A DNA stretch of 42,035 nucleotides. Source: Candidatus Moraniibacteriota bacterium (GTDB lineage: Bacteria > Patescibacteriota > Minisyncoccia > Moranbacterales > GWC2-37-73). The position numbers and the translations under genes are program-made. The notes beneath the pieces are model-generated. The model made no database searches, was not told the origin of the DNA, and was given only the letters and a program-made list of their open reading frames with translations. The stretch is taken from assembly GCA_028715015.1 (NCBI GenBank), contig JAQTLF010000006.1:1-42035 (forward strand). Direction: 5' to 3'. This document shows, in pieces, positions 1 to 42,035 of the stretch (position 1 is the first letter of the stretch; each line of letters opens with the position of its first letter).

Positions 1-1
1 T

Positions 2-391
2 ATGAAATTTTCAACCAAAGCAGAATATGGTCTCAAGGCCATGACGAATCTGGCACAGTGTTTTCCTGAGCAAAAAACAACCAAGGAAATCGCAGAACAA
101 GAAAACATTTCCCAAAAATATCTGGAAAGACTTCTTGGCAAGCTTCGTGATGGGGGAGTGGTGGAAAGCAACAAGGGAAAGCTTGGTGGTTTTGTTCTTT
201 CACGAGACCCGAAAAAAATTCCTGTCGGCGAAATAATCGAACTTTTGGATGGGGAAATTGCGCCGATGCGCTGCGTGGGAAAATTTTGTTCCAGCGAACA
301 CAAATGTCCATCCAGCGTTGTTTGGAACAAACTTGGAGTGCAGATAAAAAAGACATTGTATGATATAAAACTAAACAGTTTAATAAAATAA
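2..391 (+). CDS. Rrf2 family transcriptional regulator (IscR-like)
   Basis: MKFSTKAEYGLKAMTNLA... typical Rrf2 N-terminal wHTH; three Cys in the C-terminal half; directly upstream of a cysteine desulfurase. Confidence 0.9.
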   Translation: MKFSTKAEYGLKAMTNLAQCFPEQKTTKEIAEQENISQKYLERLLGKLRDGGVVESNKGKLGGFVLSRDPKKIPVGEIIELLDGEIAPMRCVGKFCSSEHKCPSSVVWNKLGVQIKKTLYDIKLNSLIK

Positions 392-464
392 GAAAAAAAT
401 CTCAAATCTAAATGTCAAATGTCAAACAAAATCCAAAATTTTAAATCCTAAAAGTTTTAATACT

Positions 465-1688
465 ATGAAAAGAATTTATCTTGATTACGCAGCCACAACT
501 CCAGTTGACGAAAAGGTTCTAGAAAAAATGCTGCCATATTTTTCACAAGATTTTGGCAATGCCATGAGTGTGCATTCATTCGGACAAGAAGCCTTGGAAG
601 CTGTCGATAGTGCCAGAGCAAAAGCCGCTTTGTTTTTTCGCAGCTCAGCTTCGGAAATAATTTTCACTTCAGGAGCAACGGAAAGTAACAATCTGGTTGT
701 GAAAGGAAGTTTGCGTTCATATTATTCAATTCCCAGAAAAGCTGAAGAAAAACCGCACATCATCACCACGAAATTCGAACATCACTGCGTGTTGGATGCT
801 TGCAAATTTGCTGAAAAAGACGGTTTGGCTGAAGTAACTTTCGTTTCACCCAACAAAGAAGGGCTGATTTCAATCAAGGATATCAAAAATGCGATCAAGC
901 CGAACACCATCCTTATTTCCGTGATGTATGTGAACAATGAAATCGGAACGGTGCAACCGATTGCCGAAATTGGAAAATTGCTGAAAAAAATCAATGTTGA
1001 GCGGGCAGAAAGCAAGCTGCCGCGCATAGCATTCCACACGGATGCCACCCAAGCCATCAACTATTTCAATTGCAATGTGGACGAGCTTGGAGTCGATCTG
1101 CTTTCAATGTCAGCGCATAAGATTTATGGACCAAAAGGAATAGGTCTTTTGTATGTACGCAAAGGAACTTTGATCAAGCGCGTGCAAGATGGTGGTGACC
1201 AAGAATACAAATTGCGCGCCGGAACACATAATGTCCCGGCCATTGTTGGTCTTGGCGAAGCGATCAATATGATCAAAACTCCTGCAATGGAGAAAAAAAA
1301 CAAAGAAATCACGGAGCTCAGGGATTATCTGATCAAAAGAGTGCTGAAAGAAATTCCCAAATCATATTTGAACGGCAGCGCTGAAAAAAGATCACCCAAC
1401 AATGCCAATTTCCGTTTTGATGATGTGGAAGGTGAGGGATTGATTCTCTCACTTGATTTGGATGGAATCGCCGCATCAACCGGCTCTGCTTGCTCTTCAG
1501 GAGCATTGGATCCGTCCCACGTCCTTTTGTCACTTGGACTCAAGCATGAGCAAGCGCACGGCAGCCTCAGAATAACATTGGGAAAACACACCACCAAAAA
1601 AGAACTGGACATCGTTATCGACAAAACAAAAGAAGTTGTGAAACGCCTGCGAAAAATTTCCGGGAACGTCCTGGCAGATTTCCAATAA
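465..1688 (+). CDS. Cysteine desulfurase (NifS/IscS family)
   Basis: YLDYAATTPVD start, SAHKIYGPKGIG PLP-lysine motif, GSACSSG catalytic Cys loop. Confidence 0.95.
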   Translation: MKRIYLDYAATTPVDEKVLEKMLPYFSQDFGNAMSVHSFGQEALEAVDSARAKAALFFRSSASEIIFTSGATESNNLVVKGSLRSYYSIPRKAEEKPHIITTKFEHHCVLDACKFAEKDGLAEVTFVSPNKEGLISIKDIKNAIKPNTILISVMYVNNEIGTVQPIAEIGKLLKKINVERAESKLPRIAFHTDATQAINYFNCNVDELGVDLLSMSAHKIYGPKGIGLLYVRKGTLIKRVQDGGDQEYKLRAGTHNVPAIVGLGEAINMIKTPAMEKKNKEITELRDYLIKRVLKEIPKSYLNGSAEKRSPNNANFRFDDVEGEGLILSLDLDGIAASTGSACSSGALDPSHVLLSLGLKHEQAHGSLRITLGKHTTKKELDIVIDKTKEVVKRLRKISGNVLADFQ

Positions 1689-1825
1689 TCCCACAAATAT
1701 ACAAATCTATACAAATCATATACAAATCTACGAATAAAAGGCATCGCCATTTGTAAATTTGTAGTAAAATTTGTAGATTCGTGGGTAAAAACATAATTTA
1801 AATCATATAAATCCTACAATAATAT

Positions 1826-2215
1826 ATGCAAAAATATTCAAAAAAGGTCTTGGAACATTTCACCAAACCTCACAATCAAGGCAAAATCAAGGATGCGGAT
1901 GGCATAGGCACAGTTGGCAATCCGAAATGTGGCGACATCATGCGTCTGTACATCAAGGTTTCAAAGGATAAGCAAGGCGAAGAAATTCTCAAAGATGTGA
2001 AATTTGAAACACTTGGTTGTGGAGCAGCCATTTCAACATCTTCAATGACGACTGATCTGGCCAAAGGAAAAACGATCACTGAAGCTTTGAAAATAACCAA
2101 CAAATATGTGGCTGAAGAGTTGGGAGGTCTGCCATCAATAAAAATGCATTGCAGCAATCTTGCAGCCGATGCTCTTCATGCTGCAATCAAAAATTACAAA
2201 TCAAAGCGATCATAA
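1826..2215 (+). CDS. Fe-S cluster scaffold, IscU/NifU N-terminal type
   Basis: KVLEHFTKPHNQG, GNPKCGD, FETLGCGAAISTSS, MHCSNLAADAL: conserved Cys positions of IscU. Confidence 0.93.
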   Translation: MQKYSKKVLEHFTKPHNQGKIKDADGIGTVGNPKCGDIMRLYIKVSKDKQGEEILKDVKFETLGCGAAISTSSMTTDLAKGKTITEALKITNKYVAEELGGLPSIKMHCSNLAADALHAAIKNYKSKRS

Positions 2216-2304
2216 AATATATAAACATATCAGCATTTAAGCAACTTTCCATGCATTTATTTTTTTGTTTGCATGTTTAAGTGTTTAAATGTTTGCATAA
2301 TAAC

Positions 2305-2718
2305 ATGCCAAATTTTAGAGCGCTAAAAATAGGGGATGAAACAAAACTTATTCCGCTTTTCAAGGTCTTGACTGGCAAAGAAATTCTCATTGATTCGGCA
2401 TCTTTGGTGGCTGATACTGATGCGGTATGCTTGGTTATTGAGGAAAATGATGAATTGATAGGTTTTGGCTCGCTTATTATTCATCAGGTTCCAACCAAGG
2501 GGGAAGTAGCGCGTCTGGAGGACATTATTATCAGCGAAAAACATCAAGGAAAAGGTTTAGGAAGGACTTTGGTCACAAAATTGATTGAAATTGCCAAAGA
2601 AAAAAATATTCGAAAAATAAATCTCACAAGTAATCCGATGCGAATTGGTGCGCACAAGCTTTATGGGTCAGTTGGATTTTCAAGGGTGAACACTGATACT
2701 TTCGTGATGGAGATATGA
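2305..2718 (+). CDS. GNAT family N-acetyltransferase
   Basis: LEDIIISEKHQGKGLGRTLVTKLIEIAKE acetyl-CoA-binding motif; ATG at 2305 preferred over upstream GTG at 2281. Confidence 0.85.
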   Translation: MPNFRALKIGDETKLIPLFKVLTGKEILIDSASLVADTDAVCLVIEENDELIGFGSLIIHQVPTKGEVARLEDIIISEKHQGKGLGRTLVTKLIEIAKEKNIRKINLTSNPMRIGAHKLYGSVGFSRVNTDTFVMEI

Positions 2719-3783
2719 TCTTTTAAGTTTGTTTTTTATTTATTTTTTATTCTTCAATCTGTTTTATTTACAAATTTGAATACAAATGGGGTGTTTAGTG
2801 TTATATTTGTAAATATGTTCAATGTCGCACATTATATCTTTTGCGACACATTAAGAAAGAGCTATGTCTTTTGACCATGTATTAGCATAATTAACCATAC
2901 AGTTATCAATTTGTTTATTTCCAAATTAAACAAACATATGACTTCTAACACTCATTTCCTCTTGTTCTTAGTGTTATAATCTTTGACAGATACTTCTATA
3001 TCATCTTGCATCCAAATATCAAATCTTAAACCAAATTTTGCAAGCAACCAGTCATCATACCAATCAAAACATCTTCAAACAGCAAAAATGCGTCGAAGTT
3101 GCAACCCAAGGTTCAATCAATAAATAATGCCTGAAACAAGCCATATTCAAGGGTATACGTATACCACTTATTCTCCAAAGGCGCCTTACAGCTCAATTTT
3201 GAGCCTCGTTTTATGGCTTAAATAAGCCATAATTTCACCGTGCTTTTTGAGCCATTTTGAGGCTAATTTTGCCATAAATTTGACCTCAAATCATCTTTCT
3301 AATGCTTGGGCATATGCATATACCATTTTTTTCAAAAACTTCAACACGGGTCATCTCAGAGTGTGTGATATAAAATTAACTGAAACTATATATTAAGTCA
3401 TTCTCGTGAAAACAGCTTGTCCGCCTTGGTAGGAGAAATCCAGAACTAGGCCTCATTAATAATATATAAACACCAAATCTCAAATTCAAAAAAAATTTTT
3501 CTAAGATATAAAATAAAAAAAACAAATTTTTCAGAATAATATTTAACAAAAACATAATCAACATGATTAAAATATTACAAGTATTTGAGTAGCATTTAGG
3601 GTGTGCATGCAAGTAATCAAAGAATGCCTCATCACAAACAACGAAATTGAAACAATTCTATGCGACCATGCTTATCCTCTTTCATATTTGAATTACTATT
3701 TTGCCTAATGTCGCACAACCCCTTTATATTTTTAATTTTTAAAACATCCAAATATATGATACTTGGATGTTTTAAAGAAATGT

Positions 3784-5109
3784 TTAGTTATAGATGATCA
3801 TCTGATTGATACTTGTGCTGCTCTTTGTTCCCATAGCACCAACCAAGGCCCTGGTCGTATCAAGAAATATATTTGGACCGAAATATGGATCATGCACGAC
3901 ATACTTCCCATCTGCAGTTTTGTGATGAATGACCACATAGTGACCTCCTCCACCTGAAGTTTTTCCGATATATACGATGACTGGATTGTTTTTTGCAAGC
4001 TGGGCATCAATGGTTGACCAGTTTATGTTGCCATGACTCATGCCACTGCTCGTCAGCGCTAATTTTGGACTTGCCCAACTCGCTGGCCAATTTATAAGAT
4101 CACCTGAAAAAATCGGTGCCGATGACAGGATTCCTGGATTTGTCGAACCACCATGCTCCTTGAAAACCATGGCTACAGCTGTAACTGCACAACCATAACT
4201 TTTCATGAGTGTCTTGGTATTCCCGATAGTTTCGTCGCCCCATCTTGGATCTCTTTGTGAAAAATACCAATCAGTGGATGCCATATATTTGGAATCCGGT
4301 TTCGGATATGAATCGACAGACAAACCACTGGTTGCAAAAAATTGGTCGATATCCAATAGTTCCGCTTTCTGTTCCTCAACACGCTGCAACAATTGTGCAT
4401 AGCGAGCTTCCTCTCCCTTGGTTTGAGCAAGCAAGGATTCTTTGTTGGCTTTTACTGAAGCCAAGTTTTCATTTTTGCTTTGCAAATCCTCATGCGTGTT
4501 GACCAAATCAACTTTTTTTTGATCCAAATCAGAGCGCTGTTTCTCAAGATCGGTTTTTATTTCTTTGACAGAACTTAGCAGTTCACCAATCTTGTCACCG
4601 GTTTGTGAAAGCCTGTCCTTGGTGACAATAAACGAAGCCACATTTCCATCATTTAAATATGAAATGATCGGACTGGACAAATTCGCCTCATAATATGATT
4701 GCATGATGTTGGCCAGAAGTTTTTTTTGTGAACTCATGAGTGATTCTTTTTCAGCGATCTGGAGCTCAAGTCTGGTTATTTGTGAATTGTAGTCATCAAT
4801 CTTGGCTTTATTGATGTCTATTTGTGACTGGACTTCTTCAATGTTGGCATCCGCAATAGACAGCTGATTGTTCAGTGTTTCGCTTTGTTTCTTTTTTATG
4901 TCGATTATTTCACGATAGATTTCAGCTCGTTTTTGCAATTCGTCGATTTTTTGTTGGGTTTCTTCCGGAATGGTGCCAGTGGTGGCCTCTTGGGAAATGC
5001 TGTTGTCAGCTTTGCCATTTTGCCATAGCAAAAAAGATGTCGTCACGCTCAGGGCGACAATCAAGGTCAATAGAATTAATTTCTTTTTTGCTTTTGTTTT
5101 TCTATTCAT
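3784..5109 (-). CDS. Secreted coiled-coil protein with C-terminal C39-like cysteine peptidase domain
   Basis: N-terminal TM/signal, long coiled coil (PcsB/CwlO-like), then YGCAVTAVAMVFKEHGG ... GGHYVVIHHKTADGKYVVHDPYFG. Confidence 0.8.
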   Translation of the reverse strand: MNRKTKAKKKLILLTLIVALSVTTSFLLWQNGKADNSISQEATTGTIPEETQQKIDELQKRAEIYREIIDIKKKQSETLNNQLSIADANIEEVQSQIDINKAKIDDYNSQITRLELQIAEKESLMSSQKKLLANIMQSYYEANLSSPIISYLNDGNVASFIVTKDRLSQTGDKIGELLSSVKEIKTDLEKQRSDLDQKKVDLVNTHEDLQSKNENLASVKANKESLLAQTKGEEARYAQLLQRVEEQKAELLDIDQFFATSGLSVDSYPKPDSKYMASTDWYFSQRDPRWGDETIGNTKTLMKSYGCAVTAVAMVFKEHGGSTNPGILSSAPIFSGDLINWPASWASPKLALTSSGMSHGNINWSTIDAQLAKNNPVIVYIGKTSGGGGHYVVIHHKTADGKYVVHDPYFGPNIFLDTTRALVGAMGTKSSTSINQMIIYN

Positions 5110-5150
5110 GTAAAACCAAATTTACATCCCAAATTTACATCAATGTTATT

Positions 5151-6710
5151 TTATTGCCACATTTCGATGGCTTTGGCCACACGTTCCAATGATTGTGTTT
5201 TTCCCAAAACCCAAGCACATTCGAACGGCGATGGAGATTTTTGCTCGCCAGTCAGAGCCGTGCGAAGCGGCCAAAGCAAATCTCCACGTTTGTCACCGGC
5301 AGCTTCCAACAATTTTTCTTCGATTTTTTCAAGGGTCCATTGGTCTTCAGCAATTTCTGTAAGAACTGTCTGCGATGTTTTCAAAGACAAAAGCAATTCT
5401 GCGTCGGTTGTTGTTTTCCAACGCAGCATTTCTTTTTCATAGGAAATATCCTGAAAAAAGAATTTGTTTTCCTCGCCAACGTCGGCAAATTTCAGCAAAC
5501 GCTGCTTTTCCACAGCCAGAACTTTTTTCAAATATTCTTCTTTTTCTTGCATGCTCCATGTTTCATGCTCCATGTTCCATGTTTTGAAAAAATCTTTCTG
5601 TTTGAAAAATGGCAATGCATTTTGCAACAGTTCCTCATCCGAAAGTTTTTTGATGTATTGTCCATTGATCCAATCAAGTTTTTTGATGTCAAAGACAGCT
5701 CCAGCCTTGTGCACTTTGGCTAGTTCGAATTTTTCCACCAATTCTTCCAGAGAAAAAATCTCTTGCACACTTCCCTCCCCCGGATTCCAACCGAGCATTG
5801 CCACAAAGTTCAGAATCGCTTCTTTCAAATATCCTTTAGCAATATAATCTTCCACAGCCACATCGCCTTGTCGTTTGGAAAGCTTGGTTCGATCAGGATT
5901 CAAAAGCAATGGCAGATGAGCAAAAATTGGCACTTCCCAACCAAAAGCCCTATACAAAAGAATGTGTTTCGGTGTGCTTGGAAGCCAATCTTCGCCGCGA
6001 ATCACATGTGTGATGCCCATCAGATGGTCATCAACCACATTGGCCAGATGATATGTTGGAAATCCATCCGACTTCATCAAAACTTGGTCGTCAATGTTGT
6101 CAGTATTGAAAGAGACTTTGCCGCGTATCTCATCTTCAAAAACAATGCTTTCATTTTTTGGAATTTTCAAGCGGATGGTCGCAGGACAAGCTTGTTTCAA
6201 TTTTTCATTTATATCTTCAGTTGCAAGATTAGTGAGACAATATCTGTCATACATGGGAGCTTTTTTTTCTTTTTGCTGCTTTTCACGCATTTCATTCAAT
6301 CTTTCCGGCTCGCAAAAACAATAATATGCGTGACCATCTTTGACCAATTGCTGGGCATATTTTTTGTAAATTTCAGTCCTTTCCGATTGGGCATATGGGC
6401 CACAAGATCCGATTTCGATGGTGTTCGGATATGTTTTTGATTCAGACCTGATTGAGTCAGCGTTGGCAAGTGATGATTTCAAAAAATTTCCCTCATCCCA
6501 TTCCAGCCCCATCGCGCTCATTGATTGCAGCAACTGTTCAGCCGCACCTGGAACAAATCTGGCCTGATCAGTGTCTTCAATGCGTATCAAAAAAGATCCG
6601 CCTTGCTTTTTTGCAAACAAAAAATTATACAAGGCAGTCCTGAAATTTCCGATGTGCATGTAGCCTGTCGGCGAAGGTGCAAAACGTACTCTGATATTTT
6701 TTTTATTCAT
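5151..6710 (-). CDS. gltX: Glutamate--tRNA ligase
   Basis: RFAPSPTGYMHIGNFRTALYN (HIGH motif), KLSKRQGDV (KMSKS-like). Confidence 0.96.
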   Translation of the reverse strand: MNKKNIRVRFAPSPTGYMHIGNFRTALYNFLFAKKQGGSFLIRIEDTDQARFVPGAAEQLLQSMSAMGLEWDEGNFLKSSLANADSIRSESKTYPNTIEIGSCGPYAQSERTEIYKKYAQQLVKDGHAYYCFCEPERLNEMREKQQKEKKAPMYDRYCLTNLATEDINEKLKQACPATIRLKIPKNESIVFEDEIRGKVSFNTDNIDDQVLMKSDGFPTYHLANVVDDHLMGITHVIRGEDWLPSTPKHILLYRAFGWEVPIFAHLPLLLNPDRTKLSKRQGDVAVEDYIAKGYLKEAILNFVAMLGWNPGEGSVQEIFSLEELVEKFELAKVHKAGAVFDIKKLDWINGQYIKKLSDEELLQNALPFFKQKDFFKTWNMEHETWSMQEKEEYLKKVLAVEKQRLLKFADVGEENKFFFQDISYEKEMLRWKTTTDAELLLSLKTSQTVLTEIAEDQWTLEKIEEKLLEAAGDKRGDLLWPLRTALTGEQKSPSPFECAWVLGKTQSLERVAKAIEMWQ

Positions 6711-7410
6711 GTTTTTGGCTAAATATTATTTTAATCGGAAAAACAATCACGGCATTTATGATTCTCTTGAATCTATACTTCGGCTCTTGGAAAAATCTCC
6801 AAAGCCATTCCAGACCAAGAAATTGGATCGGCTTTGGAGCTCTTTTGATTTTTCCAGTGACAAAATCAAAAGCGCCACCAACTCCCATGGCCAACCTAAT
6901 ACTATCATTTTTGGCAGAATTTATAAAGACCTCCTGATGTGGAGCACCGAAATTGCAAAACAAAATATCATGGTTTGCAATTGATGGTTTTGGATCGCCG
7001 TTTGGATCAAAATCAGCTCCGTCAATTTCCAAGCTTGGATACATTTCTTCCAACCTTTCCCTTATTTCCTCAAAAGTACTGAGACCGGATTTATTGGCTG
7101 CAACATATACTTTGTAATTGTATTTATAAGCCAGATATAAAATTTCATGCATCAGATCTGTTCCTGCCATTCTGCATCTTAGCCATTTTCCAAATCTGAT
7201 AAAAGCATATTTAAGCCCTATTCCATCAGCCACATTCAAATCACACTTGTTCAGTATGCTTTTGAATTTTTCATCATGCTGCGCCTGCAAAACGAACTCC
7301 GGATTCACCGTGGCAATCTGATGAAAACCAGGTTCATTCAAAAAGAATCCTACCTTCTCAAGAATTTCTTTTTTGCCAAAATTATCAATACGTATGCCAA
7401 GAATATTCAT
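6703..7410 (-). CDS. WecG/TagA/CpsF family glycosyltransferase
   Basis: TVNPEFVLQAQHDEKF, DGIGLKYAFIRFGK, GVGGAFDFVTGKIKRAPKPIQFLGLEWLWRFFQEPKYRFKRI. Confidence 0.92.
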   Translation of the reverse strand: MNILGIRIDNFGKKEILEKVGFFLNEPGFHQIATVNPEFVLQAQHDEKFKSILNKCDLNVADGIGLKYAFIRFGKWLRCRMAGTDLMHEILYLAYKYNYKVYVAANKSGLSTFEEIRERLEEMYPSLEIDGADFDPNGDPKPSIANHDILFCNFGAPHQEVFINSAKNDSIRLAMGVGGAFDFVTGKIKRAPKPIQFLGLEWLWRFFQEPKYRFKRIINAVIVFPIKIIFSQKHE

Positions 7411-7506
7411 GAATCATTTTAACATTTAAACATATAAACAGGGCGATAACACGCTCATGATTTTGTTTTTTGTTTAAATGCTTACATGTTTTTATGATTG
7501 TATGCT

Positions 7507-8046
7507 TTATGATAGTGGGCATTCTTCAAGCGAAACATATTCCGCTCCCCCACCTTTGCTTTCCATGATGGAAACAGAATCAACTGTCATTGAAACATTC
7601 ATTTTCTCGCCAACTTCCGGTTTTTCCGCAAGCTCATCCCATTTCAATTTCCTGATCCTGCCAAGGGTGATGTGCGGTTTGAATTCTTTGTGTGCAATTG
7701 GTCTCATGCCAAGGCCGCGCTCAACTTGTTCATTAAGCATGCCCATTTCAACATTCGCTTTGCCTGTCAGCCACACAATTTTGGGATCATTTCGTTCAGG
7801 TCCCAGTTCGATCCGATCAAATTCCAAATCAAAAGCTTCAAAATTTTCCACTGATTCCCTGACTTTTTCGCAGATTTCAGGCAGCATGCTTTCATCGACA
7901 TAGCCCACAAAAGCGACTGTGATGTGGATGTTTTCTTCTTTCATCCACTTGATCGGCAAATCAGACCATTTGGCCACAACTTGAGCCAAACGCCTTTTGA
8001 TCTGATTGGGAACATTCACTTCGACAAATATTTTTTTCTTTTGCAT
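7507..8046 (-). CDS. thpR: RNA 2',3'-cyclic phosphodiesterase / 2'-5' RNA ligase family
   Basis: Two HxT/S motifs (HITVAFVG, HITLGRIR) with correct spacing. Confidence 0.88.
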   Translation of the reverse strand: MQKKKIFVEVNVPNQIKRRLAQVVAKWSDLPIKWMKEENIHITVAFVGYVDESMLPEICEKVRESVENFEAFDLEFDRIELGPERNDPKIVWLTGKANVEMGMLNEQVERGLGMRPIAHKEFKPHITLGRIRKLKWDELAEKPEVGEKMNVSMTVDSVSIMESKGGGAEYVSLEECPLS

Positions 8047-8159
8047 GTATACACCATATCAGCAATTCACGTTTAAATCAAGCACAAATGCCGCTTAACA
8101 TCAGGCCGGATTATTGCTATACTAAGCAAGCAGTAACCAATAAATTGCAAAAAACCAAG

Positions 8160-8444
8160 ATGAAAGAAAACCTAAAAACATTCGGAGAATTGATGAAAAA
8201 GAGAACTGTTCAAGTACAAAAGGCGCCAGCCTACCAGTGGCAGGAGCTAGCCCTGACCATTATCAAAGATCTGGACATACCCAACAATAAACGAAGTTCT
8301 GTTTTTATGGTATGCAAAAAGCATAGTCGACAAATAATAGAACGTGCGTTCAATGATACCAAAGAGCTTTGCAAGTCAGGAGAAAAATGGCGCTATTTTT
8401 TCAAATTGATAGAGAAAAAGCCTGATAACAAACCTATCTCTTGA
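8160..8444 (+). CDS. Small hypothetical protein
   Basis: ATG 8160 chosen because a promoter-like TTAACA-N17-TATACT (8095-8123) overlaps the 5' part of the longer ORF. Confidence 0.6.
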   Translation: MKENLKTFGELMKKRTVQVQKAPAYQWQELALTIIKDLDIPNNKRSSVFMVCKKHSRQIIERAFNDTKELCKSGEKWRYFFKLIEKKPDNKPIS

Positions 8445-8469
8445 CAAATTAGGCATATAATTATATAAA
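8441..8469 (+). promoter_or_regulatory. Sigma70-type promoter TTGACA-N17-TATAAA
   Basis: Read directly; upstream of the 8531-8977 small-ORF pair. Confidence 0.65.
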
Positions 8470-8530
8470 TACATATTGTTCTTTTGATTTTTTTGCAGCA
8501 TAAAACTCTGTTTAGAGAAAGGGGGCTATT

Positions 8531-8752
8531 ATGTTTATAAGGACGTTAAGGGTTCTTCCTGGAGGCTGTCGCATAAAAGGTATCGCCAAAAAACTATACG
8601 GAGAATTGGCATGCGGCAACGTACTGATACAGATGTCTGGACAAGAAATTGCTGCTGCCCGCCAAAAAAAGCAGCCGGCATATGATCAGCTGCGCAGAAT
8701 AACGTGCAGTAAATGCACCATTCCCCGATGCCCCAACAAGCTCGCAGCATGA
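8531..8752 (+). CDS. Small Cys-containing hypothetical protein (CSKCTIPRCPNK)
   Basis: ORF downstream of strong promoter, SD-like AAAGGGGG. Confidence 0.5.
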   Translation: MFIRTLRVLPGGCRIKGIAKKLYGELACGNVLIQMSGQEIAAARQKKQPAYDQLRRITCSKCTIPRCPNKLAA

Positions 8753-8791
8753 CGCACAACACAATAAACAACAAAAGGAGGGTTAACTGCA

Positions 8792-8977
8792 ATGATGACC
8801 ATTAATGTTCTTTTAATTCTCAAGCTGGTTGGTCTACTGATCGTAGTTGTCGTACTAAACATAAGTGGCATGGTTGTGATGGGCGGTGTCGTATTTAACG
8901 ACAAAAAGTTTATCGCAACGGTTATTCTAGTCGAAACGGCGGTCTTGTATGGAATATTGCACTATGTCCACTTTTAA
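8792..8977 (+). CDS. Small two-TM membrane protein
   Basis: Preceded by AAAAGGAGGG SD; highly hydrophobic 61 aa; followed by terminator. Confidence 0.55.
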   Translation: MMTINVLLILKLVGLLIVVVVLNISGMVVMGGVVFNDKKFIATVILVETAVLYGILHYVHF

Positions 8978-8985
8978 GGACACTT

Positions 8986-9022
8986 ACCGCTCTCTGCCTC
9001 AACGGCAAAGGAGCGGTTTTTT
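8986..9022 (+). terminator. Rho-independent terminator
   Basis: ACCGCTC ... GAGCGGT followed by T-run. Confidence 0.75.
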
Positions 9023-9062
9023 TGGGAAAAAATTTAAATAAAGGGTTTGTTTTTTGCTATTT

Positions 9063-9130
9063 CACCTAAATCTGAAGTTGCGAAGCAATTTGCGTGAAGC
9101 GTTAGCGTAACTAGATATTGTGAGTTCTGC
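9063..9130 (-). other. attC-like recombination site 1
   Basis: Minus strand R''=GCAGAAC (TACATC-flanked), R'=(T)TTAGGTGAAAT; internal motifs GCGAAGC/GAAGT shared with the other sites. Confidence 0.5.
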
Positions 9131-9158
9131 GATGTAAAAATGGTACTGGCACTAGTTT

Positions 9159-9614
9159 TTATTTTGCATTTTTTCCAATAGCGTTCCATGGAAGCTCTAT
9201 GCCAACTTCAGCAAAATGATTCAGTACCCATTGTGCATAAGTATTACTATTTGTCCCACTCGATACATACTTTTGGACATATGGATAATTTTCTTTGCTC
9301 ATTTTGATGAAATCAATCATTTCTTTTGCCATCTCCCCCTCTACCTTCTTTAATAAACGACTTTGCCAGTACCATCTAGCGGAAAAATGAAAAATTTCAA
9401 TTCCACTAAACGGCGGGTAATGATTCTTATGCAAAAATCCCCATGTTTTATCTTTATTCGCTCGGAATAATACTTCCCATCTTGAAATTTTTCCTTTTTC
9501 ATTACACACAAACCATGGATGGATGGCGAAATTAAAAGGCACATGAGCGGGACAAAACAAGACAAAAACTTCGTATTTTTCTGGATCAATAACGCTGTTA
9601 TCATTATTATTCAT
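9159..9614 (-). CDS. Hypothetical protein (possible cassette gene)
   Basis: 151-aa ORF ending next to attC-like site 1, same orientation as the other cassette genes. Confidence 0.6.
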   Translation of the reverse strand: MNNNDNSVIDPEKYEVFVLFCPAHVPFNFAIHPWFVCNEKGKISRWEVLFRANKDKTWGFLHKNHYPPFSGIEIFHFSARWYWQSRLLKKVEGEMAKEMIDFIKMSKENYPYVQKYVSSGTNSNTYAQWVLNHFAEVGIELPWNAIGKNAK

Positions 9615-9679
9615 ATTACAGGATGTAATTTAAAAATCCTTGTTTCCTATTCTGCATGCAATCATGGCAAATTCATTTT

Positions 9680-9937
9680 TTAATTATTTTCAGCCATCCT
9701 AACACCTTTCTCTATGCCATTTTTGCGACCTGCTTCAAAATTTATTTCGTCCTCACTTTTTTCTTCATTACAACTAACCTGTTCAAAATTACCAGCATAT
9801 CCTTCGGCAACGCCCTGTTTGAAGCCTTTGTCATATTTTATACCTCTTTTATAGCTATCACTCACTTGCTCTTTACTCATATTGTCCTTTATAATTATTC
9901 CCATATTCTCAGGACTTGGCATCATACTTTCTTTCAT
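9680..9937 (-). CDS. Small hypothetical protein
   Basis: 85-aa ORF, charged, same strand as neighbours. Confidence 0.4.
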   Translation of the reverse strand: MKESMMPSPENMGIIIKDNMSKEQVSDSYKRGIKYDKGFKQGVAEGYAGNFEQVSCNEEKSEDEINFEAGRKNGIEKGVRMAENN

Positions 9938-10051
9938 ACATTTGTTGTTTAAATTGATTATTTAAAAAATGACTTCGCCCCGATTGAATTTGTTTTTTTT
10001 CTTTTGAAAAATGAAAGAGGGTTGGGGTGAATTTCTTTTAAAAAAGACTCC

Positions 10052-11152
10052 TTACAGATTTAATATTTTTATTAATTTTTCAAACCTGTAAACTTTGTTT
10101 CTCTTTTGTTTAGAGTCTGCTTCTTTTAATATTCCAGCATCAACAAATTTATTTATCAAACTAAAAAATGTTTGGGTATTTTTAATCTTAACGTGCTTAT
10201 GCAAGCTAGCAGTAGTGAAAATTGGACGAATAAAAATTGCATCGAGCAAATGCGAAGCATAGGTCGAATTTAATTCCATAATTTTTTCGCGATACTCTTG
10301 ATGCAGTTTTAAAATTGATTTAGCAGTTTCTTCTGTTTTTTGAGCCTGAACAGTTAACGCATTTAGGAAGAATTTAATCCAATTTTCCCAATCTTGTTGC
10401 TCGCTTACGTTGCGAAGCAATTCATAATATGTCTGCCTATGCTCTTCAAAAAATTCACTCAAATACAAAAATGGATGAGAAAGTAATTTTTTCTCATATA
10501 AAAATAGTGAAATAATCAAGCGACCCACTCTTCCATTGCCATCCAAAAATGGATGAATTGCTTCAAACTGATAATGTGCTATGGCAATTTGCACCAAATT
10601 GTCTTTTTCCTCGTCTGAATTTAAATATTTTTCCAAATTTGCAAATAGTGGAATGATTTCATTGGCTGCTGGCGGAATATATGAGGCTTCAGAAATTTCC
10701 GCGCCTGGCATGCCAATATATACTTGAACTTTTCTAAATTCACCTGGCGCTTTGTTGGCACCACGACCAGATTTCAGCAAAGTTGCATGAATTTTTTTGA
10801 TCAAGTTTTCCGACAATGGCAATGTTTCCAAACTTTTAATTCCCAAATCTAAAGCCCTGCGATAATTGATAATCTCGCTGATATCTTGCTTTTTTGTTTC
10901 ACTCTCATTTTTATCGTTCACTGCGTCATATGCCAAAACTTCATCAAGTGTAGCTTGCGTTCCCTCAATTTGCGAACTCAAAACAGCCTCTTTTGTCTGC
11001 AAAGTGCGACCAAGGAGGCTTGGATTTGGCAGAGCACTCAAAAGCGAGTCCAGACTGGCAATAGCTCGATGCGCCTTGGTTATGTGTCCAATCAATTGCT
11101 CGTAATCTATTTTTACGGGTAATTTTGGCGGAATAAAGGGTTTTTTGCTCAT
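10052..11152 (-). CDS. Fic family protein (AMPylase-type) with C-terminal winged-helix-like region
   Basis: HPFLDGNGRVGRL Fic active-site motif; Fic_N-like N-terminus. Confidence 0.93.
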   Translation of the reverse strand: MSKKPFIPPKLPVKIDYEQLIGHITKAHRAIASLDSLLSALPNPSLLGRTLQTKEAVLSSQIEGTQATLDEVLAYDAVNDKNESETKKQDISEIINYRRALDLGIKSLETLPLSENLIKKIHATLLKSGRGANKAPGEFRKVQVYIGMPGAEISEASYIPPAANEIIPLFANLEKYLNSDEEKDNLVQIAIAHYQFEAIHPFLDGNGRVGRLIISLFLYEKKLLSHPFLYLSEFFEEHRQTYYELLRNVSEQQDWENWIKFFLNALTVQAQKTEETAKSILKLHQEYREKIMELNSTYASHLLDAIFIRPIFTTASLHKHVKIKNTQTFFSLINKFVDAGILKEADSKQKRNKVYRFEKLIKILNL

Positions 11153-11160
11153 ACTAATGA

Positions 11161-11242
11161 CTAGAATAAGGATTAAACTTATTCTAGTGAGCTAGAATAA
11201 GAGACTTTCTTATTCCAATAATAGCACTTATACTAGAATAAG
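11161..11242. promoter_or_regulatory. Operator cluster: repeated CTAGAATAAG half-sites upstream of fic
   Basis: CTAGAATAAG-N7-CTTATTCTAG (11161-11187), CTAGAATAAG-N7-CTTATTCcAa (11192-11218), CTAGAATAAG (11233-11242). Confidence 0.75.
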
Positions 11243-11453
11243 GCAATGGCAATGTATGCAACTTCTCATAAAATCAGGTGTGAATTTCATTTTTAAAAGC
11301 TCCTATCGAAACAATTTACTTAAAATTTTTGTGCGGGTGGTGCATATGATGGCATCCACACATAATCACTAAAATCTTTCTTTAATCCATTCACTGAACT
11401 ACATTTCATATCGTAATAACTTCTTTCTTCGACACCACGCTTCATCTGAAGCT

Positions 11454-11485
11454 AAGACGACCCACCTCAGAGGTCGTCTTTTTTA
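11454..11485 (+). terminator. Rho-independent terminator-like hairpin
   Basis: AAGACGACC/GGTCGTCTT followed by T-run. Confidence 0.6.
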
Positions 11486-11613
11486 TATAAAATATTTTCA
11501 TAGCGAAGCATAGAAACTCCTCATCCCCCTCCCTTAATAAATAAAAATCGAATTTTCTGTCCCCATTAAACCACTAAACTTTCAAATTTTCACAAAGATA
11601 AAAAATTTATTTC

Positions 11614-11739
11614 GTTGAACGTTTGCGTGTATCAGAAGTTTTTTCGAAATGAAATGAGAAAAAATTTGGGTGGAGAAAATTTGCCTTCCTTATTATTTTA
11701 TTTGAGCAAATTTTCGCAACCTGATACACGCTGTTCTGC
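11614..11739 (-). other. attC-like recombination site A
   Basis: GTTGAAC ... GTTCTGC ends; 11-bp perfect stem GCGTGTATCAG/CTGATACACGC; inner stem GAAAATTTGC/GCAAATTTTC. Confidence 0.65.
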
Positions 11740-11829
11740 GATGTTGAATTTATTTTTTTGTCCACTCCTAAAATAAAAAATTGGAATTGGGCGAGAGGCT
11801 GGGCTACCTCTCGCTTTGAAAATATACTT

Positions 11830-12018
11830 TTACTTCTTATGAATATCCAACGTGAATATCACTCTTGGTTCAAAGAAGTCGAGCAGAACATCACCACGTG
11901 TAAGGATCATTCCTTTTAATTCATCTACATCCGTGAGTTGATGTATCTCTCGACCAGCCGCTACATTTTCAACTTCTTCATAAGGAACTATTTGGATTAC
12001 TGCTACATACTTACTCAT
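11830..12018 (-). CDS. Small hypothetical protein (cassette gene)
   Basis: MSKYVAVIQIVPYEE..., SD CAAGGAGGTG, promoter TTGATT-N16-TATAAT (12074-12101, minus). Confidence 0.65.
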   Translation of the reverse strand: MSKYVAVIQIVPYEEVENVAAGREIHQLTDVDELKGMILTRGDVLLDFFEPRVIFTLDIHKK

Positions 12019-12073
12019 ATGCACACCTCCTTGGTTTGTGTTAGCCCAATTCCAATTTTTTATTTAATTTTAC

Positions 12074-12101
12074 ATTATACATACATTAGCTAAAAAATCA
12101 A
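12074..12101 (-). promoter_or_regulatory. Promoter TTGATT-N16-TATAAT
   Basis: Read directly on minus strand. Confidence 0.6.
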
Positions 12102-12152
12102 TAGGTATAATGAAAAATACTAATTAAGGGACAAAAAAATAAATTCAATTTC

Positions 12153-12229
12153 GCAGAACGTTTGCCCATCATGCGAAGTGCGAAGCATTTGGGTGGAGCT
12201 TTAGCGAAACCGCATATGGGCTGTTGGGC
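12153..12229 (-). other. attC-like recombination site B
   Basis: Minus strand: GCCCAAC AGCCCATATGCG...CGCATGATGGGC AAAC GTTCTGC; R'' matches RYYYAAC. Confidence 0.7.
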
Positions 12230-12253
12230 GATGTAATTTAAAAATCTCACTCC

Positions 12254-12715
12254 TTATTGTTTTGACAATTTATTTCTTCCTCGTTTTATCTGATCAATAC
12301 ATTCTTCTTTAAGTATGCCAGTTTCAATATGCAACTTACGTTTAGTTTTTTTCGCAAGGTCAAAAACAGTCACATATGGGTCCATACTTTTTTCGCTAGG
12401 CGCGCCAAAATAAAAAAAAGTAATTCCCGCCTTGATTGCAGCCGACATACACATTGAACATGATTCAGCGTTACTAAAAAGGCAATATTCTTCCAAAACT
12501 CTAGTTTTATATTTCTTGCCAGCTTTTCGCAAAAGATTTATTTCAGCGTGAGCAGTGGGGTCACAATCAGTTTTGGAAGTATTATGAGCCACTTCAACTA
12601 TATTGCCTTTTTTGTCGGTCAATATCGCACCAAATGGGGAATTACTTTTTTTTATTCCTTTTTCAGCTTCATCCATGGCGCGCCGGATTAAATTTTCCTT
12701 AGTTTGTTTATTCAT
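12254..12715 (-). CDS. Nucleoside/nucleotide deaminase (CDA fold; cassette gene)
   Basis: TAHAEINLLR zinc motif and SCSMCMSAA. Confidence 0.88.
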   Translation of the reverse strand: MNKQTKENLIRRAMDEAEKGIKKSNSPFGAILTDKKGNIVEVAHNTSKTDCDPTAHAEINLLRKAGKKYKTRVLEEYCLFSNAESCSMCMSAAIKAGITFFYFGAPSEKSMDPYVTVFDLAKKTKRKLHIETGILKEECIDQIKRGRNKLSKQ

Positions 12716-12772
12716 ATGCGAAAGAGGAGGAAATAAATTGTATTTTAATAAAGGAGATTTTTAAATTATTTC

Positions 12773-12806
12773 GCCCAACTCCTTATATACGAACTCGTTG
12801 ATATTT
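12773..12806 (-). other. Candidate attI-like or truncated attC site C
   Basis: Minus strand ATCAAC-N15-GTTGGGCGAAATAATTT; perfect GTTRRRY, adjacent to integrase relic. Confidence 0.45.
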
Positions 12807-12838
12807 TACACTCAAATTAGCTATAATTTGAGTGTAAA
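12805..12838. repeat. Perfect 15-bp inverted repeat TTTACACTCAAATTA-gcta-TAATTTGAGTGTAAA
   Basis: Read directly; lies between site C and integrase relic. Confidence 0.85.
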
Positions 12839-12858
12839 CTTTAAATCATAATTGTGTT

Positions 12859-13093
12859 ATGAACGAAAGTTATTATCCAAGTCAAGATCCAATTGAAAAA
12901 TTGAAACAAGAAATGAAGCTTCGAAAATTCAGTCCGAAGACCATCAAATCTTATTTATATTATATCATGGATTTGCTGGAATGTTCAAGCAAGAACCCAA
13001 AAATTGTTAGGGAATGCCAAGTTGGAAACGACACAGATTTACACCAAGGTTGCCAACAATAATTTACAAACCATCAAAAGTCCGCTAGACTGA
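12859..13093 (+). pseudogene. Tyrosine recombinase/integrase relic (N-terminal SAM-like domain joined out of frame to C-terminal tail)
   Basis: DPIEKLKQEMKLRKFSPKTIKSYLYYIMDLLE (integrase N-domain); other frame reads NAKLETTQIYTKVANNNLQTIKSPLD* (catalytic Tyr tail). Confidence 0.88.
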
Positions 13094-13144
13094 GTATAAA
13101 TAATATTTGTATATTTGTGACTAATTTGTAGATTTGCGGGTCAT

Positions 13145-13621
13145 ATGAAATTAACCATTATTAAAAATCCTAATCCCCTTTTACGTGTTAAAACCGTGAA
13201 AATCAAAGATCCTCTCAACCAAGATGTGCAGGAGCTTGTTTCGAATATGGTCGAAACCATGTATGCAGGCAATGGTGTGGGCTTGGCAGCCACTCAGGTC
13301 GGCTCTGATTTGCGCTTGTGCGTGATTGACGCGGAAGGCACGCTCTATGTCCTCATTAATCCTCAAATCACCGCCAAATCGAAAACCAAGGTCATTTCCG
13401 AGGAAGGCTGTCTCAGTTTTCCCGGCCAATATTTCCCCATTTCCCGACATAAGGAAGTACAAGTGCGCTATGTTGATGAAAATGGCCAACCTGCCAAATT
13501 GAAAGGACGAGATTTGTTGGCCAGAGCCATTCAACATGAACTCGATCACCTTGATGGCATTCTCATCATCGACAGGATCAAAAAGAGTCGCTCGAAAATA
13601 AAAAGTGTACCAAAAAAATAA
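13145..13621 (+). CDS. def: Peptide deformylase
   Basis: GVGLAATQVG, EGCLSFPG, QHELDHLDGIL. Confidence 0.96.
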   Translation: MKLTIIKNPNPLLRVKTVKIKDPLNQDVQELVSNMVETMYAGNGVGLAATQVGSDLRLCVIDAEGTLYVLINPQITAKSKTKVISEEGCLSFPGQYFPISRHKEVQVRYVDENGQPAKLKGRDLLARAIQHELDHLDGILIIDRIKKSRSKIKSVPKK

Positions 13622-14589
13622 TGGAGAAAAATTCAAAAAAAATAAAACTGCGGGTTGTTTTCATGGGAACTTCTGATTTGTCACAAGCTGTTCTCAAATC
13701 ATTGATTGAAGATGAATACAATATCATTGGCGTGTTCACCAAGCCTGACACCAAAATCGGACGCAAACAAGAAATTGAAAAGCCGCTCGTCAAACAATTG
13801 GCCGAAGAGCATCAGATTCCAGTTTTCCAACCTTTGCGCTTCAATGCCGAAGCTGTTGAACAACTGAAAAAATTGAAACCCGACATGGTCATCGTGGCAG
13901 CATATGGAAAAATAATTCCCAAAGCTGCTTTGGCAATTCCCGGTTTTGGCTGCATCAATGTGCATGTTTCCCTTTTGCCCAAATATCGCGGACCTTCTCC
14001 GATTCAAAATGCCTTGCTGAATGGTGAAAACCAAACCGGTGTCACCATCATGCTTATGGATGAAGGCGTCGACACTGGAGACATTTTGGCCCAGGAAAAA
14101 TCCAACATTGAACCAAATGACACCACTGAAACTTTGATGCAAAAATTGTCTTTGGCTGGATCTGATCTTTTGCTCAGAACCATTCCTCTTTGGATTGAAA
14201 GAAAAATCGAAGCCAAGCCGCAGGATCACAGCCAAGCCACGCTTTGCCAATTGATTGAAAGGTCTGATGGCAAAATTTTTTGGACCGATGATGCGGAAGA
14301 AATTTTCAACAAATTCAGAGCTTTGACGCCTTGGCCGGGAATTTTCACCTTTTGGAAGAACAATTCGCAGCTAGTTCGTTTGAAACTCATTTCCATCGGA
14401 TTGCAAAAAACAAATCCACTTGAAAAACGTCGTGTTGGTGAAGTTTTTGAAATTGGCAGCGACATCGGAGTGCAGACAGAGCAAGGAATCATCCTTCTCA
14501 ACGAACTTCAAATGGAAGGCAGGAAGTCGTCCGACATCAGATCATTCATCAACGGACACACTGATTTCATTGGCAGCATTTTGGAATAA
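13621..14589 (+). CDS. fmt: Methionyl-tRNA formyltransferase
   Basis: FMGTSDLSQAVL, NVHVSLLPKYRGPSPIQNALLNG; overlaps def stop. Confidence 0.95.
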   Translation: MEKNSKKIKLRVVFMGTSDLSQAVLKSLIEDEYNIIGVFTKPDTKIGRKQEIEKPLVKQLAEEHQIPVFQPLRFNAEAVEQLKKLKPDMVIVAAYGKIIPKAALAIPGFGCINVHVSLLPKYRGPSPIQNALLNGENQTGVTIMLMDEGVDTGDILAQEKSNIEPNDTTETLMQKLSLAGSDLLLRTIPLWIERKIEAKPQDHSQATLCQLIERSDGKIFWTDDAEEIFNKFRALTPWPGIFTFWKNNSQLVRLKLISIGLQKTNPLEKRRVGEVFEIGSDIGVQTEQGIILLNELQMEGRKSSDIRSFINGHTDFIGSILE

Positions 14590-14621
14590 TTTTTCAATGC
14601 AAATAAAACAAAAAAAACAAT

Positions 14622-15461
14622 ATGAAAAACAAAGAAAATGAAAGAAAAGAAAACATCGCCCTAGCAATCGGTTTCGGGCTCATCATTCTGGTGATTGTTT
14701 TCACTTTGTTCAGGAATATTGTTTTTTCAAATTCAGACACAAAAACAGAGTCTCAGACCAGCAATGATTCGCAAATTTCCAATGCGCTTCCCTATCAAAC
14801 CATCAATGCCAAAGATTTGAACAAAAAAATCCTGGGAATCGGAAAAAAAGAAAGTTTGACCCTGCTGGATGTGCGCCCATTTTCCTCCTACATCCAAGAA
14901 CACATTTTGGATACCATCAATATTGCTGTTGATGAATTTCCAGTTGGATCCAAAATTGATGCTCACAGCCTGATTGTTGTCATCGGCGAAAGCAGTCGCG
15001 ATCCAGACATTGCCACAGCTGTCGACAAACTCAAGGAAGAAAAATTTGAAAACATCGTCGTGTTGGCAGGAGGAATGGTTTCTTGGAAACAACTGATCGG
15101 AGCAACCGTGACCTATGGTGATCCAAAATCTTTTGTCGATCAATCCAAGGTTTCCTATCTTGATCCGGAACAATTGAATGATGCCCTCAATCAGAAAGTT
15201 CCTGTGTATATCGTTGATGTGCGCAGCAGCGACAAATTCTCCAAAGGGCACATTGCCGGAGCAAAAAACATTCCTTTTGAAGAACTCGAAAAAAGACGTT
15301 CGGAAATTTCAGAAAAGAAAATTGTGGTTGTCGGTGACAACGAACTTCAGGAATTCCAAGCTTCCGTGCAGATGTATGACATGCTTTTGGCTTCTCCCTA
15401 TGTCATGAGAACAGCCATGACCGGCTGGCAAGACAAGAAATTCCCAGTCGTTACAAATTGA
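14622..15461 (+). CDS. Membrane-anchored protein with two rhodanese-like domains
   Basis: N-terminal TM; LLDVRPFSSYIQEHILDTINI and IVDVRSSDKFSKGHIAGAKNIPFEEL; second domain lacks obvious catalytic Cys. Confidence 0.85.
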   Translation: MKNKENERKENIALAIGFGLIILVIVFTLFRNIVFSNSDTKTESQTSNDSQISNALPYQTINAKDLNKKILGIGKKESLTLLDVRPFSSYIQEHILDTINIAVDEFPVGSKIDAHSLIVVIGESSRDPDIATAVDKLKEEKFENIVVLAGGMVSWKQLIGATVTYGDPKSFVDQSKVSYLDPEQLNDALNQKVPVYIVDVRSSDKFSKGHIAGAKNIPFEELEKRRSEISEKKIVVVGDNELQEFQASVQMYDMLLASPYVMRTAMTGWQDKKFPVVTN

Positions 15462-15480
15462 TTTCTTCCATATTTCCCAC

Positions 15481-15644
15481 CCTCCTTAGATAAGGAGAGG
15501 GTTGGGGTGAGGATTAAGAAAGAATTTTTCCATGTTTCTTCCTCCCCTTATCTAAGGGGAGGACCGAGGAGGGGTTGAGCAAGGCCTCGCTCAACCCCTC
15601 TGTCCCGATTCCGTATCGGGACATCTCCCCTCATCTGAGGGGAG
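15481..15644. repeat. Intergenic array of consecutive GC-rich hairpins
   Basis: CCTCCCCTTA/TAAGGGGAGG, GAGGGGTTGAGC/GCTCAACCCCTC, TGTCCCGAT/ATCGGGACA, CTCCCCTCA/TGAGGGGAG. Confidence 0.85.
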
Positions 15645-15698
15645 AATGGTATGGAAGAAAACTTTAAAAGAAAAGCTGAGCAAAACAATACTATTTAA

Positions 15699-15730
15699 AA
15701 AATCCTCAACCTTATGGCGAGGATTTTTTT
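15699..15730. terminator. Terminator between convergent genes
   Basis: AAAATCCTC ... GAGGATTTTTTT. Confidence 0.75.
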
Positions 15731-15748
15731 ATTGGGCAAAAATATAAT

Positions 15749-17050
15749 TTATTTGGTTTGCGAAGAAAGTTTGTCTTTCAAAGTCTGCATGGCTGCATCA
15801 AACTGCGGATCTTTGTTGTTGGCATAGTCATCATTGGTCAAATCAACTTCTTGATCAGGTTTTATGCCCTGTTCATTGATCTGGGTTCCATCAGGAGTAA
15901 GCCAGCGCGCCACCGTTATTTTGGCAGCGGTACCTTGCGGCATCTCAATGAATTCCTGTACTGAACCTTTGCCGAATGATTTTTTGCCAACCAATGTCAC
16001 ATTGTCTGCGCGATCATCTTTGAGTGCTCCTGCCAGAATTTCAGAGGCACTGGCACTTCCCTCATTGATAAGAACAACTGTCTGCAACGAACTGGCCACA
16101 TCGCCGCCTCGGCTATACATTTTTTTCTGGCTCTTGTCACCGCTTTCTTCAATCACCACGACTTGATTTTTGGGCAGAAGTTTGCTGGCAATATCAATGG
16201 CTGATTCCAAATATCCTCCTGGATTGTTGCGCAAATCGATGATCAAACCTTTTGATTTTTGCGCAACAGCTTTGTTGATCGCATCATTGAAACCTTTTGT
16301 CGTGTCATCACCGAAACGGGTTATTTTGATGTCAGCGATGTTGTTGTCTTTGAATTCGAGTGTGACGCTTTTTACATTGATCACTTCGCGATTGACCGTG
16401 ATGTCCTGAGTGTCCTGACTTCCGTCGCGGAAAATTGTCAGCACCACTGATGTTCCTTTTGGTCCGCGGATATTGTTCACGGCTTCTTCGATGGTCATAT
16501 CACCGGCAGATTTTCCATCTATTTTGATGATCTTGTCACCGCTGCGCAGACCGGCTTTTTCGGCTGGAGTCCCTTGCAATGGCGCAACCACTGTCAAAAT
16601 TCCACCCTTGATGCCAAGTTCAGCCCCGATACCTTCAAAGTTTCCGGAAATGTCTTCGCCAAATTTTTTGTTCTCTTCAGGATCAAAAAAAGTTGTGTAT
16701 GGATCACCTGTGGCCTGCATCATACCTTTGATTGCTCCATAATACAATTTGCGGGCATCCAATTTTCCAGAATCCACATATTTGCTTTTGAGCAAATCCC
16801 ACACGCTCCAGAACAAGGAGAAATCTATGTTCGTATTATTGCCCTGATCTTTGTTTTTGAAAACCACGCCATCAATCGAGATGGGGCTTATTGTTTGTGG
16901 TTGGCATTGCTTGCCTTTTTCATAGCCAATCCAAAACATTCCTCCGCCCAAAATTATCACCAACAGGATTTGGAAATAATAACGCAACATTCTTTTTTTG
17001 TAGCGACGGAATTCCTCTGAAATATTATTTTCTGTATTTATTTCTTGCAT
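15749..17050 (-). CDS. S41 family C-terminal processing peptidase (CtpA-like)
   Basis: PDZ domain (LQGTPAEKAGLRSGDKIIKIDG), DLRNNPGG, GSASASEILAGAL catalytic Ser; start MQEINTENN at 17050 preferred over ORF start at 17272. Confidence 0.94.
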   Translation of the reverse strand: MQEINTENNISEEFRRYKKRMLRYYFQILLVIILGGGMFWIGYEKGKQCQPQTISPISIDGVVFKNKDQGNNTNIDFSLFWSVWDLLKSKYVDSGKLDARKLYYGAIKGMMQATGDPYTTFFDPEENKKFGEDISGNFEGIGAELGIKGGILTVVAPLQGTPAEKAGLRSGDKIIKIDGKSAGDMTIEEAVNNIRGPKGTSVVLTIFRDGSQDTQDITVNREVINVKSVTLEFKDNNIADIKITRFGDDTTKGFNDAINKAVAQKSKGLIIDLRNNPGGYLESAIDIASKLLPKNQVVVIEESGDKSQKKMYSRGGDVASSLQTVVLINEGSASASEILAGALKDDRADNVTLVGKKSFGKGSVQEFIEMPQGTAAKITVARWLTPDGTQINEQGIKPDQEVDLTNDDYANNKDPQFDAAMQTLKDKLSSQTK

Positions 17051-17063
17051 ACTGGCAGTTTTG

Positions 17064-17873
17064 TTAATTATGAATTGGCAATGGTTTACCCAAAAACTTT
17101 TTGAAATATTTGATCGCGCTTGAAATGTGGATCCAGGTGTATTTGTTGAGTAGCAATGATCTGATCGCGCCCCCTTTGGCACTTCCCTTGCCGTGATAGT
17201 GATGCATTTTTGCCAAAGGAAAATACACAACTTTGAAACCATTTTCCCAAAATCTGCGACACCAATCCACATCTTCCATGTACATGAAATAGCTTGGATC
17301 CATCAAGCCGACTTTTTCTAGCGCTTGGCGTGAAATCATCAAGGCGCTTCCCATAAGCCAATCAACTTCTTTGGGTTTTTCATGGTCATAATCATTCATC
17401 AAAAACCAATCGAGATGTTTTTTGGCAAAAGGCATTTTTCCCAACAATGTCCGGCGATAAACAATTGTCCATGGCTTATAGAAGCGAAAACATGACGATT
17501 GCAAAGTACCATTGAAATTGAGCAATCTGGGACCGATAATACCGATTGAAGGATCATTTTTGAGATATGCCAGCATTTGTTGGACGGAATTTTCAGTCAC
17601 GATGATATCACCATTGAGAATCAACAAGAATTTTCCCTGGCTGTTTTCAATCCCTTTTCTTACCATGGCCTGAAAACCGACATTATCCTTGAACGGAAAG
17701 AATTTGACATCAGCAAAATTCTCACGCATCAACATCTCAGTGTCTTCTTGCGTTTCACCATCAGCCACAATCAATTCACACGAAACATTTGCCGCGCATT
17801 TTTTGATTGAATCCAGACAAACTTTCAATAGCTCCGGATTGCGATAATTGGCAACGATGATGGAAAGTTCCAT
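17064..17873 (-). CDS. Glycosyltransferase family 2
   Basis: MELSIIVANYRNPELLKVCLDSI, LILNGDIIV, rhamnosyltransferase-like EDVDWCRRFWENGFKVVYFP. Confidence 0.92.
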   Translation of the reverse strand: MELSIIVANYRNPELLKVCLDSIKKCAANVSCELIVADGETQEDTEMLMRENFADVKFFPFKDNVGFQAMVRKGIENSQGKFLLILNGDIIVTENSVQQMLAYLKNDPSIGIIGPRLLNFNGTLQSSCFRFYKPWTIVYRRTLLGKMPFAKKHLDWFLMNDYDHEKPKEVDWLMGSALMISRQALEKVGLMDPSYFMYMEDVDWCRRFWENGFKVVYFPLAKMHHYHGKGSAKGGAIRSLLLNKYTWIHISSAIKYFKKFLGKPLPIHN

Positions 17874-17890
17874 TGATTGGAAAAATAAGA

Positions 17891-19117
17891 CTAAATTTTA
17901 GGTTTGATGTCGGATTGTGCAGGAAGCATGAAAACATTCTGGAACAGATTATGAATCTGGTTGTAGTTGTCACCTCTTGGCAAAAGGATATATCCTGTTT
18001 CAGGATTTTCTCCCGGTGCATACAGCAATCCTTCTTCTGAATCTTCCAAAACTCGTTGGATCATTTCAGGTTTTTGCATACCTCTGTACAAGTCATACAA
18101 TTTTTTCATTTCCCAAGCTTGCAAATCAGTTTTCACATTATTGCCAAGAGCATTCAACATGCCATTAACTTTGTTGAAATCACTGAGTGTTCCAAGTTGA
18201 GTGGCTTTTTCTTCAATTTTTTGGATTATGATTTGTTGTCTTTTGGCTCGTTCAAAATCACTGGTCGTGTCGCGTGAACGTGAAAAACATAGCGCCTGGT
18301 CACCAGTCAAAGTGATGTCGCCTGCATCAAGTTTGAAATTTCCTCCACATTCCGAAGGTGTTTTTGTGGCGCAAAGCGGAAATTTTCTATATGTAACATG
18401 ATCGACAACTCCCAATTTGGTTTTGCTTTTGACTTTTTTGGTTTCAAATTGACCTGTCGGAACAGTGAAAGTCGTATCGTCGCAACGTCCGGTTGCTCCC
18501 AAAAATTGCAACGGCTCCGAAAAACCTGAATCCAAATGGATTTGCAAACCGCCAAGACTGTCAACCAAATCTTTGAAGCCTTTAAAATCAATCGTCATCC
18601 CATAGTGGATCGGAATACCAGTCACTTCGCTGACAATTTTTTCCATGTCCGCAATTCCTTGTTTTTTTCCATTTTGTTCACCAAGCGCATGCACAGCATT
18701 GATCTTGCTTTTTGAATCTCGGCCTGGATCGGTCACATACAAATCACGAGGAATGGACATCAGCGCAATCTTGTTGGCTTTTGGCTCGATGCTGGCAACC
18801 ATGATAGTGTCAGCCAATGTTCCGCCTGCTGGATCATCAGCTCCGCGCATACCCATCAAAAGAATGTTGATACGGTCTTCTTTTTCACCTTTCAAATCAT
18901 TGCTCACACCAGGAATGACATGGGTCAGACTAGAAAGAAGTCCGCCGCCACCGCTGGTTGAAATCTTGCTCAACATGAAGCCTGTTTTCCAAGCAACAAT
19001 TCCGCCAAGCAAAAAAAAGATTCCAACAACAATAAGAAGTGGCTTAAGCCACCTTTTTTTCTTTTTTCCGTTGATTTCAACGCCCGGTCTTCTGCCAAAA
19101 GTTCGTCCATTCTCCAT
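17891..19117 (-). CDS. LytR-CpsA-Psr (LCP) family protein
   Basis: RINILLMGMRGADDPAGGTLADTIMVASI, MSIPRDLYV, DGLxx-like loop, SRDTTSDFERAKRQQ. Confidence 0.93.
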   Translation of the reverse strand: MENGRTFGRRPGVEINGKKKKRWLKPLLIVVGIFFLLGGIVAWKTGFMLSKISTSGGGGLLSSLTHVIPGVSNDLKGEKEDRINILLMGMRGADDPAGGTLADTIMVASIEPKANKIALMSIPRDLYVTDPGRDSKSKINAVHALGEQNGKKQGIADMEKIVSEVTGIPIHYGMTIDFKGFKDLVDSLGGLQIHLDSGFSEPLQFLGATGRCDDTTFTVPTGQFETKKVKSKTKLGVVDHVTYRKFPLCATKTPSECGGNFKLDAGDITLTGDQALCFSRSRDTTSDFERAKRQQIIIQKIEEKATQLGTLSDFNKVNGMLNALGNNVKTDLQAWEMKKLYDLYRGMQKPEMIQRVLEDSEEGLLYAPGENPETGYILLPRGDNYNQIHNLFQNVFMLPAQSDIKPKI

Positions 19118-19160
19118 AAAAATATTTTTTTATAATTGTTTAATTTGTTTTGTTTATTTA

Positions 19161-19280
19161 TGACTTACGCGTTTGTCCGAGCCAAACATCAGGTGAGGTC
19201 AGCCCAAAGATTATTTTTGTTTCATAAAAACCCGCTTATGATGAACTTTGATGTTTGGTCGAGGGCAAATGCGAAAGTCC
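19161..19280 (+). repeat. MITE-like TIR element, copy 1
   Basis: TA|TGACTTACGCGTTTGTCC...GGCAAATGCGAAAGTCC|TA; near identical to copies 2 and 3. Confidence 0.85.
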
Positions 19281-19297
19281 TATTATTACTAATTGCC

Positions 19298-20437
19298 CTA
19301 CATTGTTTCATAAATCGCAAGCATTTTTTGGGCTGTTTTTTCCCAAGAAAAAAAGCCAACTCGCTCTTTTCCCAATCGAATTAGCTCATTTCGAAGGTCA
19401 TTGTCCACAGAAACATCATACAACTTTTTGGAAAAATCATCAAGACTTGCCAAATCAAAGAATAATGCGCCATCGGCCGCGATTTCTTTCAAACTCGGGA
19501 TGTCGGAGCAAAGCACGGGAACATTCTGACTCATGGCCTCCAATGGAGGAATGCCAAAACCTTCATATAAAGAAGGGAAAACAAAAACATGTGCCAGCGC
19601 GAAAACGACTGCCTTGTCCTGCTCATCAATAAATCCTGGAAAAATCACTTCTTTTTCCAAATTTTCCTCGACAACGCTCTTTCTTATTTGTTGATCAGCA
19701 TTGTGACCATCAAGATTGCCGCAAACAACCAACTTGGTGTCATCAAGTCTGTCCTTAATACGAGCAAAAGCGCTGATAAGTTGCGGAATGTTTTTGCGTG
19801 GTTGTAAAGTGCCAAGATACAAAACAAACTTGGCCGGCAATTTATATTTTTGGCGCACCAATTCCAATTCATCAGCAGTCGGCCTGTTTTTCAAAAAATC
19901 GTCCCCCACCGCATTATAGATATGATCGACTTTGTCGGGATTTATTTTGTAATACTTTATTATTTCATCGCGCGTAAACTTCGAAACTCCCACGATCTTG
20001 TCGGCGCGTTTCAAACTGAGTGGAATCAAGGTTTTGAGAAAAAACAAATCTGAAAATTTTATGAATTGTCCGAAAAAATTGAAAGAGATGTCATGCACGA
20101 TGGTCACAATCTTGATTTTGCGCGAAACAAAAAAAGGCGTGATATATTGCGTGTGATAGACATCAACCGGATTTTTTCTGAGATATTGCGGCAATGTCCA
20201 AAAATTCCAAGCAAACCTGTTGGCAGTTTGCAACGGAACAATCTGAAAATTTTTCTTTGCAACCACCTCGAGCTGCTTTTTGATGTCAGACAAAATTTCC
20301 TCATCAAGAATGTCCGTGAAAAGCAGATATTCATTTTCCCCATCAATTTGCGCCAGATTTTTCACCAAATTGAAAACAACCACTTCATCGCCGGTCCTTT
20401 TTTTGCCAATCAATCTGATGTCGATTCCAATTTTCAT
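19298..20437 (-). CDS. Glycosyltransferase family 4
   Basis: MKIGIDIRLIGKKRTGDEVVVFNLVK, LYLGTLQPRKNI, FPSLYEGFGIPPLEAMSQNVPVL. Confidence 0.94.
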   Translation of the reverse strand: MKIGIDIRLIGKKRTGDEVVVFNLVKNLAQIDGENEYLLFTDILDEEILSDIKKQLEVVAKKNFQIVPLQTANRFAWNFWTLPQYLRKNPVDVYHTQYITPFFVSRKIKIVTIVHDISFNFFGQFIKFSDLFFLKTLIPLSLKRADKIVGVSKFTRDEIIKYYKINPDKVDHIYNAVGDDFLKNRPTADELELVRQKYKLPAKFVLYLGTLQPRKNIPQLISAFARIKDRLDDTKLVVCGNLDGHNADQQIRKSVVEENLEKEVIFPGFIDEQDKAVVFALAHVFVFPSLYEGFGIPPLEAMSQNVPVLCSDIPSLKEIAADGALFFDLASLDDFSKKLYDVSVDNDLRNELIRLGKERVGFFSWEKTAQKMLAIYETM

Positions 20438-20446
20438 ATAATTTTA

Positions 20447-20566
20447 TGACTTACGCGTTTGTCCGAGCCAAACATCAGATGAGGTCAGCTCAAATATTAT
20501 TTTTGTTTCATAAAAACCCCATGTATGATGAACTTTGATGTTTGGTGAGGGCAAATGCGTAAGTTC
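20447..20566 (+). repeat. MITE-like TIR element, copy 2
   Basis: TA|TGACTTACGC...GCGTAAGTTC|TA. Confidence 0.88.
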
Positions 20567-20588
20567 TAAATTTTTCAAAAATATTTTA

Positions 20589-22223
20589 CTATTTCTTTTT
20601 TTCTAAAATCAAACCGACTGCCGCAGCAATGTAGCACCAAACAAATCCCAAAAATATTCCGGAATTGAAAAGATTGGGAACGACAATCGCAGTCCAACCG
20701 AGCAGAACAAAGGCGGAAACAATTTTTGTCTCGTCATTTTTTTTGAAAAACATCGCCACGCCTTTGACAAAAACATACAGCAACAATGTCAGCCATGACA
20801 AAATTCCCAGCAGTCCGCTTCCCAACCACGTTTCCAAAAAAATATTAGAGGCATTGAGACCAGCTCCGCGATCATCAGTGCCCAAAATTTTTGAGATGCT
20901 TCCCCAGCCTATTCCCCAAAAAGGATGCGCCTTTATTTCAGCGATTGATTTTTTATAAATCTCACTGCGGATATTGACGTTGGGATCCGGCCTGTTAACC
21001 TCCATCACCACATTGCCCAAAGATTTTTCCTTTTCAATGTCTTCCAAGTTGATGTGGCGGCAACCGTAGTTTGCCAACTCATCAACACTGCCGATATTTT
21101 TAGGCACCACATTATCAATTCCTCCTTGACAGGCAATGGTTATTTTTTGCAGTCCGCCTGTGCTCACCGCCCTGTTTCCAAGTTGAAACCTGGTCAAACC
21201 GAACCCGAACACAATGGCAAGACTTGCAATCAAAACAAACACAACATTTCCCAGTGAAAGCAACATTTTTTTCCATTGCCACTGGGAAATTCTCCATGAC
21301 CCGTCATACAAAACAAATTTCAAAAATCCAACCACCACAACGGCCGCCCCAACCCAAGCACTACGCGACACAGTCAAAATGAGCACAACAAAAATTACTA
21401 TTGATAATAAATAATTTAATAATTTAATAATTGAAAATTCATTTAAAATTTGAAATTTAAAATTTAAAATTGAAACCTTAATGCCACTTTTAACTCTTTG
21501 AAAATATAGAACGATAACATAAACAATACTTAATAGAAATACTATATATATTCCCATCCAGTCCGCCTCCGTAAAAGTCCCATTAGGTCTGCCAGGCATC
21601 ACCTCAAAAGAATTTGCGCCGTGAATGAATCTCACGTTTTGCCAGATGGAATATGCCAGCACGACAAGACCGCTGCTCAAGAAAAACGGGGCGATCTTTT
21701 TGAGATCATCAAAAGACTGCACAAAAATCCTGACCAAAAAATACAAAGCCACGAAAGATGTGGCCACAATTGCCTGTTTGAAGCTGACTGCCCGACTGCT
21801 TGCGCCCAAAGCGCTCATAAAACCTCCGATGGCAAAAACGATTGGTGCCGCATCGATCCAGCCCAACTTTGGCCACGAAAAAGGCATTTTTTTGCCCAAA
21901 AAGCGCACCAGCAAAGCAATAATCAACACAATGGCCAAAAATTGATATGGCCTCAACGCAATGTGGCCCCCTGGAACAAGGTTGATATTTTCCAAAGCCA
22001 ATGTACCCAAAAACAAGGCAAAAGCCCACCCTGGACGGTACAAAGCCAACACAAGCGAAAGAATGGCAAAAACAGCAAAGTCTCCAGAATTTTTGAAAGG
22101 CAAAAGCCCAGCATTGGAAAACCAAATAGCAAAAACAACCAGCACGATGTTGGCCAAAATCAGATATATTTTTGTTGAATTTTGGAAAAATTGATCCGAA
22201 ATTTTTTTGAAAAGTTGGTTCAT
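20589..22223 (-). CDS. O-antigen ligase/polymerase family membrane protein
   Basis: Many TM segments; long extracytoplasmic loop; HPFWGIGWGS motif. Confidence 0.85.
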   Translation of the reverse strand: MNQLFKKISDQFFQNSTKIYLILANIVLVVFAIWFSNAGLLPFKNSGDFAVFAILSLVLALYRPGWAFALFLGTLALENINLVPGGHIALRPYQFLAIVLIIALLVRFLGKKMPFSWPKLGWIDAAPIVFAIGGFMSALGASSRAVSFKQAIVATSFVALYFLVRIFVQSFDDLKKIAPFFLSSGLVVLAYSIWQNVRFIHGANSFEVMPGRPNGTFTEADWMGIYIVFLLSIVYVIVLYFQRVKSGIKVSILNFKFQILNEFSIIKLLNYLLSIVIFVVLILTVSRSAWVGAAVVVVGFLKFVLYDGSWRISQWQWKKMLLSLGNVVFVLIASLAIVFGFGLTRFQLGNRAVSTGGLQKITIACQGGIDNVVPKNIGSVDELANYGCRHINLEDIEKEKSLGNVVMEVNRPDPNVNIRSEIYKKSIAEIKAHPFWGIGWGSISKILGTDDRGAGLNASNIFLETWLGSGLLGILSWLTLLLYVFVKGVAMFFKKNDETKIVSAFVLLGWTAIVVPNLFNSGIFLGFVWCYIAAAVGLILEKKK

Positions 22224-22236
22224 GATTATTATCTTA

Positions 22237-22355
22237 TGACTTACGCATTTGTCCGAGCCAAACATCAGGTGAGGTCAGCCCAAAGATTATTTTTGTCTCA
22301 TAAAAACCCGTGTATGATGAACTTTGATGTTTGGTGAGGGCAAATGTGTAAGTCA
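22237..22355 (+). repeat. MITE-like TIR element, copy 3 (best preserved)
   Basis: TA|TGACTTACGCATTTG...CAAATGTGTAAGTCA|TA; arms match at 27 of 32 positions counting the flanking AT. Confidence 0.9.
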
Positions 22356-22361
22356 TATATT

Positions 22362-23540
22362 TCAGGATTTTGTTTCTTCTTTGATGATGTTGATTGTTTT
22401 GGTGACAAATTTTTCCCAAGAAAAATGTTGCGCCCTCTCTTTGCCTTTCAAGGAAAGCGCCGCCTTCAAATGTTCATTGGCCAAGAGATTTCTCATCACC
22501 ATCACCAGGTCATCAACATTTAAAGGATCACAATACAAAACACTGTCCACTCCCACTTCCGGCAACGAAGATGTTTTGGAAGTGATCACCGGCGTCCCTT
22601 GGTTCATGGCCTCAAGCACTGGCAGACCAAATCCCTCATACAGCGATGGATATACAAACAAAACCGCATTGCGATATAGTGCAGGCAAATCCTCTTGCGG
22701 AACGTAATCCAAAATCACCACCTGTTCGCCAAGCCCAAGATCAGCAACCAACTGCTCAACATCGCATGCCAATGGAACAAGATGCGGCATCAATTTTCCC
22801 GAAACGACCAATTTTGGCATTTTGTTTCCAAGTTCGTGTCCATCAAGCAACATCTTATACGCCAAAAGGACGCTGGCCGTGTTTTTTCTGATCTCCAATC
22901 CCCCGCCATTATAAACATAGCCTTTTTCAAGACCATACTTTTGCAAAACTCTCTGGCTTTCTTCCTCGCTCACTTCTTTTTTGTAAATCTCGTCCACATC
23001 GATGTGAGAAACGCTGATCTTTTTTGGATCAATTCCCAGATGTTGCACCAGATCCTTTTCCGTCCTATGCGAAACAGCCATAATCTTGTCAGCCCGCTGC
23101 AGACCATTCTCGCTCAATTGCTGATACAGTTTCTTGCGAAAATTGTTCACATATTGAGGAAAAAGTTTCGGAATGATGTCATGAGCCACCATGAGATGAA
23201 AAACTGTTTTGGGCATCACAGTCGGACATTGATAGAGACTCAAAAAAACATTGCAGCCATCAGCCTTGGCCATTTTTGGCAGTGAAAATTTTTCCCACCA
23301 AATCTTGCGGATCAGATCATCCCTTTTCCAAGCTGGCAAAAAAACTTTTTTACTGAATCCCTCCGGCAATTCCAAATCAACATCTTCTTCAAGGTATAAA
23401 ATAAATTCGACTCCTTTGTTGTTTTCAAATTTAAAATTTAAAATTTCAAACTCCACCAACTTTTTCAGAAAGTTGGTGGTCACCTGCCCTATCCCCGTGT
23501 TCTGTTTGCGCAAAAATGACGCATTTATTCCTATTTTCAT
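22362..23540 (-). CDS. Glycosyltransferase family 4
   Basis: MKIGINASFLRKQNTGIGQVTTNFLKKL, FVYPSLYEGFGLPVLEAMNQGTPVITS. Confidence 0.93.
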   Translation of the reverse strand: MKIGINASFLRKQNTGIGQVTTNFLKKLVEFEILNFKFENNKGVEFILYLEEDVDLELPEGFSKKVFLPAWKRDDLIRKIWWEKFSLPKMAKADGCNVFLSLYQCPTVMPKTVFHLMVAHDIIPKLFPQYVNNFRKKLYQQLSENGLQRADKIMAVSHRTEKDLVQHLGIDPKKISVSHIDVDEIYKKEVSEEESQRVLQKYGLEKGYVYNGGGLEIRKNTASVLLAYKMLLDGHELGNKMPKLVVSGKLMPHLVPLACDVEQLVADLGLGEQVVILDYVPQEDLPALYRNAVLFVYPSLYEGFGLPVLEAMNQGTPVITSKTSSLPEVGVDSVLYCDPLNVDDLVMVMRNLLANEHLKAALSLKGKERAQHFSWEKFVTKTINIIKEETKS

Positions 23541-23616
23541 ATAAACCAATTATACATTATTTTAATATAAATAAAAGGTGTGCAAACTTTCGCTTACACA
23601 CCCATGTACCCAAAAA

Positions 23617-24594
23617 CTATTTAGAATAAGTTATGATAATTGCCCCCACAACCATTATTGCCGTGGCAATAATTTTCTGCCAGAGATTGTCGCGCTCCTT
23701 GAAGCAGAAAACGCCAATCAAAAATGCAAAAAGTGGCATGGTCCGCTTAATAGCAAAAACATTGGCCACGGCTGCAAACTTCAAAGCATAATTGATGCCA
23801 CCATTGGAAATCGCAATTGCTGTCCCTGCCAGCAGGGTTGCAATCAGAAAATTTCTAGCTGAAGCGCTTTTCAGATTGGTCATGATCAATTCGCGTGTTT
23901 CTTTTCTGCTGAGTTTTTTCTTTTCCTTTGCACCATCACCATTTTCAACAGAAATTGTTGCTGGCATGAGGAATATCAAAGGGATGAAGCCCAGCCCGAT
24001 CAAGATATGCACCACGGATGATGCAAACAACACATCGCCACTTTCAACCAAAACAACTTTCATTATGGCTGGAGTGAAGGTATAGCAAAGCGCAGTCATC
24101 GTGAAATACATTATTCCTTTGCGATTGTTTTTGTGCTTTTCTTTTTCCTGGTCAGAGAAATTCTTCTTGAATTTCCAGTCCATAAAAACTGCACCGACAA
24201 CCACAACACCAATACCAACCAAACTCAGCATTCCCGGAAATTCATGCAACAAAATCATTGGTGGAATTATCAAAGACAAACTGGTCAGTGTCATAAACGG
24301 CATCAGATAACTCAATTCTGCCGCATCAAGGGCTTTATAGTTAAACCACACCGCCACAATGTTAAGTGCCACCATCCAAAACAGTGCCATCCAAAAATTT
24401 TGATTCAAATTTTGCAATAAAGAAAGTGTCCCGCCATCCAGCACATAGAAAATGGCAAACAAAAGTCCAGCAAAAACAAAGGCGATTGTCGCAATCAAGT
24501 TGTTCATTCCCTGCATCTGCAAAGCCTTCTTTTTGATTCCACTTTCAACGGCTTGGAATATGGCACCCAGAAATGCAAACGGAATCCAGTTCAT
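23617..24594 (-). CDS. EamA/DMT-superfamily transporter
   Basis: Ten hydrophobic helices; C-terminal FAIKRTMPLFAFLIGVFCFKERDNLWQKIIATAIMVVGAIII. Confidence 0.85.
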   Translation of the reverse strand: MNWIPFAFLGAIFQAVESGIKKKALQMQGMNNLIATIAFVFAGLLFAIFYVLDGGTLSLLQNLNQNFWMALFWMVALNIVAVWFNYKALDAAELSYLMPFMTLTSLSLIIPPMILLHEFPGMLSLVGIGVVVVGAVFMDWKFKKNFSDQEKEKHKNNRKGIMYFTMTALCYTFTPAIMKVVLVESGDVLFASSVVHILIGLGFIPLIFLMPATISVENGDGAKEKKKLSRKETRELIMTNLKSASARNFLIATLLAGTAIAISNGGINYALKFAAVANVFAIKRTMPLFAFLIGVFCFKERDNLWQKIIATAIMVVGAIIITYSK

Positions 24595-24710
24595 AACATT
24601 CTCCCCTCATTTGAGATATTTTAATGTAAATGTGCAGTAATAAAATTTGGCACATTTTGCAAAATAAGTCAACGATGATTAATTATTTTTTTCAACTACT
24701 ATATTTTTGT

Positions 24711-25418
24711 TCAGTTTATAATTTTTTCTAAATATTTTTTTACTTCAAGCTGATCGCTTATTGAATTCTCCAATTCAATGGCTGAAATTTCCGGAATATA
24801 TTGCGTATATTTTTTTAGATAGTCATAATCCACCAGTTTATTCATTCTATGTGAATCGTATTGCAATATTTCGGGCTTAAATGGATTTGGAAATATTTTA
24901 TCCTCAATAACTGAAAGATGGCAAACTCCGATGGGATATTTTGCAATTCTCGCTTTCATTTCCATGTCGTATTCAACATTGCCGAGTTTCACCATGTTTT
25001 CCCAGTGGGAAAAATCAACACAGAGCCCGCCAAATTTTTGCAGTTCTTCCTCTGTAGGCACAAACTTGCCGTTTTCAATAAATATCTGCTTGGCGTATTT
25101 GGAATAATCAAATGCCACTGGCCAAGTTACGGTCGTGTGGATGTTAAAAACTTCAGTCTTAAAATTTTCCACCAAAAAATCCAATTCCGCCAAATCCATG
25201 TCTTGTCCGCGCAAATGCACAAAAGGAATTTTTTCAACTGAAGTCTTTTTCAATTCGGCATATAATCTGTACCGTTCTTCTTTTTCAAGCACAGTAGGAA
25301 AAAGACCAATTTCTTTCAAATCAAATTTTTTTATTTCCTCAATCATGCTCATCCAATCACCAACTCCGGCCTGCATTGTCACTGTGGTTAAGCTTGGAAG
25401 AAATTTAATTTTTTTCAT
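24711..25418 (-). CDS. TIM-barrel-like protein (sugar phosphate isomerase/epimerase-like), function unknown
   Basis: VHLRGQDMDLAELDFLVE, CVDFSHWENM, GVCHLSVIEDK, SAIELENSI barrel-strand pattern. Confidence 0.5.
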   Translation of the reverse strand: MKKIKFLPSLTTVTMQAGVGDWMSMIEEIKKFDLKEIGLFPTVLEKEERYRLYAELKKTSVEKIPFVHLRGQDMDLAELDFLVENFKTEVFNIHTTVTWPVAFDYSKYAKQIFIENGKFVPTEEELQKFGGLCVDFSHWENMVKLGNVEYDMEMKARIAKYPIGVCHLSVIEDKIFPNPFKPEILQYDSHRMNKLVDYDYLKKYTQYIPEISAIELENSISDQLEVKKYLEKIIN

Positions 25419-25473
25419 AAATTTATGAATAAATAATTTATTATTAAAATTATATCATCATTCAAACATATTA

Positions 25474-25509
25474 AAAATCCCTGCAAGACACTTGCCTTGC
25501 AGGGATTTT
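25474..25509. terminator. Terminator hairpin
   Basis: AAAATCCCTGCAAG ... CTTGCAGGGATTTT. Confidence 0.8.
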
Positions 25510-25526
25510 GGGTTGTTGCCCGTTTT

Positions 25527-26708
25527 TTATGCAACTTTCAGCAGCGGTTTGGCATCGGTCATGTTGTAAACCTCAACCACATCGCCACCATTCATGTGGC
25601 TGCGCAGCACTGAGTCCGAAAACCGGACCGCCATCAGTGCTTCTGCAAAATCAGTTGACCGCGGGTCTTTTGCTTGGCCATCAGCAACGGCCAGGAAAGC
25701 ACGCGTCTCTTCCATGATTTTGTTGCAGGCCTTTTCCGTAACCTCAACCGAGTTATTCTCGATTTTGGTGAGAGTCAGCCGGTCGGAGATTTTTCCGTCA
25801 GCCGTTCTGATGTCAAACTCCATACCGGCATAATACACCGGCTTCCTTGGATCATCAGCACTGCAGAGCAACACACCGACTTCACGGCGCTGCACGCCCA
25901 TAATGTACGAGCTGTGAATGCCGAAAGTCAGGCATTCACATCTGTCAGTCACCACCTGCTCTATAATCATGGAGCTGGAGTTGACCGCGTCAGCAGCCGG
26001 GAATGTTGGGTCGAGGGCCTGAGCTTTCGCCTGAACAACTTCGTCAACATATTTCGAGAAAGTAAGTCGTCCCGAAACATTGATCCCCTGGATTGTCTGA
26101 TTGATACCGGCAAGCATATGAAGCACGCCGACACCGTGGACACTTTCGTCTTCCAGGTCGCCAGGAGTCGGACGGTTGTTGCCGAAACGATTCTTGCCCC
26201 AGACAACATGCCCTTCTGTCAGGATGAGATTTTCGTTTTTCATCAACTCGGTCAAATCCGCAAGGACCGGACTGAAATTGATAAGGAAAGCGGCATAAAC
26301 TTTGGTTCCGGTCCTGGCAATGGCATCGCGAATAATATTTGCCGCTTCGATGTTCATGCCCAGAGGCTTCTCGCAGAAGATATGCTTAACGCCATTATCC
26401 GCAAGATCCGCAATAACACGATGATGAGAGGGTGTGTTGGTACAGACGATTGCCGTACTGATACCTTCACCGGCAAAAACGGAAGCAAACACTGCTTCGT
26501 ATGCATCATCCGCGTATGGACTCACGTTTATCTGTTCGCCCAAATGGTTCAGCACCGTGATACCGGGAAACTGCTCCTTGATTGTCTTGGTTTTCGCCGA
26601 ATCGATGTCGATACCGACGATCTCACTCTCCTGGTACCCCAAGGTAAGCAGGTTTTTGAGATAAACCAGGCCCATCTGTCCGAGTCCTACAATAATGATC
26701 TTTTTCAT
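25527..26708 (-). CDS. Gfo/Idh/MocA family oxidoreductase
   Basis: IIIVGLGQMGLVYLKNLL Rossmann; HIFCEKPLGMN motif. Confidence 0.9.
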   Translation of the reverse strand: MKKIIIVGLGQMGLVYLKNLLTLGYQESEIVGIDIDSAKTKTIKEQFPGITVLNHLGEQINVSPYADDAYEAVFASVFAGEGISTAIVCTNTPSHHRVIADLADNGVKHIFCEKPLGMNIEAANIIRDAIARTGTKVYAAFLINFSPVLADLTELMKNENLILTEGHVVWGKNRFGNNRPTPGDLEDESVHGVGVLHMLAGINQTIQGINVSGRLTFSKYVDEVVQAKAQALDPTFPAADAVNSSSMIIEQVVTDRCECLTFGIHSSYIMGVQRREVGVLLCSADDPRKPVYYAGMEFDIRTADGKISDRLTLTKIENNSVEVTEKACNKIMEETRAFLAVADGQAKDPRSTDFAEALMAVRFSDSVLRSHMNGGDVVEVYNMTDAKPLLKVA

Positions 26709-26821
26709 GTGCGCCTCTCCTTTTCATTGGCCGTAGCCGGATATTTGCCTTCAATAAGGCAATTTTGCTAATTGTTAAGATACCTTCTTTACCATGATGG
26801 CCTATCCACCCTGGATTGTCT

Positions 26822-26850
26822 ATTATAGCGCATATTGACAAAAATGTCAA
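26822..26850 (-). promoter_or_regulatory. Perfect consensus sigma70 promoter TTGACA-N17-TATAAT
   Basis: Minus strand CTTGACATTTTTGTCAATATGCGCTATAATAG. Confidence 0.85.
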
Positions 26851-26949
26851 GCAGCAGCGCAGACTCAAAAAATAGCATCAAAAATGTCAGTCTGGGCTGT
26901 TTGAATGAAGAACGGCAATTTTGCAAATTTCAAAATTTGCACCACTCCA

Positions 26950-26979
26950 TTGACCCTATTCGTATAAAAGATATATAAT
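26950..26979 (+). promoter_or_regulatory. Promoter TTGACC-N18-TATAAT
   Basis: Upstream of nucleotide-sugar dehydrogenase. Confidence 0.6.
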
Positions 26980-27038
26980 ATGTCCAGTTGCTTTGTGAAG
27001 CATTTTTCACTGGCAATATAATTCATAACAAAAAAATT

Positions 27039-28331
27039 ATGACAAAAACAACTGATCAGAAAGTTTGCATCATAGGAATGGGATATGTCGGTCTTCCATT
27101 GGCAGCAGTGTGTGCAAAAAAAGGATACCCAGTGACTGGCTTTGATCTTGATGAGGAAAAATTGGAAATAATCAAACAAGGCAAAAGTCCTTTTCATGAA
27201 AAATTTTTGGAAGAGATTCTTCCTCAAGTGAAAATATCAGTAACAAATGATCCGAAAGAGATTCAGAATCACGATATTTATATTATTTGTGTTCCAACGC
27301 CAGTTGATGGAAAACATATGCCTATTTTGGATCCGGTTATTGGCGCTTCCGAAACAATTGCAGCCAACATGAAAAGTGGCGCATTGGTCATTCTTGAATC
27401 CACAGTAAACCCAGGTGTTAGTGAGGAAGTTGTCAGACCAATTTTTGAAAAAGCTGGTTGGACAGTCGGAAAAGATCTTTTCTTGTCCCATTCGCCAGAA
27501 AGAGTTGATCCAGGAAATGAAAAATGGAATGTTTCCAATATCCCACGCGTTGTTGGATCATTTGAAGAAATCGGTTTACAGAGAACTGTTGATTTTTACA
27601 AAAGCATAATTGATGGTGAAGTTTTGGCAATGGAAAACATCCGCGAAGCTGAAGCTGTAAAAATTATCGAGAATGCTTTCCGCGACATCAACATTGCTTT
27701 CGTCAATGAAATGGCAATGTCATATGCACGCATTGGAATTGACATCACCAATGTTCTCAAAGGTGCTTCAACCAAACCATATTGGTTCATGGCACATCGT
27801 CCTGGTTGCGGAGTTGGAGGACATTGCATTCCTGTTGATCCATACTACATGATTGAAAAAGGCAAGGAAAATGATTTTGAACATAAATTCCTTTCAGCTG
27901 CCAGACATATCAATGACGGAATGGCTGATTATACTGTTGAATTGCTTCAGGATAAATTAAATGAAGTCGGGATGGCAGTAAAAGGAACAAAAGTTGGAAT
28001 TTTAGGCATTTCATACAAAGGAAATGTTGGTGATTTGCGAGAAACACCTGCCATAAGGATTGTTGATAAGATCAAAAAATTGGATGCCGATTTGGTGGCT
28101 TTTGACCCATACATTCCAACAATGCCAAAGTTCGCAACAACAAAAAATTTGGAAGAAATCCTTTCAAGATCAGAAGCTTTGGTTCTTGTGACTGAACACA
28201 ATGAATTCAAAAACATCCCGGTTGAGGATTTTGTGAAACATGGAATCAAGGTCATTATTGATGGAAGAAATTGCTTGGACAAAAAAGCTATTCGGGCTGC
28301 AGGAATTGTCTATGCAGGAATTGGAAGATAG
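27039..28331 (+). CDS. Nucleotide sugar dehydrogenase (UDP-ManNAc dehydrogenase WecC/TviB-like)
   Basis: CIIGMGYVGLPLAAVCAKKGYPVTGFD; GVGGHCIPVDPYYM active-site Cys. Confidence 0.95.
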   Translation: MTKTTDQKVCIIGMGYVGLPLAAVCAKKGYPVTGFDLDEEKLEIIKQGKSPFHEKFLEEILPQVKISVTNDPKEIQNHDIYIICVPTPVDGKHMPILDPVIGASETIAANMKSGALVILESTVNPGVSEEVVRPIFEKAGWTVGKDLFLSHSPERVDPGNEKWNVSNIPRVVGSFEEIGLQRTVDFYKSIIDGEVLAMENIREAEAVKIIENAFRDINIAFVNEMAMSYARIGIDITNVLKGASTKPYWFMAHRPGCGVGGHCIPVDPYYMIEKGKENDFEHKFLSAARHINDGMADYTVELLQDKLNEVGMAVKGTKVGILGISYKGNVGDLRETPAIRIVDKIKKLDADLVAFDPYIPTMPKFATTKNLEEILSRSEALVLVTEHNEFKNIPVEDFVKHGIKVIIDGRNCLDKKAIRAAGIVYAGIGR

Positions 28332-28347
28332 ATATTGCCATAGATAT

Positions 28348-28391
28348 AAAAAGGGGGTATGATATAATCAAGGTCATATCCTCTTTTTTTA
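28348..28391 (+). terminator. Terminator after dehydrogenase
   Basis: AAAAAGGGGGTATGA ... TCATATCCTCTTTTTTT. Confidence 0.65.
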
Positions 28392-28409
28392 TCAATTAAA
28401 AACAACAAA

Positions 28410-28640
28410 ATGTTTCATTTATTGAAATTTATCATCTGGCTTGCAGGAATCGCTGTGGTCATATACTTCGCACTTCCCTATTTCGGCTATGAAGTCAATG
28501 TGAATTATTTCAACGAAAGCAAGACTGCTTGCCAACAAAAACTGAACGACTGCTCAAAAAATCTCGTGGAACAAGGAACCAAAAATGTCAAATGTGATTT
28601 CAATTGTGTTGATCCTAAATTAATAATAAAAAAACAATAG
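28410..28640 (+). CDS. Small single-TM protein with four Cys
   Basis: N-terminal TM then ACQQKLNDCSKNLVEQGTKNVKCDFNCVD. Confidence 0.55.
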   Translation: MFHLLKFIIWLAGIAVVIYFALPYFGYEVNVNYFNESKTACQQKLNDCSKNLVEQGTKNVKCDFNCVDPKLIIKKQ

Positions 28641-28641
28641 T

Positions 28642-29592
28642 ATGAGACTGATTGTAAATCTTCCTGCTTTCAACGAAGAGGAAAAAATCGCCCAGACCAT
28701 CAAGCGCATTCCGCGCACAATCGAAGGTGTTGATGAAGTTTTGGTACAGATCATTGATGATGGCTCAAAAGACAACACCGTTGCTGTCGCAAAAGAAGCT
28801 GGCGCTGATTTCATCTATCCTAATGGGATCAATCGTGGAATCGGAATAACCTTCAAAAATGCCGTGGAACATGCCCTTGATAATGGAGCTGACATCATGT
28901 GCAACATGGATGCCGATGGTCAATTTGATCCGCAAGACATAGTAAAAATTATCAGTCCGATTCTCAAAAAAGAAGCCGATATGGTCAGCGCCACTCGTTT
29001 TGGTGACAAAGAAGCCAAAGACATGCCCAAAGCCAAATATTACCTCAATTTGATCGCTGCCAAAATCATCGGAAGTTTCATGGACTATCCTATTGATGAT
29101 CTCACTTGCGGTTTCAGGGCTTATAGCAGAGAAACGATGATAAGATTGAACATAGTTCCAGGATTTACCTATACGCAAGAAACAATCATTGATGCCATTG
29201 GAAAAAGATTGAAACTGATATGGATTCCGGTTGAAGTCACTTATTTTGCTGGCAGAAAATCCAGAGTTGTGAAAAGTATTTTCAATTATGTCAGCAACAG
29301 TGGAAAGATCATCTTGGAAGCTGTGCGAGATGTGCGTCCGATGAAATTTTTCGGTTGGCCGGCACTGATCATGATTCTCATCTCATTGGGATTCTTTATT
29401 GATTTTTTCTATTGGTATTTTCAAGATTTCAAAATAACACCATACAAAAACATTCTCTTGGCAGCAATTGCGCTCTTGGTTATTGGAATCCAATTCTTGA
29501 TTTTTGCTTTTATTGCAGACATGATCAAATCAGCCAGAAAGCTTATTGAAGACCAAGCACACACCCTTCGCAAATGGCGCTACAAAAAGTAA
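28642..29592 (+). CDS. Glycosyltransferase family 2 (DPM1-like) with C-terminal TM helices
   Basis: LPAFNEEEKIAQTIKRIP, IDDGSKDNT, NMDADGQFDPQDI, DLTCGFRAYSRE. Confidence 0.94.
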   Translation: MRLIVNLPAFNEEEKIAQTIKRIPRTIEGVDEVLVQIIDDGSKDNTVAVAKEAGADFIYPNGINRGIGITFKNAVEHALDNGADIMCNMDADGQFDPQDIVKIISPILKKEADMVSATRFGDKEAKDMPKAKYYLNLIAAKIIGSFMDYPIDDLTCGFRAYSRETMIRLNIVPGFTYTQETIIDAIGKRLKLIWIPVEVTYFAGRKSRVVKSIFNYVSNSGKIILEAVRDVRPMKFFGWPALIMILISLGFFIDFFYWYFQDFKITPYKNILLAAIALLVIGIQFLIFAFIADMIKSARKLIEDQAHTLRKWRYKK

Positions 29593-29610
29593 TTTGAAAC
29601 AATTTTGCAA

Positions 29611-29647
29611 AAGAAAAAATGCCTCAATTCTGATGGCATTTTTTCTT
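29611..29647. terminator. Terminator hairpin
   Basis: AAGAAAAAATGCC ... GGCATTTTTTCTT. Confidence 0.8.
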
Positions 29648-29700
29648 GTTAAAATCACCAGAATGCGCTATCATGATTGTATGATTATTAAGAAAAAAAT

Positions 29701-30798
29701 ATGAAAATCTTGTTTGTTTCGCACACATTTCCACCCATTGTTGGAGGAGTTGAAACTCAGAACTATGAACTCTCAAAATGGTTGGGAGAAAAAACAGAAA
29801 TAGAAATTGTTGCCAACAAAAAAAGATGGATGCTGCCATTTTTTCTTCTTGTTTATGCACCATTAAGAATACTGTTTTCAACAAAAAAATATGACGCACT
29901 TCTTTTGGGCAGTGGAATCTTGGGAAATGTATCCTGGCTGATAAAGAAAGTAACAAAAAAACCAGTTGTAATTGTCACACATGGACTTGATCTTACTTGG
30001 AAAAACAAGCTATATCAAAAATTGTGGGTCAAAATATTTATTCCAAGCGCTGATAAACTCGTGGCTGTCGGCAATGAGACAATTGGCGTTGGCGTTGCTC
30101 GCGGAATCGCTGAAAAAAAATTTGTTTTCATCCCCAATGGAGTTGACACTGAAAAACACTTGATTGATTCATCACGGGCGGAAATTGAAAAAATTGTGGG
30201 CAAGCAACTTGAAAACAAGAAAATTTTGTTGACTTCGGGAAGGTTGGCCAAACGCAAAGGAGTGGCCTGGTTCATCAACAACGTCATGCCAAAACTTGAT
30301 CAAGATTTTCTTTATGTAATTGCAGGAGACGGAAAAGACAGGCAGAACATCGAGCAAGCCATCAGTAATAATGGTCTTGAAAACAGAGTTGTCACTCTTG
30401 GCTATGTCACCGATGAAGACAGAAACAAACTTTGGAATGCTTGCGACCTTTTCGTGCAACCGAACATCAAAGTCCCTGGCGACATGGAAGGATTTGGAAT
30501 TTCAGTGATCGAAGCTGGGGCTTGCAGACTTCCAGTGTTGGCATCGGACATGGAAGGACTGAAAGATGCCATCAAGGATGGAAAAAATGGATTTCTAGTG
30601 GAATCTGAAAATGCCCAGGCTTATGTTGACAAGATCAATGAACTTTTTGCCAATGGAAGTCCACGGGAAATCTTCGGGGAATCTGTCAGAAATTTCGTGA
30701 TTGAAAATTATCAATGGAAACACATCGCCCAAATTTATTTGGAAGAAATAGAAAAAACAATACAAAAATCTAAAATCTCAATGACAAATGTCAAATAA
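29701..30798 (+). CDS. Glycosyltransferase family 4
   Basis: FPPIVGGVETQNYELSKWL, GRLAKRKGV, EGFGISVIEAGACRLPVLAS. Confidence 0.94.
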   Translation: MKILFVSHTFPPIVGGVETQNYELSKWLGEKTEIEIVANKKRWMLPFFLLVYAPLRILFSTKKYDALLLGSGILGNVSWLIKKVTKKPVVIVTHGLDLTWKNKLYQKLWVKIFIPSADKLVAVGNETIGVGVARGIAEKKFVFIPNGVDTEKHLIDSSRAEIEKIVGKQLENKKILLTSGRLAKRKGVAWFINNVMPKLDQDFLYVIAGDGKDRQNIEQAISNNGLENRVVTLGYVTDEDRNKLWNACDLFVQPNIKVPGDMEGFGISVIEAGACRLPVLASDMEGLKDAIKDGKNGFLVESENAQAYVDKINELFANGSPREIFGESVRNFVIENYQWKHIAQIYLEEIEKTIQKSKISMTNVK

Positions 30799-30810
30799 AA
30801 TCACAAACTT

Positions 30811-32745
30811 ATGCTTGATTTCATCTCCTCACAATTTGCTTTTTATCTGACACTGATCTTGGTGCTTTTTGTGCCGGGAATTTTTCTCATCTTGGCCACC
30901 AGGATGTATAAGGAATTTTCTCTTTTGGAATTGTTCGTGTTGACATTCGGATCAAGCATCGCCATTGTTGATTTTCTGGTGATCTTTTTGGGAAGAACAC
31001 CTCTCCACATCACCAGAGCCAGTGTTTTGGGAGGAATTGTTGCTTTTTGTGCAACTTGCTGGGCATTGGAACGCAACTACCGAAAGAAAAATTCAATCAC
31101 AACTCCACGCGCAGAGCAAATTCCTGAAACAAAAATTTCCCGCCGCTCCACCTTGTTGGTCGTACTGCTTTTATTTTTGACCATATTCATCAAAACAATA
31201 TATTTCAAAGACGCCATCTTCCCAACCGCCACTGACCTTGGCCATCACATGTATTGGACAAAGGCAATGGTCGCCACCGGTCAATTGCCAAAATATGAAA
31301 AAGTGGACATCGGAGCCGACCTGACAATCGGAAAACCGCAACCCATTGCCGACTTCATCATTGGGGAACATCTTTTTTTTGCTGCCATAGCATTGATTTC
31401 CGGCGCAGAATTTGTTTCAGCTTTTCCGGTTTTGGTTCTTTTATTGGTTCATCTCATGACAGTTTTGGCCATTTTTATTTTGACCCGATCTTTTTTCAAA
31501 AACTCAAAACATCGAAACACCATCGCAATCACAGCACTTTTTCTCATCGGTCCGCTTTTTGCCATCGCCTCACCGCAAGCCAAATTCATCAGTGGTGGAG
31601 TGATTGGAAATGATGTGGGAAATCTTTTGATTCCTTTGACGATGCTTCTCTATTTGAAAGCATTTATTGAAAACAAAGCTTCCGTTTTTGCCTATGCCCT
31701 GTTTTTGAGTCTTGGATTGGCCTACACGCATCATCTCAGCACTTTCGTTTTCATTTTTCTTGCTCTTTTTTCAATCATTACCTACGCGGCATTGAACACG
31801 AAAACGATCCTGGATGATTTGCGTGGTTGGATACAAATGGCGACCAAACCAGCAGTTTTGGCAGTTCTGGCTTTTGGAATGATCTTTGTTTTTTTCTTCT
31901 ACATGCCAACCTATCTCAACACCAAAGCCATTAATACTGCAGTCGGCGCTCCAAGCAAAGCAACCCGCACAGGTCTGACTTTAGATCAATTGAAATCGAC
32001 TGCCGGTGAAGCTCGCTATGCTTTTGCCATTATCGGAATACTTTTATTGTTCTTCATGAAAAAAATCGGCAAATACAACCAGGCATTTTTGATCGGTTGG
32101 ACACTGGCATTGACACTCATGTCACTGCGTCCTGATTGGCTTTTTGTGGATATCCCATCCAATCGCATCGCCAGCTATATCGTCTATCCTGTTTCCATCA
32201 TTGCAGCATTTTTGCTTGTGGTTATTCTGACTGAACTGAAATCGAAAATTAAAAACAAAAATTATCTCAACCCTATTTTTCTACTTGTCACTTTTTTTCT
32301 CTTCATGTCTTTTGTTTCCACCAATGGTCTCTATGACAATGCACAAGGTTTGAATTTGACATCTTCCAGCAATGAAGCATTGCAAACATATGCAGCCTCC
32401 GGGTATCTTGCAGACAAATTGTCCAGCAATGACATCGTACTGAAAGATCACAACTATCTGGCTGGCGATTCCTGGATCAAACTTTTTTTCATGAAAGGAT
32501 ACAACTACCCACTCTCAAGAGGATATTTCAAACGCTATGAGGACACCACCAAGACTCGTGAACAATGCACCAATTTCATGATTTCGGCGCCCAATGGAAC
32601 AGAGGCCGCGCAATGTTTTGCCGGCACGCACACGGATTTTCTCATGATTGATCCGAAAATCGACAGCGAGCAGTTCAAGCACTCAGCAAAATTCTGGCAA
32701 GTATATTCCAGTGACGCAGTTGGAATTTTTTATAAAGCATTATAA
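30811..32745 (+). CDS. Large multi-TM membrane protein (GT-C/glycosyltransferase-like)
   Basis: About 12 TM segments, early loop with DLGHHMYWTKAM, GT-C-like topology, in glycan locus. Confidence 0.6.
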   Translation: MLDFISSQFAFYLTLILVLFVPGIFLILATRMYKEFSLLELFVLTFGSSIAIVDFLVIFLGRTPLHITRASVLGGIVAFCATCWALERNYRKKNSITTPRAEQIPETKISRRSTLLVVLLLFLTIFIKTIYFKDAIFPTATDLGHHMYWTKAMVATGQLPKYEKVDIGADLTIGKPQPIADFIIGEHLFFAAIALISGAEFVSAFPVLVLLLVHLMTVLAIFILTRSFFKNSKHRNTIAITALFLIGPLFAIASPQAKFISGGVIGNDVGNLLIPLTMLLYLKAFIENKASVFAYALFLSLGLAYTHHLSTFVFIFLALFSIITYAALNTKTILDDLRGWIQMATKPAVLAVLAFGMIFVFFFYMPTYLNTKAINTAVGAPSKATRTGLTLDQLKSTAGEARYAFAIIGILLLFFMKKIGKYNQAFLIGWTLALTLMSLRPDWLFVDIPSNRIASYIVYPVSIIAAFLLVVILTELKSKIKNKNYLNPIFLLVTFFLFMSFVSTNGLYDNAQGLNLTSSSNEALQTYAASGYLADKLSSNDIVLKDHNYLAGDSWIKLFFMKGYNYPLSRGYFKRYEDTTKTREQCTNFMISAPNGTEAAQCFAGTHTDFLMIDPKIDSEQFKHSAKFWQVYSSDAVGIFYKAL

Positions 32746-32750
32746 ATGTA

Positions 32751-32806
32751 GAACTTATGCAGAGCTGACCTCACCTGATGTTTGGCTCGGACAAATGCGT
32801 AAGTCA
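32751..32806 (-). repeat. MITE-like TIR element, copy 4 (internally deleted, 56 bp)
   Basis: TA|GAACTTATGC AGAGCTGACCTCACCTGATGTTTGGCTCGGACAAATGCGTAAGTCA|TA. Confidence 0.85.
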
Positions 32807-32823
32807 TAAAATATTGAAAACAC

Positions 32824-33198
32824 ATGAAAAATATCAGCAACAGCAAAATCATAATCACAGCTTTCAGTTTTTTTGTGCTGATCAGTTTTGTTTTTTTGTC
32901 CCTTGTGGAAAAGAAACAAGCTGACATCAACACAAAGAATGTCTGGATGACCTATTTTAAAAATCCCAAAGACGCTTCACTGGATTTCGCCATAGAAAAT
33001 CATTCGAAAAACAATAACTTCCACTGGCAGATATTGTCCGACAAAACCCTCGTCAATCAAGGCGACGTGACCGTCAAACTCGGAGAAACAAAGACTTTGC
33101 CTGTTTCCCTGTCAGACACCCAAAACAAAAAAATAACCATCTCAGTCACAAGCAGTGACAATAACAAAAAAGAAATATATAAAATTATCAATAACTAG
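32824..33198 (+). CDS. Secreted/membrane-anchored small protein, DUF1616-like beta domain
   Basis: N-terminal TM plus beta-rich domain; in glycan operon. Confidence 0.5.
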   Translation: MKNISNSKIIITAFSFFVLISFVFLSLVEKKQADINTKNVWMTYFKNPKDASLDFAIENHSKNNNFHWQILSDKTLVNQGDVTVKLGETKTLPVSLSDTQNKKITISVTSSDNNKKEIYKIINN

Positions 33199-33240
33199 TC
33201 ATCAGCAATCAGTAACCAGTCATCAAAAAATAAATTAGGT

Positions 33241-34350
33241 ATGAAAAAAATATTACTTGTAACCAGACCAATTGCTCCTCCCTGGGATGAAGCTTCCAAA
33301 AATTTCGCCTATTTCCTGGCCAAAACAACGCCAGGATTTGAGTTTCACGTTTTGACACCTGGCAAAGTAGATTCTCTTGAAGAATACATACAACAGGAAC
33401 ATGTTTATACTTCAACCCACCTTGACTGGGGTCAACGATTGCGCCTACTTGGTTTGGTTTTTCTTGTGAAAAAATTTGACATAGCCCATTTCATGCTGAC
33501 ACCGAACAAGCTTAACACATGGGCTTTCAAAACTTTTTTGACAAACAAAACAACCAAAACAGTCCAGACAATTGCAACTTTGCGCGAAGATCTTTTCAGT
33601 GATGAAGATTTCAAAAAAATCATTTTTACCGATCTTGTCATAACCTATTCCGATTATGCCAAAAACAAACTTGTGAAAAACGGATTTTCCAATGTTGTGC
33701 GCATCTACCCAGGCATTGACACTTCCCTATATTCCCCAGCGCCAAAAAACATGGCTACAATGAGTCTGTTTGGAATTGCACAAAACGATTTCGTGGTTTC
33801 ATATCCAGGAGAATACACTCGTCTTGGCGCGACTGATGATATTGTTGAAATGCTGCCGAAATTGTTTGAAAAGATTCCCAATGCCAAATTTGTTTTTGCT
33901 AATAGAGTGAAAAATGAAAAAGATGCTCGCAAAAAAGAAGAAGTCGTGAGGATATTGGAAGAAAAAGGTGTTTTGGAAAAAGTTGTCTTCACTGACACTT
34001 TCGCAGACATGCCAAAAATATACAATCTTTCAGACGTGGTTATTTTTCCTGCCAGGGACATGAAAGGAAAATTCGATGTTCCCCTTGCTGTCATTGAGGC
34101 TTTTGCTTGTGAAAAACCAGTCATTGTTTCAAATCTTCCGATTCTCAAAGAATTCACTTCCTCAGAAAATTCGCTGGTCATAAATCCTGAAAACAAAAAT
34201 GAACTCATTGAGGCAATTGTTGATTTGGAAAAAGACAAGGAGAAGCGCCGTTTGATCGGCAAAGCTGCCAGATCATATACGGTTGAAAATTTCGACATCA
34301 AGGACGTTGCCGACCAATATAAAAAAGCCTACAATAAATTATTATCATAA
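33241..34350 (+). CDS. Glycosyltransferase family 4
   Basis: PIAPPWDEASKNFAYFLAK, VSYPGEYTRLGATDDIVEMLP, DVPLAVIEAFACEKPVIVSNLP. Confidence 0.9.
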   Translation: MKKILLVTRPIAPPWDEASKNFAYFLAKTTPGFEFHVLTPGKVDSLEEYIQQEHVYTSTHLDWGQRLRLLGLVFLVKKFDIAHFMLTPNKLNTWAFKTFLTNKTTKTVQTIATLREDLFSDEDFKKIIFTDLVITYSDYAKNKLVKNGFSNVVRIYPGIDTSLYSPAPKNMATMSLFGIAQNDFVVSYPGEYTRLGATDDIVEMLPKLFEKIPNAKFVFANRVKNEKDARKKEEVVRILEEKGVLEKVVFTDTFADMPKIYNLSDVVIFPARDMKGKFDVPLAVIEAFACEKPVIVSNLPILKEFTSSENSLVINPENKNELIEAIVDLEKDKEKRRLIGKAARSYTVENFDIKDVADQYKKAYNKLLS

Positions 34351-34360
34351 TTTGATCCAT

Positions 34361-35857
34361 ATGACCTACAAAATAAATTCGCTTTCCGAACACAAAAAAG
34401 AATTGCGAACTGACAAAATGATTGTGCCGACAATTCTGCATGTTTCAGAAGAACTTTTGCCCAATGATGAAACGTTGGCAAAATTGGAAGATATTTCCAG
34501 CGACGAAAGACTTTTCCATCACGTGGCAGCCATGAGCGATGTGCATTCCAAAAAGGGACGCAGGACGCCGACTGGCAGCGTCTTGGCCACGACCAACACA
34601 TTCATGCCTCAAGTCAACGACACCGCTCCAAATTGCGGTATGCGCCTGATCAAAACAGATCTGAATGAAGAAAATGCGACTCCCGAGCAACTGGAAAAAC
34701 TTTTTCAAGAATTGGTCAAAGTGATTCCGACCAAAAAATATCTGGGCACAGCCATTCCTTTCAAACTAGCTTTGGAAGTTTGCAGGCACGGCATCGCACC
34801 ACTGATCAAACACTTCAACTCGCGCGCCAAAAATGAAATTGAAAACACTTTTGCCGGCGGCAATTTTTTCAGGAATGAAAATGTTTCCGATCAGGACGTC
34901 CTTGATGCCGTGCCAAAATTGTTTTTCCACATCGGAAAATATCGCTTGGGAATTTTGGGAGCTGCCGGCAACCATTTTCTTGATCTGATGAAAATTTCAG
35001 AAATCAAAGATGATGAAATTGCCGAAAAGTTCAATCTGAAAAAAGGACAATATGTCTTTTTACTCCACACCGGCAGTGGACTGCTCGGACAATATGCTTC
35101 CTATATGTACACACCCAAGAAAAAAGAGCACCTGAGCCAGCAGATCATTTTGAAACTTGGCACAACTTTTTTCTCCAGCAGGCTCAAAAATGTGTATGCA
35201 GGAGTTGCCAAAAAAGTGCAGGCCTACAAAAATATTGCCAAATTCATCGGCTATGACGCCGACAGCGCCGAAGGAAAAATGTTTTTCACTGCGCACAAAG
35301 CCAGTGCCAATTTCGGCTTTGCCAACAGAACAGTCCTCACTCATCATCTTGATCAAGCTTTGGAAAAAACTTTTGGACGCCAAGTCGGATTGGACGTGCT
35401 CTATGACACGACTCACATTTCCATTGAAAAAGAAAACCACTATGGACAAGATGTCTGGGTTCATCGCAACGGCAGCGTGCGTGCCAATGGCCCAGCCCGC
35501 ATGAACGAGCATCCGATTTTCAAACAAACAGGAGAACCAGTATTCATCCCCTCATCCATGAGCACCCCAGCCTACATCGGAGTCGGCACCGATGAAAACG
35601 AATCGACATTTTTCTCCGCCCCGCACGGCACAGGACGCCGCGCCAACGTTTCCGATCAAACTGCCAAAGACAAAACCGAACTTTTTGAAAAAATGAAAAA
35701 AAGCCACGTCAAACTATACAATGCCAAATCCGAAGGTGTCATCATGCAAGACGGCGCCTACTACAAAGATGTCGAAGAAGTCATTTCCGGTATGGAACAA
35801 AACAAGATAATCAAAGTCGTTGCCAAAATGCAACCAGTGGCAGTGCTGATGTACTAA
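34361..35857 (+). CDS. RtcB-like protein (divergent RNA ligase family)
   Basis: MSDVH..G, NCGMR, GAAGNHFLDL, LLHTGSG, DTTHISIEKE, VHRNGSVRA, PSSMSTPAYIGVG, PHGTGRR align with RtcB motifs in order. Confidence 0.85.
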   Translation: MTYKINSLSEHKKELRTDKMIVPTILHVSEELLPNDETLAKLEDISSDERLFHHVAAMSDVHSKKGRRTPTGSVLATTNTFMPQVNDTAPNCGMRLIKTDLNEENATPEQLEKLFQELVKVIPTKKYLGTAIPFKLALEVCRHGIAPLIKHFNSRAKNEIENTFAGGNFFRNENVSDQDVLDAVPKLFFHIGKYRLGILGAAGNHFLDLMKISEIKDDEIAEKFNLKKGQYVFLLHTGSGLLGQYASYMYTPKKKEHLSQQIILKLGTTFFSSRLKNVYAGVAKKVQAYKNIAKFIGYDADSAEGKMFFTAHKASANFGFANRTVLTHHLDQALEKTFGRQVGLDVLYDTTHISIEKENHYGQDVWVHRNGSVRANGPARMNEHPIFKQTGEPVFIPSSMSTPAYIGVGTDENESTFFSAPHGTGRRANVSDQTAKDKTELFEKMKKSHVKLYNAKSEGVIMQDGAYYKDVEEVISGMEQNKIIKVVAKMQPVAVLMY

Positions 35858-35980
35858 GAAAGATTCAACAAAAAAATTTCTTCGAATGATAACATTATTT
35901 GTTGGATTTTTTGTTATAAATATTTTTTGTACAATGCTCTTAACTCTGCGGATAGTTTTTCGGGGATTGATGTCCGTAAC

Positions 35981-36424
35981 TTACTTATGAATTTTATTCA
36001 GATTTGAAATTTTTAGAAATTCGGCAAAAGCTTTTTGGGACGTTGATTTTAACGGATAATCTTCATAACTTCTTGGGTCTATCCATTCATAACTATCATG
36101 ATCTTTACTGAGAACTACTTTGTCGGTGTCAGTTGAACATTCAAAATATATCCCGACAACCTGCCATTGCTCATCTCTAATAATAGGTCGATATTCCCCA
36201 ACAAAAAAAGGCTTGTGAATGATTAAAGATGTTATTCCAACTTCTTCATTAATTTCACGCAACAGAGCAGCATCAAAAGGTTCACCTGGTTCAACTCGCC
36301 CACCAGGTATTTCATATTTGCCAGCACCAACTCCATCCTCATAGGCATCTGCCTCTCGAATTATTAATACCCTATTTTGATGGACGATAAAAGCTTTTGT
36401 GGAAATAAATTGTTTTACATTCAT
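35981..36424 (-). CDS. NUDIX hydrolase
   Basis: GGRVEPGEPFDAALLREINEEVGI Nudix box. Confidence 0.93.
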   Translation of the reverse strand: MNVKQFISTKAFIVHQNRVLIIREADAYEDGVGAGKYEIPGGRVEPGEPFDAALLREINEEVGITSLIIHKPFFVGEYRPIIRDEQWQVVGIYFECSTDTDKVVLSKDHDSYEWIDPRSYEDYPLKSTSQKAFAEFLKISNLNKIHK

Positions 36425-36563
36425 ATAAAAAATTTCAAATCTGAATAAAATTTTATACTTCTCGTCTTGGATTCAGGTCAGAGGGGTCAGAAGTGAATGG
36501 CCTGGAGTCAAGACTCCTTATTGGTAATTATATGTGGTATTTATTGGGGTGGCAAATAAAAAA

Positions 36564-36600
36564 AGCCGTCAAGAATCGAGTAATCGATAAATTGACGGCT
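36564..36600 (-). terminator. Rho-independent terminator of the 193-aa gene
   Basis: Minus strand AGCCGTCAA ... TTGACGGCTTTTTTT. Confidence 0.8.
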
Positions 36601-36624
36601 GACAAATGTTGCAATTTTTCAAGT

Positions 36625-37206
36625 TTATTTTGAATGGTCAACTAATTTTTGACCAAATAAACCTAACTTTTCTTCTGTGTCTACTGTTAGATCGGTTTCA
36701 CATGCTGATTTGATATCAAGCGCATCTAGCACGAGGTATAATTTTGCAAGACTTTGCGAACTATCAAGGTCGCGCCTTATTATGGCAAATGCTTGCATGC
36801 ATTCTTCATACATTGATGCGGCTTCTGAATATTGAGCAAGATTTTCATTGAGATATTTTTCAATACTTTTTTGCTCAACATCTGATAAATCCTCCGATTT
36901 GATAATTTCATTGAGGTATTTTGATAGTATCTCACGAAATTTCCTTATCGGCATAAGAGGTGGAAACAACTCAGCGTAATACATCGGAGTTATAACCACG
37001 TCGCCAGAATCCTGGGGAATTATGACAAGCATCATTAATTTTGCACCTTGCAATTCAAGACCTTCGTACGTAATCGTCCCATAAATAGAAACGTCAATCG
37101 TGCCATTATAAGCATTACTTCTGTCAATTTTATGCGACAACATTCCCGATAATACCACTTTTTTACCAAGCCTTGCCATCATGCCACCACAACCCGCTCC
37201 ACTCAT
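36625..37206 (-). CDS. Hypothetical protein (193 aa)
   Basis: Strong SD AAGGAGG, promoter and terminator present. Confidence 0.7.
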   Translation of the reverse strand: MSGAGCGGMMARLGKKVVLSGMLSHKIDRSNAYNGTIDVSIYGTITYEGLELQGAKLMMLVIIPQDSGDVVITPMYYAELFPPLMPIRKFREILSKYLNEIIKSEDLSDVEQKSIEKYLNENLAQYSEAASMYEECMQAFAIIRRDLDSSQSLAKLYLVLDALDIKSACETDLTVDTEEKLGLFGQKLVDHSK

Positions 37207-37348
37207 GACATCCTCCTTTTCTTGCGGCGTCCTGCCTTAAATCAGGACTATGCAAAACTATTTTCTTGCAGCTCCCCTGCAATGGGCCTATCCGCACCAT
37301 GCGGATCATATTTTTAAAGTTCTATGCAGACACATTTGACAACGTGGT

Positions 37349-37376
37349 ATCTTAGCATTATATATAAAAAAGTCAA
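37349..37376 (-). promoter_or_regulatory. Promoter TTGACT-N16-TAAGAT
   Basis: Read on minus strand upstream of the 193-aa ORF. Confidence 0.55.
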
Positions 37377-37530
37377 GCGTTTTTGCCTGATTTTGTTAAA
37401 CATTAATAAACTTTTTCTGCCCCTTTGTGGGTTGAAAAAATCCTTATTACCCCTAGTTAAATAAAAGAAAAAACAAAATTAGATTCTTTTTTGAGCCAAG
37501 GCGTTAGCCCAAAAGGAAAACGTGCATTTC

Positions 37531-37606
37531 GCACAACGTTAAGAATATCTGAAGTTCATTGTAGCGTAGCGGAAATGAATTTGGGTCGAGTCCTGATATT
37601 CCTTAA
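37531..37606 (-). other. attC-like site D (partial/degenerate)
   Basis: GCATTTCGCACAACGTTAAGAATATCTGAAGTTCATTGTAGCGTAGCGGAAATGAATTTGGGTCGAG shared with site E; other end degraded. Confidence 0.5.
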
Positions 37607-37612
37607 TATATT

Positions 37613-38464
37613 TTAATTTTGTATTTTTTTTGCGAATCTAATTCTTATTTTTTTACTACTGTTGGATTTCAAAAAATTATTTTCTGAAATAACTGGTCTG
37701 CCAATTCTTCTCTCAATTTGTTTTCTGGCTGTTCCAGCAACTTCCCCGCCAAGCCTAGCGTCATCTTTTAATTTTTGCATACCCCTGGAATCCTTGGTTT
37801 TGTGAATTTCTTTCGTAGTTCTTTCGCCAAGCATAGTTAGAATTAATTCAAAATCATCCATATGATCACGAAGATTTTCGTGTTGCAAACCTTTTATTCT
37901 TTTATATGCATAAGGCTTTATTCCAAATGTAGCTTGTGAAATTTCTGCGGTTAAGATTTCATAGTCTTGCTTATATTTGGCGCCTCTTTTTTGCCACTCA
38001 TCAGTCAACTCCTCACGAATTGCAATGCCTCGCATCCTCATTTCAATCCATTCTTCAGGATAGCCTTTGAGCTTATATAGCAATCTTGTTCGCTTACTGG
38101 CAAGTTCCGGATCTTCCACTTCCTGAATACGCTCATAGCCAACTTTAGCCAACCATCGCTTGAGTGGTTCAACCTTAGGTGAAGGAATGTTTTGTATAAT
38201 ACGAAGTAGTCCTTCAGTATTGGCACAATCAGTTTCGCGCATTTTTCCGTCTTCAGCGAGCAATTTCAACTGTTCCCAAAACGGGAACGGTTCAAATAAG
38301 GCTTTGTCGCGATCTTTCATTTTTGCCCAATAAGTTTTCGGGTGTGGACTATCTGTTATAACATGGATTATATCCAAAATCGAAAACCACCACTCTTTTT
38401 GATGAATGACCTTTCTGATAGTTTTGCCCTTGAAAATGGCAATGTGATTTTCTGGATTTTGCAT
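37613..38464 (-). CDS. BRO-N/antirepressor family protein (DinD-like)
   Basis: FKGKTIRKVIHQKEWWFSILDIIHVITDSPHPKTYWAKMKDR, LKRWLAKVGYERIQEVEDPEL. Confidence 0.88.
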   Translation of the reverse strand: MQNPENHIAIFKGKTIRKVIHQKEWWFSILDIIHVITDSPHPKTYWAKMKDRDKALFEPFPFWEQLKLLAEDGKMRETDCANTEGLLRIIQNIPSPKVEPLKRWLAKVGYERIQEVEDPELASKRTRLLYKLKGYPEEWIEMRMRGIAIREELTDEWQKRGAKYKQDYEILTAEISQATFGIKPYAYKRIKGLQHENLRDHMDDFELILTMLGERTTKEIHKTKDSRGMQKLKDDARLGGEVAGTARKQIERRIGRPVISENNFLKSNSSKKIRIRFAKKIQN

Positions 38465-38578
38465 GGCAATTGATAATATTTTTTATCTTAATGATATTAT
38501 ATCACTATTTACAAAAATTGACTACTAGAGTTATACCCAGATTTAATAAAAGATTCTACCAAAATTTCCATGCATTTC

Positions 38579-38706
38579 GCACAACGTTTAAGAATATCTG
38601 AAGTTCATTGTAGCGTAGCGGAAATGAATTTGGGTCGAGAAAATTTTGCCTTCATCTGCTTATTATAAAGTGAAAAATTTTTTTAGCCAGATACTCTTTG
38701 TTAAGT
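38579..38706 (-). other. attC-like recombination site E
   Basis: GCACAAC ... GTTAAGT (RRRY consensus); stem AAGAATATCTG/CAGATACTCTT; flanked by ATTTC and GATGTA signatures. Confidence 0.65.
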
Positions 38707-38725
38707 GATGTACCTAAAAATTTCT

Positions 38726-39613
38726 TTACCTTAAATATTTCTTTGGCAATGCATTTGTATCTATAAATTTTGGCATTGAAAGTTTAAAACTTTCTTTCAC
38801 GCCAAGAGGCTCTACACCAGTTAATTCACGCATCAAACCATTATCTAATGATGTATCCGGTAAAAAATCGACAGGTTTTTCTTTTGGCATTGTTTCGCCA
38901 ATTAAATTTTCCGTTGATAAACCAAGGGCTTCCATACCCTCCCTTGTAAAATCATACACACTCATTCGCTCTCCACGGATATGAACTGTTCCATTGTATT
39001 CTGATGCTGCAAGTTTCACAATCGCCTCAGATGCCTGTTGGTAACTCAATGGAGATTTATACATATCCGTAAAGCGAGAAATTTTCCTGCCTTCGGTAAT
39101 GTCTTTCTTAATTTTTTCAAAACGGCTATCCAGATGCGAATCCACGAAACCATACATATAGCTAGGTCTGGCGATGCAATAATTATCTGAATATTTTTTT
39201 ACTAATTCTTCGCATAGCTTTAGATTTTTTCCATACAAAGTCACGGGATGTGGTATATCACTTTCTTTATATGATCCACTTTCGCCCTCAAAAATACCAT
39301 CACTTGAAATGTAAACTATCCTGCTTTTCTTGCAGGATTCAAGAAATCTTGTCATTGATTCTGTTAACTTTTTTTCATCCTCTTCAAATTCTATTTTTGC
39401 AGAAAGAAAAACCACATCGATTTTTTTGCCTTCTATTATTTTACCAATGTCATCAATAAAAAAATCAAATTCTTTCGAATTTGGATATTTCTTGTTTTTG
39501 TGATGAGTTAAAATTATCTCATCACAAATTGACAAAAGATCTTTATATATCTGTTCTCCTAAAAATCCCGCCCCAATTATAGCTGCTTTCATATTGCATT
39601 TATTACTAATCAA
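38726..39613 (-). CDS. NAD(P)-dependent sugar-nucleotide reductase/epimerase (RmlD-like SDR)
   Basis: AAIIGAGFLGEQIYKDLL, VYISSDGIFEGESGSYKESD, YGKNLKLCEELVKK. Confidence 0.88.
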   Translation of the reverse strand: MISNKCNMKAAIIGAGFLGEQIYKDLLSICDEIILTHHKNKKYPNSKEFDFFIDDIGKIIEGKKIDVVFLSAKIEFEEDEKKLTESMTRFLESCKKSRIVYISSDGIFEGESGSYKESDIPHPVTLYGKNLKLCEELVKKYSDNYCIARPSYMYGFVDSHLDSRFEKIKKDITEGRKISRFTDMYKSPLSYQQASEAIVKLAASEYNGTVHIRGERMSVYDFTREGMEALGLSTENLIGETMPKEKPVDFLPDTSLDNGLMRELTGVEPLGVKESFKLSMPKFIDTNALPKKYLR

Positions 39614-39726
39614 TTATGTTTATACATGCCCATTTTTTTGTCTAAAATAAAGCTTTATGCTACAATTTTGATGTATGCACAAAGGCTTATACATACATAT
39701 TATCAAAGAAATACCCAAGTTACAAT

Positions 39727-40326
39727 ATGAAAATAATCTCAATTTCAGGGCTTGATGGATCAGGGAAATCCACCCAAATAGAAATGCTCAAAACTTATCT
39801 TGAATCCCAAGGCAAGAAAGTTTTCTATTTTCATGCGGTGCAATTTTCCATTGCCAACAAGCACAGGTCATCAGTCATCAGTCATCAGTCATCGGCAACA
39901 AAATCGGTGACCAAAGCTGGTTGGCTGAAAATCCAGCTGCGCAAAGTAGCTCTGTTTGTCGATTTGCTGCGCTTCAAAAAACTGGTTGCAAAATTGGAAA
40001 AGGAAGGTTTTGACTACATCCTTTCTGACCGCTATTTTTATGACAATCTCATCAATATCGCCTATCTTGAAGCCAAAAGCTGCAAGCCAAAAGTTGCAAG
40101 CTCAATTCCCCGCCCGGACTTTGCCTTTTATTTGAACACTGACCCGACAAACATCATGAGCCGCGACCGAGTGCCAGATCAAGGATTGGAATATCTGAAC
40201 AAGAAAAAAGAACTTCTCGAAGAATTTTCCAAAAAAGAAAATTTGATTGCAATAGATGGAAACAGAGGCAAAGAAGAAATATTTAATGCTATTAAATCTC
40301 AAATCCAAATGACAAATGTCAAATAA
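39727..40326 (+). CDS. Thymidylate kinase-like P-loop kinase
   Basis: ISISGLDGSGKSTQIEMLKTYLESQGKKV P-loop; LSDRYFYDNLINIAYL. Confidence 0.88.
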   Translation: MKIISISGLDGSGKSTQIEMLKTYLESQGKKVFYFHAVQFSIANKHRSSVISHQSSATKSVTKAGWLKIQLRKVALFVDLLRFKKLVAKLEKEGFDYILSDRYFYDNLINIAYLEAKSCKPKVASSIPRPDFAFYLNTDPTNIMSRDRVPDQGLEYLNKKKELLEEFSKKENLIAIDGNRGKEEIFNAIKSQIQMTNVK

Positions 40327-40417
40327 ATTTCTCAATGACTCAATGATTAAAATTTTTTAAATTTTTAATTTGGGATTTTATTGAGATTTTAGATTTTGAC
40401 ATTTAGATTTTTATGTT

Positions 40418-41950
40418 ATGTCTTCAAAAAATCTTGGGCGTTCAACGGTCTTATTGGTCATCTCAGAACTTATTTTCAATCTTTCCGGTTATGTGATCCA
40501 TTCTTTTTTGGGACGCATTCTTGGACCTGCAGACTACGGTCGCTATGGCTTGGTCATCACCATGACAACCATGATCATAATTTTGATCGGCAACGGAATT
40601 CCGACTGCCATGTCAAAATATATCAGCGAAATTTTTGAAACCAACCCGCGTTTGGTTCTGGTCATCAAACGCCAAGCGATAATTTTGCAAGGCATTCTCA
40701 TCACAACCATCACGGCCATTTTTTATTTTTCAGCTCCTTTGCTTGCCAATGTCCTTGGTGATCCATCACTCACCCATCTTTTCAAAATTTCAACCTTGAT
40801 CATTCCGACTTTTGCAGCCGCCTCTTTCTATTTTTCCTGGTTCACAGGCCTGCACCAATTCAACACCCAATCGATCCAGAAAACCTTGCGTTCCATTTTC
40901 AGAGTGGTTTTCATTGTCGGGTTGGCTTGGACATTCAAGGTTCCAGGATCGATTTTCGGATATGCCATTTCGGCCTTTGCGGTCTTCCTGGTGGGCTTTT
41001 TGCAAGATGAGCTCAAATATACCAGAAGACTCAAAGAAGCCGCCAAAACGCAAGATTTGAGCCTACAGAGCACTTTTGACCACAAAAAGCTCCTGAATTA
41101 CGCCTGGCAGATAATCATCTTCTTTTTGGCCTATGAACTCCTGATCAGCATCGATTTGTATCTCGTCAAAGGAATTTTGCACGATGATTTCAGAACAGGA
41201 ATTTACAATGCCGCCCTGACAGTCGGCCGAATCCCCTACTACATTTTCTACGCCCTGACCATCATGCTTTTGCCTGTCATTTCGAAAACAACTTCTGCAA
41301 ACGACCACGCCGAAACCAACAAAATCATCGGCCAATCGCTCCGGCTCATGGTGATCCTGCTGGTGCCTTCCGTCATCTTGATGGCACAATTTTCCAAACC
41401 AATCATCAAACTTTTCTACAGCGCCAAATATATCGAAGCCGCCTACCCAATGTCCATCCTTTCCTATGGAGTCGGATTCCTGACAATTTTCTATGTCATG
41501 AGTTTCGTGCTCAACGGCGCCGGCAAAACAAAAATTCCGATGTGGATTTCAATCTTCGGAGTTGTGACCAACACGATTTTGAACTATGTTTTCATCAAAA
41601 AATATGCCCTGGCAGGAAGCGCTTTGGCCACCACCATCACTTCATTTGCCACCATGCTGGCCATTTTGTTTTTCATCAACCGCGACTTCGGTGTCATTCT
41701 TAAAATGAAAAGCTTATTGAAAATAACCTTAGCCGGAATCTTGATGTTCCTGACTACCCTGCTTTGTTCGCAAGGATCGATCATCTTCCTTCTTTGGTCA
41801 ACCCTTCTTTTTGCAGGATATTTACTGATCTTGTATATATTGAAAGAAATAACCGCTGACGATCTCAACTATCTGAAAAACATTGTTGCCAAAAAGAAAA
41901 AGAAGACCGAAATCCAAGAAGAACTTTCCGGCAACGAACCAAGCGCTTAA
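40418..41950 (+). CDS. Oligosaccharide flippase (Wzx/MATE-like polysaccharide biosynthesis protein)
   Basis: 14-TM pattern; FLGRILGPADYGRYGLVITMTTMI; YVMSFVLNGAGKTKIPMW. Confidence 0.92.
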   Translation: MSSKNLGRSTVLLVISELIFNLSGYVIHSFLGRILGPADYGRYGLVITMTTMIIILIGNGIPTAMSKYISEIFETNPRLVLVIKRQAIILQGILITTITAIFYFSAPLLANVLGDPSLTHLFKISTLIIPTFAAASFYFSWFTGLHQFNTQSIQKTLRSIFRVVFIVGLAWTFKVPGSIFGYAISAFAVFLVGFLQDELKYTRRLKEAAKTQDLSLQSTFDHKKLLNYAWQIIIFFLAYELLISIDLYLVKGILHDDFRTGIYNAALTVGRIPYYIFYALTIMLLPVISKTTSANDHAETNKIIGQSLRLMVILLVPSVILMAQFSKPIIKLFYSAKYIEAAYPMSILSYGVGFLTIFYVMSFVLNGAGKTKIPMWISIFGVVTNTILNYVFIKKYALAGSALATTITSFATMLAILFFINRDFGVILKMKSLLKITLAGILMFLTTLLCSQGSIIFLLWSTLLFAGYLLILYILKEITADDLNYLKNIVAKKKKKTEIQEELSGNEPSA

Positions 41951-41999
41951 ATCATTTAAACATATAAGCATGTAAGCATATAATCATTTAATCATCTTA

Positions 42000-42035
42000 T
42001 GACTTACGCGTTTGTCCGAGCCAAACATCAGGTGA
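42000..42035 (+). repeat. MITE-like TIR element, copy 5 (cut by window end)
   Basis: TA|TGACTTACGCGTTTGTCCGAGCCAAACATCAGGTGA. Confidence 0.85.

Follow-up and report, generated by a model that had tools for sequence, protein, structure and literature searches.

The stretch of DNA that we analysed, 42,035 nucleotides long and referred to below as the window, carries two clusters of attC-like sites. Cluster 1 (9059-13090), beside def and fmt, is an integron-like array with an integrase remnant, an attI-like site and two cassettes with good site boundaries. From right to left its order is integrase remnant, attI-like site, deaminase cassette, site B, small-ORF cassette, site A, a Fic/DUF3750 stretch and site 1.

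13145..14589, plus strand: chromosomal anchor genes def (polypeptide deformylase) and fmt (formyltransferase), assigned by position and sequence
12859..13090, plus strand: integrase gene remnant; of the 278 residues of the integrase, 1-52 remain and are joined, in a different frame, to 247-278
12768..12795, minus strand: attI-like site, left arm (A)GTTCGTATAT, short spacer, right arm TTGGGCGAAAT after G
12254..12715, minus strand: ORF of cassette 1, cytidine/deoxycytidylate deaminase family; the cassette starts with GTTGGGC and its attC R″ is GCCCAAC
12148..12234, minus strand: attC-like site B, R″ GCCCAAC, R′ GTTCTGC, ACATC and GAAAT flanks
11830..12024 (frame 11836-12021), minus strand: ORF of cassette 2, 64 aa, no Pfam match
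11609..11744, minus strand: attC-like site A, R″ GCAGAAC, R′ GTTCAAC, perfect L stem of 11 bp, ACATC and GAAAT flanks
9159..11152, minus strand: probable ex-cassette region with a Fic family ORF (10052-11152), a small ORF (9680-9937) and a DUF3750 ORF (9159-9614)
9059..9135, minus strand: attC-like site 1, decayed, R″ GCAGAAC after ACATC, R′ arm TTTAGGTGAAAT with its first G changed, part of L′ gone

The integrase gene has lost its middle together with most of the catalytic residues and, to judge from what is left of it, the integrase of cluster 1 is dead. The R boxes of cassette 2 (GTTCTGC and GCAGAAC) match at 7 of 7 positions, and the region between 9159 and 11152 probably consists of former cassettes whose inner boundaries have been lost. 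In two loci of the same genus (L016 and L018) an intact integrase adjoins def and fmt, with sites bearing the same signature, and in a locus of the same family (L020) def adjoins the integrase. The small ORF of cassette 2 is flanked by a perfect 22-bp inverted repeat (11771-11792 and 12044-12065).

Cluster 2 (37526-39613) has no adjoining integrase and comprises the following features.

38726..39613, minus strand: cassette ORF, RmlD/NAD-dependent epimerase family, immediately before R″ of site E
38574..38711, minus strand: attC-like site E, R″ ACTTAAC, R′ GTTGTGC, ACATC and GAAAT flanks
37613..38464, minus strand: cassette ORF with a Bro-N domain
37526..37610, minus strand: attC-like site D, an L′/R′ half with GAAAT, R″ side not recognisable

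Sites D and E have 52 identical bases in common. Near this cluster, an ORF of the NUDIX family has a perfect 25-bp inverted repeat on either side (35990-36014 and 36428-36452).

Two short sequences mark the sites, and our analysis confirmed that the motif itself is real. On the minus strand GTTNNNYGAAAT occurs at 11609-11620, 12148-12159, 12768-12779, 37526-37537 and 38574-38585; the window holds 8 matches against 2.47 expected, a number reached in none of 100 shuffles, and those at 1857, 5489 and 36252, which lack a surrounding attC, are probably due to chance. On the plus strand GTTNNNYGATGT is found at 9124, 11733, 12223 and 38700, with 7 matches in the window against 0.91 expected (equalled in 0 of 100 shuffles), of which those at 5645, 5678 and 19413 are probably fortuitous. 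In the minus-strand reading, GTTNNNYGAAAT is the R′ arm plus the cassette start of the attC-like sites, and the reverse complement of GTTNNNYGATGT, ACATCRNNNAAC, is the cassette end plus the R″ arm. This agrees with the original prediction, which read both sides outward into the cassette: its GAAAT side is the cassette start and its GATGT side the cassette end. Not only does every real site in both clusters have the common polarity that it proposed, but the G-to-T change that it noted in site 1 is also there, as TTTAGGTGAAAT at 9059-9070 on the minus strand. Two points need correcting: 12768-12779 is the R arm of the attI-like site and not a two-sided attC, and site D (37526) retains the L′/R′ half alone. 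The GATGT side is likewise real, although weaker than the GAAAT side (TC strong, ACA moderate). An Rfam scan of the window returned no match.

Beyond the window, we searched related genomes with a detector blind to the flanks, which required RNNNAAC, a hairpin stem and GTTNNNY alone. It found 52 sites in 593 kb of the order set (10 in shuffles) and 54 sites in 394 kb of the phylum set (6 in shuffles). In a set of 73 sites from 40 loci, filtered by stem and L-box letters with the flanks ignored, the claimed five-base extension emerged again: GAAAT is present at 47 of the 73, AT at +4/+5 at 68, TC before R″ at 58 and ACATC at 37. The information content on the GAAAT side of these sites is 1.15, 1.19, 1.40, 1.82 and 1.65 bits from +1 to +5, peaking at +4/+5, and then falls to 0.24, 0.06 and 0.07, so that conservation ends abruptly past +5; the ACATC side has 0.58, 0.77, 0.60, 1.13 and 1.65 bits. 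Because many phylum-level loci (L237-L256) were chosen from pattern matches, mostly with GAAAT, the unbiased figure is that of the integrase-selected loci, where GAAAT stands at 24 of 30 sites, compared with 1.3% (71/5336) of all GTTNNNY there, a background that counts the true sites too. A pattern search on the L′ and R′ letters alone in 124 genomes of the same order gave GAAAT in 55 of the 150 matches listed. The sites have the RYYYAAC/GTTRRRY core in a partly relaxed form, R′ positions 4-6 being variable and the AAC/GTT, first R and last Y being imposed by the detector. As a structural detector for classical attC yielded too few sites in IntI loci, our classical control consisted of the starts of six class 1 integron first cassettes; in this small control six different flanks follow GTTRRRY, none of them conserved.

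Some variants were seen along the way. An R′ variant, GTTATACGC[AC]AT, recurs after many L′ boxes in pattern matches from various genera and may mark a particular cassette start or the array end. In one array (L084, G129:C17) an identical GTTATCTAAAACC follows at least four sites, which suggests that one cassette is present in several copies or that the boundary has been homogenised. In another locus (L241, 7973-10232) three copies of a palindromic element, GTGCCGCGGC..., lie between attC-like sites.

The hairpin is also conserved as a structure. For 58 distinct 11-bp L stems, Watson-Crick pairing is found in 51-58 of 58 at each position, a count inflated by a detector that selects for stems, against about 18 with shuffled partners at the variable positions; all four pair types occur at most positions, a strong covariation whose spread goes beyond the detector's making. 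The spacers are short and asymmetric (A / AAAC), with usually one A between R″ and the stem and 3-5 bases, ending in AC, between the stem and R′, and the L′ box has a conserved two-base TT, extrahelical in appearance. Within the extension, GA and TC are paired in 56-58 of the 73 sites and the following two bases are unpaired. Of the two strands, the plus strand of the window, corresponding to the bottom strand of the sites, gives the better fold at site A (z -6.0 versus -4.0) and at site B (-2.0 versus -1.2, a moderate value), whereas site E folds no better than shuffles. The preference at sites A and B is like that of classical attC, where recombination of the bottom strand is about a thousand-fold better (PMC8946536). 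Unlike in classical attC, a single base here separates R″ from the start of the L stem, which is paired as far as the R box.

The sites recur across the order and the phylum, as the scan of other Patescibacteria set as a check on the original prediction was meant to establish, and they are organised as arrays. They lie upstream of a tyrosine recombinase and point away from it, with a single polarity in 43 of 44 cases; the sole exception is a palindromic site read in reverse. The R box at the cassette start is perfectly matched by the R″ of the cassette's own attC in 29 of 58 cassettes (shuffles: mean 3.4, maximum 9), and the other half is imperfect partly because intermediate sites are missed. 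Such matches would be the trace of a circular cassette inserting through its own attC. Of the 29 cassettes bounded by perfect R boxes, 28 contain an ORF of at least 60 aa and in 26 it runs in the direction of the array, so the motif does delimit ORFs. Altogether, the 73 sites in 40 loci with their inverted R and L boxes, covarying L stems and ORFs have the makeup of arrays of cassettes. The cargo is varied and includes DUF218, a Na/Ca exchanger, a type II methyltransferase, APH-like and nucleotidyltransferase-like folds and a homing-type endonuclease. Many contigs stop just upstream of the integrase, which is expected because repeated sites break assembly.

Related short integrases with attC-like arrays were also observed in Bacteroidota (L174 12818-13857, L185 11105-11981 and L218 10489-13878). 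There too the cassette R boxes match, for example GTTCTGT/ACAGAAC and GTTAGGT/ACCTAAC in L174, but the arrays follow the integrase on its downstream side and run the same way as it does, an arrangement known from Treponema integrons, and the flank is looser (NNNAT).

An attI-like site adjoins the integrase gene, which in the window is a remnant. Our alignment of 27 such sequences, nearly all located 58-101 bp upstream of the integrase frame, gives a consensus of roughly NTTCGYATATAAANGA then GTTNNNYGAAAT. The left arm resembles the attC L′ box (CTTCNNATA), and the right arm after the G consists of 11 bases, TTNNNYGAAAT; although the site is no cassette, it carries the GAAAT extension. The arm recognised by E. 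coli XerD, TTATGTTAAAT, is of the same form. Dif sites are built of two 11-base arms around 6 bases (PMC8371274). By this resemblance, the right arm of the attI-like site may correspond to a Xer arm. A search for the classical dif sequence in 20 relatives found none, so the comparison is limited to arm length and general form.

The integrases are 270-290 aa long and combine PF00589 and PF13495, and a strong relative of the window integrase is present in 42 of 131 genomes of the order. They have the tyrosine recombinase fold with its catalytic residues: R138, K163/K166, H227, R230, H253 and Y262 (Y262 T263) are invariant in the alignment, the top fold match is 2a3v, and the best matches in the PDB are archaeal XerA (4a8e, the closest solved sequence) and the integron integrase IntI4 (2a3v). 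The NCBIfam model NF040815 (site-specific tyrosine recombinase/integron integrase, XerA type) scores above its cut-off, and the integron integrase model TIGR02249 scores below it, its match split into two stretches. The spacing between a conserved E and the active-site H falls into two groups, 51-63 residues versus 94-96 (IntI1 and other IntI); the array-associated Patescibacterial integrases, with 53-60 residues, have no IntI-specific domain near patch III. The BLAST alignment with IntI1 has its gap at the same place, where the sequence comparison with IntI4 in the PDB also breaks. The integrases are XerA/IntI-like tyrosine recombinases without the IntI-specific domain of about 42 residues. 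With IntI1 as a query and a threshold of 1e-38, which a very divergent IntI could escape, we obtained one match in 380 genomes of the phylum, with an insert of intermediate length, and none in 124 genomes of the same order. One Patescibacterial integrase (L262, G272:C5) has about 20 extra residues near the place of the IntI domain; this stretch is not obviously homologous to it and may be an intermediate or an independent insert.

In the phylogenetic tree strong support places the XerC/D proteins, that of the host among them, outside, and IntI forms one clade (support 100), among or beside the short integrases, that excludes all of them. The tree gives no choice between gain of the domain by IntI and its loss by the short integrases (p-AU 0.418 for the short integrases as one clade beside IntI). 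We also considered the host's own XerC/D-type protein (C11) as a possible operator of the sites; it is 35% identical and belongs to a separate branch. A passage in Ghaly et al. (2022, PMC9668308), citing Messier and Roy (2001), treats the IntI-specific domain as defining and necessary for integron recombination, so attC recombination by the short integrases is not to be assumed. The absence of this domain, together with the lack of a conserved flank in the six class 1 cassettes, indirectly supports the distinct integrase specificity that had been suggested for the extended motif. The other parts of that earlier reading (delimited ORFs, neighbouring recombinases and recurrence) are shown computationally by the comparisons described above.

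Motif conservation, hairpin covariation, polarity, attI position, R-box identity, ORF content and the absence of the IntI insert all come directly from the computation. We put a probability of about 85% on the reading that they suggest, namely that Patescibacteria possess an integron-like system whose attC-like sites have two asymmetric outer arms, seen here as the motif. A recombinase of 270-290 aa and of XerA/IntI type, without the IntI domain, would be encoded beside a double-stranded attI-like site made up of a left arm, a short spacer and a right arm G^TTNNNYGAAAT, and would capture gene cassettes in circular form by way of the attC of each, a site that forms a hairpin and would be recombined as a single strand in its folded state; capture in this manner would result in one cassette orientation and in an array pointing away from the integrase. 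With GAAAT and ACATC added, the R box of 7 bases would grow into an arm of 11 bp, TTNNNYGAAAT, as long as the arms of Xer dif sites; of the extra bases the first two would pair when the site is folded (GA with TC), and the other three would be read as sequence. We infer the recombination chemistry, the cleavage at G^TT, the contact with the 11-bp arm and the use of a single strand. As the local integrase is deleted in the window genome, the two clusters probably either are relics or need an enzyme from elsewhere.

The extension might instead reflect shared ancestry or some other function of these bases, for instance in expression at the start of the cassette, and not contact with the integrase. 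All the sites come from one phylum and the flank is looser in the Bacteroidota arrays with related short integrases, as this would have it; yet the 3′ flank is part of the next, unrelated cassette, GAAAT was kept in sites whose L stems have diverged so far as to show all four pair types, conservation stops abruptly at +5 with its peak at +4/+5, and the attI-like site, which is no cassette, has the extension too. On balance we regard ancestry or another role as unlikely. Somewhat less probable still is that the arrays were built by a classical IntI, since lost or acting from another cell (CALIN-type), and that the short integrases beside them have nothing to do with them. In favour of this, an intact integrase is missing from the window genome, cluster 2 has none adjoining, and arrays without integrase are common in the literature (PMC9668308). 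Such relics would not account for about 25 loci that combine an intact short integrase, a conserved attI-like site 58-101 bp upstream of it and a one-polarity array; moreover, the IntI1 searches were nearly empty across the phylum and empty in the order, and the site geometry (spacers of 1 nt and 3-5 nt, pairing next to the R box) is unlike that of classical attC. Finally, the sites are imperfect palindromes between ORFs, as other hairpin repeats (REP/IS200-type elements or terminators) placed there by chance would be, but the identity of the start and end R boxes within a cassette, the attI-like half-site beside the integrase and the fixed polarity already strongly disfavour this idea, to which we give hardly any weight.

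Returning to the integron-like system, a broader proposal, which we hold tentatively and at somewhat below even odds, is that short XerA-like integrases run true integrons with Xer-length arms in Patescibacteria (and, at first look, Bacteroidota) with no need of the IntI domain. They would stand either for the stage from which integrons arose or for a second solution, with the extended GAAAT arm taking over the contacts that the IntI domain makes. Patescibacteria are tiny, mostly uncultured bacteria, and integrons are a major bacterial system of cassette capture. Current tools rely on the IntI domain and on attC models trained on classical sites, and since the recombinase here lacks the integron-defining domain, they probably miss the system; a set that spans the phylum and has another integrase and longer arms would be overlooked or reported as orphan arrays. 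A gene-capture route for the reduced, host-dependent Patescibacteria would follow, and the origin of integrons from Xer-type recombinases would become testable, as one could ask which part of attC recognition preceded the IntI domain. Our literature search, which left bioRxiv and subscription journals outside, found no description of integrons in Patescibacteria, CPR or Parcubacteria.

With integrons in general, the system shares an integrase divergent from the array, an attI-like site between the two, one ORF and one attC-like hairpin per cassette, a core like RYYYAAC/GTTRRRY, a cassette-start R box that matches its own R″, and a fixed polarity; it differs in the lack of the IntI-specific domain and in R arms extended by GAAAT and ACATC. 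Compared with the class 1 integron (IntI1, attI1), the integrase is 29% identical, with the same catalytic motifs, and cassettes likewise start with GTTRRRY, but IntI1 has about 45 extra residues and its six first cassettes have no conserved bases after GTTRRRY. The archaeal integrons (Ghaly et al., 2022, PMC9668308) were also found by genome mining in uncultured lineages; their IntIs, however, keep the IntI-specific domain and were found by a profile of it. With XerA and Xer-dif the likeness lies in the closest solved sequence (4a8e), in NF040815 and in the 11-bp arm length, and PaXerA, from archaea, binds att structures with stem-loops as well, if with lower affinity (PMC8371274). Instead of a single chromosomal 11-6-11 dif site served by the host Xer, there are many cassette-bounding sites per array, and the host XerC/D-type protein has its own gene and its own branch in the tree. 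Judged by these comparisons, the system appears to work like an integron and, by its domain content, is not an IntI integron.
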